A DNA stretch of 54,169 bases, from positions 1 through 54,169 of the forward strand of contig CAKZSO010000037.1 of the NCBI GenBank assembly GCA_937921255.1, in the 5' to 3' direction. Below are positions 1-54,169 of the stretch, one piece after another. The notes below the pieces were generated by a model. That model was not told the DNA's origin. It was given only the letters and a program-made list of their open reading frames with translations, and searched no databases. The position numbers and the translations under genes were made by a program. Source of the DNA: Candidatus Bipolaricaulota bacterium (GTDB taxonomy: Bacteria; Bipolaricaulota; Bipolaricaulia; Bipolaricaulales; Bipolaricaulaceae). Numbering within the stretch: position 1 is the stretch's first letter; every line of letters begins with the position of its first letter.

Positions 1-225
1 CGCCGCGATCGCCGCCGACATCGTCTCCGTGTAGGTCCCCTTGTGGACCAAGTTGACCACGTACTGGTCCTGGGCGGCGTGGAACCCGTTGACGACCTCG
101 GTCAGGGCCGCAGCCAGGGCCCCGGTGGCCGCGTGCCAGAACTCGATTTCCACCCTCTGAGCAGCAGCCAGAGTCCCAAGCGTAAGGACGACCAACGCCA
201 GAACTACAAACCTGCGCACCTTCAT
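1..225 (-). CDS. UgpB-like extracellular solute-binding protein, N-terminal part
   Basis: The reverse strand opens with ATG at 225 behind AAGGAGG (234-240) and reads 75 codons to the window edge, so only the N-terminus is present. Residues 1-22 form a signal peptide with a basic start and a Leu/Val core ending in LAAAQ. The mature start, VEIEFWHAATG, and the later KGTYTETMSAAIAA match the beginning of family 1 binding proteins of the UgpB type, which deliver glycerol-3-phosphate or related sugars to an ABC permease. The glycerol-3-phosphate oxidation genes at 5.4-8.8 kb on the same strand support that substrate, which remains an inference. The rest of the gene and its permeases would lie left of the window. 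Confidence 0.85.
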   Translation of the reverse strand, partial: MKVRRFVVLALVVLTLGTLAAAQRVEIEFWHAATGALAAALTEVVNGFHAAQDQYVVNLVHKGTYTETMSAAIAA

Positions 226-532
226 CAGGTATCCCTCCTTCGAGTCTGCTTCTCAGCCAACAAAGTCTTCACATCAGCCAACTTCTCACGAAACCTGAAC
301 CCCATCACCTCCTTCACATCTGGACACTCCCTGCCCCAGCGGAGCATGGGTATACCCTCTGATCCCGAGAGGAGCTGCCTCCCGGAGCTGGCATGGCCTA
401 CTCCTCAGATCTTGGCTCCTCACACGGCTCCGATCATCGTTTCCACCGTGATCTAGCCTCTCTCGAATCAACGGGTAGCTCGGTTTCAGATCTCCGCGGC
501 CGGTGTGAACGCAACATGCGCCCGTCCTCCCA
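226..532. other. Intergenic stretch with no recognisable gene
   Basis: About 300 bases separate the end of the ABC ATPase gene from the UgpB-like gene. Open frames here lack a ribosome site and do not resemble proteins. Apart from the ribosome site at 234-240 and the hairpin touching 521-542, I see no convincing promoter, RNA or repeat, although the UgpB-like gene may have its promoter here. Confidence 0.6.
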
Positions 533-542
533 TCAGGACGGG
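521..542 (-). terminator. Hairpin over the stop codon of the ABC ATPase gene
   Basis: CCCGTCCT (521-528) and AGGACGGG (535-542) are perfect 8-base inverted arms around a 6-base loop. The hairpin overlaps the TGA at 533-535. No U-run follows on the minus strand, so it is either a weak terminator or an RNA-stabilising stem that separates the ATPase from the UgpB-like gene. Confidence 0.4.
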
Positions 543-1627
543 AGGATGACGCACTTCGCCGGGTCCAGGTAGATACGCGTCTCCTCCCCTTCGCTCCCCA
601 CTTGCCTTGGATGACACTGCGCTCTGATGACTGTATCGCGTACGCGAATGAACAGGTACAACAGGTGACCAAGATAGGCTCTCTCAGTAATCGTTCCTGT
701 GTAGATGTTGTCCCTAGCTTCGTGCGTGCTGTTGATCACCTCGATGTCCTCTGGCCGTATGGAAAGGTAGACCGGTTCACCCTTGGCCACTGCGGCCCGA
801 TTGCGAGCCCTGCACAGCGTCCTTCCCAGCCCGGTTCTCAAACCGACCAGCCCCGTGTCGTCCAGGATCTCCTCCACTTGCCCTTCCACAATGTTCGTCG
901 TTCCGATGAAATCGGCGACAAATCGGCTAGCAGGCACATGGTAAATCTCGTCAGGCTTGGCCACTTGAACAAGCTTGCCCTGATCCATGATCGCCACGCG
1001 ATCGGAGAGCACCATTGCCTCTGCCTGATCGTGGGTAACGTAGACAGCCGTCATCCCCATTCGGCTGACAATACCCCTGATCTCGAATCTCATCTTCTCC
1101 CTGAGCTTGGCGTCAAGATTGCTCAGCGGTTCATCGAGAAGAAGCACCTTGGGATGTCTCATCAGTGCCCGTGCAAGCGCAACCCGTTGTTGCTGGCCCC
1201 CACTCATCTGTCCGGGGTATCTTCGCTCCAAGCCAGCCAGGCCTACAATGTCGAGCATCTCCCTCACCCGCGCCTCGCGGGTCCTTCTCGGAACCCCTTC
1301 GAGCTTGAGCCCGTAGGCAACGTTGGCGAACACCGTCATGTGAGGCCAGACCGCGTAGTTCTGAAAGACCATCCCGATCCCCCGCTTGGCCGGGGGAACG
1401 AACCCCTGGGAGAACATGGGAACCCCGTCGATCAGCACGTCCCCGCTGTCAGGTCTCTCCAGACCCGCTATGCACCGCAAGGTGGTGGTCTTACCGCACC
1501 CGCTGGGGCCAAGAAGGGTTATCAGTTCGGCTTTCTCGATCTCAAGGCAGACGTTGTCGGCTGCCAGTACCTCGCCATACTTCGTCCTGAACCGCTTGAC
1601 CAGGTTCCTGATGTCGATGAACCCCAT
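533..1627 (-). CDS. ABC importer ATPase of the FbpC/PotA/UgpC type
   Basis: This 364-residue protein is the cytoplasmic ATPase of an import system. Walker A GPSGCGKTT lies at 40-48, the Q-loop glutamine near 89, the signature MSGGQ at 141-145, Walker B LLLDEP at 162-167 and the switch histidine in VTHD at 199. A C-terminal TOBE-like region follows from about 240, as in MalK/FbpC-type ATPases. The ATG at 1627 sits directly after the permease stop (TAG 1628-1630), behind GGGGG, so the genes are translationally linked. Order binding protein, fused permease, ATPase matches iron(III)-type FbpABC systems. The true substrate is unknown, and the neighbouring glycerol-phosphate genes suggest a phosphate ester or polyol as an alternative. 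Confidence 0.93.
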   Translation of the reverse strand: MGFIDIRNLVKRFRTKYGEVLAADNVCLEIEKAELITLLGPSGCGKTTTLRCIAGLERPDSGDVLIDGVPMFSQGFVPPAKRGIGMVFQNYAVWPHMTVFANVAYGLKLEGVPRRTREARVREMLDIVGLAGLERRYPGQMSGGQQQRVALARALMRHPKVLLLDEPLSNLDAKLREKMRFEIRGIVSRMGMTAVYVTHDQAEAMVLSDRVAIMDQGKLVQVAKPDEIYHVPASRFVADFIGTTNIVEGQVEEILDDTGLVGLRTGLGRTLCRARNRAAVAKGEPVYLSIRPEDIEVINSTHEARDNIYTGTITERAYLGHLLYLFIRVRDTVIRAQCHPRQVGSEGEETRIYLDPAKCVILPS

Positions 1628-3394
1628 CTACTTCCCCCTTCCGCTTGAACCCCAAGCCACGTTAAGCACGCCCCCGCCGATCTTGGCGGCGATCATCAGC
1701 ATGACGAAGACGATGACAACCATCATGAAAGACAATGCCGCTGCGAATCCGAACTCCATGCCCCGATGCCAGTTCAGATAGAGCCCCACGGGCAAGGTCT
1801 CCCACCCTCCCCGGTAGAGGAAGATGGCCGTCGAAATCTCCTGGAAGGCCATGATGAAGAACATGATGACCCCGACGAAGATCCCCTTCAGGAGCAGAGG
1901 CAGCGAGATCGTGAGGAAGGTTCTCAGTTTGCTCGCTCCCGAAACCTCGGCCGCCTCCTCAAGACAAGGGTCGAGCTGTTGGTAGGCAGCGTGCGCCATC
2001 CTCTGGAAGTAAGGCATACGGCGTACAAACAGAGCCAAAGGCATGATCATCCAGTGAGTGGCAAGCGGGATTCCGTGCCAAAACGCTGTCAGATAGGCAA
2101 CACCCACCGCGACGCCGGGAAACACAAGCATGAGCGTGCTGACAAACTCGAGGCCGCCCCTCCCGAGTGCCTTGGTGCGAGCAATGAGGTAGGCCATGAG
2201 AAGACCGAAGAACACTCCAATTCCCAGGGCCACACCGCTAAAGAGGAAGGAGTTGGAGATGAGCCGGGTCGCCCCAGTGAAGATGGTGCGGAAGTTGTCC
2301 AGGGTCCAGTGCTGCGGGAAGGGCGTGAGGACCCACCTTCGGGAGAAGCCCGACAGCCCCAGGACAATGGGAATGAGGAGGACCAAAGCGGAGATGAACA
2401 ACATGTACAGGTAGGAAACCACTCTCACCAGGGGGTTGGGCCGTATTGTTCTTCCCCCGAGAGTAGTGCCCTTCGAAAGACCCGTGTACCTTTTCCGTTC
2501 TACCCAGGCCTTCAACAGCAGGAAGGCGGCCACGCACACGCCCGACGACAGGACCACGGACACAATGCCCATGTACTTGCGGCCCACATCGGTGAAGTGA
2601 TAGGCGATATTGATGTACGCTATGGAAGGAAGCAGGTCGATGACCCCGAAGATCATCGGCGTAAGCCAGTCCGTAAACGGCCAGAGGAAGACAAGGATCG
2701 CCCCCGCCAGATAGCTAGGAGTGCAAAGAGGGAGGGTCACGGTGAAGAACCGCCGGATCCCGCTGGCTCCCTCCACTTCCGCTGCCTCCTCCAGGTCGGG
2801 GTCGATGCTGGTGAATGCTGCCAGGAGGCTGAGCACCATGAACGGCAGCAGGTGGATCGCCTGCATGAAGACTACACCGTGCAGACCCGAGATGAAGTTG
2901 ATGGGGCGGCTGATGATCCCCCACTGCATCAGCAGGAGGTTCAGGGTGCCGAACCTGCCGAAAAACACCACCCATGCGAACGCCCCTGCATAGGCTGGCA
3001 GCACGATAGGCAGAATGGTCAGGGCAGTGAACACCGTCTGTCCCCGTAGCCGGTACCGCGCAAGGATGTACGCCAGCGGCAGACCAAGCACCGTAGTGGT
3101 CAGAAGCACAAGGCCGGAGAGCACGAAGGTCTTCACAAACGCACCGATGTAGTACGCATCGGAGAAGAAAGCTCTGTAGTTCTGTAAGCCAAAACGATCC
3201 GAACCCGCTACCCGGAAGCTATCGATCACGAGGAAGGACAGGGGGTAGATAATCAGGAAAGCGACAACCACCCATGCGAACGCTGCCAAGAGGTTATCCA
3301 CCCGGATGAGGCTTCGGATGCCATGCTGGTGCGGGTGGGCAAGAAGCCCACCCGCACCGCCCATCTTTCGTTGACTTGGTCTCTGTTGACTCAT
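1628..3394 (-). CDS. ABC importer permease, two fused transmembrane domains (FbpB-like)
   Basis: This 588-residue membrane protein contains two copies of the binding-protein-dependent permease domain. Each has the EAA loop that docks on the ATPase: EEAAEVEGASGIRRF in the first half and EEAAEVSGASKLRTF in the second. About twelve hydrophobic segments are visible. Such single-chain double permeases are typical of FbpB/AfuB iron(III) and related small-anion importers, whereas sugar systems usually use two separate permeases. The start at 3394 lies 10 bases after the stop of the binding-protein gene and has only a weak ribosome site, so a start at 3364 is possible. Substrate not determined. Confidence 0.92.
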   Translation of the reverse strand: MSQQRPSQRKMGGAGGLLAHPHQHGIRSLIRVDNLLAAFAWVVVAFLIIYPLSFLVIDSFRVAGSDRFGLQNYRAFFSDAYYIGAFVKTFVLSGLVLLTTTVLGLPLAYILARYRLRGQTVFTALTILPIVLPAYAGAFAWVVFFGRFGTLNLLLMQWGIISRPINFISGLHGVVFMQAIHLLPFMVLSLLAAFTSIDPDLEEAAEVEGASGIRRFFTVTLPLCTPSYLAGAILVFLWPFTDWLTPMIFGVIDLLPSIAYINIAYHFTDVGRKYMGIVSVVLSSGVCVAAFLLLKAWVERKRYTGLSKGTTLGGRTIRPNPLVRVVSYLYMLFISALVLLIPIVLGLSGFSRRWVLTPFPQHWTLDNFRTIFTGATRLISNSFLFSGVALGIGVFFGLLMAYLIARTKALGRGGLEFVSTLMLVFPGVAVGVAYLTAFWHGIPLATHWMIMPLALFVRRMPYFQRMAHAAYQQLDPCLEEAAEVSGASKLRTFLTISLPLLLKGIFVGVIMFFIMAFQEISTAIFLYRGGWETLPVGLYLNWHRGMEFGFAAALSFMMVVIVFVMLMIAAKIGGGVLNVAWGSSGRGK

Positions 3395-3404
3395 CCTGTG
3401 CGCG

Positions 3405-4685
3405 TTAACGTCTCAGGAGAGCACGTGCTTCGGTTACGGCAGTCCTCGCGGTAGCAAGCTCACCCTCCTCAAAGAGGGTTCTTGCCTCAGCAGCCTTGGC
3501 CTCGGCCGCAGCAACGTCTGCTCCCTTGGCCTTCGCGTCCGCGATCTGCAGCTCGACAGCCTCGATCTGAGACAGCGTGCTCTTCAGCTCTTCCCACTTT
3601 CTGTAGATCTCCCTGTCGAAGGTGTTGTTCACCTCGTCCCACTGGGCCGTGGCAAGCTCAAGGTCGTAGTCCAGAAGGTCGAGATCCACGGCCCAGAAGT
3701 TGTCGGCTCCGCCGAGCGCAGCGATGGCGTGCGAGGCCATGGTTACCCCCTCGGCCTGCCACTGCCTGAGAGAGATGTCGGTCCGGGCCACGAAGTACCC
3801 ACCTTGCAGCACGTACTTCTGACCCTCCATGCTGTAGAGCCAGTCGAGGAAGATCTTGGCGTTCCTCTCGTTAGGGGCACCAGCCAGCAGCGCTGCCGCC
3901 TCGGGAACAAGCACAGTAACGTCGGGAACGAGGTTTCCGACCGGATACCCATCACGGCGCGCAACCATTGCGTTCATCTGGGGTTGCGCGATGCCGATCG
4001 GGTACTCTCCTCGCGTCACATTGTGGGTTGTGTCCGTGCTTCCAGTCGTCCAGCGACCCACCTGAGCCGCCAGATACCTGAGGTAGGCCCAGCCATCCCT
4101 CCATCCGCGTGTCTGAAGCTGGATCTGAACGACCTCGTACATCGTGCCGGAGGCGTAGGTGAGGCACATCGCGATATGTCCTCGGTAGATGGGGTTCAAG
4201 AGATCGTCCCATGTACGAGGAGGAGGAACGTTGTACATGCGGAGGACCAGCTCGTTGTACATGTTCGAGACAAGCCAGGGCGCAAACGCAGACCAGTACC
4301 CCTCGGGGTCCTTGGCCTTCATACCGTGCCATTCGGCGGGGATCATGTCCCAATGAGCGTGTACATAGGGGACAGTCAGCCCGAGGCTTGCCAGAACGGA
4401 ATGGGCAGGAGCTCCCGCTCCGAGAAAGACATCGGCATCAGGCTTACCATCCCAAATTCTGACTCTATCAACACAGACGGGCCATCCACCCGGCCTCACG
4501 AACGTAATCTCGATGGGTTCCCCGTAGGTTCTCAGGTAGTAGTCCTGGAAGCCTTTCTTCAGGCTCTCTGAGAGCTCCACGTAGATGGGGCCAACCCAAC
4601 CAAGCTTCTGCTGCGCTGCTCCCGCCACACCAAGAAGCGTGAGAAGGAAAAGACACGTTACAGCCAACATCTTTCCGCTCTTCAC
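3405..4685 (-). CDS. Extracellular solute-binding protein, FbpA/AfuA-like, with C-terminal helical tail
   Basis: The GTG at 4685 is preceded by AAGGAGG with 6 bases spacing, giving 426 residues; the ATG five codons later is less likely. A signal peptide (core AVTCLFLLTLLGVAGAA) is followed by a periplasmic binding fold resembling iron(III)-type proteins of COG1840 (for example the segment PPPRTWDDLLNPIYRGHIA). After the fold, roughly the last 60 residues are Ala/Glu/Lys-rich with a regular helical pattern (KWEELKSTLSQIEAVELQI onward), probably a coiled coil. FbpA proteins normally end before such a tail, so it may tether the protein or form a dimer. It is first in the three-gene importer operon, 195 bases downstream of the DeoR gene. 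Confidence 0.88.
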   Translation of the reverse strand: MKSGKMLAVTCLFLLTLLGVAGAAQQKLGWVGPIYVELSESLKKGFQDYYLRTYGEPIEITFVRPGGWPVCVDRVRIWDGKPDADVFLGAGAPAHSVLASLGLTVPYVHAHWDMIPAEWHGMKAKDPEGYWSAFAPWLVSNMYNELVLRMYNVPPPRTWDDLLNPIYRGHIAMCLTYASGTMYEVVQIQLQTRGWRDGWAYLRYLAAQVGRWTTGSTDTTHNVTRGEYPIGIAQPQMNAMVARRDGYPVGNLVPDVTVLVPEAAALLAGAPNERNAKIFLDWLYSMEGQKYVLQGGYFVARTDISLRQWQAEGVTMASHAIAALGGADNFWAVDLDLLDYDLELATAQWDEVNNTFDREIYRKWEELKSTLSQIEAVELQIADAKAKGADVAAAEAKAAEARTLFEEGELATARTAVTEARALLRR

Positions 4686-4880
4686 CTTGTGCCTCCTTGT
4701 TGTTCCGTGTTGTTGGATCGCGCCACACGTCGGCACTGAGGTCTCCGCACAGCCGGTCTTCTGCCCGTCGCTAGGCGATCACCTCCCCGTCATCAGGCGA
4801 CACCGCCCACTTCCCCTTCTGTCTGCCGGTTCGTCCCTGATACCGCATTCGGCCGAGCTGATCGCCACCACCCACCCTCT

Positions 4881-5669
4881 CTACGCAAGGAGCAGCTCCA
4901 AGCCCATGGTTGCCAGTTCTTCCCGGAATCCCGCGTCCAAATCAGCATCGGTGACAATGATACCCACCCGCGACAGCTGGGCGATCTTGCCGTGGGTGAC
5001 GGTCTTGAACTTGCTGTGATCGGCGACGATCGCCACACGCTGAGCATGGGCGATGATCTCCCGCGCCGTCTCCGCCTCCTCCAGGGATGGGATCGTGATC
5101 CCATGGTCAAGGGAAACCCCGTTGGCCCCCAGGAACGCCAGGTCGAAGTACACCCCTTGTAGGGCCTGGCGGGCCAGCGGGCCGACCATTGCGAACGACA
5201 CGCCACGCAAGTACCCTCCGATCACGTACACCTCCACCCCCGGGATCTCCGCGAGCTCGGTGGCATGGGTGAGGGCGTTGGTGAAGACCTTGATCCCCAC
5301 GGGGGGGCGCTCCCGTAGCGCGCGCACGATCTCGATCGTTGTCGTTCCGTTGCCGATGAACACCGCCATCCCGTCCTCGACCAGCGCCGCCGCCCGGCGC
5401 CCGATGCGCCGCTTCTCGTCGAGGTTCCGGGTCGCCTTCTCGTAGTAGGAGGGCTCAAGGGCCACCCGCTCCCGGAGCATCGCCCCTCCGTGGACGCGGA
5501 GGAGGTCGCCCCTCCTCTCCAGAGCGGCCAGATCGGTGCGGATCGTCATCGGGGAGACGCCGTGCCGCCGCGCGAGCTCCGCCGTGCGCACCACGCCGCG
5601 CTGCCGCAGCCCCTCCAGGATCATCCGGCGGCGTTCCTCGGTTAGCGCTTGGCTTCGTTTTCTCGCCAT
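4881..5669 (-). CDS. DeoR/GlpR-family transcriptional regulator
   Basis: The 262-residue protein has an N-terminal winged helix (about 12-60, with RRHGVSPMTIRTDLAALE and the wing RVHGG) and a sugar-phosphate-sensing domain with FIGNGTTTIEIVRAL and the late VADHSKF segment, as in DeoR/GlpR repressors. Members of this family repress sugar-phosphate genes and are released by a phosphorylated ligand. Lying between glycerol-3-phosphate oxidoreductase genes and importers, this one probably responds to glycerol-3-phosphate (inference). It has its own strong promoter (5684-5711). The promoter lies inside the extended reading frame of the upstream DUF1667 gene, and the 5' leader would be only about 8 bases. 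Confidence 0.92.
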   Translation of the reverse strand: MARKRSQALTEERRRMILEGLRQRGVVRTAELARRHGVSPMTIRTDLAALERRGDLLRVHGGAMLRERVALEPSYYEKATRNLDEKRRIGRRAAALVEDGMAVFIGNGTTTIEIVRALRERPPVGIKVFTNALTHATELAEIPGVEVYVIGGYLRGVSFAMVGPLARQALQGVYFDLAFLGANGVSLDHGITIPSLEEAETAREIIAHAQRVAIVADHSKFKTVTHGKIAQLSRVGIIVTDADLDAGFREELATMGLELLLA

Positions 5670-6075
5670 TTCTTGCGTTAGCCATTATAGGCGGCGCCTC
5701 ACGCCGGTCAACTGGCGGGACGCGGCGGACGGCGCGGGTGGCGACGAGATCCGCGCCTGTGCCGAGGATGTCCGTGGCCACGACGTGGCCCACCTCCACC
5801 GGGGCGCGAACGGCAAGCGCGCGGGCGAGCGCCATCGCCGTGGGGATGAGCGGGCGGGGGATCGGGGCCGAGGTGCGCACCGAGGCCAGCGGGAGGTCCC
5901 CTCCGACCACGCGCACGCTCGTCGTGAGGACCCGCCGCGGGTGGAGGGCCTCCTCCCGAGCGTAGGCCTCCCCGCGCGGGCAGCCATGCCCGCTCACCCG
6001 GGCCGGGATCCCTCCCGCGACCTCGACCTCGATCGCGCACCCCATCGGGCAAGCAACGCAGATGACCCTCATCAT
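5455..6075 (-). CDS. DUF1667 CXXC protein of the glycerol-3-phosphate oxidoreductase operon
   Basis: The ATG at 6075 overlaps the preceding stop (ATGA). The first ~118 residues match DUF1667/COG3862 proteins: four cysteines in CVACPMGC and GHGCPRG, then TTSVRV, a proline-rich centre and LGTGADLVATR. These proteins accompany GlpA/GlpB-type flavoproteins and are presumed electron-transfer or maturation partners; the activity is unproven. The family normally ends about here (near 5720). In this sequence no stop occurs until 5455, so the frame runs through the DeoR promoter and 215 bases into the DeoR gene in another frame. The last ~88 residues are therefore suspect: either a lost stop, a sequencing indel or a true extension. 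Confidence 0.75.
   Translation of the reverse strand: MMRVICVACPMGCAIEVEVAGGIPARVSGHGCPRGEAYAREEALHPRRVLTTSVRVVGGDLPLASVRTSAPIPRPLIPTAMALARALAVRAPVEVGHVVATDILGTGADLVATRAVRRVPPVDRREAPPIMANARNGEKTKPSANRGTPPDDPGGAAAARRGAHGGARAAARRLPDDDPHRSGRSGEEGRPPPRPRRGDAPGAGGP
5684..5711 (-). promoter_or_regulatory. Sigma70-type promoter of the DeoR gene
   Basis: On the minus strand TTGACC (5711-5706), a 16-base spacer and TATAAT (5689-5684) form a near-consensus promoter. The ATG is 14 bases beyond the -10 box, so the leader is very short. This allows the regulator to be made independently of the glp operon. Confidence 0.8.
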
Positions 6076-7307
6076 CGCAACGTGGTCACCTCCACGGTCA
6101 CGTTCCTGGAGCGGGCAAGGGCCTTGGTCTCCTCGGGAGAGAGGCGGACCTCGATCATCTCTGCCGGGCGGACTCCGCGCACCACACGTCCGAACCCGTC
6201 TGGGCCCACCGTCACCCGGGCCTGGGCCAGGGGCAGGGACGCCCGCAGGTAGAGGGTCACCTCTTCGCCGGGGACGAGGAACGAGGGAACGAGCACCGCG
6301 ACCCCCGGTCCGCGGCCGAGGGCGACCGTCGGGGCGGGGGAAAGCCCTCTCCGCGCGTACCGTGCCGCGGCGGTCCCCGCCCGCTCGCCGAGGGTGGCCA
6401 CCGTGTCCACGAGGTCGAACGGGGCGAGGCAGTTCCCCGCCGCGAACAACCACGGGACCGGTGTCTGGAGGCGCGTGGATGCAGCGAGACCCCCGGTAGC
6501 CGGATCCCGCGGAGCGAACGGGATCCCCTCCACCTCGGGGACGAGGCCGACGGAGATGATGAGCGTGTCCACCTCCACAAACCGCCCCGTCTCCGGCCGC
6601 GGGATTCCGGACCCGTCCACCTCGGCCAGCGTCACCCCAGACAGCCTCCCCCGCCCGTGGACCTCGACCACGGTGTGGGAGAGGAGGAGGGGGATCCCGA
6701 AGTCGTCCAGGCACTGGACGACGTTGCGGAGGAGCCCGCCGGGATAGGGCCGGATCTCCACGACCCCCGTCACCTCCACCCCCTCCAGGTGCAGCCGGCG
6801 GGCCATGATCAGGCCGATGTCGCCCGAGCCCACGACGAGGGCCCGCCGACCGGGGAGGAGCCCGTGGATGTTCACCAGCCGCTGGGCGAGTCCCGCCACG
6901 AAGATCCCCGCCGGCCGCGTCCCCGGAACGCGCAGCGCCCCCAGCGGCCGCTCCCGCGCCCCGGCCGCCCACACCACGGCCTTCGCCGCGATCTCCACCA
7001 ACCCCGCTGCACCCACCGTTCTCGCCCGGGGCCGACCTGGCTCAACTTCGAGCAGTGACTGCCCCGTCCAGACGTCAGCTCCTCGCAGATCTTCCCGCAA
7101 CCGATGGGCAAACTCGGGACCGGTGAGCTCCTCCCGGTAGCGGTGGAGGCCGAACCCAGGGTGGATGCACTGGTCGAGGACCCCTCCCAGGCGCGATCCC
7201 TCCTCTACGAGGAGCGTTTTCGCTCCCTCCCGCGCCGCAGACGCCGCCGCGGCCATGCCCGCCGCCCCTCCCCCCACCACGAGGACGTCCACGCGGTGCG
7301 TCCTCAC
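6072..7307 (-). CDS. FAD/NAD-linked oxidoreductase subunit, GlpB-like partner of GlpA
   Basis: The GTG at 7307 overlaps the glpA stop (GTGA), giving 411 residues. The N-terminus VDVLVVGGGAAGMAAAA is an FAD-binding Rossmann motif. A second nucleotide-binding motif, ALVVGSGDIGLIMARRL, lies near 150, and VAGNCLAPFD near 300 is the late FAD motif, so the protein is of the pyridine nucleotide-disulfide oxidoreductase class. In the conserved operon with an FAD glycerol-3-phosphate dehydrogenase and DUF1667 it probably passes electrons from glycerol-3-phosphate to NAD or another acceptor. This partner assignment is from gene context. The stop overlaps the next gene by four bases, so the three proteins are co-translated. 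Confidence 0.88.
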   Translation of the reverse strand: MRTHRVDVLVVGGGAAGMAAAASAAREGAKTLLVEEGSRLGGVLDQCIHPGFGLHRYREELTGPEFAHRLREDLRGADVWTGQSLLEVEPGRPRARTVGAAGLVEIAAKAVVWAAGARERPLGALRVPGTRPAGIFVAGLAQRLVNIHGLLPGRRALVVGSGDIGLIMARRLHLEGVEVTGVVEIRPYPGGLLRNVVQCLDDFGIPLLLSHTVVEVHGRGRLSGVTLAEVDGSGIPRPETGRFVEVDTLIISVGLVPEVEGIPFAPRDPATGGLAASTRLQTPVPWLFAAGNCLAPFDLVDTVATLGERAGTAAARYARRGLSPAPTVALGRGPGVAVLVPSFLVPGEEVTLYLRASLPLAQARVTVGPDGFGRVVRGVRPAEMIEVRLSPEETKALARSRNVTVEVTTLR

Positions 7308-8770
7308 CGCACCCTCCCCACCACGAGCGCCGACCCGGGGCCCTGGACGGGTACCTCCTCCGGATCCCGACCCGTCTCCCGGGCGAGCAACGCCAGGATG
7401 CGGTCCGTGCACGTCCCACCCTGGCACCGCCCGAACCCGGCGCGGGTGCGGAACTTGACCCCATCAACCGTCCGCGCCCCGCGGCCGATCGCCGCGGCAA
7501 TCTCCCCCTCCGTGACCCGGTTACAGCGGCACACGATCCGCCCGTAGCGGGGATCGCGGGCGATGAGCGCATTCCACTCCGCCGGCGGCAGGTCGGCGGC
7601 CCGGGGGAGTGCCAGGCGCAGTGGGGAAAACGAAGGCCGGGGGGCGAGCCCGAGATCCGCGGCGATCTCCCCGGCCAGCCAGCGGGCGATCGCCGGGGCG
7701 GCGGTGAGGCCCGGGGAACGCATCCCTGCCGCCTGATAGAACCCGCGGATGTCCGTCTCCCCGAGCCAGAAGTCGCCGTCCGCCGGTTCAGGGCGCAGAC
7801 CGGCGAACACCTTTACCACCTTCCCCACGGGAAGATCGGGCACAAGGCGCCGTGCCCCGTTCAGGGCGAAGGCCAGCCCCTCCACTGTCGTCTCCGTCGC
7901 TTCCCTCTGTGTCGGCGGGAGGTCGGCCGCGGTCGGGCCGAGGAGGAGCCCCCCGTCCACAGTGGGGACGACGAGGATCCCCTTGGAATGGGCAGTGGGA
8001 ACGGGAAAAAGGACCGCCTCTCGCAGGGAAGGGGGCACGTCCACGAGGAGGAGGTACTCCCCCCGCCGGGGAGTGAGCCCGGGGACGGTGATCCCCGCCA
8101 GCGCCGCGATCCGATCCGCAGCGAGGCCGGCGGCGTTCACCACGGCGTCCACGTCGTACGTCGCCTGGTCCGTTCTCACCGCGCGGACCCGGCCCCCGTG
8201 GACCGTGAGTCCCGTCACTTCCTCCCCCACATGGAGAATGGCCCCGTTGGCCACCGCGTTCTCCGCCGCAGCCACAGCGAGGGCCCACGGCTCGGTGATC
8301 CCCACGCTCGGCGCCCACAGGGCGGCCACGACTTCGGGGTTCACGTCGGGGAGCCGCTTTCGGACCTCTCCCCCGTCGAGGAGGGCGAGGCCCGGGACCC
8401 CGAGCTCCTCGCCCCGCCCGCGCAGCTCCTCCAGGACAGCCCGTTCGCCCTCCGCCAGCGCCAACACGTACGCTCCGGTCCGCCCGAACGGGACTTCGAG
8501 ATCCCGGCACACGTCGGCAAAGACAGCGTTGCCCTCAACACAGAACCGGGCGCTGCACGTTCCCGGCCTCTCATGGAACCCAGCGTGCACGATGGCCGAG
8601 TTGGCCTTCGTCACCCCCCACCCCACGTCCGGCTCGCGCTCCACGATCCGGACCTCGCCCTCGTACCGTGTCAACTCCCGTGCCACCAGGGAGCCCACGA
8701 CCCCCGCCCCGACCACCACAATGCTCGCCCCGGCGACACCGTTGGCCTTTGTCTTGTGTTTTCTTGCCAT
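7304..8770 (-). CDS. glpA: FAD-dependent glycerol-3-phosphate dehydrogenase with BFD [2Fe-2S] domain
   Basis: The 488-residue protein begins with a basic stretch and the FAD motif IVVVGAGVVGSLVAREL. A DAO-type oxidase fold follows, with conserved FHERPGTCSARFCVEGN and PTVDGGLLLGPTA. The C-terminus has a BFD-type iron-sulfur domain with VCRCNRVTEGEI and FGRCQGGTC, four cysteines. Together these are the signature of anaerobic-type GlpA. It should oxidise glycerol-3-phosphate to dihydroxyacetone phosphate at the membrane face. I chose the ATG at 8770 because an upstream start would lie before the promoter (8790-8818). It is the first gene of the glp operon; glycerol kinase is not in the window. 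Confidence 0.9.
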   Translation of the reverse strand: MARKHKTKANGVAGASIVVVGAGVVGSLVARELTRYEGEVRIVEREPDVGWGVTKANSAIVHAGFHERPGTCSARFCVEGNAVFADVCRDLEVPFGRTGAYVLALAEGERAVLEELRGRGEELGVPGLALLDGGEVRKRLPDVNPEVVAALWAPSVGITEPWALAVAAAENAVANGAILHVGEEVTGLTVHGGRVRAVRTDQATYDVDAVVNAAGLAADRIAALAGITVPGLTPRRGEYLLLVDVPPSLREAVLFPVPTAHSKGILVVPTVDGGLLLGPTAADLPPTQREATETTVEGLAFALNGARRLVPDLPVGKVVKVFAGLRPEPADGDFWLGETDIRGFYQAAGMRSPGLTAAPAIARWLAGEIAADLGLAPRPSFSPLRLALPRAADLPPAEWNALIARDPRYGRIVCRCNRVTEGEIAAAIGRGARTVDGVKFRTRAGFGRCQGGTCTDRILALLARETGRDPEEVPVQGPGSALVVGRVR

Positions 8771-8789
8771 CGCTTGCTCTCGATTGCGA

Positions 8790-8818
8790 ACGATACTGTT
8801 CCCCTGTCCCAGCGTCAA
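8790..8818 (-). promoter_or_regulatory. Promoter of the glp operon with an inverted repeat at the -10 box
   Basis: TTGACG (8818-8813), a 17-base spacer and TATCGT (8795-8790) form a good sigma70 promoter on the minus strand. The -10 box is centred in GAACAGTATCGTTC, whose GAAC/GTTC ends are inverted. This could be an operator for the nearby DeoR protein, though the operator role is only a suggestion. Confidence 0.65.
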
Positions 8819-8867
8819 CCAGGCCCAGAACGCAGAGTCCGAGGGCCCTCGCCCGTCGGCACTCCGT

Positions 8868-8896
8868 TTGAAACCGGGCCCCGCGGGGAGTACTCT
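8868..8896 (+). promoter_or_regulatory. Leaderless-type promoter of the small membrane protein and MscS genes
   Basis: TTGAAA (8868-8873), a 17-base spacer and TACTCT (8891-8896). Only 8 bases separate the -10 box from the ATG at 8905 and there is no ribosome site, so the transcript should start at or next to the start codon. It is divergent from the glp promoter. Confidence 0.65.
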
Positions 8897-8904
8897 CAAC
8901 GGCG

Positions 8905-9096
8905 ATGTGGAGAACCCGGATCGGAGCTCGCTGCGTCACGCTCGCCGTGGGCGCAGCGTTGCTGGGCGTGGTCATCGGGACCCTGATCGAGCAACCCTCC
9001 ACCCGGGCGACCGTCGTTGTCCTCAGCATCGGAATCGTGCTCGTCGTTCTCTCCTTCCTCGTTCAGCCGCCGAAGGGATCCGACAAGCCAGAGTAG
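8905..9096 (+). CDS. Small two-helix membrane protein upstream of MscS
   Basis: A 63-residue protein with two hydrophobic segments (about 10-27 and 35-52), separated by a short polar turn EQPSTRA. It ends in a charged tail, QPPKGSDKPE. I do not recognise a family. The start is supported by the promoter at 8868-8896 and its stop is 3 bases before the MscS start, so the two are one transcriptional unit. It may be an accessory of the channel, which is only inferred from position. Confidence 0.65.
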   Translation: MWRTRIGARCVTLAVGAALLGVVIGTLIEQPSTRATVVVLSIGIVLVVLSFLVQPPKGSDKPE

Positions 9097-9099
9097 ACG

Positions 9100-10173
9100 A
9101 TGACTTTTCTCCAACCGGTGCTCACCGATAACGAGTTGTGGGTGGGGGTTCTCGCGTTGGGGATCTTTGTCGGCACGTTCTCCCTCCTCAAGCTCGCGAA
9201 GTGGATCGTCCACCGCCAGCTGAGGGCCCTTCGCGAGCAGACGAAGAGCGACTTCGTCCGCCTTGTGCTCAACCTGGTGCGCGGGACCTCCACTCTGTTC
9301 CTGCTCATCGTCGCCCTGTTCGCGGCATCGCAGGCGCTCGTCCTGCCGTCGGCAGCGAAATCGGGGATCTCGGCCCTAACCCTGATCGCCTTCCTGTTCC
9401 AGGCCGCAGGGTGGGGAGGACGGGGCATCACATACTGGTCGAACCGCGCGATCAAGCAGAAGCTCGAGGAGGAAAAGGACGCCGCCACGGCTACCACCCT
9501 CAACGCGGTGGCGTTCCTGGGAAAGATCGCCCTGTGGACGCTGGCGCTCCTCCTCGCCCTCGACAACCTGGGCGTGGACATCACCGCCCTCGTCACCGGA
9601 CTCGGGATCGCCGGGATCGCGGTCGCCCTCGCCCTTCAGAACATTTTGAGCGACCTGTTCGCCTCGATCGCGATCGTGGTGGACAAACCCTTCCTGGTAG
9701 GAGATTTCGTTGTCGTCGGCGAGATGCGCGGAACGGTCCAACGCATCGGCCTCAAGACGACGAGGATCCGCAGCCTTACCGGCGAGCAGATCGTGGTGGC
9801 CAATTCGGAACTCCTCCGCCAGCGGATCCACAACTACAAGCAGATGCAGGAGCGCCGGGCGGCGTTCACCTTTGGGGTCGTCTACTCGACCCCCGTGGAG
9901 AAGTTGGAAGCCATCCCTGGCCTCGTCAAGGAAATCATCGCCCGCCAGCCACAGACGCGCTTCGACCGAGCCCACTTCAAGGAGTACGGGGACTTCGCGC
10001 TCGTGTTCGAGGTCGTGTACTGGATGCTCGTCCCTGACTACACCACGTACCTGGACACCCAACAGGCGATCAACCTCGCCCTGTTCCGCCAGTTCAACGC
10101 CGCGGGAATCCAGTTCGCCTATCCAACCCAGACCGTGTATCTCCACCCCTCACCGGGCCCACGGGACGCGTGA
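9100..10173 (+). CDS. MscS-family mechanosensitive channel
   Basis: A 357-residue membrane protein with about five transmembrane segments. The hallmark of the family is the pore-lining helix and following beta domain: GLGIAGIAVALALQNILSD, then DKPFLVGDFVVVGEMRGTV, then the IVVANSELL stretch. The number of N-terminal helices and the C-terminal cytoplasmic domain resemble YnaI/YbdG-type channels rather than the short E. coli MscS. It should open under membrane tension to release solutes during osmotic downshock. It follows a 63-residue membrane protein and converges on the minus-strand gene ending at 10194. Confidence 0.93.
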   Translation: MTFLQPVLTDNELWVGVLALGIFVGTFSLLKLAKWIVHRQLRALREQTKSDFVRLVLNLVRGTSTLFLLIVALFAASQALVLPSAAKSGISALTLIAFLFQAAGWGGRGITYWSNRAIKQKLEEEKDAATATTLNAVAFLGKIALWTLALLLALDNLGVDITALVTGLGIAGIAVALALQNILSDLFASIAIVVDKPFLVGDFVVVGEMRGTVQRIGLKTTRIRSLTGEQIVVANSELLRQRIHNYKQMQERRAAFTFGVVYSTPVEKLEAIPGLVKEIIARQPQTRFDRAHFKEYGDFALVFEVVYWMLVPDYTTYLDTQQAINLALFRQFNAAGIQFAYPTQTVYLHPSPGPRDA

Positions 10174-10193
10174 CCCGGCCCGCCGGCCTTCGG

Positions 10194-10469
10194 TCAGCCC
10201 CCGCGCAACCGAGCGACCACCGGGCCCACCGTGGCCAGGGCCTCCCGGAGGCGGCGGAACGCGCGGCGCCCCGCTCCAACGGCCCTCCAGGAGATCCCCA
10301 CCGCCGTCAGGGCGAGGATCCACTCGAAGAGAGCCCCCGTGGCCCCGAGGGCCAGGGCGCACAGGGCCACGAGAAGCCCGGCTCCAAGGACGAGAAGGGC
10401 CGTGAGGATCCCCAACCCCAGGGCCGGGATCAGGAGAAGGGCGGCGAGGACGGCCAGGGCGTAGGGCAT
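10194..10469 (-). CDS. Small hydrophobic protein co-translated with the nitroreductase
   Basis: This 91-residue protein starts with ATG at 10469 overlapping the nitroreductase stop (ATGA). Residues 1-65 are almost entirely hydrophobic, probably two or three membrane helices, and the tail GAGRRAFRRLREAL is basic and amphipathic. No family is recognised. Translation coupling suggests the membrane protein and the nitroreductase are made together. Confidence 0.65.
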   Translation of the reverse strand: MPYALAVLAALLLIPALGLGILTALLVLGAGLLVALCALALGATGALFEWILALTAVGISWRAVGAGRRAFRRLREALATVGPVVARLRGG

Positions 10470-10966
10470 CAGATCCTCCGGACGAGCTCCCCGAGGGGCC
10501 GCCGGTCCCGTGGCGCGGGGTTCTCCGCCGGGTAGCCGATCGGGATGAGCATCATGAGCTCCTCCCCCTCCTTCGCCCCAAGGAGCGCCTCGACCTCCCG
10601 GTCCCGCGCCCGGCCGATCCAGCACGCCCCGAGGCCCAAGGCGTGGGCGGCGAGGAGGACGTTTTGGGCGCAGGCCCCGATCCCTTGGGCGTCCTTGAGC
10701 TCGTCGTAGCCCGCCTTCCGGTCGAGGAGGATCGCCAGCGTGAGGGGGGCGTGGGCGATCATGTCCCGCTGGGGGACGAGCCGGGCGAGCTCGGCGCGGT
10801 TGGCGGCGGACTCGACGACGACGAACCGCCACGGCTGGGTGTTCTTCCCGGACGGGGCCCACCGGGCGGCCTCAAGGATCGCCTCGACCTTCTCCCGCTC
10901 CACCGGATCGGGCCGAAACACCCGCACGGATCGGCGCTCACGGATCGCAGCCAGCACCTCGTTCAT
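10469..10966 (-). CDS. Nitroreductase-family FMN protein
   Basis: The 165-residue protein has the nitroreductase fold signatures: ERRSVRVFRPDPV near the N-terminus, ARWAPSGKNTQPWRF (FMN phosphate contacts), ALGLGACWIGRA and IPIGYPAE near the C-terminus. Such enzymes reduce nitro compounds, quinones or flavins with NAD(P)H and FMN; a specific substrate cannot be assigned. The ATG at 10966 follows AAAGGGGG, and TATAAT is found at 10991-10986. The upstream gene ends inside its first codons (29-base overlap), so its promoter lies within that gene's coding tail. Confidence 0.9.
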   Translation of the reverse strand: MNEVLAAIRERRSVRVFRPDPVEREKVEAILEAARWAPSGKNTQPWRFVVVESAANRAELARLVPQRDMIAHAPLTLAILLDRKAGYDELKDAQGIGACAQNVLLAAHALGLGACWIGRARDREVEALLGAKEGEELMMLIPIGYPAENPAPRDRRPLGELVRRI

Positions 10967-11996
10967 CGTCCCCCTTTGAGAGACCATTATAGTAGCGACC
11001 GGGCTCCGCCTGGGGTCCGACCTCCCACTCCGCGGCAAGGGCGGTGAACTCGGCCTGGGTAAACACGCGCCCAGTGAACGGGAGTTCCCGGCCCACGAAC
11101 GTCGCCGCCCAGAGGAGCCGCTCGTAGGTGATACGGCAGGGTTGGGAGAGATCGAGCTGGTCAGCAGCAACGTCCCAATGGCAGACCACTGCCCGCGGCG
11201 GCAGGCGGTGGGAAACGGTCAGCCGCGTCTGCACTTCCATCTCAAGTTCCGGGAACCGCACCGCCACGGTGTACTCGCCCCCAGCCGCAGATGGGGGAAC
11301 CGCCACGTGCCAGCAGCGAACCGCCATCTCCCCTCGTCGCAGAGGGTCATACACGCCAAGCAGAGGGGACACCTCCCAATCGCTCGGGAGCTCCCATTCA
11401 CTGCCGAGGGTCGCCAGGTCACGCGGGGAGATGATACGTAGGCATAAAGTCAGGGTGGTCCCCGGAAGGACGATCGAGGACGAGGTAGCGGGACTCGCGA
11501 ATACAAGAGTCACCTCCACGCGCTTAGCCGGGAGGACCCTGACCCCATAGCAGCTTTGTTCGCCGTGGACGACCGCTCCCATCAGGTGCTCCCCCGGCGG
11601 GACGACAAAGAAGGCCCATCCCTGTTTCCCGACGAGCTTCTCCTGACCGAGAATGAGCAGAACCGTTCCCGGCGCGGCACGGACCTCGACGATCCCCATC
11701 CCCTCGCCGACCCGCAGGACCGCCTCGCAGGAGCGGTCGGTGCACACCAGCCACACCCCGGGCGGGGAGAACAGCGGGAACTTCCCTTCCCAGCGCAACC
11801 TCTCGCCCTCCCACACCTGGCGCCAGTCAAGCGGCACCGCAAACGGCCCCCAGGCCACGCTCGGAGGGCTTTCCCCCGGAACGGTCCAGAGCACGAGGGG
11901 CTCGGAGGGAAGAAGCACGGGGTGGGCGACCTCGAGGCCTACCCCAACTCCCCCGAGGCCGAACACCGCAGCAAGACCGAGCGCCACCTGCCTCAT
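10938..11996 (-). CDS. Exported protein of unknown function
   Basis: The ATG at 11996 overlaps the stop of the preceding gene (ATGA), giving 352 residues. A signal peptide of about 20 residues (VALGLAAVFGLGGVGVG) is followed by a beta-rich sequence with many aromatic and valine residues and a few cysteines (VCTDRSCEAVL). The C-terminal third may be a separate domain (HWDVAADQLDLSQPC onward). No family recognised. The two-gene unit with the protein at 11993-13282 suggests an envelope or extracellular complex. Its last nine codons overlap the nitroreductase start. Confidence 0.7.
   Translation of the reverse strand: MRQVALGLAAVFGLGGVGVGLEVAHPVLLPSEPLVLWTVPGESPPSVAWGPFAVPLDWRQVWEGERLRWEGKFPLFSPPGVWLVCTDRSCEAVLRVGEGMGIVEVRAAPGTVLLILGQEKLVGKQGWAFFVVPPGEHLMGAVVHGEQSCYGVRVLPAKRVEVTLVFASPATSSSIVLPGTTLTLCLRIISPRDLATLGSEWELPSDWEVSPLLGVYDPLRRGEMAVRCWHVAVPPSAAGGEYTVAVRFPELEMEVQTRLTVSHRLPPRAVVCHWDVAADQLDLSQPCRITYERLLWAATFVGRELPFTGRVFTQAEFTALAAEWEVGPQAEPGRYYNGLSKGDDERGAGCDP
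10986..10991 (-). promoter_or_regulatory. TATAAT -10 box for the nitroreductase gene
   Basis: A perfect TATAAT on the minus strand 19 bases before the ATG at 10966. No good -35 hexamer is visible. It lies inside the end of the preceding gene. Confidence 0.5.
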
Positions 11997-13282
11997 CGAA
12001 GCGGAAGGACGACGTACGTGCTTTCGCAGCCCCGTGGATCCACGTGTTGCGCCCACAGCACATCCCCCCCGCAGAAACCGAAATCCGAAGGCCGGAACGG
12101 AACGCTCAGGAACACGCCCCCTCCCACGTCCTCCAGGGGCAGCTCGCACGTCCGCGGATCGGGACCAAGCCTTCCGATCATGATTCCCTTGAGCTCACCG
12201 CGCACGTGTTCAGCCTTGACCCGCAGCACCCCTCGGTAGGGCCACAGTCCATCGACCGTTTCCCCTGTATCGAACGCGACAAACGATACCTTGACTGGGG
12301 GGACGAAGTCCACCGTCGCTTCGGCCCTTCCCCACTGAACCCCATCCCGAACGAGGACCACCACGCGCAGCGTCCGCGGGCCGTCCGGATAGAGGGGGAG
12401 CACCCGCCCCTGCGCGTGCTGGAGCGCTGCATCCACAAACCACTGGACCTCGTCCGGCTTCTCGGGTCGGACGACGCGCAGCTCGCCCTGGCACGGCAGG
12501 GGGAGGGTGACCTCGGTTGAGGAGAGTTGAACGGGGAGAAGTGCCACCGGAACCTCGACCGATAGGTTGTCCCGCTCCAGGCGCACCGGAGTCCCGTCCA
12601 CTGCTCCTATCTCCACGAGGACCTTCTTGTCCCCATCGACGACGCGAAGGTTGAGATTAGATCCGTCCGGCCTCACCTCGACCGCGAACTCGCCCACAAA
12701 CCGCCCGCTCGCGGGGGCGTCCTCGGTCAGGCAAAGCGTGGCGGCCTTCGTCCCCACCGTGAGGACGACGAGCACGACCTCCTGGGCGCACGTGGTGTCG
12801 AGCGAAGGATCGCGAAGCGTAACCCGGAACAGACCCGGAGCGACGGAAGCTGCCTTCTCCCAAACCATGGTCTCGCCCTTTCGTCGCTCCACGGTGAGGG
12901 TGCGCGCCCCGGAGGCACGAGGACCAACCCGCACCAGTGCGCACCTCCCGCCTCCCGCTTCGGTGGCGACGACGATCGTGTCCCCCAGCTCGACGGCAAC
13001 CGCCGGAGCCCCCGCGACGTCACACGGACGCTGCACGTGGACCCCTTCCGACTCGAGCCGATCGCCGACCCGCTTCAGGGGAACCTGGACCGCGACCCCT
13101 GTGCGCAGGACGAGGAGCGTTGCCATCCCGCTTTCCTCCGAGATCCCCGTCACCACAACGCGCAACGTCCCCGCCAACTCCACCACGTGAGGGGAAGACA
13201 CCGGCGCATCAAGCCGGACCTCCCCTCCCAGTGCCGAAACGACCAACAACAGCAGGGCCCCTGCCCAAATCCCTCGCCTCAT
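11993..13282 (-). CDS. Exported beta-domain protein of unknown function
   Basis: The ATG at 13282 is behind AAGGAGG, giving 429 residues with a clear signal peptide (RRGIWAGALLLLVVSALGG). The mature part is beta-rich. One stretch, DPSLDTTCAQEVVLVV followed by ATLCLTEDAPASGRFVGEF, has the spacing of beta-sandwich repeats found in bacterial secreted and archaeal S-layer-like proteins (D...D.V.V...LTE....G.F.G). Its stop overlaps the start of the next exported protein, so both are made together. Function unknown. Confidence 0.75.
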   Translation of the reverse strand: MRRGIWAGALLLLVVSALGGEVRLDAPVSSPHVVELAGTLRVVVTGISEESGMATLLVLRTGVAVQVPLKRVGDRLESEGVHVQRPCDVAGAPAVAVELGDTIVVATEAGGGRCALVRVGPRASGARTLTVERRKGETMVWEKAASVAPGLFRVTLRDPSLDTTCAQEVVLVVLTVGTKAATLCLTEDAPASGRFVGEFAVEVRPDGSNLNLRVVDGDKKVLVEIGAVDGTPVRLERDNLSVEVPVALLPVQLSSTEVTLPLPCQGELRVVRPEKPDEVQWFVDAALQHAQGRVLPLYPDGPRTLRVVVLVRDGVQWGRAEATVDFVPPVKVSFVAFDTGETVDGLWPYRGVLRVKAEHVRGELKGIMIGRLGPDPRTCELPLEDVGGGVFLSVPFRPSDFGFCGGDVLWAQHVDPRGCESTYVVLPLR

Positions 13283-13402
13283 CCTTGACCTCCTTGGCCT
13301 CTCCGAAGCTGCCAGGAGTGTACACGTAGTTACGCTCGTCTGAACGTGACAATCATCACACCGACCGGCGGCGGTACAATCGCCGCGTGCAAAGGAGGCC
13401 CC

Positions 13403-14776
13403 ATGGAAGAGAGGCTGCGTGAAGCCGTGGCTCAAAGCCACGCCGACTACACGGAAGCGCGTTGGGAAGAGGTAACGCGTTCCCGCGTTGCGTTTCAGCG
13501 CGACCAGTTGATGGCGCTCGAGTCGGGCGAAGAGGCTGGTGGCATCGTGCGCTGCCTCGTCCGCGGGGCGTGGGGGATCGCCGTGTTCACCGACCCGGCC
13601 GAGCTTCCGCGCAAGATCGCGGAGGCGACCCACCTGGCCCGCACCGCGTCCGGCCACGTCAAGGACCCGGTGGCCCTCGCGCCGGTGCAACCGGTCGAGG
13701 CGCGCTACGAGGGCGCGATGAAGCGCGACTTCCGCGGGGTGCCGCTCGACGAGAAGCGCCGCCTGGCCGAGGGATACAACAAGCTCATCCTGGGGTTCTC
13801 CCCCCAGATTGCGTCGTCCAGCGTCCGCTACACCGACGCCTGGCGGAAGGTGGTGTACGCCAACTCCGAGGGGACGTTCGTCGAGCAGGGAATTCCCGAC
13901 GTGACGGTGATGGTCGCCGCCGTGGCACGGAAGAACGGGGACATCCAGCAGGGGTTCGAGTCCGTGGGCTACGCCGCGGGGTTCGAGGTCGCCCAGGGGC
14001 GGGAAGAGGACGCCCTCACCGCCGCGCGGCGCGCGGTGGACCTCCTGTCGGCCAAGCCGGTCCAGGGGGGGACGTACACGGTGATCCTCGACCCCGACCT
14101 GGCGGGGGTGTTCATCCACGAGGCGTTCGGCCACATCTGCGAGGCCGACTTCCTCCTCAAGAACGAACCGATGCGCAAGGTGATGCAGCTTGGGACACGG
14201 TTCGGAGTCGAGTCACTGAACGTGGTGGACGACGGGTACCGGCCCGGCGAGCGGGGGAACGTCCCCTACGACGACGAGGGCGTCCCGTGGACCAAGGCGT
14301 ACCTGATCAAGAACGGCGCCCTCACCGGGCTCATGCACTCCCGGGCCACCGCCCACAAGATGAGGGCGGAGCCGACCGGCAACGCCCGGGCCGTATCCTG
14401 GGAGCATGAGCCGATCGTCCGGATGCGGAACACCTACATCGAGCCGGGGACAGCGACCCTGGACGAGATGCTCCACGGGATCGAGCGCGGCCTGTACGCC
14501 TGTTCCGCGTTCGGCGGGCAGACGATGTTCGAGCAGTTCACGTTCTCCGCCGCCTACGGCCACGAGATCGTGCGGGGGAAGATCGGGCCGATGGTCCGGG
14601 ACGTCGTCCTCACCGGAAACGTGTTCCACACCCTGCAGAACATCGAGATGATCGGGAAGGACTTCGTGCTCGAGGGAAGCGCGGGCGGGTGCGGCAAGGG
14701 CGGCCAGTGGCCGCTCCCCACCACGACCGGCGCGCCCCACGTGCGTGTGCGAAATGTGACTGTAGGAGGCCGATGA
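13403..14776 (+). CDS. tldD: TldD metalloprotease
   Basis: The ATG at 13403 follows AAAGGAGG, and TACAAT lies at 13375-13380. The 457-residue protein carries HEAFGH (about 239-244), the HEXXXH zinc site of TldD, followed by EADFLLKNEPMRK, and ends with the family's GKGGQ motif near the C-terminus. TldD pairs with TldE to form a protease that digests unfolded peptides, matures microcin-type peptides and affects gyrase-toxin sensitivity in other bacteria. The partner gene is directly downstream with a 4-base overlap, confirming the heterodimer arrangement. Confidence 0.95.
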   Translation: MEERLREAVAQSHADYTEARWEEVTRSRVAFQRDQLMALESGEEAGGIVRCLVRGAWGIAVFTDPAELPRKIAEATHLARTASGHVKDPVALAPVQPVEARYEGAMKRDFRGVPLDEKRRLAEGYNKLILGFSPQIASSSVRYTDAWRKVVYANSEGTFVEQGIPDVTVMVAAVARKNGDIQQGFESVGYAAGFEVAQGREEDALTAARRAVDLLSAKPVQGGTYTVILDPDLAGVFIHEAFGHICEADFLLKNEPMRKVMQLGTRFGVESLNVVDDGYRPGERGNVPYDDEGVPWTKAYLIKNGALTGLMHSRATAHKMRAEPTGNARAVSWEHEPIVRMRNTYIEPGTATLDEMLHGIERGLYACSAFGGQTMFEQFTFSAAYGHEIVRGKIGPMVRDVVLTGNVFHTLQNIEMIGKDFVLEGSAGGCGKGGQWPLPTTTGAPHVRVRNVTVGGR

Positions 14777-16101
14777 TGGACATCCTCAACCGGGCAGCAG
14801 CGAAGGCCGAGGCCGCGGAGCTGTACGAGGAGCTGCGGGAGGGGATCGCCGTCCACTTCAACGGCGGGGAGATCGAGACCGCGGGGTCGGAGTCCGTCCG
14901 CGGGCGGGCCCTGCGCGTGGTCGCGGGGGGCAAGCTCGGGTTCGCCTCCACCGCCGGCGGAAGCGACGAGGCGCTCCTCGCGTCCGCCCTCGGGGCCGCG
15001 TCCCATGGCGATCCAGCCCCATTCCGGTTCGCGGATGGCAACGGCGCCCCGTCCGCACCGGTGCCCGTCCTCGACCCCGAGGTCGAAGCAATCGGGGTGG
15101 AGGAGCTCATCGCGTGGGGAGAGGACGCCGTCCGCCGGGTCAACGACGAGTTCCCAGAGCTGATCGTCAACGCCTCCCTTGGCCGCGGCACGATCGAGGT
15201 CGCGGTCCGCACCTCCACCGGAGCCCAGCGACACGAAAGGCGCTCCTACCTCGCGGTGTCCGTGTCCGCGGAGCAAATCCGGAAAGGGGACATCTGGTCC
15301 GTGTACGCATCCCGGTCCGTCCGCCGCGCGAACGACCTCGACCGGGATGCCCTTCTCGACGACCTCCTCCGCCAACTGCGCTGGGGACGCGAGATTGCCC
15401 CTCCGCCCACGGGGGCGCCCCCGGTCCTGTTTCTGCCGGAGGGGGTTCCCGTCCTCCTCTTGCCGCTCACAATCGGGTTTTCGGGGATGTCGGTGTTCCT
15501 GGGGACCTCGCCCCTCAAGGGCCGCCTCGGGGAGCGAGCGTTCGACCGTCGCCTCTCGATCACCGACGACGGAGTTATCCCGTTTGGGCCGCGCTCGCGG
15601 TCGTTTGACGACGAGGGGGTCCCCGCTGGGCACCTCCCCCTCGTCGCCGAGGGCGTGGTCGAGAACTTCTACTACGACCTCCGGGCAGCGGCGCTGGCGA
15701 ACGTCGCCTCGACCGGGAACGGGGTGAAGGGCGGTCCGATGGGCGGGGGGGGGTTCCGCGTCCCCCCTGGCCCGGCCTCCCGCAACGTCGTCGTCGCCTC
15801 CGGCGCCGGGTCGCTCGATGACCTGGTCCGGGAGATGAAGGACGGGCTCATCGTTGCCGGAGTCCTCGGCCTCGGGCAGGGGACCGTCCAGTCCGGCGCG
15901 TTCTCGAACAACGTTGGGGTGGGGTTCGCGGTGCGCGAGGGAAAGGTGGTAGGGCGGGTCAAGAACACGATGATCGCCGGGAACGCCTACGAAGTCCTCA
16001 AGGACGGACTCCGGGAGATCGGCGGGAAGTCCCAGTGGGTCTTTGGCGGCCTGTCCGTCCCCCCCATCCTCGCCGAGAGGGTCTCCGTAGTCGCCCAGTA
16101 A
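14773..16101 (+). CDS. tldE: TldE (PmbA) partner of TldD
   Basis: This 442-residue protein belongs to the same fold as TldD but lacks the HEXXXH zinc site, as expected for TldE/PmbA. Recognisable parts are SLGRGTIEVAVRTSTG in the N-terminal half and the C-terminal TGNGVKGGPMGGGGF and VGVGFAVREGKVVGRVKNTMIAGN. It starts at one of two adjacent ATG codons (14773 or 14776) after GTAGGAGG; the first overlaps the tldD stop. It should assemble with TldD to form the peptide-binding chamber. Confidence 0.95.
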   Translation: MMDILNRAAAKAEAAELYEELREGIAVHFNGGEIETAGSESVRGRALRVVAGGKLGFASTAGGSDEALLASALGAASHGDPAPFRFADGNGAPSAPVPVLDPEVEAIGVEELIAWGEDAVRRVNDEFPELIVNASLGRGTIEVAVRTSTGAQRHERRSYLAVSVSAEQIRKGDIWSVYASRSVRRANDLDRDALLDDLLRQLRWGREIAPPPTGAPPVLFLPEGVPVLLLPLTIGFSGMSVFLGTSPLKGRLGERAFDRRLSITDDGVIPFGPRSRSFDDEGVPAGHLPLVAEGVVENFYYDLRAAALANVASTGNGVKGGPMGGGGFRVPPGPASRNVVVASGAGSLDDLVREMKDGLIVAGVLGLGQGTVQSGAFSNNVGVGFAVREGKVVGRVKNTMIAGNAYEVLKDGLREIGGKSQWVFGGLSVPPILAERVSVVAQ

Positions 16102-16112
16102 CCCTGTGGCCC

Positions 16113-16140
16113 TTGACTTGTAACAGTGTTTTGTTACACT
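16113..16140 (+). promoter_or_regulatory. Promoter with palindromic operator for the YhbD-bactofilin operon
   Basis: TTGACT (16113-16118), a 16-base spacer and TACACT (16135-16140). The spacer holds TGTAACA (16119-16125) and TGTTACA (16132-16138), perfect inverted arms 6 bases apart. A second overlapping pair, CAGTGT (16124-16129) and ACACTG (16136-16141), is also perfect. Placement between -35 and -10 is typical of MerR-class operators, and the first gene encodes a MerR-like protein, so autoregulation is likely. Confidence 0.7.
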
Positions 16141-16178
16141 GATCTTCGGTGACGCCCGTTCCGGGGGGGAGGCGAGAG

Positions 16179-16817
16179 ATGGACGAAGATCTGATCGCAA
16201 AGAAGGACGTGCTCGAGGCAACGGGGATCTCCTACGGCCAGCTCTACCGCTGGAAGCGGAAGGGCCTCATCCCCGAGGCGTGGTTCATCCGCAAGGCCAC
16301 GGTGACCGGCCAGGAGACGTTCTTCCCCCGGGACAAGATCCTGTCCCGCATCGAGCAGATCCGATCGCTCAAGGAGGAGCAGTCGCTCGACGAACTGGTC
16401 CAGATCCTCGCTCCTGAGGCCGCCCCCGAGACGGTGCGGCACGACGACCCCCCGGCGCTACCGTCGGTCGGGCCCGAGGGCCGCAAGCTCCTGTGGAAGG
16501 ACCGCGGGTACACGTTTGGCGAGCTTGTCGCGCTTGCGTGCGGGGCGAATGCGCTCCGGTCCGGGACGCGCCCGGCGGAGGCGAAGCTCCTCGTGGACCT
16601 CGTGCGCGCCGACGAGGCGGTCGTGCGCGCCCCCACCGGGATGACGGCCCTGCTCGGGGAGAAGTCGTTTGAACAGGAGGGGTTCTCGGTGCGGATCATG
16701 TTCGCCCTGCTCGGGCGGGAGCCCCTGAGGCTCGACCGCGAGTCGCGGGTCAAGCACCGGGTGGACCTCGAGAAGGTCACAGAGCAGGTGAAACTGGCGC
16801 TTCGGGAGGTGGCGTAG
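16179..16817 (+). CDS. YhbD-like MerR-type DNA-binding protein (DUF4004)
   Basis: The ATG at 16179 follows GGGGGGAGG. The 212-residue protein begins with a MerR-like winged helix: KKDVLEATGISYGQLYRWKRKGLIP, with a following FFPRDKILSRIEQI helix. It resembles B. subtilis YhbD, which is also encoded directly upstream of bactofilin-like proteins. The C-terminal part (about 95-212) is a family-specific domain of unknown role. It likely regulates the adjacent bactofilin gene through the palindrome in its own promoter. The next gene starts right after its stop. Confidence 0.82.
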   Translation: MDEDLIAKKDVLEATGISYGQLYRWKRKGLIPEAWFIRKATVTGQETFFPRDKILSRIEQIRSLKEEQSLDELVQILAPEAAPETVRHDDPPALPSVGPEGRKLLWKDRGYTFGELVALACGANALRSGTRPAEAKLLVDLVRADEAVVRAPTGMTALLGEKSFEQEGFSVRIMFALLGREPLRLDRESRVKHRVDLEKVTEQVKLALREVA

Positions 16818-17546
16818 ATGGAAGGCCAAAGCGTTTCCATCTCCGGATCGGGACGGGTTTCCGGCGGAGAGTACAGCCAAGTCCGCATCTCCGGCTCCGG
16901 ACGGGTGGAGGGGGATGTGGTGGCCCAGGAGATCCGCGTCTCCGGAGCCGGCCGGTTCCAGGGATCCGTGAAGGCCAAGGAGATCACCGTGTCCGGGGCC
17001 GGGAAGTTCTCAGACCGGGTGGAGGCCGACGTCCTCGTCACCTCGGGAAGCTGCGGGATCGAGGGTGACGCCGAAGTGAAGGAGCTGCGCTCGTCGGGGG
17101 CCCAACGGATCGGGGGGAACTTCCGCGGCCACTACGTCCGCGTGAGCGGCGTGCTCCACGTCGCGCAGAACCTGGAGGCCGACGTGTTCACCTCGTCGGG
17201 CAAGTTCGAGGTCGGGGGCCTGCTGAGCGCCGACCGGGTGGAGATCAAGCTCGTCGGCGACAGCCGGGCCCGGGAGATCGGCGGGGAGAACATCGACATC
17301 CGCGCGAGCTCTGGGTTCAGCTTCGGGTTCAGCCTGACCCGAGGGTTTCGGCTGGGGGTCGGGATCGGCACCCTGACCGTGGGCGAGATCGAGGGCGACC
17401 ACGTCCTCCTCGAGGCCACCACCGCCGACGTCGTACGCGGCAAATCCGTCCGCATTGGGCCGGGGTGCAAGATCGGCCGGGTCGAGTACACCGACTCCCT
17501 CGAGGTCCACCCCGAGGCCGAGGTCCGGGAGAGGGTCAAGCGATGA
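16818..17546 (+). CDS. Bactofilin-like polymer-forming protein (YhbE/YhbF type)
   Basis: The 242-residue protein is built of repeated short beta rungs, for example ISGSGRVSGGEYSQVRISG, ISGSGRVEGDVVAQ and VSGAGRFQGSVKAKEITVSG, giving a right-handed beta-helix as in bactofilins and their relatives. The N-terminal half has a regular 18-20 residue period; the C-terminal half (from about 140) is more divergent and contains a hydrophobic SGFSFGFSLTRGF turn. Bactofilins form nucleotide-free filaments that scaffold envelope enzymes. Genetic linkage with a YhbD-like regulator is conserved in Bacillus. It is followed by a coupled membrane protein. Confidence 0.85.
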   Translation: MEGQSVSISGSGRVSGGEYSQVRISGSGRVEGDVVAQEIRVSGAGRFQGSVKAKEITVSGAGKFSDRVEADVLVTSGSCGIEGDAEVKELRSSGAQRIGGNFRGHYVRVSGVLHVAQNLEADVFTSSGKFEVGGLLSADRVEIKLVGDSRAREIGGENIDIRASSGFSFGFSLTRGFRLGVGIGTLTVGEIEGDHVLLEATTADVVRGKSVRIGPGCKIGRVEYTDSLEVHPEAEVRERVKR

Positions 17547-17806
17547 TCCTCCGCCTCGTCTTCCGTGTGATCGGGGGACTCGTCTCCCTCATCGGGGGGC
17601 TCCTCGGGGCCGTCGTGGGCACGGGCACCGCTCTCGTCGTGCGGACGCTCCTCGTCCCGGTCCTCGTGGCCCTTGTCCTCCTCATCGTCGGCCTGGCCCT
17701 TCTTCCTGTTCTCCTCCTCGTCGTCCTCGTCGCGGGGGGAGCGTGGGTCGTCTACCGGATCGTCGCCTCGCGCCGACCGCACGTGCGGTGGGAGAAGCAA
17801 CCCTAG
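17543..17806 (+). CDS. Small membrane protein coupled to the bactofilin
   Basis: The ATG at 17543 overlaps the bactofilin stop (ATGA). The 87-residue product has two long hydrophobic segments (about 5-30 with many glycines, and 33-72) and a short basic tail, SRRPHVRWEKQP, probably cytoplasmic. No family recognised. Coupling suggests it anchors or positions the bactofilin filament at the membrane; this is inference. Confidence 0.7.
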   Translation: MILRLVFRVIGGLVSLIGGLLGAVVGTGTALVVRTLLVPVLVALVLLIVGLALLPVLLLVVLVAGGAWVVYRIVASRRPHVRWEKQP

Positions 17807-17938
17807 ACCGGACCGGGTAGAGTTGGGCAGGATCCCGGCCGCTCGCCACGGCGCACCGTGGAGGAACCGAAGCTGCGTACGGGACGGTACCCCACGGATC
17901 AGGGGTTTGCGCGACGGCCGAACCCTAAGGAGCGAGAG

Positions 17939-19588
17939 ATGCCGCAGCTGACTGAAGCCGAGTTCTACGCGTCCATCGAGCGGTTCTTCCACCAGATGAT
18001 GGAGGAAATCCCGGTCGCGGCAACCCAGTTCGGGGACCACCGCTACGACCACAAGCTAGGCGACCACAGCCCGCCGGCCCGAGCCCGCCAGGAGAAGAGG
18101 CTCCGGGAGGCGGTAGCCCAGCTGGAGGGGGTGGATCCCACCCCGTGGTCCCCCGATGGGCGCGTGGACCGGGCCCTGATGCTGCAGATGGCAAAGTCGT
18201 TCCTCCGCAGGTTCGAGCAGACGAGGGACTGGGAGCGAAGTCCGGGGGCGTACGTCAACGAGTGCCTGGGCGGGGTGTTCCTCCTCCTCATGCGGGACTT
18301 CGCCCCGTTCCGGGTCCGGATGCGGAGCGCCCTGGGCCGCCTCCGGGAGGTGCCGCGGGTCCTCGCCCAGGGAAAGGAGAACCTCGTCCCCGAGCGGGTG
18401 CCGCGGGTGTGGGCCGAGGTCGCGCTCGAGGGGGCCAAGCGGGGCCTGATCCTGTTCAAGGTCGTGGTACCCCTGATGAGCCTCCGCACCCCCCTCCTCT
18501 TCCCGAAGGTCGTCCGGGCCAGCCGGAGGGCCGCGAAAGCGCTCAAGGACTACATCGGGTTCCTCGAGCGCGAGGTCCTACCCAACGCCCGGGGCGACTT
18601 CGCCGCCGGAAAGGAGCTGTTCGAGGAGATGCTCCGCGAGGACCACCTTCTCGACTACTCGGCCGACGAGCTCCTCGAGGTCGGGTGGAAGCTCTTCCGC
18701 GATACCCAGGCCCAGATGGAAACCCTTGCCGCCAAGGTCGCGCCGGGGAAGACGGCCCGCGAGATCGTCGAGGAGGCGAAAAAGGACCACCCCCGAGCCC
18801 AGGACCTCCTCAAGACCTACCGTCGGGAGATGGAGCGGGCGCGGCGGTTCGTCCAGGAGAAGGGGATTGTGACCATCCCCGACGGAGAGAGCCTTCAAAT
18901 CCGGCCCACGCCGCCCTCAATGCGGCCGGTGATCCCCTACGCCGCGTACATGATGCCGGGGCCTCTCGAGAAAAAGCAGGAGGGGATCTTCCTCGTCACC
19001 CCCGTGGACCGGTGGATGCCGCGGAAGGCCCGCGAGGAAAAGCTCCGCGGCCACAACCACGCCAAGATCCCGGTGACCGCCCTCCACGAGGCGTACCCCG
19101 GCCACCACCTTCAGCTCGTGTACGCCAACCGCCACACGAGGACGCTGCCCCGCAAGCTCGGGAGCGCGCTGTCCTCCCTCTTCGTCGAGGGGTGGGCGTT
19201 CTACTGCGAGGAGCTCATGGAGAACCTCGGGTTCATCGACAAGCCCGTGCAGAAGCTGGCCCGGCTCCAGGATCAGCTGTGGCGCGCGGCGCGGATCATC
19301 CTCGACGTCTCCCTCCACACCGGGAAGATGACGGTGGAGGAGGCGATCCAGTTCCTGGTCGACAAGGTCGGGCTGGAGCGCTCGAACGCGACTGCGGAGG
19401 TCCGCCGGTACACGAGCTCCCCCACCCAGCCGATGAGCTACCTCGTGGGGAAGCTCGAGATCCTGAAGGTGATCGAGGAGTACAAGCGGCGGAACCCGGG
19501 GAAGTCCCTCCGCGAGATGCACGACGCAATCCTGTCCTGCGGCTCGCTCCCGCCGAAGCTCCTCCGCGAGCGCCTGTTCGCGGCGTAG
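17939..19588 (+). CDS. DUF885 family putative metallohydrolase
   Basis: The ATG at 17939 was chosen because AAGGAG lies 8 bases upstream; an in-frame ATG at 17858 has none. The 549-residue protein ends with the family arrangement typical of DUF885: VTALHEAYPGHHLQ (HEAYPGHH from about 383), LFVEGWAFYCEELM, and SSPTQPMSYLVGKLEI. The histidine/glutamate cluster suggests a zinc peptidase of the same general clan as carboxypeptidase-like helical enzymes. Substrate unknown. No signal peptide is seen, so it is probably cytoplasmic. It converges on lpdA with a 7-base gap. Confidence 0.9.
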   Translation: MPQLTEAEFYASIERFFHQMMEEIPVAATQFGDHRYDHKLGDHSPPARARQEKRLREAVAQLEGVDPTPWSPDGRVDRALMLQMAKSFLRRFEQTRDWERSPGAYVNECLGGVFLLLMRDFAPFRVRMRSALGRLREVPRVLAQGKENLVPERVPRVWAEVALEGAKRGLILFKVVVPLMSLRTPLLFPKVVRASRRAAKALKDYIGFLEREVLPNARGDFAAGKELFEEMLREDHLLDYSADELLEVGWKLFRDTQAQMETLAAKVAPGKTAREIVEEAKKDHPRAQDLLKTYRREMERARRFVQEKGIVTIPDGESLQIRPTPPSMRPVIPYAAYMMPGPLEKKQEGIFLVTPVDRWMPRKAREEKLRGHNHAKIPVTALHEAYPGHHLQLVYANRHTRTLPRKLGSALSSLFVEGWAFYCEELMENLGFIDKPVQKLARLQDQLWRAARIILDVSLHTGKMTVEEAIQFLVDKVGLERSNATAEVRRYTSSPTQPMSYLVGKLEILKVIEEYKRRNPGKSLREMHDAILSCGSLPPKLLRERLFAA

Positions 19589-19595
19589 GGCGGGC

Positions 19596-20993
19596 TCACC
19601 GCGCGGAGACGACCCCGCTGTGGAGAGGGCGGCCGAGGAGGGAGAGCGCCGCCTCCCACAGGCCCTCGGGGAACGTGGGGTGGGCGTGGACCGCCTCCGC
19701 AAGGTCCTCGGCCGTGAGACCGGCCTGGATCGCCAGGGTCGCTTCCGCGATCAGGTCCGAGGCGTGGGGGCCCAGGACCTCCGCTCCGAGGAGGCGCCCC
19801 TCCCCATCGGCGACGAGCTGAACGTGCCCCTCGGTTTCCCCCTCCGCCCATGCCCGGCCCAGGGCGACAAACGGGAACCGGGCCACCTTGAGGCCCCGGG
19901 CGGTGGCCTCGTCCACGGGTACCCCCACGAGCGCCACCTCGGGCTGGGTGAAGATCGCCTGAGGGATCGCCCCCTCTCCCGCGGAGGGAAGAGGGCGAGA
20001 CCTGAAGGTCGCCCCCAGCCGCTCGGCCACAAGAAGCCCCTCGTGGGACGCCTTGTGGGCGAGCATCCAGCCGCCCCGCACGTCGCCGATCGCGTACACC
20101 CCCTCAGCTGCGGCGAACCCCTCGCCTGTGACCACGACCCCCTTCTCCACCCTGACCCCCACGGATTCCAACCCCAGATCGGACGAGTTCGGCCTGCGAC
20201 CGACTGCCACGAGCACCGCGTCGCCGGGGATCTCCTCCTCGCCAGAACCCGTGGCAAGGACAACCCCGTTCGGGGTGAGGCGCTCGGCCCGGGCGCCCAA
20301 CCGCACCCCCACGCCTTGGCCCGCCAGGGCCCGCCGCACGACGCTCTCCCCGCGGCGGGAGAGGCCCACGCCGGGAAGGAGGCGGTCGAGGAGTTCCACC
20401 ACCGTGACCTCGCTCCCGAGCCGGCGGTACACCGTGGCGAGCTCGAGGCCGATCACCCCCCCGCCGATCACGACGAGGTGCTCCGGCACGCGCCGAAGGA
20501 ACAACGCGTCCGCCGACGACCACACCCGCTCTCCGTCAAACGGGAACCCGCGAAGCTCGATCGGGCTCGAACCAGTGGCGAGAACGATCGCCTCGGCCCC
20601 GAGGGCGAGCTCGCCTCGATCCGTCTGGACCCGCAGCTGTCCGGGGCCGACGATCCTCGCCACCCCAGCGAGCACCTCGACCTTCGACCCCGCAAGGAGC
20701 TGTACGACGCCGGACCGCAGGCCCCCAATCACCTCGTCCACCCACGCCCTGAGCCGCCCAAGGTCCGCCTCGGCCGCAAGTGTGATCCCCATCCGGGCAA
20801 ACGTCGCACGGCGGCCCAGCGGGGAGGTGGCCACGTAGAGGGCCTTGGTGGGGATGCAGCCCTCGTTCAGGCACGTCCCCCCAAGGTGGGACTTCTCGAT
20901 TAGAACCGTCTCAACCCCGAGCTGCCCGAGCCGCCGGGCCGCCACGTAGCCGCCCGGGCCGCCACCGACCACCGCAACCTGCGTCCTCTCCAT
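19596..20993 (-). CDS. lpdA: Dihydrolipoamide dehydrogenase
   Basis: The 465-residue flavoprotein has the FAD motif VAVVGGGPGGYVAARR, the redox-active cysteine pair GGTCLNEGCIPTK (C41, C46), the NAD motif VVIGGGVIGLELATVY, and the C-terminal HAHPTFPE holding the catalytic His-Glu pair. All catalytic parts are intact. It re-oxidises dihydrolipoamide of 2-oxoacid dehydrogenase or glycine cleavage complexes; none of the partner genes is nearby, so it probably serves complexes encoded elsewhere. The ATG at 20993 lies 9 bases after a TACACT box and has no ribosome site. Confidence 0.93.
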   Translation of the reverse strand: MERTQVAVVGGGPGGYVAARRLGQLGVETVLIEKSHLGGTCLNEGCIPTKALYVATSPLGRRATFARMGITLAAEADLGRLRAWVDEVIGGLRSGVVQLLAGSKVEVLAGVARIVGPGQLRVQTDRGELALGAEAIVLATGSSPIELRGFPFDGERVWSSADALFLRRVPEHLVVIGGGVIGLELATVYRRLGSEVTVVELLDRLLPGVGLSRRGESVVRRALAGQGVGVRLGARAERLTPNGVVLATGSGEEEIPGDAVLVAVGRRPNSSDLGLESVGVRVEKGVVVTGEGFAAAEGVYAIGDVRGGWMLAHKASHEGLLVAERLGATFRSRPLPSAGEGAIPQAIFTQPEVALVGVPVDEATARGLKVARFPFVALGRAWAEGETEGHVQLVADGEGRLLGAEVLGPHASDLIAEATLAIQAGLTAEDLAEAVHAHPTFPEGLWEAALSLLGRPLHSGVVSAR

Positions 20994-21002
20994 GTCCCAC
21001 GG

Positions 21003-21008
21003 AGTGTA
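21003..21008 (-). promoter_or_regulatory. -10 box of lpdA, leaderless arrangement
   Basis: TACACT on the minus strand ends 9 bases before the lpdA ATG. A weak GTGACG lies 18 bases upstream. With no ribosome site between, the mRNA probably begins at or within about three bases of the start codon. Confidence 0.5.
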
Positions 21009-21064
21009 CCGGGCCCTACCCCCTCGCGTCACCAGGGGACGGTACAGAGCCCTGCAGTTCCAAC

Positions 21065-22049
21065 CTAGGCCAACCCCGTAGCGCCGGCCGCAAAGCCCAA
21101 CCTACCCGATGTCGGGTGGAATCGTCCCGTGCAGTGGGCCGGGAGATCGTTACCAACCCTGAGAGCCCAGTCGGCACTGATCCGGCCGAGCGCCAGCGGC
21201 GGAAAGAGCGCGACCTCGCGGGGTAGGCCGTGGCCGAGCTCCCGTAGCACCTGGAACGGTGGTTTCCCGTCCATCCCCTCCCCGTAGTGCGGCCGCTCCA
21301 GGTTGTAGGAGCACACCCAACCCGCGGCCTTGTGGAGGAACCCCGCTTCCGTCGGCACCTGGTCCAGGAACGGTAGGTCAAACCCCTCGTCGTCCGTGCG
21401 GTGGGATCTCTCCACCCGACCGTTGTGTTCCTTCTTCCCCAGCGGGATCCGGGCCAACCTCGCCCCCAGGGGCGCGTAGTACCTCTCCTGGAGCCGGTGG
21501 AGCTTCTGGGGGTTGCTGCCCCCGAACTCCTCCCCCCAGTCCGTCGGCCACACCAGTTCTCCCCCAATCCCGTGTCCCCTAACCCACCGCATCCCCAGTC
21601 CCATGAAGCACAACCCGTTGGTGAGGGTGATCTCGTGGCTCCACGCCAGGAACCGCAGCCTCGTCCGCCCCTCGAGGAACGTCCACAGGTACCGGGAAAA
21701 CCTCCGTTTCGCCCGATGATCCCACCGGTTCGTTCCCAGCGCCCCCTTGTCGGGCACGTCCTTCACGTCCACCTGGGCGAGCGTGAACGGCTTCTCCTCG
21801 TCCCACGCCGGGAGGGCAGGGTAGAACGCCTTTCTCTTCGTCGTGTGCCCCCTGAACCCGTTCCGACGGAGGACGGGGCGGATCGCGTGCGGGGAGAGGG
21901 CGAGCCCCTTCTCCTCCATCGTCACGGTGGCGCTCGACCCACTTGCGGACGACGTTCCGCGACGTGTGCCCCCTCCGGGCGGCCTCGGCGGCCCTCCCCG
22001 TCTCCGGGTACGCCTCCCTGAGCCTCATCCTTGCCGCCTCCCGGTTCAT
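21065..22049 (-). pseudogene. Eroded IS481-type transposase
   Basis: The N-terminal helix-turn-helix (from ATG 22049: NREAARMRLREAY to TSRNVVRKWVERH) and the DDE integrase core are in different frames. The core reads in the frame from about 21927, starting EEKGLALSPHAIRPVL. It keeps candidate catalytic residues: Asp in QVDVKDV, Asp in PTDWGEEFGG and Glu in HNGRVERSHRTDDE. Compared with the family, roughly 40-50 residues between the two parts are missing, so a deletion has joined them out of frame near 21930. I could not find convincing terminal inverted repeats. It marks an old insertion between lpdA and the lipoprotein gene. Confidence 0.8.
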
Positions 22050-22200
22050 GACCTGCGCTTCCCTGGGGGCCAGATCCACTGCCCCCTGCTCCTCCTTCCC
22101 TTGTCGCCAAGCTTTCTTAGGAGGAGCACCGCCATCGTTCAACCACCCCGTCACCCCCCTCAGCCTGGTAACGATCTCCTGACGCACCAAGACCCGGTCG

Positions 22201-22229
22201 TTGCCAGGGGGGGCGAACCGGGGTAGACT
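22201..22229 (+). promoter_or_regulatory. Promoter of the PKD lipoprotein gene
   Basis: TTGCCA (22201-22206), a 17-base spacer and TAGACT (22224-22229). It is followed by GGAGG at 22238-22242 and the ATG at 22248. Confidence 0.65.
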
Positions 22230-22247
22230 TTTTGGATGGAGGTCTAC

Positions 22248-22862
22248 ATGAGAAAACGTCTGCTATTCGGATTCTCCGCCCTTGGCGCTCTCCTCTTGAC
22301 GGGCTGCGTCCCCCCCGTGGACGTGCTCCAGGCGGTCATCACCACCACCCCGGGTCCCGCGCAAGGCGAGTACCCGCTCGCGGTCACCTTCGACGCCAGC
22401 CGCTCGAGCGGGGACATTGTTGAGTACCTCTGGACCTTCGGCGACGGCGCGACCGGCTCCGGCGTGATCTCGTACCACACCTACCGCGAGCGCGGGACGT
22501 ACCCCGTGTTCCTCACCGTGGTCGACCGGAGCGGGGCCACCCACCAGGCCCAGACGACGGTTTCTGTTCACTCCAAGAGGCCGATCGCCCAGTTTACGAT
22601 CTCCCCCTCGGCCTTCATCCGGGCCGGCGAGGAGGTCACGTTCAACGCCAGCGCCTCCTACGACCCCGACGGAACGGTCGCCGAGTACCTGTGGGACTTC
22701 GGCGGCGCCTGGCGTTCGACGAGCCTTGCCACCGTAACCCATACGTTCCCCGAACCGGGGCAATACACCGTCACCCTGATCGTGAAGGATAACGAGGGGG
22801 TTCTGTCCGACCCGGCCATGAGGATCGTTCCCGTCAGCCGCGGCGGCTGCTGTGGGAACTAG
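22248..22862 (+). CDS. PKD-domain lipoprotein
   Basis: The start at 22248 is placed by GGAGG 5 bases upstream; the ATG at 22236 is less likely. The 204-residue protein has a lipoprotein signal peptide ending LLLTGC, so Cys would be lipidated. Two PKD repeats follow, each with the hallmark core: VEYLWTFGDG (first) and AEYLWDFGG (second), with YHTYRERGTYPVFLTV and HTFPEPGQYTVTLIV strands. PKD domains are extracellular Ig-like modules for protein or polysaccharide contacts. The C-terminus ends in GGCCGN. The stop overlaps the start of the DNA repair fusion gene by 11 bases. Confidence 0.88.
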   Translation: MRKRLLFGFSALGALLLTGCVPPVDVLQAVITTTPGPAQGEYPLAVTFDASRSSGDIVEYLWTFGDGATGSGVISYHTYRERGTYPVFLTVVDRSGATHQAQTTVSVHSKRPIAQFTISPSAFIRAGEEVTFNASASYDPDGTVAEYLWDFGGAWRSTSLATVTHTFPEPGQYTVTLIVKDNEGVLSDPAMRIVPVSRGGCCGN

Positions 22863-23823
22863 GGTCGAGATCCCCGACGTCGGACGCACCCTGCGCGCGC
22901 TCGTCCTCGCCATCCCTCCGGGCAAGGTGACGACCTACCGCGCGCTGGCCGAAGCGCTCGGCGACCCCGGCACCGCCGGGTTCGTCGCCCACTGGCTCTC
23001 CTCGGCCGACGCCGAGGGCCTGCCCGTCCACCGGGTGGTCCACACCTCCGGCGCCGTGGGGCGCGGAGGAGGAAGGACCCCGAACGAAGCCGCGGCGAAG
23101 CTGGCCGCCGAAGGGGTGCGGGTGGTGGGGTCGCGCGTCGAGCCCCTCGCCCGGTATTTCGTCTGGGAGTTCCCGACCGACCGGCCGCTCGCCCGGCTCC
23201 AGCAGGAGCAGGCCGAGATCGCTGAACGGGCGATCCTTTCCCCCCTCCCCGAAGTGCGGACCGTGGGCGCCCTCGACGTCGCCTACACCGGAGAGGAGGC
23301 CGTGGCCGCGTTCATCCTCGCCGAGTGCCACGGGGAGGTCCTCGAGCAGGCCACCGCCCGAGTGCCGGTCGAGTTCCCGTACATCTCAACCTACCTCGCG
23401 TACCGCGAGCTCCCCGCCCTCCTCGCCGCGGTCGAGGCCGCCGCGAGGCTGGGCTTGCAGGCCGACGTTCTCCTCGTGGACGGAAACGGGATCCTGCACC
23501 CCCGCCGGGCTGGGGTGGCAACCCACCTTGGGGTCCTCCTCGACCGGCCGACCGTCGGGGTGGCCAAGGGCCACCTCTGCGGCCACGCCAACACCGCGGG
23601 GATGGCAATCGGCGAGTGGCGACCGGTGATCCTGGACGACGAAACGGCCGGAGCGGCGATCCGCACCGACCGAAACCAGACCCTGTTCGTCTCCCCCGGC
23701 CACCGGTGCGACCTCGAGGGCGCGATCCGCCTTGTCCAGGACCTCACGGAGAGGACCACCCTCCCGCCGCCCCTCCTCTGGGCCCACGAGCTCGCCGCCG
23801 AGACCGCCCGACCCGGGGAGTAA
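22852..23823 (+). CDS. Alkyltransferase-like domain fused to endonuclease V
   Basis: A 323-residue fusion beginning with GTG at 22852. Residues 8-95 match the DNA-binding half of O6-alkylguanine alkyltransferases (IPPGKVTTYRALAEALG, arginine-type helix). However, the active site PCHR has become PVHR (58-61), with Val59 at the cysteine position, as in alkyltransferase-like proteins that flag but do not repair lesions. Residues ~115-320 are endonuclease V: LDVAYT (D142), YLAYRELP (E186), LLVDGNGILHPRR (D210, H216) and GVAKGHL (K239), with spacing like bacterial Nfi. Endonuclease V cuts beside deaminated inosine. A fused but cysteine-active version is known from the archaeon Ferroplasma. Here the damage sensor may guide or widen cleavage. 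Confidence 0.9.
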   Translation: MGTRVEIPDVGRTLRALVLAIPPGKVTTYRALAEALGDPGTAGFVAHWLSSADAEGLPVHRVVHTSGAVGRGGGRTPNEAAAKLAAEGVRVVGSRVEPLARYFVWEFPTDRPLARLQQEQAEIAERAILSPLPEVRTVGALDVAYTGEEAVAAFILAECHGEVLEQATARVPVEFPYISTYLAYRELPALLAAVEAAARLGLQADVLLVDGNGILHPRRAGVATHLGVLLDRPTVGVAKGHLCGHANTAGMAIGEWRPVILDDETAGAAIRTDRNQTLFVSPGHRCDLEGAIRLVQDLTERTTLPPPLLWAHELAAETARPGE

Positions 23824-23838
23824 GCCCGTTCGACTGGT

Positions 23839-25047
23839 CTACCGGCGCAGGTACGCCCGGCGACCGTAGCGCCGGGTCGGGCTTCCCGAGGATGGGCTCG
23901 GCCCGCGTGCCGAGACCGTCATTGCGCCACCGTAGTCGAACCCGGGGATCCGTCGCGACTCGATCGGCTTCCCCACCGCCTTCTCCACCCAGGAGCGCAG
24001 GAGGCGGTCGGAGGGGGCGGACAGGCTGAACGCATGTCCGGTCTTAGAGATCCGCCCCGTGCGCCCCACGCGGTGGGTGTAGGAGTCCACGCTATCGGGC
24101 ATGTCGAAGTTGATGACGTGGGTGACGTCCTCGACGTCGATCCCCCGCGCCGCGACGTCGGTCGCAACGAGGATCGCGTACCTCCCCGCGCGGAACCCGT
24201 CGAGCGCCCCTTGCCGGTCCCGCTGGGTCATGTCGCCCTCGATTGCCGCCACGTTGAACCCCGCCTTGCTGAGAAACGAGGCCAGGCTCTGCGCGCGGTG
24301 CTTGGTGCGCGTGAAGACGAGCACGCGCCCCGTCGCCGGCCCCCTGAGGAGGGCAAGAAGGAGGTCCCGCTTGCGGCCCTCGGTGATCGGGTAGAACGCG
24401 TGGGAAACGGTCTTCGCTGGGGCCGCGGCGTCCACCTGCACCGTGACCGGATCGCGGAGGATGCTCGCCGCGAGCCGCCGGATCTCGGGGGGCATCGTCG
24501 CCGAGAAGAACAGGGTCTGCCGAGCCTTCGGGAGGAGCGCGAGGATCCGCCGGATATCGGGGAGGAACCCCATGTCGCACATCCGATCCGCCTCATCGAG
24601 GACGAGGACCTCCACGTGCGAGAGGTCGATCGCCCGATCGCCGTAGAGGTCAAGAAGTCGGCCCGGGCAGGCGATCACAACCTCCGCCCCGCGGCGGAGC
24701 GCGGACGCCTGAGGGCGCTTCTTCACCCCGCCGTACGCGGCGACGCTCCGCACACCGAGGTCCCTGCCCAGGAGCTGCGTCGCTTGGTGGATCTGCTCGG
24801 CGAGCTCTCGCGTCGGAGCAAGGACGAGGGCCCGCACACCGCTGCGCTTCCCATCCGCCAGGCGCTGAAGGATGGGGAGGACGAACGCTGCGGTCTTCCC
24901 GGTGCCGGTTTGAGCAATACCGATCACGTCCCGTCCTTCGAGCACAACGGGGATCGCTTGTTCCTGGATCGGGGTGGGGTGGGTGTAGCCAGCGGCCTGG
25001 ACCCCGGATGCAATCCGGGGGTGAAACGCAAACTCACTGAAATCCAC
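23839..25047 (-). CDS. DEAD-box RNA helicase (RhlE-like)
   Basis: GTG at 25047 is preceded by AAGGAGG with six bases spacing, giving 402 residues. The Q motif region (FAFHP, PTPIQEQAIP), motif I AQTGTGKT (45-52), PTRELA, DEAD (VLDEADRM), SAT and the late HRVGRTGR motif VI are all present. The C-terminus is a short basic/Ser-rich tail (GPSPSSGSPTRRYGRRAYLRR region) likely binding RNA. RhlE-type helicases assist rRNA assembly and RNA turnover, often at low temperature. The ~100-base leader with a hairpin (25108-25124) could regulate it. Confidence 0.93.
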   Translation of the reverse strand: MDFSEFAFHPRIASGVQAAGYTHPTPIQEQAIPVVLEGRDVIGIAQTGTGKTAAFVLPILQRLADGKRSGVRALVLAPTRELAEQIHQATQLLGRDLGVRSVAAYGGVKKRPQASALRRGAEVVIACPGRLLDLYGDRAIDLSHVEVLVLDEADRMCDMGFLPDIRRILALLPKARQTLFFSATMPPEIRRLAASILRDPVTVQVDAAAPAKTVSHAFYPITEGRKRDLLLALLRGPATGRVLVFTRTKHRAQSLASFLSKAGFNVAAIEGDMTQRDRQGALDGFRAGRYAILVATDVAARGIDVEDVTHVINFDMPDSVDSYTHRVGRTGRISKTGHAFSLSAPSDRLLRSWVEKAVGKPIESRRIPGFDYGGAMTVSARGPSPSSGSPTRRYGRRAYLRR

Positions 25048-25322
25048 TGAAAGCCTCCTTGGCCTTCGTGAGCCAAGTCGCACTCTCAGCTCAGGGTCAT
25101 TGTTGGCACCCCCGCGATTGGGGTATGCGATGCGTCGTTAGCTCTTCTGGCAGGCAGTATACGCCAGGGCTTCCTCCCCTGCCAGGCCGTGTTCGCGGAA
25201 CGCCGCAGCACGCGGGATCGAGGAGCTCACCCAGCCGCACCCGGGCCCCCGAAGCGGGTGGCGGCAACATGGGACCACTCGAGGCGCGGATCGGCCAGAG
25301 CGGGGTCGCGGCGCGGGACGCC
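25048..25322 (-). other. Leader and promoter region of the helicase gene
   Basis: No protein gene is recognised in these 275 bases. TATACT (25161-25156) with a weak -35 TGGCAG 17 bases upstream could start a leader of about 105 bases. It would fold a stem ACCCC/GGGGT with a 7-base loop at 25108-25124. Leaders of this kind on DEAD-box genes can be temperature or translation responsive; the role here is a suggestion only. Confidence 0.4.
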
Positions 25323-25775
25323 TCACGCGGACGGCGCGTGGTCCTCGGCGGCGAGGCGAGCGAGGCGGTCGGCGCGCTCGTTCTCCGGGTGTCCGGCGTG
25401 CCCGGCGAGCCAGTGGAACCGCACCCTGTGCGCAGCGACCAACGCATCGAGCTCCCGCCACAGGTCCTCGTTCGCGACGGGGAGGAGGCGCTTGCCCTCG
25501 CGGCGTCTCCAGCCCTGGGCCTTCCAGCGGGGAAGCCACTCCGTGATCCCGCGCTGGAGGTAGGCGGAGTCCGTGTGGAGGTCCACCTCGGCCGGCTCGC
25601 GGAGGGCCCGCAAGGCCTCGATTGCCGCCTGGAGCTCCATCCGGTTGTTCGTCGTCTCCCGCTCCCCGCCGGAGATTTCCTTGCGGTGGGGCCCCGAGAG
25701 GAGCACCGCCCCCCACCCGCCCGGGCCAGGGTTCCCGATGCACGCGCCGTCGGTGTAGATCCGCACCCGCTTCAC
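25323..25775 (-). CDS. rnhA: Ribonuclease HI
   Basis: The 150-residue enzyme has the four carboxylates of RNase HI: TDG (D9), NNRMELQA (E47), HTDSAYL (D69) and ENERAD (D136), plus the late histidine in [11 protein letters not shown] that aids product release. The basic handle region [13 protein letters not shown] is present. It removes the RNA strand of RNA-DNA hybrids, such as primers and R-loops. It lies between the helicase leader and the TetR operon promoter. It has its own start behind CCTCCC complementary (GGGAGG) on the plus strand. Confidence 0.93.
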
Positions 25776-25818
25776 AGGGAGGAGGTATAGCCGGTGGTTC
25801 GCCTCTTGTCGACCCCTC

Positions 25819-25880
25819 TTGACAAAGGCCCCACCACGCGATAGTGTGACTATGTGACCAGAAAATCACTTATAGTCACA
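25819..25880 (+). promoter_or_regulatory. Promoter and palindromic operator of the TetR operon
   Basis: TTGACA (25819-25824), 17-base spacer and TAGTGT (25842-25847). A perfect inverted repeat, TGTGACTAT (25845-25853) and ATAGTCACA (25872-25880), starts inside the -10 box and spans the likely transcription start. A smaller GTGA/TCAC pair sits inside it. A TetR-type dimer bound here would block transcription, so negative autoregulation of the whole operon is likely. Confidence 0.75.
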
Positions 25881-25891
25881 GAGTTCAATCT

Positions 25892-26515
25892 ATGACCCGG
25901 CCGCTGACCCAGGCTGAGCGGGAGGCGCTCCGGGCCCGACTGCTCCAAGCTGGCCGAGACCTGTTTGCACGCTACGGGCTCAAGAAGACCACGGTGGAGG
26001 AGGTGGCCCGAGCGGCGGGCATTGCCAAGGGAACGTTCTACCTCTTCTTCCCCTCCAAGGAGGCCCTCTACGGCCAGGTCCTTCTGGAGGAGGTTCCGCG
26101 GTTGGTGGCACGGCTTGTCGAGCGGTCGTTCGGGGCCACGGACGACATCCGGGAGGCCCTGGTTCGGTTCCAGGAGGAAGTGGTCACCCTGATCGAGAGC
26201 GACGAGATTGTGAGGGTGCTCGCTGCAGACTACCGTCAGCTGGCCCAGCTGCTCGAGGGCCACCTCGACCTCCAGGAGTTTCAGGCGCGGGCGATGGATG
26301 CACTCGCACCTCTCCTCAGCAGGCTCCGGAAGGCTCAACAGGATGGCCAAATCATCGAGGGCGATTTCGCCGAAATTTTCCCGGTGCTGGGGATCGTCAA
26401 GCTGCTCGCCTACTACCGGAAGCACATCGCTCCCGACCTGTACCCGCGCCTCGTGACGCGACTGAGCCAGGTGATCGCCGATGGGTTGACCTGCCCGGCG
26501 CGGGGGAAGGAATGA
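25892..26515 (+). CDS. TetR-family repressor of the ABC/LolA operon
   Basis: The 207-residue protein opens with a TetR helix-turn-helix: RDLFARYGLKKTTVEEVA followed by AGIAKGTFYLFFPSKEALY (about 40-62), the family signature. A helical ligand-binding domain follows. It is the first gene of an operon whose later members are ABC permeases, an ATPase and a LolA-like protein, so its inducer is probably an exported lipid, lipoprotein stress signal or toxic amphiphile (inference). The stop overlaps the first permease start (ATGA). Confidence 0.9.
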   Translation: MTRPLTQAEREALRARLLQAGRDLFARYGLKKTTVEEVARAAGIAKGTFYLFFPSKEALYGQVLLEEVPRLVARLVERSFGATDDIREALVRFQEEVVTLIESDEIVRVLAADYRQLAQLLEGHLDLQEFQARAMDALAPLLSRLRKAQQDGQIIEGDFAEIFPVLGIVKLLAYYRKHIAPDLYPRLVTRLSQVIADGLTCPARGKE

Positions 26516-27726
26516 CAGGCATGGTCCGCATGGCGTGGCGAAACCTGTGGCGACACAAGGCCCGCACCGGGCTGATGATGGGGATCGTGTTCTTCGGGAG
26601 CCTGATCGTCCTCCTCATGTGGGGGTTCACTGCGGGGGTGTTCGATTCCCTAATCCGAACCCACGTCGAGCTCGACTACGGCGCGGTCAAGATCTACCGG
26701 GCGGGATACCGCCTGGATCCCGTCCCGACCGGGGGGTTCACCGCCCAGCAGCTGGAGAGGGTGCTCGCGGCGGCAGGCGGTGTGCCTGGCGCGACGAGCG
26801 CGCCGCGACTCGTGGCGTACGGACTCCTCCGCTCGGCGTACGGGGCGACCGGTGTCGAGATCCGCGGTGTGGATCCCCAGCGCGAACCCGCGGTGACCCG
26901 CGTCGCCGAGGTCCTTGTCGAGGGCCGGTTCCTGCAGGAACCGGCCGAGGCGCTGCTTGGCGCACGGGCAGCACGGGCGCTTGACGTTCGGGTCGGCGAA
27001 CGGATCGTCTTGCTTTCCCAAGGGCCGGCAGGTACAGCGTCGCGGGGATTTCGGGTGGTGGGCCTTCTCGCGACCGGACTTGCCTCGCTCGACGAGCGAA
27101 CGGTGCTCGTCTCTCTCTCCGACGCGCAGGCAATGCTCGGGGTGGACGGGGCGACGGAGGTCGCTCTGGCCCTTCCCCGGGGGGTACGGCACGACCCTGC
27201 GGCTGCCACCCTCGGAGCCGAACTGGGCCCTGGGTACGAGGTCCTGACGTTCGCCCGTGGGAACCCCCTCGTCACGGGGTTCATCCAGGGCAACACCGGG
27301 GAGATGGTGCTCACGATGCTCCTCCTCGCCTTTCTCGCGGGGTTCGGGGTGGCGAACACCGTGTTGTTCAGCGTCATCGAGCGAACCCGTGAGTTCGGGG
27401 TCATGGCGTCACTGGGCATGGGAGCCCGCCGGCTTGCCGTCCTCGTGATCACGGAGTCGGTCATCGTTTCGGCTCTTGGCTTCGCGGCTGCGGCCTTGGG
27501 GGGCTACTTCCTCGTGGGCTACTTCGCCCATGCCGGGATCCCGCTGGGCCCCCTGGCGACGATGATGGCGGAGGTGGGGATCCCCGCACGGATCTACGCT
27601 GCTGTGGAGGGTTGGCACTGGGGTGCAAGCCTTGTGGTGGTGTTGGCAACGGGCGCCGTGGCGGCGTGGTATCCGGCGCGGCGGGCAACGAAGTTGGATC
27701 CCGTGGAGGCGATCCGTGAGATCTAA
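26512..27726 (+). CDS. FtsX/LolCE-type ABC permease, first subunit
   Basis: The 404-residue protein has one N-terminal transmembrane helix (RTGLMMGIVFFGSLIVLLM), a large extracytoplasmic domain (about 45-260) and three C-terminal helices with the FtsX-domain signature NTVLFSVIERTREFGVMASLG. The chain ends AAWYPARRATKLDPVEAIRE. This is the MacB/LolCE type in which conformational change of the periplasmic domain moves a substrate rather than pumping it across the membrane. The gene pairs with the second permease at 28456. Confidence 0.9.
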   Translation: MTGMVRMAWRNLWRHKARTGLMMGIVFFGSLIVLLMWGFTAGVFDSLIRTHVELDYGAVKIYRAGYRLDPVPTGGFTAQQLERVLAAAGGVPGATSAPRLVAYGLLRSAYGATGVEIRGVDPQREPAVTRVAEVLVEGRFLQEPAEALLGARAARALDVRVGERIVLLSQGPAGTASRGFRVVGLLATGLASLDERTVLVSLSDAQAMLGVDGATEVALALPRGVRHDPAAATLGAELGPGYEVLTFARGNPLVTGFIQGNTGEMVLTMLLLAFLAGFGVANTVLFSVIERTREFGVMASLGMGARRLAVLVITESVIVSALGFAAAALGGYFLVGYFAHAGIPLGPLATMMAEVGIPARIYAAVEGWHWGASLVVVLATGAVAAWYPARRATKLDPVEAIREI

Positions 27727-28459
27727 TCGTATCGCGATGATCTGTGGGCTTGCGCTGGCTGTGGGCCTCGTTTGGGCCGGGGCATGGACAGTGCCCCCGA
27801 GCGCCAGGGAGGTTCTGGAAGCTGCCCGTGTCATGTGGCGTGGGGCCACGTTCCAGGCATCGGTAGCCCTCGAGGTGACGCGCGGCGGTGAGACCACGGT
27901 CTACCACCTAGAGTTGTGGGCCGAGGGAGAGGCCCGGGCTCTCGTCCGCGTGCTGGCCCCGGAGGACGACGCCGGCTCCGGTTACCTGTTGGTGGGGGAC
28001 GAGCTGTGGTACTACGCTCCGGCGCTGGGACGGCCGATCCCCCTCCCGGCGATTGCCCTTCAAGAGGGCCTGTTCGGCTCGGGGCTTGACCTGGATGATG
28101 TGCTGCGAGGTACAGGCGCCGAGGACTACGACGTCACGTTCTCTCCTGATCAGCCAGAGGACGGGTACCGGTTGGTCCTCGTGCCCCACCCGGGGGCGGC
28201 GACGGTCTACGGTCGGCTGGAGCTCTCTCTCCGCTCCGATCTCGCCCTGAGGGAGGTCCTGTACTTCGACCAGCGGGGCCGTGTCGTGAAGACGACCCGC
28301 GTGAGCGACTTTCTGGAGTTCCCTGGCCGCGTCCTTCCCCAGACGATCACGATCGAGGAGGCGTCCGGCGACCGCACGGTGGTGACGTACGAGCGGTTGA
28401 TGGTCGACGTCCCCCTCGACCCCGCCCTGTTCACCGTGGAGACCCTGGTCGAGCGATGA
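27716..28459 (+). CDS. LolA-like outer membrane lipoprotein-sorting protein
   Basis: GTG at 27716, preceded by GTGGAGG, overlaps the permease end by 11 bases; the product has 247 residues. A signal peptide (MICGLALAVGLVWAGAWTV) is followed by a beta-rich fold resembling the LolA-like family of COG2834: VYHLELWAEGEARALVRVL, VGDELWYYAPALGR, and the late VVKTTRVSDF strand. Such proteins carry lipids or lipoproteins across the periplasm. Placement between two LolCE-type permeases and the ATPase suggests a dedicated extraction and carrier chain. Confidence 0.85.
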   Translation: MRSNRIAMICGLALAVGLVWAGAWTVPPSAREVLEAARVMWRGATFQASVALEVTRGGETTVYHLELWAEGEARALVRVLAPEDDAGSGYLLVGDELWYYAPALGRPIPLPAIALQEGLFGSGLDLDDVLRGTGAEDYDVTFSPDQPEDGYRLVLVPHPGAATVYGRLELSLRSDLALREVLYFDQRGRVVKTTRVSDFLEFPGRVLPQTITIEEASGDRTVVTYERLMVDVPLDPALFTVETLVER

Positions 28460-29685
28460 CGGCCGGCCTGCGCCACCTCCGCCGCGGCCGGCGCCGCACG
28501 GTCCTTGCAGCGCTAGCCGTGTTTGTCCCAGTGTTCCTCCTCGTTGTGTTCCTCGGGATGATCGGTGGGATGGAGAAAGAGATGTTTGCGAGTCTCACCG
28601 GGTTCGACACGGGGCATTTCCAGATCCGAAGGGCTACGGATCGCCCGGCCAGCGGGGCCCTCCCCCTCGTTCGGGACCCGGCACCGCTCCTGGCCGTGGT
28701 CGAGGCGAGCACTCAGGTGACGTGGTACACGGTGCGCCTGGATCTTCCTGCCCTTGCCGCCGCGGCTGAGCGGTCGCTAGGGGTCGTTGTGCAGGGCGTG
28801 CGCCCCGCGGACGCCGCCGAGAGTCCGTTTGCGCGTGCGGTGACCTCGGGACGCTACCTCGAACCCGGGGACGAGGGCGTGGTCGTCGGGCGACAGCTCC
28901 TCGATGCGTTGGGCCTGTCCTTGGGCGACGAAATGATCCTCCTCGGCGCCCACCCCCAAGGGACGGCCGGAGTGGCCGTCCCGCGCATCGTCGGGGTGTT
29001 CGACCTGCCCGACCCCGCGCTCGGCCGAGGCCTTGTCCATGTGGACCTCGGGGTCGCCCAGCGGTTGGTGCGGTCGCCGGCGGTCACGGCGGTCGTCGGA
29101 TACGTGCGGGGAGTAGAGGGCCCATGGGACACCCCGCGGATCGCGGAGGCAGTGGCCCGCCTCCGGGCACATCTGCCCGAAGGGTACGAGGTCTTGGACT
29201 GGGCGCAGCTCGGGCCGGAGAGCCTGGGGTTCATGCGGCTCATGCGGCCGATTGTCGTCGGGTTCATGGTCGCGTTCTTCTTCCTAGGAGGGTTGGTGGT
29301 GTTGAACACGCTGTACTTGTCAGTTCTGGAACGAACGCGCGAGCTGGGGATCATCCTGGCACTCGGCGCCCCGCGGCGATACGTGATGCGTCAGGTCCTC
29401 CTCGAGTCGGGCCTGCTCGCCACGGGTGCTGCAGTGGCTGGGGCGGCGCTCGGCCTGGGGTTCGTTCTCGTCGTGGAGGCCGTGGGCGGCTTCCCCCTCC
29501 CGGGAGCGTACGAAGAGGTGACCGCCCTGTTTGGCATGCAACCGCACCTGAGGATGCGGGTTACAGCGGCAGAGGTGGCGATGGCAGCCGTGGCGATGGT
29601 GGCCGTCGCCGTGGCGGCTGCGTGGTACCCGGCGCGGCGGGCGGCCGCGTTGGAACCGCTGGAGACGATGCGACATGCGAACTGA
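28456..29685 (+). CDS. FtsX/LolCE-type ABC permease, second subunit
   Basis: The ATG at 28456 overlaps the LolA-like stop (ATGA). The 409-residue protein repeats the architecture of the first permease: basic N-terminus, a helix (LAALAVFVPVFLLVVFLGM), extracytoplasmic domain, and three C-terminal helices with NTLYLSVLERTRELGIILALG. It ends AAWYPARRAAALEPLETM. The two permeases should form a heterodimer. Sequence similarity between them is visible in these motifs, pointing to an old duplication. Confidence 0.9.
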   Translation: MTAGLRHLRRGRRRTVLAALAVFVPVFLLVVFLGMIGGMEKEMFASLTGFDTGHFQIRRATDRPASGALPLVRDPAPLLAVVEASTQVTWYTVRLDLPALAAAAERSLGVVVQGVRPADAAESPFARAVTSGRYLEPGDEGVVVGRQLLDALGLSLGDEMILLGAHPQGTAGVAVPRIVGVFDLPDPALGRGLVHVDLGVAQRLVRSPAVTAVVGYVRGVEGPWDTPRIAEAVARLRAHLPEGYEVLDWAQLGPESLGFMRLMRPIVVGFMVAFFFLGGLVVLNTLYLSVLERTRELGIILALGAPRRYVMRQVLLESGLLATGAAVAGAALGLGFVLVVEAVGGFPLPGAYEEVTALFGMQPHLRMRVTAAEVAMAAVAMVAVAVAAAWYPARRAAALEPLETMRHAN

Positions 29686-30370
29686 AGCCGTGGTGGAAGC
29701 ACGAGGGGTCCACAAGGTGTACGTCGCGGGGACCGTGCAGACTCCAGCGTTGAACGGCGTGGACGTGACCCTGTCCCGCGGTGAGTTCGCGGCGATGGCC
29801 GGTCCGTCGGGGTCGGGGAAGTCCACCCTCCTCCACCTCCTCGGTGGGCTCGACCGGCCGACCGACGGGGAGATCTACCTCGATGGTCGGGCCATGTCGG
29901 GCCTGTCGAAGGACGAGCTGGCCCGACTGCGGCTCACGCGGATTGGGTTCGTGTTCCAGGCCTACAACCTGATCCCGGTGCTCACGGTGGTGGAGAACAC
30001 CGCGTTCGTCCTCGAGCTACAGGGCATCCCCTATCGGGAGAGGCTCCGACGGGCCCGGGCGATCCTCGCCGAGTTGGGGGTAGAGAAGTACGCGAACCAG
30101 TTTCCGAACCGCCTTTCCGGCGGAGAGCAGCAGCGGGTGGCGGTGGCCCGGGCCGTGGTCTCCGAGCCGGCGATCGTCCTCGCCGACGAACCAACGGCGA
30201 ACCTCGACACGAGGACGAGCCTCGACCTCATCGACCTCATGCGGCGGATGAACGAGGAGCACACGACGACGTTCCTGTTCGCCACTCACGACACGCGACT
30301 TCTGGACAGGGTCGACCGGGTCATCGGGCTTGAGGACGGCCGCATCGCCCGCGACGAACGGGTACGATAG
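29675..30370 (+). CDS. LolD/MacB-type ABC ATPase
   Basis: The 231-residue ATPase starts 11 bases before the permease stop. Walker A GPSGSGKST, the family motif LDRPTDGEI, signature LSGGEQQR and Walker B IVLADEPTANLDT are those of LolD/MacB ATPases, and the switch histidine is in FATHD. It energises the permease pair encoded just upstream. It is the last gene of the TetR operon; the next gene has a 52-base gap and its own ribosome site. Confidence 0.93.
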   Translation: MRTEAVVEARGVHKVYVAGTVQTPALNGVDVTLSRGEFAAMAGPSGSGKSTLLHLLGGLDRPTDGEIYLDGRAMSGLSKDELARLRLTRIGFVFQAYNLIPVLTVVENTAFVLELQGIPYRERLRRARAILAELGVEKYANQFPNRLSGGEQQRVAVARAVVSEPAIVLADEPTANLDTRTSLDLIDLMRRMNEEHTTTFLFATHDTRLLDRVDRVIGLEDGRIARDERVR

Positions 30371-30422
30371 GCGGACCACAACAGACCCGAGAGACGTGCC
30401 GGCTCGAGAGAAGGAGAGAACC

Positions 30423-31193
30423 GTGAAGATGCTCGTCACGATGGCGACCAGCTTGGTGTTGGCCATGGGACTCGCCCTGACGGGAAGGGGAGAGGGACTC
30501 CCCCCGTTTGACCTCACCGGAACGTGGGCCGTGATGCAGGTGACCTCGGACATCGTTGTCTACCCGTTCGTGGGACAACGCACACGTACCACGACCCTCA
30601 TCCTCCGCGTCGAGATGAGGCAGCAGGGAACTGAAGTCCAGGTCTACGAGTCCCATTGCCTGGTGGACACGGACGACGGGACGACGATGGTCACCACGGA
30701 GATTCCGGAGGCGTTTCTGCGCTCGTTGGGCGTCGTCGAACGAACGGCGACGCTCGAGGCCACAACGGGCGGGTGGCGGTTCATTGAGCCCTGGCCGACC
30801 CAAGTGCACGGGGCGCGCCTTGAGGATCCGGTGAACGATCCCCTCCCCACCGCGGCGGATGATCCTCGTGTGTTCGACCAGGACGGGGACGGGAACCCAG
30901 GGATCACGGTGCGGGTGACGATCCTCGGCCTCATCTCGGGCGAGGTGTACGCGGTCCAGCGGCTCACGAAGCTCCTCGACGGGCAGGTGGTGACCCCCGA
31001 TCTCATCCGCGGCCTGATCACGTGGACGAACGAGCAAGTGACGATCGGGGCAAGCAACCCGTTCCTCAACACGAGCGGCGACGCTCAGGTCGACCCGGTG
31101 CGCGAGCGGAGCTACTTCGTGGCAATCCGAGTTCCGTCAGGGACCACCTGCGACGACCTCAAGGAGAGCTGGCGCGCGGTGTTCGGCCGATAG
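30423..31193 (+). CDS. Exported protein of unknown function downstream of the Lol-type operon
   Basis: GTG at 30423 follows AAGGAGA, giving 256 residues with a signal peptide (KMLVTMATSLVLAMGLALTG). The mature domain begins FDLTGTWAVMQVTSDIVVYP, a lipocalin-like GTW motif of a small beta barrel; later it is aspartate-rich (DDPRVFDQDGDGNPG), reminiscent of a calcium site. Function unknown. Proximity to the LolA-like operon suggests an envelope cargo or lipid-binding role, which is only inferred. Confidence 0.75.
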   Translation: MKMLVTMATSLVLAMGLALTGRGEGLPPFDLTGTWAVMQVTSDIVVYPFVGQRTRTTTLILRVEMRQQGTEVQVYESHCLVDTDDGTTMVTTEIPEAFLRSLGVVERTATLEATTGGWRFIEPWPTQVHGARLEDPVNDPLPTAADDPRVFDQDGDGNPGITVRVTILGLISGEVYAVQRLTKLLDGQVVTPDLIRGLITWTNEQVTIGASNPFLNTSGDAQVDPVRERSYFVAIRVPSGTTCDDLKESWRAVFGR

Positions 31194-31226
31194 CCGGCGC
31201 GTGGAACAGACCGCGGAGGCCGCCAG

Positions 31227-31240
31227 GCTACGATCGTAGC
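31227..31240. repeat. 14-base perfect palindrome
   Basis: GCTACGATCGTAGC reads the same on both strands between two convergent genes. It could be a protein site or part of a bidirectional terminator. Confidence 0.4.
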
Positions 31241-31263
31241 GGCGGGGTCTATCCCCGACGGCT

Positions 31264-31288
31264 GCTGGCTTTTCAGGGAGCCGGCTTT
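31264..31288 (+). terminator. Possible terminator between convergent genes
   Basis: GCTGGCT (31264-31270) pairs with AGCCGGC (31279-31285), allowing one G-U pair, around an 8-base loop. A short TTT follows. It lies 70 bases after the secreted protein stop. Confidence 0.35.
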
Positions 31289-31306
31289 CGCCGTTGGGCC
31301 AAGGCG

Positions 31307-32452
31307 CTACGCGGCCCCGTCTCCCCGAACGTGAATCCCTCGCCCCTTCCACGAGCCCTTCTTGCGAAGGTGCCAGACGAGCGACCGAAGAGCGATCCCC
31401 GTCACGAGAAGGACCGTCACCGGGTACAGCGGAACTTGAACCAGGGGCGTCCGGAACCTCACCGCGCAGAGCGCCCACGTGACAAGCGACAGCCCGATCG
31501 TCGCCGCCGCGGGCGCCACGATCCCCTCGAGCACCGCGCTTCGCGTGACATGCAGCGCGAGTACGACGAGCGGTTGCCACGCCAACCACAGGAGCCACGT
31601 CCACACGAACAGGAACAGGGGCACGTTGTACCGGAACACGGGGAACAAGTTCTTCGCTAGTCCCCGTGCCGTCTCGTCCCACCCTCGGTACATCCGCGTC
31701 GTGACGCGCCCAGATCCGTCGAGGAACGCCCAGCCAAGGCCTGCCCGGTGCACGTTGCGGGCCAGGGCGAGGTCGTCCACCACCTCCGCCCGGACCGCGG
31801 CATGGCCGCCGATCGCGTCGTAGACCGCCCTCCGGAACAGCATGAACTGCCCCACCGCCGTGGCCGCCGTGCGCGGGAGAAGGAATGGGACAAAGGTGTG
31901 GATGACCCAAGGGATGAGGGGGATCACGAGAGCCTCGCCGGCGCTTCCCACGACCTGGCGGGGGATGAGGCTCAGGCCCCCCGCTCCCGAGGCCAGAAGG
32001 GCGGCAACGGCCTCCCGGAGGGTCGAAGCGTGGTGGACGGTGTCGGCGTCGGCGAACAGGAGGACGTCGTGGCGGGCGGCCCGGGCAAGCTGGTCACAGG
32101 CCCAGTGCTTGCCAAGCCACCCTGGGGGCACGGGGGCCCCCGTGAGGACGCGCAGTTTCCCTCCGGCCCTCGCGACCAGGTCGGCCACAAGGGTGGGGGT
32201 ATTGTCGTGGGAGTCGTCGTCGAGGACGACCACCTCGAACTCGGGGTAGTCCTGCCGGAGGAGGGACTCCACGCAGGGGACGATGTTCCGTTCCTCGTTC
32301 CGGGCTGGGACAAGGATGGACACGGGGGGAAGGGAGCTCGGGGGGGGGTGGCGCCCGAGGCGGCGGAGGGCCCAGAGGTTCGTGAGGGCAATTGCCGTGA
32401 GCACTCCCATGAACACGGCGAGGCTCCACTCGTGGGAGACGAGGAAGTTCAC
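31307..32452 (-). CDS. Family 2 glycosyltransferase, membrane-anchored (CrtQ/HpnB-like)
   Basis: GTG at 32452 overlaps the plsY stop (GTGA); AAAGGGA lies upstream. The 381-residue protein has a short N-terminal helix, then the GT-A fold: VSILVPARNEERNI, VVVLDDDSHDNTP (UDP-sugar Asp), LLFADADT (metal DXD), and FLDGSGRVTTRMYRGW resembling the acceptor/QXXRW-like region. Three hydrophobic C-terminal helices anchor it. Similar enzymes glycosylate carotenoids, hopanoids or lipids. Co-expression with an acyltransferase of phospholipid synthesis supports a lipid acceptor. Confidence 0.88.
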   Translation of the reverse strand: MNFLVSHEWSLAVFMGVLTAIALTNLWALRRLGRHPPPSSLPPVSILVPARNEERNIVPCVESLLRQDYPEFEVVVLDDDSHDNTPTLVADLVARAGGKLRVLTGAPVPPGWLGKHWACDQLARAARHDVLLFADADTVHHASTLREAVAALLASGAGGLSLIPRQVVGSAGEALVIPLIPWVIHTFVPFLLPRTAATAVGQFMLFRRAVYDAIGGHAAVRAEVVDDLALARNVHRAGLGWAFLDGSGRVTTRMYRGWDETARGLAKNLFPVFRYNVPLFLFVWTWLLWLAWQPLVVLALHVTRSAVLEGIVAPAAATIGLSLVTWALCAVRFRTPLVQVPLYPVTVLLVTGIALRSLVWHLRKKGSWKGRGIHVRGDGAA

Positions 32453-33039
32453 GCGGATCCCTTTCTCGAGCGCCACCGCGGCGGTGAGCGAAGGTCGCGG
32501 CGATGTGTCCAGACGAGGAGGGCCCAGTTCGCCCCCAAGGTGGCGAGAATCCACGGCTCGGTCCCGCCGAGGAGGAGGAAGAGAGCCACCACGGGGAACG
32601 AGAGGACCACCGTCCACGCATCCACCACCTGCACCGTCCGGAGGAGGGCCAACGACAGGCCGAGCACGGTCGGGACCACCCAGTACGTGAGGGCGGACCA
32701 CACCCCGAAGGTCGACGAAACCGCCTTCCCGCCCCGGAAGCCGAGCCACGGCGAGAAGGCGTGGCCGAGGAGGGGAGCGATGGCCACGGGAAGTAGTGCC
32801 CACCCCCACATGTCCCCAAGCGTCCGGGCGAGCGCCACGGGCAGAGCAGCCTTGGTCACGTCGAGGACGAGGGCGAGGAGGCCAATCCGCCACCCACCGG
32901 CGCGCCAGGCGTTCGCAGCGCCAGGGTTCCCGTCGCCGTGGCGGCGGATGTCATCCCGGGCCCCGATCCTTCCCAACCAGACCGAGAACGGAAGCGATCC
33001 CAGTGCGAAGCCGAGAAGGGAGAACAACAGGACCGTCAC
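32449..33039 (-). CDS. plsY: Acyl-phosphate:glycerol-3-phosphate acyltransferase PlsY
   Basis: GTG at 33039 has GGAG upstream and begins the conserved N-terminus (LLGFALGSLPFSVWLG). Earlier in-frame starts would lie at or before the promoter at 33090-33117. The 196-residue membrane protein has the motifs of PlsY: RRHGDGNPGAANAWR (usually GSGNPGATN) and GHAFSPWLGFRGGKAVSS. PlsY makes lysophosphatidate from glycerol-3-phosphate and acyl phosphate, the first step of phospholipid synthesis. PlsX is not in the window. Glycerol-3-phosphate uptake and oxidation genes at the left end draw on the same pool. Confidence 0.93.
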   Translation of the reverse strand: MTVLLFSLLGFALGSLPFSVWLGRIGARDDIRRHGDGNPGAANAWRAGGWRIGLLALVLDVTKAALPVALARTLGDMWGWALLPVAIAPLLGHAFSPWLGFRGGKAVSSTFGVWSALTYWVVPTVLGLSLALLRTVQVVDAWTVVLSFPVVALFLLLGGTEPWILATLGANWALLVWTHRRDLRSPPRWRSRKGSA

Positions 33040-33089
33040 GGGCGCTCCGCGAGCGATGGATGCGGCGACGGACCAGGGGCCATCGCCGG

Positions 33090-33117
33090 AGTCTACGCGA
33101 TGGCGCCCGGCGGACAA
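33090..33117 (-). promoter_or_regulatory. Promoter of the plsY operon
   Basis: TTGTCC (33117-33112), a 16-base spacer and TAGACT (33095-33090) on the minus strand. It supports the plsY start at 33039. Confidence 0.55.
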
Positions 33118-33121
33118 ACCC

Positions 33122-33150
33122 TTGTCGCCTGTGCAGTGCGGGGCTATGCT
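33122..33150 (+). promoter_or_regulatory. Promoter of tRNA-Gln
   Basis: TTGTCG (33122-33127), 17-base spacer and TATGCT (33145-33150), 11 bases before the tRNA. Confidence 0.6.
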
Positions 33151-33161
33151 CGTCTGGCAAC

Positions 33162-33233
<72 letters not shown>

Positions 33234-33467
33234 CACCTCCCTGGGAGTCGCCTCCTTCTGGTCATTTCAGAAGACAACGTCCGGAAAACCCACTCTCTCG
33301 CAGGGTGCCTGGCACAGGCTACCAACCCAACTTCTCATCCATTCCTGGTTAGGATCGAGCGAAGTACTCGCCAGCGTCAGCGGGGTGATCTCATTTGACA
33401 ACCTTCCCGCGACGACCCGCAGTGGCGACCGTCGTCGTTGTTCCAAATCGAAAGGAGGGCTGCGCCG

Positions 33468-34037
33468 ATGTTCAGTGATCGAGCTCGCAAGATGGGGAAG
33501 CCAATCGAGTACACGCTCGGAGTGGGATTGGCCGCTCTGTGAAGGGCGATGGCCACAATTGGTGCCGCCCCGCCGTACTCCCGGGACAGCCACTTCTTCG
33601 TGCCGGGAAACTATGGGGTACTCCACGGAGCAACCGAAGAGGCGTACCTGAAGCACTGGGGCCAAGGCGACGTGAGCATCCACTCCATGAAGGATGGGGA
33701 GAAAGAGATCGTCTTCCCGCTAGCTCTGCTGGGCATCGTTGCGGCTGATCCGGTGGAACTCGTTGAGGTTGCATTCTCGTTCAAGGCGTGGGGAGACCTC
33801 ACGCGGATCACCCGAGTTCGGGTGTACCGAACGAACCTCGACGGATCCTACCGGACGATCCTCGATGAGCGACCGGCCGAAGGTTGGACGGGTCCGGAAT
33901 GGCGCGTGCTCACCTTCCCGATCACGGGCGATGACCTCGTCACTGCCGACGATGGCCTGGCAGCGGTGTGAATAACCTGCTTCATCCCCCAGGGGCAGCA
34001 GGGGGAATTCACCGGTGTGAGGCTGCGGGTCAAGTAG
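33468..34037 (+). pseudogene. Exported protein gene interrupted by two in-frame TGA codons
   Basis: AAAGGAGG at 33451-33458 precedes ATG 33468. One frame of 189 codons runs to TAG 34035-34037 but contains TGA at 33540-33542 and 33969-33971. The start MFSDRARKMGKPIEYTLGV looks like a charged lead plus hydrophobic core, interrupted after GLAAL. The central part (from ATG 33549: SRDSHFFVPGNYGVLHGA to VLTFPITGDDLVTADDG) is beta-rich. After the second TGA, ITCFIPQGQQGEFTGVRLRVK continues in frame as a natural C-terminus. Both stops could arise from CGA to TGA changes. Either the gene is decaying or only the 140-residue segment from 33549 is made. No family recognised. Confidence 0.6.
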
Positions 34038-34252
34038 GGCGTTGCCTCTCCGACAACAGTCTTGTGCGAGTCGTGCTCTCGTAGGGCACACAACTGCCTC
34101 CGCATGTGGTCCGGCACCGCGTGGCGGAAGCTCAGCCCGAGCATCCGTTGTCGAGATCTAAGGAGCGAGTTGCGTTCTCAAGCGACCTGCCCGTAGAACA
34201 GGGTCTGAGCGCCCACTCCCTTCCGCACCGAGGTCGTACCCTCGGGCTGCGA

Positions 34253-34357
34253 CTAGGCTTTGCTCTCCCGCTTCTCCCTCTTCGCCGCGCGCTTCTCCTT
34301 CAGCGTCTTCTGCGGGGGTTTCTTCTTGTCCTTGCGGATGTCCAACGACTTCGCCAT
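34253..34357 (-). CDS. Small lysine-rich basic protein
   Basis: A 34-residue product starting MAKSLDIRKDKKKPPQKTL, ATG at 34357 behind GAGGAGA. Nearly half the residues are Lys/Arg and the C-terminus is a repetitive KEKRAAKREKRE helix. Similar short basic proteins with a MAKS...KKKP...TLKEKR pattern occur in many bacteria and may bind nucleic acid or ribosomes. Function unknown. Confidence 0.65.
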   Translation of the reverse strand: MAKSLDIRKDKKKPPQKTLKEKRAAKREKRESKA

Positions 34358-34514
34358 CTCAAGTCTCCTCGAACTGGGATGTCCTGATCGGTAGCTGCAG
34401 CCAACGACGGACACCGTGACCGGAGGCCAAGAGTTGTCGGCCCCCAGCCAAGTCCCTCGGGTCGGGGCGGGCCCCGTCCGAGGACCATGTGCGATCGGAG
34501 TTGATCGGATCCTT

Positions 34515-35114
34515 CTACCTCCCTCCACCGATGATGTAGTACGGCTGGAGACAGCACGGGTCGCAGCAGAGATCACAGCACGGCCCAATCACAGGTAGCG
34601 CAGAGAGCTTGAGGTGAGGATCGCAAATGGGAACGCCGCACGGCTTGGCGGGCCGTGTGCAGAGGGAAGAGCGGCAGTACGACCTGTCCGCAATCCTAAC
34701 GTAGGATCGAAGAGCCTTTCCATCCGACGTCCTAACCGTAATGAGGTAGAAACCAGGTGAGACCTGAATGCCATCAGACGTTTTCTGGTGCCACAAGATC
34801 AAGGTGGTTGCGCTCGCCGGCGTGCGATACGTGTGCTCGTGCACAACCCCTCCACCCAACGCCTCCACCGACCAACCCGTGATCTTCAGCGTAACCGGGC
34901 AGCAGCAACTGCGGCCTGTGGGGACAACCACCTCGATCACGATCGGCTCCCCAACCCAGAACCCCTCATAGCACGAGGGCTCGGGCGGTGGAGGAGGACA
35001 ACAAGGCGGAGGGGGACACCACGACGGCGAAGGACAGGACTGGACCCACTGCCCCCACACTGGCCCCCCGCCCAGTACAAAACCCGCAAGCACCAACAGA
35101 GCCACCTGTTTCAT
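34515..35114 (-). CDS. Cysteine-rich, proline-rich exported protein
   Basis: The 199-residue protein has a signal peptide (KQVALLVLAGFVLGGGPVWG). Next comes a polyproline-cysteine stretch (CPPPPCCPPPPP), then a beta domain with VIEVVVPTGRSCCCPVTLKI and YLITVRTSDGKALRSYV. The tail is GPCCDLCCDPCCLQP. There are 18 cysteines in all. The spacing suggests many disulfides or metal sites outside the cell. TACAAT lies at 35140-35135, 20 bases before the start. No family recognised. Confidence 0.75.
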   Translation of the reverse strand: MKQVALLVLAGFVLGGGPVWGQWVQSCPSPSWCPPPPCCPPPPPEPSCYEGFWVGEPIVIEVVVPTGRSCCCPVTLKITGWSVEALGGGVVHEHTYRTPASATTLILWHQKTSDGIQVSPGFYLITVRTSDGKALRSYVRIADRSYCRSSLCTRPAKPCGVPICDPHLKLSALPVIGPCCDLCCDPCCLQPYYIIGGGR

Positions 35115-35134
35115 GCGGTCATCGCCTCGGTGCC

Positions 35135-35140
35135 ATTGTA
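35135..35140 (-). promoter_or_regulatory. TACAAT -10 box of the cysteine-rich protein gene
   Basis: CTACAATGG on the minus strand, 20 bases before the ATG at 35114. No -35 match. The same CGCTACAAT core occurs before other genes here. Confidence 0.5.
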
Positions 35141-35211
35141 GCGAGAGGGCATCGCGGAGTACGTGATGCGGACTACACTCGCTCGTGCAGTACGCTCGTG
35201 CTTCAGGCTGT

Positions 35212-35892
35212 TCAAGCCAGCCTTCGGATCCGCACCTCGGTCTCGGGGTGATCCTTGAGAAGCTCCACCACGCAGGACGTGTCGCTCGTCCCGCAGTGGT
35301 AGGGGTCGAGGATGCGCGGTCTCATCGAGGCGGCAACCTCGGCCACCATACTCCGGGGTCATCGTGTAGGGAGGTTCATCGGCAAGAACGCCATGTCAAC
35401 TCCCCACAGGGCCTTGAGCTCGGGAACGTCTCCTGTATCCCCGGCGATGAGAACGCGCACGTTCCCAAACTCGATCAGGTAGATGTTGCCTTCCCCGCGG
35501 GGGTGGAACGGCTTGCCCGTGTCGCGGCGGTAGACGAGGTTGTACGCGAGGACCGCCTCGATCCTCAGCCCCGAGGCCACAACCGCCTCCCCGTTGCGCA
35601 CCCCGATGCCGCCTTCGACCTTTCCGCGGCAGAGCTCGGTGCAGACGATCTCGATCGCGGAGGTGCGGACGGGCCCCAGCACCTCCGGGTCAAGGTGGTC
35701 GCGGTGTTCGTGGGTGATCAGGATGAGATCGACCTTGGGCAGAATCGCGTAGCCGGCAACGCGGCTGAACGGGTCCACGCAGATCCGCCGCCCGCGGAAC
35801 GTGAACAGGAGCGGCCCGTGGCCAAGGAAGATGATCTGAAGGTCGCCCTCTGCCGTCCCGATCGTATCGGTCTCGAACGCCTTGGGTCCCAT
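35212..35892 (-). pseudogene. Metallo-beta-lactamase-fold hydrolase, disrupted by compensating frameshifts
   Basis: From ATG 35892 (after GGGGGG) the frame reads MGPKAFETDTIGTAEGDL, then the metal motif THEHRDHLD and GDTGDVPEL, as in small MBL-fold hydrolases. At the conserved MNLPYTMTPE the reading frame loses one base (near 35368-35370), giving MNLPTR and a TGA at 35359-35361. A surplus T at 35350 restores the original frame, and MVAEVAASMRPRILDPYHCG continues to a TGA at 35212-35214. The intact protein would be about 226 residues. Either two assembly errors or a real disruption; the shortened form would lack the last histidine region. Confidence 0.75.
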
Positions 35893-36080
35893 CGCACCCC
35901 CCTGAACCGGCTCCCGACGGCCACCTCGGAGCTCTCCGTGGTCACCGTCTACGCCGCAGTCTAGCACAGATTCTGGGTCCATTTCTTCCCCTCCCCTCAG
36001 GGGCATCTCTCCGCCCGTGAGCCGAGAGGGACACGGCGCTTCGCGCTACAATCCCCGGCTCTCGGGAGCAAAGGAGCGAT

Positions 36081-37856
36081 ATGCGACCGCTCAAATCAGT
36101 CTTTCGCTACGCCAAACGGTACAAGGTAGCCCTGGCGTTGACGATCGTCAGCATGCTCGCCCTCGTCGGCATCCAGCTCGTTGCCCCGTGGCTCATCCGA
36201 ACGATGGTCGCCACGGTCACCGACCCCGCAGCAAGCCCGGACGCGCTTCGCATCGTGGCCCGGCTCGCCCTGCTTGCCCTCGGGGTCTACATCCTGCGTG
36301 CCGTGATGCAGTTCGTCCGCTCGTATGCCGCCCACGTCGCCGGATGGCACGTCGTGGCCGATATTCGGCGCGACGTCTACCGCCATCTGCAGCGGCTCTC
36401 GTTGCGCTTTTACGAGGACAAGCAGACCGGCCAGCTCATGTCGCGCACGGTGAACGACACCGATCTCCTCGAGCAGCTTGTGGCCCACGCAATCCCGGAC
36501 GTGCTCGTGAACGTACTCATGCTCGCCGGCGTCACCGCGGTGCTCGTCCGCCTGAGCTGGCAGCTCGCCCTGCTCTCGATGATCCCCATCCCGTTCATCC
36601 TCCTGGCGATGCAGGGATTCGCCCGCTACGTGCGGCCCGCATTTCGCCAGCGCCAGGTCGAGCTCGGGGAGCTCAACGCCGCCCTGAACGACAACCTGTC
36701 CGGGATCCGCGAGATCCAAGCCTTCACCCGGGAGGATGCGGAGGCAAACCGGATTTGGAGCCGCATCGTCCGCTACCGCGACTCCCTCCTGCGGGCACTG
36801 CGGCTGATGGCCGTGTTCCACCCATCGGTCGAGTTCGCTTCTGCAATGGGAACAATCGTCCTCATCTACTTTGGCGGGCGATTGGTGCTCGATCGGACCC
36901 TTCCCATCGCCGACCTCGTCGCCTACTTCCTGTACCTGGAGCTCCTCTACCAACCCGTGCGGGCGCTCAGCAACGTTTGGGAGAGCATTCAGCAGTCCCT
37001 GGCCGGGGCCGAACGCATCGCAGAGTTGCTCGACCAGGCGCCGGATGTGGCTGAACGTCCCACCGCGGTTGAGTTCCCAGGGCGGGCGAAGGGAGCGGTC
37101 CGCTTCCAAGACGTCAGTTTCCGCTACAGCGTGGGGAACATGGTCCTGGAGAACATCAACCTCGACATCGCCCCAGGTTCCCTGGTGGCCCTGGTCGGTC
37201 CAACGGGCGTGGGGAAGACCACCCTCGCGATGCTCATCCCCCGGTTCTACGACGTCTGCGCGGGGACGATCACCCTGGACGGGCACGACCTGCGCGACCT
37301 AACCCTCGACAGCCTGCGGCGCCAGATCAGCATTGTTCTCCAGGAGGTGTTCCTGTTCCACGGCACGGTGCGCGAAAACATCCTGTTCGGCCGTCCCGAT
37401 GCCACCGAGGAACAGATGATTGAGTCGGCGCGCGTGGCCAATGCCCACGACTTCATCACCGAGCTTCCCCAAGGGTACGACACGGTGATCGGCGAGCGCG
37501 GGGTGAAGCTCTCCGGCGGCCAGCGGCAGCGCCTGGCGATCGCCCGCGCCGTCTTGAAGGACGCACCGATCCTCATCCTCGACGAAGCAACCTCATCCGT
37601 GGACACGGAGACCGAGCTCCTCATCCAGCAGGCGCTGGAGCGGTTGATGGAGGGCCGGACGACGATCGTGATCGCCCACCGCCTGTCCACCGTCCGCCGC
37701 GCGGACAAGATCGTCGTCCTTCAGAACGGAAAGATCGTGGAACAGGGAACGCACGACGAGCTGATCGCGCAGGGTGGGCTGTACCGGTACCTCAACCGGG
37801 TGCAGGTCGCGGAGAACCTTGTGCAGGGGGTTGCTCAGGCATCTCAGCGTGACTGA
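36081..37856 (+). CDS. ABC exporter, membrane and ATPase domains fused (MsbA/MDR type)
   Basis: The ATG at 36081 follows AAAGGAG. The 591-residue protein has about six transmembrane helices (1-310), then the ATPase: Walker A GPTGVGKTT, signature LSGGQRQR, Walker B ILILDEATSS and switch IAHRLSTV. It works as a dimer to export lipids or drugs. The start MRPLKSVFRYAKRYK and the 591 length are typical half-transporters. TACAAT at 36047-36052 may be its -10 box. The substrate is unknown; it is not part of an operon. Confidence 0.93.
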   Translation: MRPLKSVFRYAKRYKVALALTIVSMLALVGIQLVAPWLIRTMVATVTDPAASPDALRIVARLALLALGVYILRAVMQFVRSYAAHVAGWHVVADIRRDVYRHLQRLSLRFYEDKQTGQLMSRTVNDTDLLEQLVAHAIPDVLVNVLMLAGVTAVLVRLSWQLALLSMIPIPFILLAMQGFARYVRPAFRQRQVELGELNAALNDNLSGIREIQAFTREDAEANRIWSRIVRYRDSLLRALRLMAVFHPSVEFASAMGTIVLIYFGGRLVLDRTLPIADLVAYFLYLELLYQPVRALSNVWESIQQSLAGAERIAELLDQAPDVAERPTAVEFPGRAKGAVRFQDVSFRYSVGNMVLENINLDIAPGSLVALVGPTGVGKTTLAMLIPRFYDVCAGTITLDGHDLRDLTLDSLRRQISIVLQEVFLFHGTVRENILFGRPDATEEQMIESARVANAHDFITELPQGYDTVIGERGVKLSGGQRQRLAIARAVLKDAPILILDEATSSVDTETELLIQQALERLMEGRTTIVIAHRLSTVRRADKIVVLQNGKIVEQGTHDELIAQGGLYRYLNRVQVAENLVQGVAQASQRD

Positions 37857-37934
37857 ACCCCATCGTGCGCATCGAGAGGGCTGCTCCAGCGCGGCCATGA
37901 GGGCAGAGATCGGGTAGAGAAAGGAGTTGGCTCG

Positions 37935-39200
37935 GTGAAACGGGCAGGGAGCGAGGTCGGTCGGATCGCGGAGTTCCTTGGGCTGAGGCGGAGCATCGTC
38001 GGGCTCCTGGCGATGGCCGTCCTCGTTGGGATGGGGGAGCACATGGCCGAGCAGTTCCTCCCCCTCTACCTCCTCGCCCTCGGTGGCGGTTTCCTGTCGG
38101 TGGGATTCCTGAACGGGATGGACAACCTCCTCGGGGCCCTGTACGCGTTCCCCGGCGGGTACCTCGCCGATCGCCTGGGCACCAAGCGCGCCCTGCTCCT
38201 GTTCAACCTGCTCTCGATGGTGGGGTTCCTCGTCGTCGTCCTCGTCCCAGCGTGGCCCGCGGTGCTGGCCGGGGCGGTGCTCTTCCTTTCCTGGACGGCG
38301 ATCTCCCTCCCGGCAACGATGGGCCTGGTCGCCCGCGCCCTGCCCAAGGACAAGCGGACGATGGGGGTCTCCCTTCACTCCCTCGTCCGCCGGGTGCCGA
38401 TGGCCCTCGGGCCGATGGTGGGGGGGGCGTTCATCGGGGTCTGGGGGGTGGAGCTCGGGGTGCGGTTGGCGTTCGTGGCGGCGCTCGTCCTGGCCCTCGT
38501 GGCCGCGATCCTGCAGCAGGTCTTGATCGAGGACGACCGAAAGCCGGGCGAACCGAGGGCGGCTCAGGCCGAGGGAAACCCGCTTCGGCTGTGGAAGGAG
38601 ATGAGCGGGGACCTGCGGCAGCTCCTGGTCGCCGACATCCTGGTCCGGTTCTGCGAACAGATCCCGTACGCGTTCGTGGTGGTGTGGGCGGTGGGGACGG
38701 CCGCCGCGCCCGGCCCGGTCACCGCGCTTCAGTTTGGGATCCTGCGGTCCATCGAGATGGCGACAGCGATCCTCGTCTACATCCCGGTCGCGTACCTCGC
38801 GGACCGGGGGCAGAAGAAACCGTTCGTCGTTGCCACGTTCGCCTTCTTCACCCTGTTTCCGGTGCTGCTTCTCTTTTCTCGTTCGTTCGGGATGCTCACG
38901 GTGGCGTTCGTCCTGCGGGGGTTGAAGGAGTTCGGGGAGCCCACACGCAAGGCGTTGATCATGGACCTCGCTCCAGAGGGGAGGAAGGCGGGGATGTTCG
39001 GCCTGTACTACCTCCTGCGGGACGTGATCGTGTCCGCCGCTGCGTTCGGCGGGGCGTTCCTGTGGTCGGTGCGACCGGAGGTGAACCTCCTCACCGCGTT
39101 CGGGTTCGGAGCGGCGGGCACCCTGTGGTTCGCTCTGAACGGCCGCGACCTCGGCCCGACCCCCCCAGGTGGCGAACCTGTCACCCGTCGTCGGGCATGA
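37935..39200 (+). CDS. Major facilitator superfamily transporter
   Basis: GTG 37935 follows AAAGGAG, giving 421 residues with about 12 helices. The MFS loop motif is seen in GYLADRLGTKRALLLF between helices 2 and 3. A central cytoplasmic loop (LIEDDRKPGEPRAAQ) separates the two six-helix halves. Its substrate is unknown; drug or sugar efflux families look alike at this level. It follows the ABC exporter on the same strand by 78 bases but has its own ribosome site. Confidence 0.9.
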   Translation: MKRAGSEVGRIAEFLGLRRSIVGLLAMAVLVGMGEHMAEQFLPLYLLALGGGFLSVGFLNGMDNLLGALYAFPGGYLADRLGTKRALLLFNLLSMVGFLVVVLVPAWPAVLAGAVLFLSWTAISLPATMGLVARALPKDKRTMGVSLHSLVRRVPMALGPMVGGAFIGVWGVELGVRLAFVAALVLALVAAILQQVLIEDDRKPGEPRAAQAEGNPLRLWKEMSGDLRQLLVADILVRFCEQIPYAFVVVWAVGTAAAPGPVTALQFGILRSIEMATAILVYIPVAYLADRGQKKPFVVATFAFFTLFPVLLLFSRSFGMLTVAFVLRGLKEFGEPTRKALIMDLAPEGRKAGMFGLYYLLRDVIVSAAAFGGAFLWSVRPEVNLLTAFGFGAAGTLWFALNGRDLGPTPPGGEPVTRRRA

Positions 39201-39300
39201 CGCCCGGCGCTATGCTCCGTTCGGAGCGCGAGACAGCGCTTGTGTAGGCCTCACCCAAGACAGATGGCTACAATGGTCCTTGCCACAAGAGGAGGCAGCT

Positions 39301-39744
39301 GTGTCCGACCGACCGCGGGGCGAGAAGGAAGAAGAGAAAGAGGAAGAGAAGCGCCACGAGAAACAGGAGAAGAGCTGGGACGAGAAGTGGCGCCACGACC
39401 CGGTGGGTGCGTTTGTGTGGGCGTGTATCTTCATCTGGGCGGGGCTGGTGCTCCTCGCCGCAAACACGGGTTTCCTGACCAGGCTATTTGAGGAGTGGGG
39501 CTTGCCCAGGCTCAGATCGTGGTCGGTGATCCTCGCCGGGGCGGGGGCGGTTGTGATCGCGGGGGCCTTGCTCCGGCTCCTCATCCCATCGCTCCGGCGG
39601 GCGGTGTTCGGGGCGCTCATCGTGGGAGTGGTCCTGATCGGTGTCGGCCTGCACGAGGTGGTGGGCTGGGACGTGGTTTGGCCAACGATCCTGATCGTGG
39701 TCGGGGTCTCGATCCTCCTCCGGGGGGTCCTCTTCCGCCGCTAG
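39301..39744 (+). CDS. Membrane protein with charged N-terminal region
   Basis: GTG 39301 behind GAGGAGG, TACAAT at 39269-39274. The 147-residue product starts with a very acidic-basic stretch (EKEEEKEEEKRHEKQEKS) likely a cytoplasmic helix, then four hydrophobic segments from residue 40 (WACIFIWAGLVLLA, LAGAGAVVIAGALLRLL, VFGALIVGVVLIGVGLHEVV, TILIVVGVSILLRGV). The pattern resembles small LiaF/DUF5668-type membrane domains. Function unknown. Confidence 0.72.
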   Translation: MSDRPRGEKEEEKEEEKRHEKQEKSWDEKWRHDPVGAFVWACIFIWAGLVLLAANTGFLTRLFEEWGLPRLRSWSVILAGAGAVVIAGALLRLLIPSLRRAVFGALIVGVVLIGVGLHEVVGWDVVWPTILIVVGVSILLRGVLFRR

Positions 39745-39951
39745 ACCGAGCGGGCCGTCCCTCGCCGCCGAGGCCAGCGGCGGAACGGTTCACCCGTCAC
39801 GCTCCCGTGGGGCGAAAGCAGAGGCAAAGGACCCCGAACTTCAGTCAGCGACGGCTGAACAACGCTCTGCCAACCCCGGACCGTGGATAACGGACAACGG
39901 GCGACGCGGTCCTTGTGCCCTTTGCGACCTCAGCGGTGAGAGCCTGTCGGG

Positions 39952-41097
39952 TTACAGGCGGCCGAGGTTCAGGGTGGAAAGCTCGTCCCACAGGTACCGC
40001 AGCGGCGTCCACGGCCGGTCGCGGCCGATGCAGCGGAACCACGGCGGTCGCACGGCGAGGATAAGGTCCCCGATCTTGTACCGGGCGAGGATCGGTGTCG
40101 ACACGACGAGGCTCCCCATCTCCCCCCGTTTCATCTCGTGGAGGAGCTTCACCCGGCCCCGGCCGGTCTCGACCTCGAACAGGAACAGGTCGTAATTGGG
40201 GACCCACGCCCTCCTTTCGTCCCGTTGCTGACCGAACATCCCCTCGGTCGCGCCGTAGATCTCTCGGATCGCGGCCTTCCCGTAGAGAGCGCGGAGGGCC
40301 GGGGCGAGGCGGGTGTTGATCCCCGGGACGCTCCCCAGGGTCATGATCTGGACCTTCCAGAGTTCCTTGGGGTACACGTCGTGGGCCCGCTTGAGCCACC
40401 GGCCGAACCGGATCGCCGTCGGGGCCACCCCGCCGACGAGGGTCACGTTCTCGTCCTTGCACTTCGCGTAGGCGAGCTCGAACCGAGCGTTCCAGTCGCG
40501 AGCTGTCTTCCCGCCACCTAAGGCGTCGATCTCCTCCTGCGCCGGCACGGACCGGATCGGGGTCTCGCGGGAGACGTGCTTGGTGTAGATCCCCGAACTG
40601 TAGCCGTACTCGACCTCGCGGTCCCCCACCCGCACCGTCCCCACCACAGATGGGAAGTTGAGGTTCAAGTTCACGCCCTGGAAGAGGTCGAACCGTCCTG
40701 TCTCGAGCGCGTAGTTGACCATCGCCCGCCCAGCGGCGACGCGCATCCGGAGGTCGCTCGGGGTCATCGGGATGAACTTCTCCTCGCCCTTCGTGGTGCC
40801 ACGGGTGATCGCCCACCCGATCGGCGGTTCGGTCAACAGGAGGTCGACTTCTCCCGCCATTACCCGTCCGATGAGAGGCTTGTAGTCGTCGTAGGTGGCG
40901 ATCGGGAATGCCTTCCGGTAGTCGGCGAGGCTCCCCACCGACCCCGCCCCGTGCTCCCGGCCGTAGCCCGTCTCGCGGTAGACCGCGAGGAGCCGTTCCA
41001 GCACCTTCTCCTGAGCTGCCGCCGGGTGGGCCACGCTCTCGTACCAGGGCCGCACGAGAGCGCGAAGCTGCCCCGGCCTCTCGTCGAGGTTCCCCAC
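39952..41097 (-). CDS. GH3-like acyl-adenylate-forming enzyme
   Basis: The 381-residue protein (GTG 41097) resembles GH3 family enzymes: the nucleotide-binding loop ITRGTTKGEEKFIPMT, then IYGATEGMFGQQRDE as the acyl-adenylate motif. GH3 proteins in plants conjugate amino acids to acids; bacterial homologues are of unknown substrate. It is shorter than the usual ~550 residues, ending near LRYLWDELSTLNLGRL, so the C-terminal acyl-transfer domain may be missing or encoded elsewhere. It begins 7 bases after the stop of an exported protein gene (41104-41862). Confidence 0.82.
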   Translation of the reverse strand: MGNLDERPGQLRALVRPWYESVAHPAAAQEKVLERLLAVYRETGYGREHGAGSVGSLADYRKAFPIATYDDYKPLIGRVMAGEVDLLLTEPPIGWAITRGTTKGEEKFIPMTPSDLRMRVAAGRAMVNYALETGRFDLFQGVNLNLNFPSVVGTVRVGDREVEYGYSSGIYTKHVSRETPIRSVPAQEEIDALGGGKTARDWNARFELAYAKCKDENVTLVGGVAPTAIRFGRWLKRAHDVYPKELWKVQIMTLGSVPGINTRLAPALRALYGKAAIREIYGATEGMFGQQRDERRAWVPNYDLFLFEVETGRGRVKLLHEMKRGEMGSLVVSTPILARYKIGDLILAVRPPWFRCIGRDRPWTPLRYLWDELSTLNLGRL

Positions 41098-41103
41098 GGA
41101 TTC

Positions 41104-41862
41104 TCAGAGCCCGCAGCGTTCGTAGGGCTCGACCTCGTTGATCGCCTCGACGATCAGGGCCGGCAGGGGGTAGGTTACGGACCGATCGACAGAGATCGAG
41201 ACGTCCTCCCCGGCCGGGATGAGCCTCCCCCGGACCCGGACGTTCGCTCCGACCAGGGGTTGGAGAAGTGGATCCTCAAGCCACAGCCAGCGCGGCCCTC
41301 CCACGAGGACATAGAAGCCCTCCAGTCCAGGATTGAACTCGCCCGTCTGAAGAAGGTACAGCGGCCCTTCGCTGCGCGAGCACCAGAACTGGCGCACCGC
41401 GAGGAGGTACCCCGTGAGGACGGTCCCCTCGTCCAGACGCTCATCGCCCCACCAGACGGTGATCCGGAGGGTCCCCTCCTCGTGCGCGAGGCCTGGGACG
41501 AGCGGACTGATCGTCACCGCCAGGCTGTCCATCGTCGGTCCGGGGGGACCCTTGCGACCGATGAGGATGAGGCTGTCAGGGGTCTCCTGGAGCTCGAACG
41601 GCCCGAGCTGGCGCTTCTGCCCCGCTGTCACCACCAGGAACGGATAGAACGAGCGAATGGAGATCGAGGCCGCGTCCCTCATGAACACGACCGCCGAGAA
41701 CTCGTACACCAGGGCACCAACAAGCACGGGGTCCGCGGTGTTCGCGATCTCGATCATTGCCTGAACGGGCTCCGCACCCCACCCCGCGGTGTTCCCCAGG
41801 GCGAGAACAGCCGCTGCTGCCAGCAACCCAAGCCTCCACCTGCTCTTCGTGTGCGTCGGCAT
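41104..41862 (-). CDS. Exported protein of unknown function
   Basis: ATG 41862 follows AAGGAGG; -10 TACAAT at 41913-41908. The 252-residue protein has a signal peptide (RLGLLAAAAVLALGNTAGWGA) and a beta-rich mature part with the segments VLVGALVYEFSAVVFMRDA and FYVLVGGPRWLWLEDPLLQP. No family recognised. Its leader RNA contains TTGGCCC/GGGCCAA (41872-41886), an inverted repeat that overlaps the AA of the ribosome site, possibly occluding it. Confidence 0.72.
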   Translation of the reverse strand: MPTHTKSRWRLGLLAAAAVLALGNTAGWGAEPVQAMIEIANTADPVLVGALVYEFSAVVFMRDAASISIRSFYPFLVVTAGQKRQLGPFELQETPDSLILIGRKGPPGPTMDSLAVTISPLVPGLAHEEGTLRITVWWGDERLDEGTVLTGYLLAVRQFWCSRSEGPLYLLQTGEFNPGLEGFYVLVGGPRWLWLEDPLLQPLVGANVRVRGRLIPAGEDVSISVDRSVTYPLPALIVEAINEVEPYERCGL

Positions 41863-41941
41863 GACGCCTCCTTGGCCCGGGGCCAAGCGCCCTCGGTCCC
41901 GGTGCCGATTGTACGCGCGGTGTTCGGAGCTGCTTCCCTCC

Positions 41942-42193
41942 CTACCGTAGGTCCCGCAGCAGGGCGGCGAACCCAAGGTTGGCCCGGGCGGGGGTGTTCA
42001 GATCGCGGACCGTCGGAACGTACCGCACCGGCCCGATCTCGCGCTCGACCTGCTCGGCGTAGGCACGGACGATTGCCTGGGCGCGGGCCGCGATCTCGGC
42101 AGGGGAGGCGGTTCCAGAGAGTCCCGCGCCCCCCAGGACGACGATCGCCACCGACCACCGCCGGATTCGGGGGACAACTGTAGGGGCGATCAT
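41942..42193 (-). CDS. Small exported or membrane-anchored protein
   Basis: An 83-residue product with ATG 42193 behind GTAGGAGAG; the ribosome site overlaps the stop of the upstream gene. A basic-hydrophobic start (RIRRWSVAIVVLGGAGLSG) is probably a signal peptide or anchor, followed by an alanine-rich helix and the polar segment EREIGPVRYVPTVRDLN. No family recognised. Confidence 0.55.
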   Translation of the reverse strand: MIAPTVVPRIRRWSVAIVVLGGAGLSGTASPAEIAARAQAIVRAYAEQVEREIGPVRYVPTVRDLNTPARANLGFAALLRDLR

Positions 42194-42202
42194 GGATCTC
42201 TC

Positions 42203-42655
42203 CTACTTGCGGGACTGTGCCCCGACGTTGAACCCAACGGTGGCCCCGGCTGCGGCGATCGGGGGGGTGAGGGGAAGGACGGTCTCGGAGATGTTGAACG
42301 CGATTCCTATCCCGAACCCAACCCCTGTCCCTGCCGCTGCCCCGAGGAAGCACAGGCCGATGTTGCCGTCGATCCCCAACAGCGATCCAGCCACGATCAC
42401 CCCCAGGCTCGATCCCACGACCGTGCCCCCGGTGAACCCGAGGAACGCCCCGAAGATCGCCCGACCGAGGGCATCCCAGCCCGTGGCGCCGGCAGCAAAC
42501 GCCCACGATAGGGTGTACGCGCCGATCACCGCCCCCGCGTAGCCGCCGAGCGTGCCGGCCAGGAACTCGGGAAGGACCACGTCCTCGGGCTGCACCGCGA
42601 ACGCCGACCCGCCTGCGAGCAGCAGGGCCAGGGCGACGATAAAGATCTTGGGCAT
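42203..42655 (-). CDS. Glycine-rich hydrophobic exported protein
   Basis: ATG 42655 follows GGAGGTGAAGG. The 150-residue protein has a signal peptide (FIVALALLLAGGSAFAVQ) and a strongly hydrophobic, Gly/Ala-rich body with repeated turns (LGGYAGAVIGAYTLSW, FGAFLGFTGGTVVGSSLGV). This pattern resembles small glycine-zipper membrane proteins. TAGACT at 42682-42677 is a possible -10 box. Function unknown. Confidence 0.7.
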   Translation of the reverse strand: MPKIFIVALALLLAGGSAFAVQPEDVVLPEFLAGTLGGYAGAVIGAYTLSWAFAAGATGWDALGRAIFGAFLGFTGGTVVGSSLGVIVAGSLLGIDGNIGLCFLGAAAGTGVGFGIGIAFNISETVLPLTPPIAAAGATVGFNVGAQSRK

Positions 42656-42768
42656 AAACCTTCACCTCCGTTGCGCAGTCTACTCCAAGCTGGCCAGGGG
42701 AGGCGACAGGGGAGCGCTACCTCGCCGGCCTCGCTCCTCCATGCTATGATGGGTTCAAAGGAGGCGGC

Positions 42769-43194
42769 ATGAGCAAGGCATGGATTCTCGGCATGGCAGC
42801 GCTCCTGGCGGGCTCAACGGCTCTCGCCCTGGATCTTTCGGGTCAGTGGACGTCGGGACTCACGTTCACCTCAGGCACTGCCTCCATGACCCATACCTTC
42901 ACCCTCCACCTGGCCGGCTCCGGCTGGCGCCTCACCAGCTCGTGGGATCCCGCCTCGCTCGAGGTGAGCAGCCACACCGTCGTGCTCAGGAGCGGCCTCG
43001 GTCCGGTGAACGTCACCGCCGGGGTCTCCTTCCAGTTGAGCGCCCCCGGCGGGGCGCCCGCCCTCGCGCGGGAGCGGGATCTCGCCCTGTGGACCGCCGA
43101 TGGCTTCACGTTCCGCAGTGGGTTCGTCTCGTTCGAGATTGCGTTGGGAAAGCTAACCCTCCAGCTCACGCTCCACCGCGGTCCGGGCGAGTAG
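42769..43194 (+). CDS. Exported beta-domain protein of unknown function
   Basis: ATG 42769 follows AAAGGAGG; TATGAT at 42745-42750. The 141-residue protein has a signal peptide (AWILGMAALLAGSTALAL) and a mature single domain of alternating beta strands (LSGQWTSGLTFTSGTASM, VSFEIALGKLTLQLTLHR). No family recognised. It is divergent from the glycine-rich gene at 42203-42655. Confidence 0.68.
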   Translation: MSKAWILGMAALLAGSTALALDLSGQWTSGLTFTSGTASMTHTFTLHLAGSGWRLTSSWDPASLEVSSHTVVLRSGLGPVNVTAGVSFQLSAPGGAPALARERDLALWTADGFTFRSGFVSFEIALGKLTLQLTLHRGPGE

Positions 43195-43372
43195 CCCCAG
43201 GCCACCTTCGGCGAGTGGTTCGAGGCGAGACCCGCGGCCGAAGGTCGTTCGGCTCCGTGCGATGAGCTCGGCGAACAGCGCCCCCGCCGATGCCGCGGAG
43301 ATCCAATCTCCCCCGCGGATCGGGAGGCCCTGCGGGCGATCCTCACCAGGCGCGCGTCCGTCGTCTGCCGTT

Positions 43373-44521
43373 CTACGGCTGGAGGACCTCCGGCGGGAGG
43401 ATCCGCACCTCCTCGACCTCGGGGAACTGGAGGGCCGTCTTCTCGATCTGGGCGCGCAGGATTGCGGTGCGGCACGCCCCGCCCGAAGTCCTGTGCTCCG
43501 GATCAGCGAGGACCAGCGTCAACACGCCGTCCTCGGCGTACACCGCCTCCAAACGGACACCGGGGAGCGGGAACTCTGAGGAGTAGCCCACCTCGGTTTC
43601 CCAGGGAGCGAGCGGGGGGTCCAAAAGAAGCCGCACGGACGCCTCCAGGGGTGGGGCATCGAACGGTACCCACCGGGCCAAAGGCAGCACCGCATCCGGG
43701 CTGCACGCCGTGTGGCCGTGGAGGAGGGAATCCACGCCGGCGTGGTAGGCGTACACGCGGACAACCCACACGTCGTCAGGAACCTGCCCGGAAGGAACGT
43801 CGGGAACACGTACCAGGAGGTCTCCCGCCACCCGATACTCGAACTCCCGATCCACCAGCCTCAGGCAAACCACGTACCCCGACGTGATCATCTGGGCGTA
43901 CATCATCCCCGGCTCGCGCACCCCGAGGCTCGTGTCCGCAAAGTCGCGGGCGAGAACCTCGACGATCTTGATCCTTCGTGCGCAGACGGCCAGGTCTTCG
44001 GCAAGAGAGGCTTGGGCCCACGCCGCGGCGCGGCGGGCCTCCGGGTCCCCGAGCCACGCCGGCTCGTCGGCCACCGGTACCGCGACCGGGTGAAGTGAGT
44101 CCAGGAACCCCCGCGGGGCGAGGAGCACGTTCCTTCCCCCCTCGTCTTGGGCAACGGAGAAGGAAGCGACGGCCTGACCCTCGCAGGGATCGCCCCAGGT
44201 GAGGGTGTAGGATCCCGTTGGGAGCCAGATCCGCCAGTCCAGGAACGTCCGTTCCGCTCCCGGATCGAGGGTCAGGACCTCGGAGAACGAGGCGACGATG
44301 CGCCACGATCCGCCCTGCGGCACGAGCGACCCGCCGAGTTCGGCCAGCCGTTCGACGTACCCCGCCGGGCCAACAGGGGTCACCCCGCACCGGACCCGGA
44401 CGAACCCGTCGGCCTCCATGCTCAGCGCGATCTCCGGCCGCAGCGCCTCGACCGCCGGGCCGGCGAGGGCCGCCCAACCCGCCACCATTCCGGCAACCAT
44501 CCCCCATGCTCCACGTTTCAT
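43373..44521 (-). CDS. Exported protein with C-terminal GerM-like domain
   Basis: The 382-residue protein has a signal peptide (WGMVAGMVAGWAALAG) behind GGAGG. The middle is beta-rich. The last ~90 residues, beginning ASVRLLLDPPLAPWETEVG and ending IEKTALQFPEVEEVRILPP, match the pattern of GerM domains: VxL...L and a terminal helix followed by FPxVxxVRIL. GerM-type domains are found in lipoproteins of spore formers and many other envelope proteins; no sporulation link is implied. The promoter is at 44587-44616. Confidence 0.7.
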   Translation of the reverse strand: MKRGAWGMVAGMVAGWAALAGPAVEALRPEIALSMEADGFVRVRCGVTPVGPAGYVERLAELGGSLVPQGGSWRIVASFSEVLTLDPGAERTFLDWRIWLPTGSYTLTWGDPCEGQAVASFSVAQDEGGRNVLLAPRGFLDSLHPVAVPVADEPAWLGDPEARRAAAWAQASLAEDLAVCARRIKIVEVLARDFADTSLGVREPGMMYAQMITSGYVVCLRLVDREFEYRVAGDLLVRVPDVPSGQVPDDVWVVRVYAYHAGVDSLLHGHTACSPDAVLPLARWVPFDAPPLEASVRLLLDPPLAPWETEVGYSSEFPLPGVRLEAVYAEDGVLTLVLADPEHRTSGGACRTAILRAQIEKTALQFPEVEEVRILPPEVLQP

Positions 44522-44586
44522 ACCCTACCTCCACCTCTTCCTGGCCACACGCCAGCAGCGATTGTTCCACCCAATCAGGGCACACC

Positions 44587-44616
44587 AGTATAGGACATAC
44601 GCTCTTCTCTGCCCAA
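44587..44616 (-). promoter_or_regulatory. Promoter of the GerM-like gene
   Basis: TTGGGC (44616-44611), an 18-base spacer and TATACT (44592-44587) on the minus strand. It overlaps, head to head, the upstream region of the AlkX-like gene. Confidence 0.6.
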
Positions 44617-44625
44617 GAGGGGCAG

Positions 44626-44654
44626 TGGCGACAGCGCCAGACCGTGGGTAGAGT
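44626..44654 (+). promoter_or_regulatory. Leaderless-type promoter of the AlkX-like gene
   Basis: TGGCGA (44626-44631), 17-base spacer and TAGAGT (44649-44654), with 7 bases to the ATG at 44662 and no ribosome site. Confidence 0.45.
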
Positions 44655-44661
44655 GACCAAC

Positions 44662-45852
44662 ATGGTCCTGAACTGGACGAGGGACGAGGCGCGCCTTTTC
44701 CAGCTCGCCGCGGTGGGGCTCCACGGGAAGCGCTACCCCGAGGGGGAGGAGGGGATTCGCCAAGCGTTCCGGGACCTCCGGGCGGTGCAGCTCGACCCGC
44801 TCCCCATCCTCGGCCGAAACCACGACCTCGTCCTCCAGGCCCGCGTGGATGGGACCCATCCCGGGATGTTCCTCGACCTCGTCCACGAGGAGCGCCTCGG
44901 GTTCGAGTACTGGGACAAGATGCTGTGCGCGATCCCGATCGAGGAGTTCCCGCACTTCCGGGCCCTGATGGACGCGGGCGGAGAGCGGTGGGAACGGCAC
45001 CGTGAGGAGCGCCTCGACCGCGACCATCCGGGCGCCAAGGAAGCTGTGATCGCGGCGGTGCGGGAGCACGGTCCCCTGTCGACAGCTGAACTGAAGAAGC
45101 TGGAAGTCGCTCAAGGCGCCCACCGGGGGTGGAAGACGACCCAGGCCGCGGGGGCAGCGCTTGAAGTCCTGTGGAACCGGGGCCAACTTTCCGTCTCTCA
45201 TCGCGTGAACTACCGCCGGTACTTCGACCTCACAGAGCGGGTCGTCCCGCGACGAATCCTCTCCCAGGCCACCCCGAGCTGGGAGGAGTTCCTCCGCCAT
45301 CTGCTGCGGAAACGGGTGGACACGGTGGGGCTTCTTCCCGCGGGCGGGGCGGCCGAGACGTGGATGTCGCTGCGTCAGGCCCGCAGCGCTGGGTTGCCCC
45401 AACGGATGGTCGAACAGGGAGACCTGGCCTTGGTTCAGGTGGACGGGGTGCGCACCCCGTTCTACGCCCGACCCGACGCGGCGAAGGTTCTGCGCACGGC
45501 AGAAGAGGTCCCGTTCGACGATCAGGCCCAGATGATCGCTCCCCTTGATCCCCTCCTGTGGTGCCGCGACGCCCTGGCCAAGGTGTGGGGGTTCGCCTAC
45601 GCGTGGGAGGTGTACAAGAAGCCTGACCAGCGCACGTTCGGGTACTACGTGCTCCCCGTGCTCCACCGAAACCGGTTCGTGGGCCGGTTCGACGGCCGCT
45701 ACGACGCGAAGGCGAAGGCCCTCCACATCCTTGGATATTGGAAGGAACGGAACGGCCTACCGCTCCGGCACCCGGCGATCCGGGACGCGTTCGCGCGGCT
45801 CCTCGCCTACCTTGGCGGCCACACGATTGCCGGGCCGGCGCGCCCGCAGTAG
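44662..45852 (+). CDS. AlkX/YcaQ-type DNA glycosylase (winged-helix HTH_42 family)
   Basis: The 396-residue protein shows the HTH_42 fold of YcaQ: AVQLDPLPILGRNHDLVL includes the catalytic QLD (43-45), matching the QxD of E. coli AlkX, which unhooks DNA interstrand crosslinks. Other conserved parts are LSTAELKKLE (winged helix), WNRGQLSVSHRVNYRRYFDL and the late FDDQAQMIAPLDPLLW, GFAYAWEVYKKPDQRTFGYYVLPVL motifs. It probably excises bulky alkylated bases or unhooks crosslinks. A start at ATG 44662 suits the nearby promoter. Confidence 0.88.
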   Translation: MVLNWTRDEARLFQLAAVGLHGKRYPEGEEGIRQAFRDLRAVQLDPLPILGRNHDLVLQARVDGTHPGMFLDLVHEERLGFEYWDKMLCAIPIEEFPHFRALMDAGGERWERHREERLDRDHPGAKEAVIAAVREHGPLSTAELKKLEVAQGAHRGWKTTQAAGAALEVLWNRGQLSVSHRVNYRRYFDLTERVVPRRILSQATPSWEEFLRHLLRKRVDTVGLLPAGGAAETWMSLRQARSAGLPQRMVEQGDLALVQVDGVRTPFYARPDAAKVLRTAEEVPFDDQAQMIAPLDPLLWCRDALAKVWGFAYAWEVYKKPDQRTFGYYVLPVLHRNRFVGRFDGRYDAKAKALHILGYWKERNGLPLRHPAIRDAFARLLAYLGGHTIAGPARPQ

Positions 45853-45976
45853 CGCGAGGTCCAGGCCCAGCGTCGGAGCTCGCCCCCGACGAAACGCTAG
45901 TCGGGTGGGATGGGCAGCGTTGCTCCTTGGGTGTGGGTAGAATGATCGCGGATCGCTCCATGGAGGTGGACTCGAG

Positions 45977-46372
45977 ATGAGACTACTGACAAGGATCGTA
46001 GCCGGAGGTGGAGTCGCGGCGTTCTTCTTCTTCTCCTGGGTCATCATGATGCTTTGGAACAGCATCGTCGCCGGGCACCTCGAGCTCGCCAAGCCCCTCT
46101 CCTACCTTCAGACCTGCGGGCTGTGGTTCACGATCATCCTCCTCTTCGCCTGGACCGGGATCGCCGTCCGGTGGCAGTTCCGCCGGGCGTGGTTCCACGA
46201 GCGCCGGAGAGAGGACCTGGGCCACGACATCGAGCGCAAGATCAAGAGCGGCTTTGCTCGCTGGGTCGGGGCGGAAAAGGACCTGGACTGGGACGAGCTT
46301 GGAGAGCGGATCGAGAAGAAGATCAAATCCCACATCAAGGACTGGCTCGCCGAAGACGAAGAGAAGGACTGA
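45977..46372 (+). CDS. Two-helix membrane protein with amphipathic C-terminal tail
   Basis: The 131-residue protein starts behind GGAGG (45962-45966) with an 11-base gap. Hydrophobic segments lie near 6-30 (VAAFFFFSWVIMMLW) and 46-65 (TCGLWFTIILLFAWTGIAV), and a charged tail (ERIEKKIKSHIKDWLAEDEEKD) follows. TAGAAT at 45938-45943 may be the -10 box. No family recognised. Confidence 0.65.
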   Translation: MRLLTRIVAGGGVAAFFFFSWVIMMLWNSIVAGHLELAKPLSYLQTCGLWFTIILLFAWTGIAVRWQFRRAWFHERRREDLGHDIERKIKSGFARWVGAEKDLDWDELGERIEKKIKSHIKDWLAEDEEKD

Positions 46373-46414
46373 CTACGGCTCGACTAGGAAACCGTTAGAG
46401 ACCCCGCCCCCGGC

Positions 46415-46433
46415 CCTCTCCCCCAGGGAGAGG
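46415..46433. terminator. Bidirectional hairpin between convergent genes
   Basis: CCTCTCCC (46415-46422) and GGGAGAGG (46426-46433) pair perfectly around a 3-base loop. It lies between the membrane protein and the NfeD-type protease, both ending here. No strong U-run follows. Confidence 0.4.
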
Positions 46434-46479
46434 CGCTGCCTTCCTTCCTGCTCCTTGGAGGGGAAAAGGGTGCAGAACG

Positions 46480-47742
46480 CTACTCCTGGCGGCGGACAGT
46501 GAGGCGGGACCGCTCCTGCCCGACCACCCGAATCCGATCCCCGGCGCGCACGGGCTCCCCCTCCGCCCGAGCCCGCCAGTACTCACCCTTCACCAGGACC
46601 CACCCCTCGGGAGCGAGGTCGTCCTTGGCCATGCCCTCCAGCCCGACCATCGTCGTCAGAGGGCGGGGCCTCCTCCGTTGGGCGAGAAGTCCCTTCGAGG
46701 CGATGAATAGGAAAAGCAGGGTCAGCGTCCCCACCGTGGCGGCCACCGTGATCCACGACAGCCGGAGCGCTGTCCCCTCGAGCTCAAAGAGCGAAAACGA
46801 ACCGATCAGAAGGCTCACTACTCCCCCGGTGGTGAGGATCCCGTCCGTGGGGGTGAACACGTCGAGGACCATCAGGAGGACCCCGAACAGGATCAGCCCG
46901 ACCCCAACCAGACTGATAGGGAGGATCTGCAATCCGAGGAGGGCGAGGAGGAGCGAGATCCCCCCCCCCACCAGGCCGATCCCGATCCCCGGGGTGAAGA
47001 ACTCGTAGATGAGGCCGTAGATCCCGAGGAGGAGGAGGATGTAGACGAGGTTGGGGTCGGCAAGGTAGGAAAAGAGCCGCTCTCGGAGGGTCATCTCGAC
47101 CTCGCGCACCGGGAGCCCGGCCGTGCGGAGGACCCGGCCATCCCGGAGCCGGTAACCGTCGAGGGCAGAGAGGAGGGCGGGGAACGAGTCGGCAACGATC
47201 TCGATCACCCCGAGGTCGAGGGCTTCGGTGGCGGTCACGGTGGCTGATTCCCGCACGGCGCGCTCAGCCCAGTCGGCGTTCCTCCCCCGGAACTCGGCCA
47301 CGGACCGAATCCGGGACACGGCGTCGTTGACCGCCTTCTGAACGGTGGGGTCGCCCTCCTTCGCCGACTCCCCGCTGATCGCCACCGGATGGGCGGCCCC
47401 AGTGCTCGTCCCGCGGGCCATCGCCGCCACGTCGGCGGCGACGAGGATGAACGTCCCTGCCGACGCGGCCCGCGCCCCCGCCGGCCCGACCCAGACCACC
47501 ACCGGAACGGGCGAGGCGAGGATCGCCTCCACGATCTCCTTCATCGCCGTGTCGAGGCCGCCCGGGGTGTCGAGGACGAGGACAACAAGGGACGCGCCGG
47601 TTCGGTTCGCCTCCCCCAGCCCCCGCACGATGTAGCCGCTCGTGGCCGGGTTCACCGTCCCGTCGAGCGACAACCGCACCACCTCGCCCACCCCGGAGAG
47701 GGAGGCGATGAGCAGGGCCGCTACCACGATGAGCCGAGGCAT
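46480..47742 (-). CDS. NfeD-type membrane serine protease (ClpP class)
   Basis: The 420-residue protein has a signal peptide, a ClpP-like domain with LVLDTPGGLDTAMKEI and RAASAGTF (catalytic Ser94), and a likely partner Lys near 136. A block of about four membrane helices (225-365) and a C-terminal OB-type NfeD domain (LTTMVGLEGMAKDDLAPEG, WRARAEGEPVRAGDRIRVV) follow. These proteases cleave stomatin-type membrane proteins or clear membrane proteins; no stomatin gene is in the window. TACAAT 8 bases before the ATG and no ribosome site suggest a leaderless mRNA. Confidence 0.92.
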   Translation of the reverse strand: MPRLIVVAALLIASLSGVGEVVRLSLDGTVNPATSGYIVRGLGEANRTGASLVVLVLDTPGGLDTAMKEIVEAILASPVPVVVWVGPAGARAASAGTFILVAADVAAMARGTSTGAAHPVAISGESAKEGDPTVQKAVNDAVSRIRSVAEFRGRNADWAERAVRESATVTATEALDLGVIEIVADSFPALLSALDGYRLRDGRVLRTAGLPVREVEMTLRERLFSYLADPNLVYILLLLGIYGLIYEFFTPGIGIGLVGGGISLLLALLGLQILPISLVGVGLILFGVLLMVLDVFTPTDGILTTGGVVSLLIGSFSLFELEGTALRLSWITVAATVGTLTLLFLFIASKGLLAQRRRPRPLTTMVGLEGMAKDDLAPEGWVLVKGEYWRARAEGEPVRAGDRIRVVGQERSRLTVRRQE

Positions 47743-47750
47743 CGGAGTTG

Positions 47751-47756
47751 ATTGTA
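47751..47756 (-). promoter_or_regulatory. -10 box of the NfeD gene, leaderless
   Basis: TACAAT within CCAAGTCGCTACAAT (47765-47751), a 15-base string repeated exactly before the small gene at 53668. Eight bases separate it from the ATG at 47742. Confidence 0.55.
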
Positions 47757-47835
47757 GCGACTTGGAGCAGCGCACTGGAGATCGGTCCACCCCCGCTTGC
47801 CCCGGAGCGAGATCGGGAAAGCGGGGACCGTCCGC

Positions 47836-47841
47836 TATACT
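47836..47841 (+). promoter_or_regulatory. -10 box of the antiporter operon, leaderless
   Basis: TATACT ends 7 bases before the ATG at 47849, with no ribosome site. No good -35 match is seen. Confidence 0.5.
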
Positions 47842-47848
47842 CACACCG

Positions 47849-48328
47849 ATGAGGCGGTGGATCGGCGGGATCGCGGTCGGGGGGCTCCTGTGGGGGATGT
47901 GGGTCCTCCTCTGGCGGGGCGCGGCGTGGCCGATCCTGACGGTGGGGGCCGTCTTCCCCGTGGCCACCCTCGGCGCGGCGAAGGCGGGGCTGCTGCCGCT
48001 CGACTTCCCCCTCGCGGCGTGGTTCCGCCTCGACCTGTGGCTCGCGTTCGCGGGCGTGGTGAGCGCTCTCGTCGTCGCGGCAGTGGCCCGCACGGGGTGG
48101 GCGATCCTCACCGGCCGCACCCGGTCGGGGATCGTCGCGATCCCAATCCGCCCCCGGTCGGAGATGGGAAGGCTCCTCCTCCTGTGGGCGATCACCGTCA
48201 CCCCGGGGACGATCGCCCTGCTCGTCGAGGAGGACGCGGCGTACGTCCACTGCCTCCACCGGCCGCCGGGCCCGTCCCTCCCGGGAACGGGGCTCGTGGA
48301 GAACCTCCTCGTAAGGTTGTGGGGATGA
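47849..48328 (+). CDS. mrpE: Mrp/Mbh antiporter subunit E
   Basis: The 159-residue membrane protein starts MRRWIGGIAVGGLLWGMW and carries the MnhE/MrpE features: two N-terminal helices, the SGIVAIPIRPRSEMGRLLL stretch and the WAITVTPGTIALLV segment ending with a cytoplasmic VHCLHRP tail. It is the first gene of an eight-gene operon. In Mbh order this is MbhA, in Mrp it is MrpE. Its ATG lies 7 bases from a TATACT box, and the stop overlaps subunit F. Confidence 0.88.
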   Translation: MRRWIGGIAVGGLLWGMWVLLWRGAAWPILTVGAVFPVATLGAAKAGLLPLDFPLAAWFRLDLWLAFAGVVSALVVAAVARTGWAILTGRTRSGIVAIPIRPRSEMGRLLLLWAITVTPGTIALLVEEDAAYVHCLHRPPGPSLPGTGLVENLLVRLWG

Positions 48329-48576
48329 GAACCGCCATCTTGGCAGCTCTTCTGTTCACCGCGCTACCGCCGCTGGGGAGGCTGTGGGCCGGGCCAACCC
48401 TGTGGGACCGGCTGACCGGCGCGGCATCGCTTAACGTGCGGGTAACCCTGGCCCTGGCCGCGGAGGCGGCGTTTGCGGGGCACGGGATCCTCCTCGATGT
48501 GGCCTTGGCCTACGCGGTGCTCGGGTTCCTGGGGACGGTGCTCGTGGCCCGGTTCGGGGAACGGGGGCAACGGTGA
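48325..48576 (+). CDS. mrpF: Mrp/Mbh antiporter subunit F
   Basis: An 83-residue hydrophobic protein matching MnhF/MrpF: the family motif PTLWDRLTGAASLNVRV and a C-terminal helix (DVALAYAVLGFLGTVLVARF). ATG 48325 overlaps the subunit E stop. Equivalent to MbhB. Confidence 0.85.
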   Translation: MRTAILAALLFTALPPLGRLWAGPTLWDRLTGAASLNVRVTLALAAEAAFAGHGILLDVALAYAVLGFLGTVLVARFGERGQR

Positions 48577-48869
48577 TCGGAACGGCCTTCCTTGCCGCGG
48601 GACTGGCGTTGCTCCTCCTCGGGGGAGTTGGGCTCCTCCGTTTCCGCGGCCCCTATGAGCGGCTTCAAGCCTCAGGAGTCGGTGACATCGGGGGAGCGCT
48701 GCTGTTCCTAGTGGGGTTGATCCTGCGCCTCGGGTGGTCGGCCACGGGGGGGATTCTCGTCGCCCTGATCGTCTTCTTCCTCTTCACCGGGCCGCTCTCA
48801 ACCCACGCCATCGCCAAGGCCGCGTTCGTTCGGGGCGAGCGGCCCCGCGAGGAACGACCATGGCCGTGA
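48573..48869 (+). CDS. mrpG: Mrp/Mbh antiporter subunit G
   Basis: The 98-residue protein has the MnhG signature LRFRGPYERLQASGVGDIGG and three hydrophobic segments. GTG 48573 overlaps the subunit F stop (GTGA). Equivalent to MbhC. The tail GERPREERPWP overlaps the start of the next gene by 10 bases. Confidence 0.88.
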   Translation: MIGTAFLAAGLALLLLGGVGLLRFRGPYERLQASGVGDIGGALLFLVGLILRLGWSATGGILVALIVFFLFTGPLSTHAIAKAAFVRGERPREERPWP

Positions 48870-49672
48870 TCCTGCTCTCAGCCCTGACGTTGGCCCTGGC
48901 GGTGTTCGCCCTCACCCAGCGCCGCCTCCTGTGGGGGGTGATCGGGGTCGGAGCCCACTCGCTCGCCCTCGCTGGCGTGTACCTGTTCCTCGCCGCCCCC
49001 GACGTCGCCCTGACCCAGGCCGCAGTCGGGTTTGGCCTCGTGACCTTCATCTACCTCCTCGCGCTCCGGCGGACGGGGAAGCTGACCGTGGTTGCCGCCG
49101 AGACCCCGCCCCTCCTCCACCAGGATGGGGAGCACGTAGCAGGGTTGGAGTGGGAGATCCTGTCCCGGCTCGGCCGCCAGCTCCACCGAGATGTGGAGGT
49201 CCTGTGGGTGACGCGGGCGGAGATCCCCCGGCTCCTCCGCGCGGGCGAGGCCGACGTCGGCGCCGGAGGCTACCTACCCCGAACCGACGACGGGGTCGTC
49301 CTCTCCCGCCCCCTCATCCCGACCCGAATTGTGGCCGTCCGCTGTGGCCCTGGCCCCTGCGGGGCCGTGGCCGGGGACCGGTGCCAGGACTGCCTTCCCG
49401 CAAGCAGCGTGACGTACGAGGACCACCGCGAGCTCGCCTCCGCCCTCCGCTCCGGCGAGATCGGGGAGGCGGTGGCCGACCTCCTCCACGTGCGCCAGTG
49501 GGTGCTGTCGGGCGAGGTCCAGCCGAGCGAGACCAAGGACGGGGGGGAGGCCGCGTTCCGGTTCGCCGTGGCCCCAGGGGAAGAGGACGTGCGCCAGGCC
49601 CTCGACGCGCTCCTCGCCGAGCTGGAGAGGAGCGGGGAGCTCGCTCGCCTCATCGCGAGGTACATCGGATGA
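48860..49672 (+). CDS. MbhD/DUF4040 antiporter subunit fused to a solute-binding-like domain
   Basis: The ATG at 48860 follows GAGGAA. Residues 1-70 form three helices with the MbhD/DUF4040 motif APDVALTQAAVGFGLVTF. From about 90 the chain turns into a family 3 periplasmic binding-like domain: LEWEILSRLGRQL, IPRLLRAGEADVGAGG, VVLSRPLIPTRIVAVR, and the typical C-terminus LDALLAELERSGELARLIA. In its centre four cysteines lie at 162, 167, 175 and 178 (C-x4-C-x7-C-x2-C), like a metal or iron-sulfur knuckle. RRTGK after the third helix suggests, by the positive-inside rule, that the extra domain may be cytoplasmic. Ligand sensing or gating of the antiporter is a plausible role (inference). Confidence 0.8.
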   Translation: MAVILLSALTLALAVFALTQRRLLWGVIGVGAHSLALAGVYLFLAAPDVALTQAAVGFGLVTFIYLLALRRTGKLTVVAAETPPLLHQDGEHVAGLEWEILSRLGRQLHRDVEVLWVTRAEIPRLLRAGEADVGAGGYLPRTDDGVVLSRPLIPTRIVAVRCGPGPCGAVAGDRCQDCLPASSVTYEDHRELASALRSGEIGEAVADLLHVRQWVLSGEVQPSETKDGGEAAFRFAVAPGEEDVRQALDALLAELERSGELARLIARYIG

Positions 49673-50307
49673 GGGTCCTCACCGCGCTTTCCCTCCTCGC
49701 GCTCGCGGGCCTGCTCGCCCTGGGGGTGAGCGGGGTGTTCCCCCGCCCCGAGCTCCCGTCGGCGGATGAGGTAGCCGCGGAGTGGGGGGCGGAGAACGTG
49801 GTCGCGGCGATCATCCTCGGCGTTCGGCTGTGGGACACGCTGTTCGAGATTCTCGTCTACGCGATGACGATCGTCGGGGTGAAGCTGGGGTTGCGGCTGT
49901 TGCGCTGGGAACGCCCCCTCCCTCCGGTTGCGGAGACCCCGCTCCTGCGGCGGTCGGCGGACCTCCTCCTGGGGCCGGTCGTCGTGTTCGCCCTGTACGT
50001 CGCGGTGAGCGGGCACCTCGGCCCGGGCGGCGGGTTCCCGGCGGGGGCGATCCTCGGGACCGCCCTCCTCCTCCTCGCCCTGGCCAAGGGAGTGGAGCGG
50101 CTGAGCGCGGAGATCCACGAGCCGGCCTTGGAGTGGGCCGAGTACGGGGCGATCGTGGCGATCCTCGCCCTGGCCGGGGGGCTCCTCCTCCTGGGGCGCC
50201 GCGGGAGCGGGTACCTCGTCGCCGCGAACGTCCTCATCGCCCTCGAGGTGGCGATCGGGGCGTGGGTCGTCCTCCACCGGTTCGCGAGCTCGCGGGGGGA
50301 GGTGTAG
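49669..50307 (+). CDS. mrpB: Mrp/Mbh antiporter subunit B with MbhE domain
   Basis: The 212-residue protein joins an N-terminal MbhE-like part (GAENVVAAIILGVRLWDTLFEIL) with MnhB (VSGHLGPGGGFPAGAILGTALLLLALAKG). ATG 49669 overlaps the upstream stop. Equivalent to MbhE and MbhF fused. The MbhD and MbhE parts are what form the C-terminus of MrpA in aerobic bacteria, so the MrpA C-terminus is represented here by two separate genes. Confidence 0.88.
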   Translation: MRVLTALSLLALAGLLALGVSGVFPRPELPSADEVAAEWGAENVVAAIILGVRLWDTLFEILVYAMTIVGVKLGLRLLRWERPLPPVAETPLLRRSADLLLGPVVVFALYVAVSGHLGPGGGFPAGAILGTALLLLALAKGVERLSAEIHEPALEWAEYGAIVAILALAGGLLLLGRRGSGYLVAANVLIALEVAIGAWVVLHRFASSRGEV

Positions 50308-50667
50308 ATGGAGGGCCTGGCCGCGGTGGCGCTCGCGATCGCGTTGGTGGGGGTTGGCTTTTGGACCCTCATCGTGAGGCGGAACCTCATCTGGAAACTC
50401 CTCGGCCTGAACGTGGGGGCGAGCGGGGCGATCCTGTTCCTCGTCGCTCTCGCCCACCGCCCCGGTGCGCGACCGCCCATCGTCGGGCTCGGGCCAGGAC
50501 CGTCCGCCGACCCCCTACCCCATGCCCTGGTGCTCACCGCGATCGTGATCGACTTCGCCACGCTGGCGCTGGCGCTCGTGTACGTGATCTTCCTCACCGA
50601 GCACCGCCACACCCAGGACGTGGAGCGCCTGGAGCGGGACGAGGAGCGCGGGTGGCCGCAGCCCTGA
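50308..50667 (+). CDS. mrpC: Mrp/Mbh antiporter subunit C (NuoK-like)
   Basis: The 119-residue protein with three hydrophobic segments shows the NuoK-like features: RRNLIWKLLGLNVGASGAILFL and DPLPHALVLTAIVIDFAT. Its start follows the subunit B stop directly. Equivalent to MbhG. The C-terminus HTQDVERLERDEER is charged and overlaps the next start by 16 bases. Confidence 0.88.
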   Translation: MEGLAAVALAIALVGVGFWTLIVRRNLIWKLLGLNVGASGAILFLVALAHRPGARPPIVGLGPGPSADPLPHALVLTAIVIDFATLALALVYVIFLTEHRHTQDVERLERDEERGWPQP

Positions 50668-52106
50668 GCGGGGTCCTCCTCTACCTCGGCCTTGGCCTCC
50701 TCGGGTTCGTGGGGGCGCCGCGGGCCTTCTCCCTTGTGGCCCTGCTGGGAGGGGCGACCACGTTTGCGTTGTGGGCGCCCGGGTTCCCCGAGGTCCTCGT
50801 GGGAGGCCTTCCGTGGGGGATCGCCGTGGCCGGCGACACCTGGACGGTGGGCCTGTGGGCGCTCGGCCTGGTCCTCCACGCGACCCTCCTCGTCCACGCC
50901 TGGGCAAAGGACAGCGCGTTCCACCCCCTGACCACGGTCCTCATCGGAACGTGCCTGGCCGGCGCGCTATCTCGCGACCTGTTCAACCTGTACGTGCTCA
51001 TGGACCTGTCCTCGCTCATCGCCCTCGTCCTGATCGCCTCCGGCCGCCGGGTGCGGGCGGTGTGGGCGGGCCTCCAGTACCTCGTACTGACCGAGGTTGG
51101 GCTGACCCTGTACCTGTTCGGCCTCGGCCTCGTGTACGGGCGGCTGGGGACGCTCTCCGTCTCGGCGCTTGCGGAGCGGGGGCCGAACCTGTCCGATCCG
51201 GCCTTGGCGGTGGGGGTCGGCTTGCTGCTCGCCGGGACCGCGGTGAAGACCGGGGTGTTCCTCCTCGGCCTGTGGCTTCCCCAGGCCCATGGCCAGGCCC
51301 CAACCGAAGTGTCGGTTCTTCTGTCGGGGATCGTGGTCAAGATCGGGGTCGTCACGCTGGCCCGGCTGGCCGAGGCGTTCCCGGTGGGGACGGTGCTCCT
51401 CTTCCTCGGGGTTCTGACCGGGTTTGGGGGGCTCCTCTACGCGCTGTGGGAGAAGGACCTCAAGGTGTTCCTCGGGTTCCACACCGTGTCCCAGCTCGGG
51501 TACATGCTGATCGGCCTCGGCCTGGGGGCGGGGACCGGTGCTCTCCTGTACGCGGTGGCCCACGGCCTGTTCAAGGGGCTCCTCTTCCTCGCCGCCGGCG
51601 AGGCCGTCGAGCGGACCGGTCAGCGCCAGATCGCCTTCCTCACCGGTCGCCTCTCCCTCCCCCTGGCCGTGGGACTGGGGGTCGGGGCGTGCGCGATCGC
51701 CGGGTTGCCCCCGCTCGCGGGGTTCGCCGCGAAGGGGGTCCTCGCCCTAGGGGCGCCGGGGTGGGCCAAGGGGGCGTTCTTCGCCCTCGGCCTCGGCACC
51801 GCCGCGTCGTTTTCCAAGCTCGTTCCCCTGCTTCGACCGCGGGAGAGGGGCCCCGCGGGCGGCCTCCCCGTGCTCGCGGCGGCCGTGGTGGCCCTCGGGG
51901 TCGCGGGAACGGTCTTGGCCGGGGATCTCCTCGCCCCACGGGCGTGGGGGGAGGCGATCCTCGTCGTGGGCTTGGGGTACGGCCTGTACCACGGGTTGAG
52001 TCGGGTCCGTCCGGGGCTCCCCCGCTGGGGCTTCGACTGGAGCGTGGTGAGCCTGCTTGGGGCCTCGGTCGGGGTGGCGGGCCTGGTCGCCTTCGGTGGG
52101 CTGTAG
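50652..52106 (+). CDS. mrpD: Mrp/Mbh antiporter subunit D, first copy (NuoM-like)
   Basis: GTG 50652 behind GAGGAG; 484 residues with about 14 helices. Proton path residues of this family are present: Lys in AVKTGVFLLGLWLPQAHG (K199), Lys in VVKIGVVTL, and the late HGLFKGLLFLAAG lysine. The usual glutamate of helix 5 is replaced by Asp118 (LYVLMDLSSL). The broken-helix region SQLGYMLIGLGLG is typical. It should carry protons or cations across the membrane. Confidence 0.9.
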   Translation: MAAALSGVLLYLGLGLLGFVGAPRAFSLVALLGGATTFALWAPGFPEVLVGGLPWGIAVAGDTWTVGLWALGLVLHATLLVHAWAKDSAFHPLTTVLIGTCLAGALSRDLFNLYVLMDLSSLIALVLIASGRRVRAVWAGLQYLVLTEVGLTLYLFGLGLVYGRLGTLSVSALAERGPNLSDPALAVGVGLLLAGTAVKTGVFLLGLWLPQAHGQAPTEVSVLLSGIVVKIGVVTLARLAEAFPVGTVLLFLGVLTGFGGLLYALWEKDLKVFLGFHTVSQLGYMLIGLGLGAGTGALLYAVAHGLFKGLLFLAAGEAVERTGQRQIAFLTGRLSLPLAVGLGVGACAIAGLPPLAGFAAKGVLALGAPGWAKGAFFALGLGTAASFSKLVPLLRPRERGPAGGLPVLAAAVVALGVAGTVLAGDLLAPRAWGEAILVVGLGYGLYHGLSRVRPGLPRWGFDWSVVSLLGASVGVAGLVAFGGL

Positions 52107-52139
52107 GGCGATGAGGTACGACGAGAGAGGGAGGATGGC

Positions 52140-53603
52140 GTGACGGCGGCGCTCGCCGGAGTCCTCGTCTACCTCGCCTGTGGGGTAGCGGGGATCCTCG
52201 GCGCGGGCCGGATCGCCGCCCTCCTGGCGATGATCGGAGCGTGGGTCTCTCTCCACTTTTGGGCACCGGGGTTCCCGGTCGAGGTGGTGGGGGGGGGCCC
52301 GTGGGGGATCCCCGTGGCGGGGGACACCCTCGCTCTCGCGTTCTGGGTGCTGGCCCCCCTCGTTCATGCTGTTGCCACATGGCACGAACGGCACCGACCC
52401 ACCACGTTCCACGGGCTGGTCACGCTTCTTGTCGGGACGTGTCTGGCTACCGTTCTGTCCCGGGACCTGTTCAACCTGTTCATCCTCCTCGACCTCGGTT
52501 CCCTCCTCTCCGTCGTCCTCATCGCCTACGACCGGAAGTCGCGGGCCGCGTGGGCCGCGCTCCGCTACCTCCTCCTCTCCACCCTGGGGATGCTCCTCTA
52601 CCTCCTCGGGGTGGGGCTCGTCTACGGGGAGCTCGGGACCCTGTCGCTTGTCCAGATCGCAGAGATGGGGCCGAGACTTTCCCATCCACCGCTCGCGGTG
52701 GGGGTGAGCCTTCTCGTGGCGGGCGCTGCCGTGAAGGCGGGGGTGTTCCTCCTCGGGCTGTGGCTCCCACCTGCCCACGGGCTCGCGCCAACCGGCGTTT
52801 CGGTGATTCTGTCCTCGGTGGTGGTGAAGATGGGCGTGGTCGCGCTGGCGCGGCTCTCGGAGGCGTTCCTGATTGGGCCAGCCCTCGTTGTCCTCGGCCT
52901 CCTCACCGGGGTCGGCGGGACCGTCTACGCCCTGTGGGAACGAGACCTGAAGGTGTTCCTCGCCTTCTCGACCGTCTCCCAGCTCGGGTACCTCCTCATC
53001 GGGTTCGGGGCTGGCGGTGCAGGGGCACTGGGGGCGACGCTGTTCCTCGTCGCGCACGGGCTGTACAAGGGGCTGCTCTTCCTATCTGCGGGAGCAGCGA
53101 TCGAGGAGCGGGGCGAACGGGCGTTCGACCGGCTCGCGGGAACCCTCCCGTGGGGTGTGGCGTTGGGGCTCGTGGTGGGGAGCTGGGCGATCGTGGGGCT
53201 CCCGCCGCTCGCGGGGTTCACCGCCAAGGGCGCCCTGTCGGCCGGCCTTCCTTCCTGGGCCAAGGCGCTGGCCGTGGCCCTCTCCCTGGGCACGGCCGCG
53301 GCGTTCTGGCGGGTCGTTCCTCTCCTCCGGTCCCGCGGCGCAAGACGGGGCGCCGAGGCGGGGGTGGTGGCCCTCGCGTTCGCCCTCGTCGCGTTCGGTG
53401 GGTGGGGGTTCGCCTTCGTCCCCGCCATGCGCAGCCCATGGGAGTGGGGGACGGTCGGCGGGACCGTCGCCCTCGGCTACGGGCTTCACCGCCTCTTCCA
53501 GAGGACGAGCCCGGCCCTGCCCGGGCTCACCCTGGGCCGCGGGATGATCGCCGTCCTCCTGGCCTCAGGGGCCCTCGCAGCGGGAATGCTCCTCCTCGGA
53601 TGA
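52140..53603 (+). CDS. Mrp/Mbh antiporter subunit D, second copy (NuoM-like)
   Basis: GTG 52140 after GGGAGG; 487 residues, clearly paralogous to the first copy and of the same length. Matching sites are Asp118 (LFILLDLGSL), Lys199 (AVKAGVFLLGLWLPPAHG), VVKMGVVAL and HGLYKGLLFLSAG. The two differ throughout, so the duplication is old. Two D-type subunits could add a second ion channel, replacing the missing MrpA N-terminal channel. A 10-codon open frame with its own stop, ATG 52111 to TGA 52143, overlaps its start. Confidence 0.9.
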   Translation: MTAALAGVLVYLACGVAGILGAGRIAALLAMIGAWVSLHFWAPGFPVEVVGGGPWGIPVAGDTLALAFWVLAPLVHAVATWHERHRPTTFHGLVTLLVGTCLATVLSRDLFNLFILLDLGSLLSVVLIAYDRKSRAAWAALRYLLLSTLGMLLYLLGVGLVYGELGTLSLVQIAEMGPRLSHPPLAVGVSLLVAGAAVKAGVFLLGLWLPPAHGLAPTGVSVILSSVVVKMGVVALARLSEAFLIGPALVVLGLLTGVGGTVYALWERDLKVFLAFSTVSQLGYLLIGFGAGGAGALGATLFLVAHGLYKGLLFLSAGAAIEERGERAFDRLAGTLPWGVALGLVVGSWAIVGLPPLAGFTAKGALSAGLPSWAKALAVALSLGTAAAFWRVVPLLRSRGARRGAEAGVVALAFALVAFGGWGFAFVPAMRSPWEWGTVGGTVALGYGLHRLFQRTSPALPGLTLGRGMIAVLLASGALAAGMLLLG

Positions 53604-53621
53604 GGGCCAAGGAGCGCAAGT

Positions 53622-53649
53622 TTGGCGCCTGGATCCAAGTCGCTACAAT
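53622..53649 (+). promoter_or_regulatory. Promoter of the 50-residue membrane protein gene
   Basis: TTGGCG (53622-53627), a 16-base spacer and TACAAT (53644-53649). The 15 bases CCAAGTCGCTACAAT (53635-53649) are identical to the region before the NfeD gene. Confidence 0.6.
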
Positions 53650-53667
53650 GCATCGTAAGGAGGGAAC

Positions 53668-53820
53668 GTGGCCGACAAGATCAAGGTCAAGGGAGAACTC
53701 GCGGGGATGTTCTGGTTCGCGGGGTGGCTGTTCACGCTGGCGTTCACGCAGCTTCTGTGGTGGCAGGCGATCCTCGCTCTGGTGATCTGGCCGTACTACC
53801 TGGGGGTCCGGCTGCGGTAA
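53668..53820 (+). CDS. 50-residue membrane protein
   Basis: GTG 53668 behind AAGGAGG. A short basic start (ADKIKVKGEL) precedes two hydrophobic stretches, WFAGWLFTLAFTQLLWW and ILALVIWPYYLGVRLR, likely a hairpin in the membrane. Tryptophan/aromatic-rich segments and short size recall small membrane regulators or subunits. It follows the antiporter operon but has its own promoter, so it may be an added subunit or a separate gene. No family recognised. Confidence 0.65.
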   Translation: MADKIKVKGELAGMFWFAGWLFTLAFTQLLWWQAILALVIWPYYLGVRLR

Positions 53821-54082
53821 CCTATCTTCCAACGCCCGTGGGCAAGGGAAGCGCACGTGGGTGAGTAGATCCAGGCCCACAACTCGACTGAGAACCCTGA
53901 GATTGGATAGCCTGTGGCAGGTCCGTTCTCGGGGTTTTCTTTTCCAGACGCCCCCTTTCCCGAACGCACTCCCAGAGTTCTTGACAACGACGCCGTGGAT
54001 CCCTGAGGGGGTTTGACAAGACAGGGTGTGGAGTTGACCCGGTTTCGTGGACACCCTTAGGCTTGCACGGGAGGTGTTGACG
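53821..54082. other. Gap and probable left end of the IS3-type element
   Basis: No gene recognised. GAGAACCC...GGGGTTTTC (53890-53938) followed by T-rich sequence could end transcription weakly. Between about 54025 and 54060, the sequence GAGTTGACCCGGTTTCGTG resembles terminal repeats of IS3-type elements, but the other end is outside the window so this is not confirmed. Confidence 0.35.
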
Positions 54083-54169
54083 ATGCCGAGGACACGGCCG
54101 CCGTACCCGCCGGAGGTTCGGCGGCAGATGGTGGAGTTGGTGCGGGCAGGACGGACAGCGCGGGAGTTG
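54083..54169 (+). mobile_element. IS3-family transposase OrfA, N-terminal part
   Basis: ATG 54083, with GGGAGG upstream, gives 29 codons to the edge: MPRTRPPYPPEVRRQMVEL and RAGRTAREL. This is the start of the OrfA helix-turn-helix of IS3-family transposases (PRRPYPPEFRRQVVELVR type). The catalytic OrfB would follow beyond the window. Confidence 0.8.

Follow-up and report, generated by a model that had tools for sequence, protein, structure and literature searches.

We have analyzed a window of 54,169 nucleotides (the whole stretch, contig CAKZSO010000037.1 of a Candidatus Bipolaricaulota genome) and, within it, a gene in which a domain of the alkyltransferase (AGT) fold is fused to an endonuclease V (EndoV). 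The genes and positions that matter here are the following:

19599-21032, minus strand: Pyr_redox (dihydrolipoamide dehydrogenase-like) gene
21065-21925, minus strand: transposase-like open reading frame with a weak rve_3 match, below the cut-off, between the Pyr_redox and PKD genes
22236-22862, plus strand: upstream gene with two PKD domains and a lipobox (LTGC) recognized by eye; its stop lies 11 bases inside the fusion start
22852-23823, plus strand: fusion gene, cysteine-less AGT-type domain plus endonuclease V; GTG start, 323 amino acids, open reading frame
22870-23169, plus strand: domain of AGT/ATL (alkyltransferase-like protein) fold, residues 7-106 (PF01035 at 16-89; AlphaFold2 model of 1-110)
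22978-22980, plus strand: Gly43, arginine-finger site (human R128), by alignment
23026-23028, plus strand: Val59, site of the alkyl-accepting cysteine, by alignment
23065-23067, plus strand: Gly72, Tyr or Phe in 113 of 116 cysteine-bearing fusions, by alignment
23185-23805, plus strand: endonuclease V domain, residues 112-318 (PF04493; Z 31 to Thermotoga EndoV 2w35)
23275-23277, plus strand: Asp142, EndoV catalytic position, by alignment
23407-23409, plus strand: Glu186, EndoV catalytic position, by alignment
23479-23481, plus strand: Asp210, EndoV catalytic position, by alignment
23497-23499, plus strand: His216, EndoV catalytic position, by alignment
23566-23568, plus strand: Lys239, EndoV catalytic position, by alignment

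The PKD gene is likely to be on the same transcript as the fusion, and its product is likely exported. In the family of the window (f1 in our sample of 100 genomes of the phylum Bipolaricaulota), 32 of 33 loci had a related PKD gene at 90 bases or less from the aligned start of the fusion, the remaining locus ending at a contig edge, and 24 f1 loci had the same 11-base overlap. Of 18 fusions examined outside f1, none had a related gene directly upstream; less than 1 kb of upstream DNA is available for two of these 18. In genomes of the same genus that lack the fusion (G001, G008 and G010) the best PKD match was only 44% identical, compared to 72% in G009, so the PKD gene and the fusion may be lost together. 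The Pyr_redox and PKD genes were found side by side in several relatives (e.g., L105 and L031).

Both Pfam matches of the window protein were far above chance. The AGT DNA-binding domain (PF01035) was found at residues 16-89 with 46.9 bits (cut-off 27, E 2.5e-12), and Endonuclease_5 (PF04493) at residues 134-312 with 186.4 bits (cut-off 23.4, E 6.2e-55). Residue 59 is a valine within the motif LPVHRV, and in the translation there is no cysteine anywhere in residues 1-110. A preliminary description of this DNA had pointed to PVHR in place of PCHR in the N-terminal domain, and both the translation and the family-wide picture given below agree with it; the domain cannot accept alkyl groups in the known way. 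The protein lacks the PCHR acceptor cysteine by which an AGT is recognized, and with it the active alkyltransferase that is a trait of the AGT-EndoV family. Its make-up is that of an ATL: it has the fold of the AGT C-terminal domain, another residue in place of the cysteine, and no AGT N-terminal domain. D142, E186, D210, H216 and K239, which we take to be the EndoV catalytic residues, are all there as had been described, and all 59 aligned fusions extending into the EndoV domain have them; the nuclease half appears intact. Two substitutions had been overlooked, Gly43 at the arginine finger and Gly72 at what we take to be the position of human Tyr158.

The AlphaFold2 model of the whole protein had a mean pLDDT of 94.3 and a pTM of 0.90, values that fit a two-domain protein with both halves in a fixed packing. 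In the fold comparison the EndoV half matched Thermotoga maritima EndoV 2w35 with a Z of 31.3 (rmsd 1.7, 216 aligned) and E. coli Nfi with a Z of 29.1, while the N-domain matched the S. pombe ATL with a Z of 13.0. No AGT chain was found among the best 50 rows of this whole-protein comparison. When residues 1-110 were modeled alone (pLDDT 86.3), the Z values were 12.8-13.0 against the ATLs 3gva, 2kif and 3gx4 and up to 11.3 against AGTs, and the alignment with the ATLs reached residue 106, spanning their C-terminal part.

Among the 100 Bipolaricaulota genomes, 57 carried the fusion and one more a truncated copy that lacks the EndoV half; in families f2 and f7 the fusion was absent. EndoV itself was present in 60 genomes, in a single copy each, and in 57 of the 60 it was fused. 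The named relatives were Candidatus Bipolaricaulota and Acetothermia, with one close relative filed as Caldisericota. As had been proposed, we inspected the cysteine site of the homologues, and none of the 34 f1 members has the cysteine. Their residue 59 was Val in 27, Ala in 3, and Gly, Leu, Ile and Ser in one each, and the N-domain was present in all 33 full-length f1 fusions. A near relative in the single-contig genome G009, 80% identical, has V59 and A43. Outside f1, residue 59 was Ser in 9 and Cys in 1 of the 10 f3 fusions, Ser in 1 and Cys in 4 of the 5 in f6, and Cys in 9 of 9 in f4, f5, f8 and f9.

There are also archaeal relatives. Starting from two of them we covered a class of 80 genomes and 389 genomes of their phylum, and analyzed 116 fusions that come from part of all matches, so that their number is at least 116. 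The carriers are presumably Thermoplasmatota. The cysteine was kept in 14 of 57 Bipolaricaulota copies and in 102 of 116 archaeal ones, where the remainder had Thr (4), Ser (3), Leu (2), Val (2) and one each of Trp, Ile and Arg. Many of the cysteine-bearing fusions have Tyr, Phe or Trp instead of the His after the cysteine (PCYKV, PCWRV, PCFKI); such sites are found in families f3-f5 (L037, L041, L042, L045, L046, L048 and L049) and at archaeal loci. The archaeal genome G179 has two different AGT-EndoV fusions (L171 and L221), both with Cys, plus a third PF01035 gene, and some archaeal genomes have a second, weak PF01035 gene in addition to the fusion (L225-L229); its motif is IPCHRL or IPCHCL, and the position aligned with the finger lacks arginine. 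The plasmid collection had 21 records related to EndoV, and the 15 listed all lacked the N-terminal domain and none covered 80% of the query; the same was true of the 3 records of the phage collection, and a scan of viral contigs gave no relative.

In a tree of 59 fusions (57 bacterial and 2 archaeal) every family with more than one row formed one side of a branch, as expected of vertical descent. The cysteine state changed 3 times on this tree, and omitting the Cys and Arg columns left this unchanged. In a rapidly built tree of all 173 fusions (57 Bipolaricaulota and 116 archaeal) a single branch (SH-aLRT 97) separated the two sets, and a direction-free parsimony count gave 9 changes of the cysteine state, an exact number that is unsure given the long branches flagged. 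L005, L021 and L028 had been dropped from the first alignments as copies of L031, L032 and L033, and G027, which ends at a contig edge, was left out of the trees. Cysteine would be the ancestral state, because of its spread. Judging from the sequences, the window protein is a member of the AGT-EndoV fusion family (two domains, in the same order and of common descent), and the fusion is inherited across the Bipolaricaulota and common to Thermoplasmatota archaea.

ATLs are generally regarded as descendants of AGTs that lost the cysteine. We compared 103 N-domains over 98 columns, a short alignment with long branches flagged and L168 left out. In the resulting tree the stand-alone proteins fell into two clades, the 8 ATLs (100/99) and the 22 AGTs (100/95). 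The f1 N-domains grouped with the other fusions, adjoining the cysteine-bearing fusion of G068 (99/94), and outside the ATL clade. Therefore, their lack of cysteine parallels that of the ATLs and does not come from shared descent with them; by this tree, the f1 N-domain descends from a cysteine-bearing AGT-EndoV fusion.

In the passages of PMC10779285 that deal with base flipping, R128 is the arginine finger that flips the base, and ATLs are described as keeping both the arginine finger and the tyrosine. The window protein has neither and is thus not simply an ATL. Residue 43 was Arg in 115 of 116 cysteine-bearing fusions, in 13 of 14 archaeal cysteine-less ones and in 32 of 43 bacterial cysteine-less ones. 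Gly, Pro or Ala replaced it in 11 of the 33 full-length f1 members, among them the window (Gly43) and six of its eight same-genus relatives, and the state of the finger changed 3 times on the 59-row tree. The Ser-bearing f3 fusions had retained the finger in 9 of 9 cases. Of the 173 fusions, 113 of the 116 with the cysteine carry Tyr or Phe at residue 72, versus 4 of the 57 without it, so a change of the cysteine state is usually accompanied by loss of this pocket aromatic. Tyr29, a base-flipping helper in AGTs, is present in the window protein and was retained by 26 of 31 f1 rows.

We have examined which other genes of this kind accompany the fusion. The genome of the window has three PF01035 genes: the fusion, a stand-alone AGT (PCHRV, arginine finger, Asn hinge) and a stand-alone ATL (PWQRV, with its own arginine). 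A single EndoV gene, the fusion, was found in it. A separate AGT was present in 38 of 43 cysteine-less versus 4 of 14 cysteine-bearing Bipolaricaulota genomes, counting among the 38 an unverified one (G019, locus L160) that ends at a contig edge before the motif; the five cysteine-less genomes that had none are all 87% complete or less. In archaea, any second PF01035 gene accompanied 10 of 14 cysteine-less versus 24 of 102 cysteine-bearing fusions. In the class of 80 genomes, 13 genomes with the fusion had a further PF01035 match, and in 12 of them all such matches were weak. Taken together, these are 48 of 57 versus 28 of 116 (Fisher 4.7e-14, a test that ignores relatedness). With tree-aware independent pairs, run both with and without the weak second matches, 3.3 of 6 pairs agreed and 0.4 disagreed (median p 0.25, not significant), so the link stays only a trend. 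Cysteine loss goes with a separate AGT in a way that is suggestive, not proven. We had at first favored the separate AGT as the explanation of the cysteine loss, and gave it up on the non-significant pairs. These pairs, the 4 of 14 cysteine-bearing genomes with a separate AGT and the 5 of 43 cysteine-less ones without it all count against the reading that we prefer below.

There is prior evidence of fusions of this type. The active fusion of Ferroplasma to which the preliminary description referred is indeed reported in PMC10779285, which cites Kanugula et al. 2005 for the AGTendoV of Ferroplasma acidarmanus and Tubbs et al. 2009 for an archaeal ATL-EndoV fusion. Like the former, the window protein consists of an AGT C-terminal domain and EndoV, and its tree joins Thermoplasmatota fusions; unlike this reportedly active alkyltransferase, it carries Val in place of the cysteine and Gly in place of the arginine finger. 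With the archaeal ATL-EndoV, as cited there, it shares an AGT-fold domain without cysteine next to EndoV. AGT-EndoV and archaeal ATL-EndoV fusions are already in print (PMC10779285), and the Val-type bacterial form differs from them. In the literature searched, whose scope left out most subscription journals, we found no account of a bacterial or Val-type AGT-EndoV fusion. One archaeal fusion of our set (L220, genome G178), with IPWHRV and an arginine finger, is perhaps of the ATL-EndoV kind reported earlier; the window protein differs from this Trp type in being of the Val type, without finger, bacterial and with a separate cysteine loss on the tree. It resembles the stand-alone ATLs (S. pombe Atl1, E. 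coli, Vibrio) in fold (Z of about 13) and in having neither cysteine nor AGT N-terminal domain, and departs from them in the missing arginine finger, in its place outside their clade and in being fused to a nuclease. With the EndoV of Thermotoga maritima (2w35) and E. coli Nfi it shares fold and catalytic residues, to which the N-terminal domain is an addition.

EndoV is established as a family that nicks DNA near deaminated bases. The reading that we prefer, although we see it as evenly poised between right and wrong, is that the cysteine-less domain serves EndoV as a DNA-contacting or structural module while alkyl repair takes place elsewhere. The ancestor would have been a bifunctional AGT-endonuclease V fusion, whose AGT half would have lost the cysteine and the aromatic residue of the pocket at the base of f1, and later, in the lineage of the window, the arginine finger too. 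Reversal of alkyl lesions would then fall to the separate AGT of the genome and their flagging to the separate ATL. The fusion would work chiefly as the only EndoV found, nicking DNA near deaminated bases, and the dead AGT domain would be retained for its packing on the nuclease and its help in holding, bending or scanning the DNA. We infer here the nuclease activity, its substrate and the DNA-holding role of the N-domain. The cysteine has been lost repeatedly among relatives, and therefore the dead half is probably retained for another job. Two features count against a mere scaffold, the conserved former active-site loop and the retention of Tyr29, and a conserved loop around the lost cysteine could mean that the pocket is still in use.

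The preliminary description had proposed another job, a lesion sensor of ATL type coupled to a nuclease that could cut at alkyl lesions. This is only partly supported. Its premises (no alkyl transfer, an intact-looking nuclease) hold, and the relatives that it asked about lack the cysteine throughout the family; the identification as an ATL sensor is what suffers from Gly43, Gly72, the position outside the ATL clade and the separate ATL and AGT. Nor is the idea of a nuclease directed to alkyl lesions by an ATL-EndoV new, since for archaea PMC10779285 speculates that EndoV stands in for the excision-repair nuclease. Applied here, the domain would bind O6-alkylguanine in the manner of an ATL and EndoV would nick next to it, in place of recruiting excision repair. 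The fold slightly nearer to ATLs than to AGTs (Z of about 13 and 11, aligned to residue 106), Tyr29, the PxHRV loop, the printed archaeal precedent and the finger kept in the f3 Ser fusions (9 of 9) all favor this proposal. In the window protein, however, both the arginine finger and the pocket aromatic are missing, the genome already encodes an ATL and an AGT, and the domain falls outside the ATL group. A domain whose finger is gone and whose pocket is altered is unlikely to bind flipped O6-alkylguanine in the ATL manner, and we regard such a sensor as rather doubtful here. It fits the Ser-type f3 better, because f3 keeps the arginine.

The recognition helix of the f1 domain has also changed. 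All 31 f1 rows have Phe at residue 44, versus Ala in 14 of 16 cysteine-bearing rows; residue 48 is Trp or Phe in 30 of 31 versus non-aromatic in 15 of 16, and residues 73-74 are bulky. Together these residues would form a new site, and the f1 domain could read another base or a DNA shape there and hand the lesion to EndoV. That Phe44 is fixed in f1 and that the active-site loop is conserved without its nucleophile are in line with such a repurposed pocket, which we consider quite improbable, the same residue pattern also fitting simple packing. A wider form of the idea, in which the dead f1 domain would be a new reader of base or DNA structure that steers EndoV, through the rebuilt helix (Phe44, Trp/Phe48) and without the arginine finger, to lesions that it would miss alone, and in which cysteine-less fusions arise repeatedly (nine state changes), typically with loss of the pocket aromatic, seems to us unlikely.

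A further reading is a relic without function, which drifts and persists since its deletion would break the gene. The ratio of N-domain to EndoV distances was 1.07 in f1, so that the domain moves at about the pace of the EndoV half and, in favor of a relic, somewhat faster than in most cysteine-bearing groups (0.72 in f5, 0.80 in f4 from one pair, 1.03 in f6). In archaea, nearly all with Cys, it was 0.69, and in f3, with Ser, 0.70. However, 33 of 105 N-domain positions were at least 95% identical across the 31 f1 rows, and the loop that once held the active site, with P58, H60, R61, V62, V63, S66 and G67, was among the most conserved parts. The domain is also predicted to fold with high confidence and is never missing from the full-length f1 fusions (33 of 33). 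On these figures the f1 N-domain is under selection, perhaps slightly relaxed, and a relic is very improbable. An error of sequencing or assembly behind Val59 or Gly43, which the fragmented 1.29-Mb assembly (86% complete) might suggest, is so improbable that it can be set aside, given V59 and A43 in the G009 relative, and a base error at residue 59 is ruled out by the absence of Cys throughout the family (0 of 34).

The loss of cysteine that is thought to underlie the ATLs recurs as separate events inside one fusion family, and this fusion extends across a phylum of bacteria in which nearly all EndoV-bearing genomes (57 of 60) have the enzyme in fused form. Cysteine-bearing and cysteine-less forms (Val, Ser, Thr, Ala, Leu, Trp and others) are thus available for side-by-side assays. 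Specifically, f3 (Ser, with the finger kept) and f1 (Val, with the finger often lost) separate what is predicted of a sensor from what is predicted of a scaffold.

Follow-up and report, generated by a model that had tools for sequence, protein, structure and literature searches.

A subunit gene of an Mrp-type antiporter operon in a Candidatus Bipolaricaulota genome encodes a fusion protein, in which the membrane subunit MbhD continues directly into a domain derived from the family 3 solute-binding proteins (SBP_bac_3). The fusion gene (P0001, 48860..49672, forward strand, as are all genes given below) encodes 270 residues and lies in a window of 54,169 nucleotides, the whole stretch of DNA analysed. 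The extra domain (residues 74-270, 49079..49669) is predicted to be two-lobed according to the Pfam, AlphaFold (AF2) and Foldseek analyses and cytoplasmic according to charge pattern and homology, and it might regulate the antiporter to which it is joined.

The fusion gene is a single uninterrupted frame from the ATG at 48860 to the TGA at 49670-49672. Both families anticipated by the earlier note, which had described MbhD as running into a binding-protein domain with no intervening stop, were matched above the Pfam cut-offs: MbhD (PF13244, DUF4040) at residues 9-73 (E 2.8e-16, 59.8 bits vs a cut-off of 27.2), and SBP_bac_3 (PF00497) at residues 78-270 (E 5.2e-8, 33.2 bits vs a cut-off of 26.4). 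When the binding-protein residues were scanned on their own from residue 78 onwards, Pfam returned nothing at E 1; the 33-bit match is thus sensitive to trimming at the first strand. The support for the domain from profile and fold is independent of that match. A scan of NCBIfam yielded no specific family for the fusion. The MbhD part comprises residues 1-73 (48860..49078) with membrane helices at residues 2-19, 23-43 and 47-72, as supported by Pfam, the AF2 model and the homologues 6u8y_D and 6cfw_D; it also contains the APDVA motif, with A46-A50 invariant in the alignment. Against four relatives of the same genus, the dN/dS was about 0.03-0.07 for the MbhD part and 0.18-0.28 for the binding-protein part, which indicates purifying selection on both halves, less strong on the latter. 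A frameshift or assembly error at about residue 75 had been considered in the earlier note; an artefact of this kind, joining two genes, was rejected because the join is conserved in two phyla. The identical join was found in more than 100 genomes, the gene is under purifying selection, and no evidence favouring such an artefact was found; the probability of this explanation is negligible.

The genes of the operon are tightly packed in the order MrpE, MrpF, MrpG, fusion gene, MbhE/MnhB, MrpC, MrpD and MrpD. Upstream of the fusion gene are MrpE/MnhE (47642..48328; Pfam MNHE, E 2.6e-15; an open frame whose true start is probably internal), MrpF (48325..48576; MrpF_PhaF, E 1.1e-11) and MrpG (48573..48869; PhaG_MnhG_YufB, E 1.5e-18). 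Downstream are the MbhE and MnhB subunit (49669..50307; MnhB, E 4.6e-15, with a weak MbhE match), which retains a WDTLFE motif taken as the D792/E796 region of MrpA, and then MrpC (50308..50667; Oxidored_q2) and two MrpD-like antiporter subunits (50664..52106 and 52140..53603; Proton_antipo_M, E 3.5e-44 and 7.6e-45). ATGA overlaps at 48325 (MrpE and MrpF) and 49669 (the fusion gene and MbhE/MnhB), together with the 10-base overlap of MrpG and the fusion gene at 48860, suggest coupled translation of the operon genes. Homologues of MrpB, C, D, E, F, G and MrpA-C are all present together, and their order is kept in the relatives. The large MrpA, with its NuoL-like part and MrpA-C in one chain, is absent from the operon by Pfam; in its place, the two D-like subunits are distinct proteins, as are MbhD and MbhE/MnhB, an arrangement like that of MBH-type modules. 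No hydrogenase or other redox gene adjoins the operon among the genes scanned to the contig end, and the operon is predicted to encode a stand-alone Mrp-type cation/proton antiporter.

After the second MrpD gene, a membrane-type frame of 50 residues was also observed at 53668-53820 (AGMFWFAGWLFTL...WPYYLGVRLR). About nine further loci of Bipolaricaulota have a copy with 81-95% identity, sometimes located on the opposite strand or elsewhere beside the operon; the frame encodes a small conserved protein.

The fusion is not confined to this genome. By profile search and our own count, matches spanning MbhD and the binding-protein domain were found in about 54 of 100 Bipolaricaulota genomes and in about 69 of 103 genomes of the Thermotogota, which was searched as the phylum of a Mesoaciditoga genome. 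Eighteen of the Thermotogota matches are full-length; the others mostly cover MbhD and the first half of the binding-protein part, in frames of mostly 214-353 residues. Both domains were confirmed by Pfam in several Thermotogota genomes, including G151. The fusion gene is absent from several genomes of the same genus (G004, G007 and G011), which counts against the regulatory reading given below. No relative was found in viral contigs, and a sample of 300 genomes from the clostridial phylum yielded no full-length fusion match but only five shorter tails. One Thermotogota copy (G102:C13:225045-225763) appeared as two overlapping matches to MbhD and the binding-protein domain with a TGA in the first, and is a broken or mis-sequenced copy.

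Many of the genomes in the survey also encode a further MbhD that lacks this domain. For example, the same-genus genome G009 has a second, redox-linked Mrp-like operon (L159, 6841-13803), in which MbhD lacks the domain and the neighbours are MrpF, MnhB, an antiporter subunit, Complex1_30kDa and NADHdh. In all cases examined, the MbhD that bears the binding-protein domain was the one from the stand-alone Mrp operon. The contig with the fusion gene belongs to a 1.29-Mb genome of 86% completeness, in which only the fused MbhD copy was seen. In a weak tree of the MbhD part (76 columns), the short and tailed forms were separated from the fused forms (96/98), except for the long branch L153; a single origin of the fusion is possible on this basis. 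The tailed forms are clostridial MbhD proteins (L136-L140 and L094) with a C-terminal tail of about 100 residues, weakly similar to lobe 1 of the binding-protein domain. The hhalign comparison of tail and lobe 1 gave a probability of 83.6% over 37 columns, mostly above shuffles; this is weak, and the tails might be a reduced form of the same domain. They share the position and the weak lobe 1 match with the fusion; however, they have no second lobe.

The structure of the fused chain was predicted by AF2 from an alignment of 26 fused proteins, with a mean pLDDT of 89.8 and values of mostly 90 or more in the binding-protein part. In the model, three membrane helices are followed by an amino-acid-binding-protein fold of two lobes, and helix 47-72 runs directly, without a linker, into the first strand (residues 74-79). 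The onset of the extra domain is thus at about residue 74 and not near residue 90, where the earlier note had placed it. Foldseek matched the model to binding proteins for glutamine and other amino acids (E to 2e-15, TM by target about 0.75), and the predicted fold is of the type II binding-protein class with two lobes. The model of a Thermotogota protein (L130) follows the same plan with a well-predicted lobe 1; whereas residues 166-184 in lobe 2 have a pLDDT below 50. In other Thermotogota proteins, for instance L146, hardly 13 residues are left between the ETK of the hinge strand and the DLLRY helix. Lobe 2 has therefore shrunk in part of the family, and since it is short or poorly predicted in Thermotogota, the clamshell is not conserved across the family.

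The earlier note had proposed that a knuckle of four cysteines (C162-x4-C167-x7-C175-x2-C178, 49343..49393) forms a metal or redox switch on the antiporter. The four residues are literally present; however, the pattern is not conserved. Cysteine occurs at these columns in 8, 3, 2 and 1 of 30 aligned relatives, the full set is found in this one protein and genome only, and the fused relatives of the same genus have 0-2 cysteines in the domain. A metal or redox switch was rejected because even members of the same genus do not share the cysteines, and the counts exclude a conserved metal or redox site. Control of the antiporter by such a knuckle is therefore very improbable, and the alignment suggests that the pattern is no more than drift.

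The location of the domain relative to the membrane was examined by loop charges and by homology. Over 26 sequences, the mean number of Lys and Arg per sequence is 2.65 for loop 1-2, 0.00 for loop 2-3 and 3.04 for the segment that follows the third helix (TMH3); the pattern is similar over both phyla and, by the positive-inside rule, would place the C-terminus in the cytoplasm. MrpA-C shares the NuoJ/ND6 fold (PMC7419157). In ND6, the matrix side is where TMH2 starts, where the upper part of TMH3 lies and where the loop joining TMH3 to TMH4 passes over TMH2 (PMC7846746). By homology, the end of MbhD coincides with the place of this loop. The charge pattern and the ND6 homology together make a cytoplasmic domain well supported, as the earlier note had suggested from the charged residues after the third helix. 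Solute-binding proteins are extracytosolic as a rule (PMC9602780), and the domain might by analogy lie outside the membrane and catch a solute as ordinary binding proteins do. However, the charges of loop 1-2 and after TMH3, the ND6 homology and the MbhE partner, whose N-terminus is expected on the same side, all point inward; moreover, the operon contains no uptake permease by Pfam. An external location is thus quite unlikely.

The putative ligand pocket of the domain was read by alignment to the ancestral binding protein AncQR at nine contact positions, named as in GlnBP. Of these nine canonical contacts, among them Thr70, Arg75 and Asp157, the Asp alone persists; other residues stand in place of the acid, the aromatic, the Thr and the Arg by which an amino acid is normally bound. 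The retained residue is Asp207 (49478..49480, at the position of GlnBP Asp157), where 21 of 26 Bipolaricaulota sequences have D and the remaining 5 have N, and where D occurs in 17 of 18 sequences over two phyla. Two arginines are further candidates for the pocket, namely Arg119 (49214..49216, the GlnBP Phe50 position; 25/26) and Arg174 in the lobe 2 ligand loop (49379..49381, the GlnBP Gly119 position; 19/26). Conservation in Bipolaricaulota is 96% for R119, 81% for D207 and 73% for R174, vs a domain mean of 64%. Over both phyla, few residues are conserved (E97, L126, T155, D207-L208 and R267). In Bipolaricaulota only, the putative pocket looks re-tuned for an anionic or mixed-charge ligand.

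The MbhD part also differs from its homologues at the cation site. TMH3 bears E69 in MbhD and E706 in MrpA, a residue that is essential in Mrp and adjoins the bound cations (PMC7419157). In alignment to 6cfw_D and the relatives, this Glu is not found in the fusion protein, where the position is Gln53 (49016..49018); residue 53 is Gln in all sampled fused members of the genus and Glu in most other relatives. The MrpC segment at 50521-50553 has His72 and Asp82 in all 18 Gln53 loci of the genus, which represent about nine genomes, most of them twice; whereas the 30 Glu53 loci of relatives have Gln72 and His82. In another Bipolaricaulota genome with Gln53 (L027 and L056), Asp35 replaces Asn35 of MrpC, which aligns with N34 of MbhG; the latter was proposed to help cation binding (PMC7419157). 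A transfer of the acid from MbhD to MrpC seems to have occurred on two or more occasions. In a few loci of the Thermotogota (L129, L133, L152 and L153), the Gln is present without the MrpC change, and therefore the carboxylate rule is not general.

On these grounds, we tentatively propose that the domain is a cytoplasmic regulatory domain derived from binding proteins, which acts on TMH3 and tunes antiport in Bipolaricaulota; this is the most likely of the readings considered, though somewhat short of probable. The domain would sit at the cytoplasmic end of TMH3, and its lobes might open and close around a small ionic ligand from the cytoplasm in the pocket of R119, R174 and D207 (in Bipolaricaulota). 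Since TMH3 is joined to the domain without a linker, lobe movement could turn or pull this helix, and ligand-driven turning would tune antiport to a metabolite. The geometry of the model suggests such coupling. In complex I, the matrix end of the homologous helix turns when a π-bulge forms, in the active/deactive change (PMC7846746). The stricter claim of a metabolite-gated Mrp antiporter, in which a cytoplasmic clamshell switches a complex I-like ion module by turning the cation-site helix, is rather unlikely. Ligand control is favoured by the two-lobed fold and the conserved, re-tuned pocket in Bipolaricaulota; whereas the lost amino-acid clamp and the shrunken lobe 2 of many Thermotogota argue against a ligand switch throughout the family. 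Where lobe 2 is reduced in Thermotogota proteins, all that is left to the domain may be a structural or partner-binding role.

Nearly as likely as a regulatory domain is a ligand-free one, i.e. a degenerate binding-protein domain that covers the small subunits on their cytoplasmic side, aids assembly or provides an acidic surface for gathering cations. The cytoplasmic face of Mrp over the small subunits is negative and was proposed to attract cations (PMC7419157), and the net charge of the domain is about -11 in Bipolaricaulota. The loss of the canonical contacts, the reduction of lobe 2 in Thermotogota and the scarcity of residues conserved over both phyla would also fit such a role. However, the Bipolaricaulota proteins keep the two-lobed fold and the charged residues at the pocket positions, and some members have a charge that is only slightly negative, or is positive.

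Comparison of the fusion with known systems showed several partial similarities. It resembles MbhD and the C-terminal part of MrpA (PF13244; 6cfw_D, 6u8y_D and TMH17-19 of 6z16_A) in the three helices, the APDVA motif and the operon neighbours; whereas it has about 195 extra C-terminal residues and, in this genus, Gln at the cation-site Glu. The family 3 binding proteins (PF00497; GlnBP, AncQR and LAO) are similar in fold, Pfam score and the Asp at the GlnBP Asp157 position; however, the fusion has no secretion signal, is anchored via an antiporter subunit, is probably cytoplasmic, and has lost the contact residues other than the Asp. The regulatory domain of MltF (5a5x and 4p0g), with a weak sequence match and a fold match, is likewise a binding-protein domain joined to another function; whereas MltF is periplasmic and carries a lytic transglycosylase. 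The glutamate-gated potassium channel GluR0 (1ii5 and 2pyy), a fold match to the Thermotogota model, has a binding-protein core on an ion-transporting membrane part; however, this core is extracellular and GluR0 is a channel, not an antiporter. Kef-type K+/H+ antiporters bear cytoplasmic ligand-binding KTN/RCK domains on a cation/proton antiporter; their fold and transporter family are both unrelated to those of the fusion. Perhaps the fusion works like GluR0 or the Kef KTN domains by analogy, while belonging to neither. Given these precedents, the term 'new control principle' in the earlier note goes too far as a general statement.

The fusion is undescribed in the open-access literature searched, which leaves out most subscription papers, and the literature on the Mrp of Thermotoga or Bipolaricaulota contained nothing on it; both domains are visible to Pfam, and therefore database annotations of the fusion must exist. 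Mrp antiporters are relatives of the membrane arm of respiratory complex I, and the way in which their own ion-path helices move is disputed. A hinge-bending domain naturally fused to the end of TMH3 would provide a handle on this helix, and a ligand could then be used to test gating by rotation. In addition, the fusion domain would be a rare cytoplasmic case in the otherwise extracytosolic binding-protein family.
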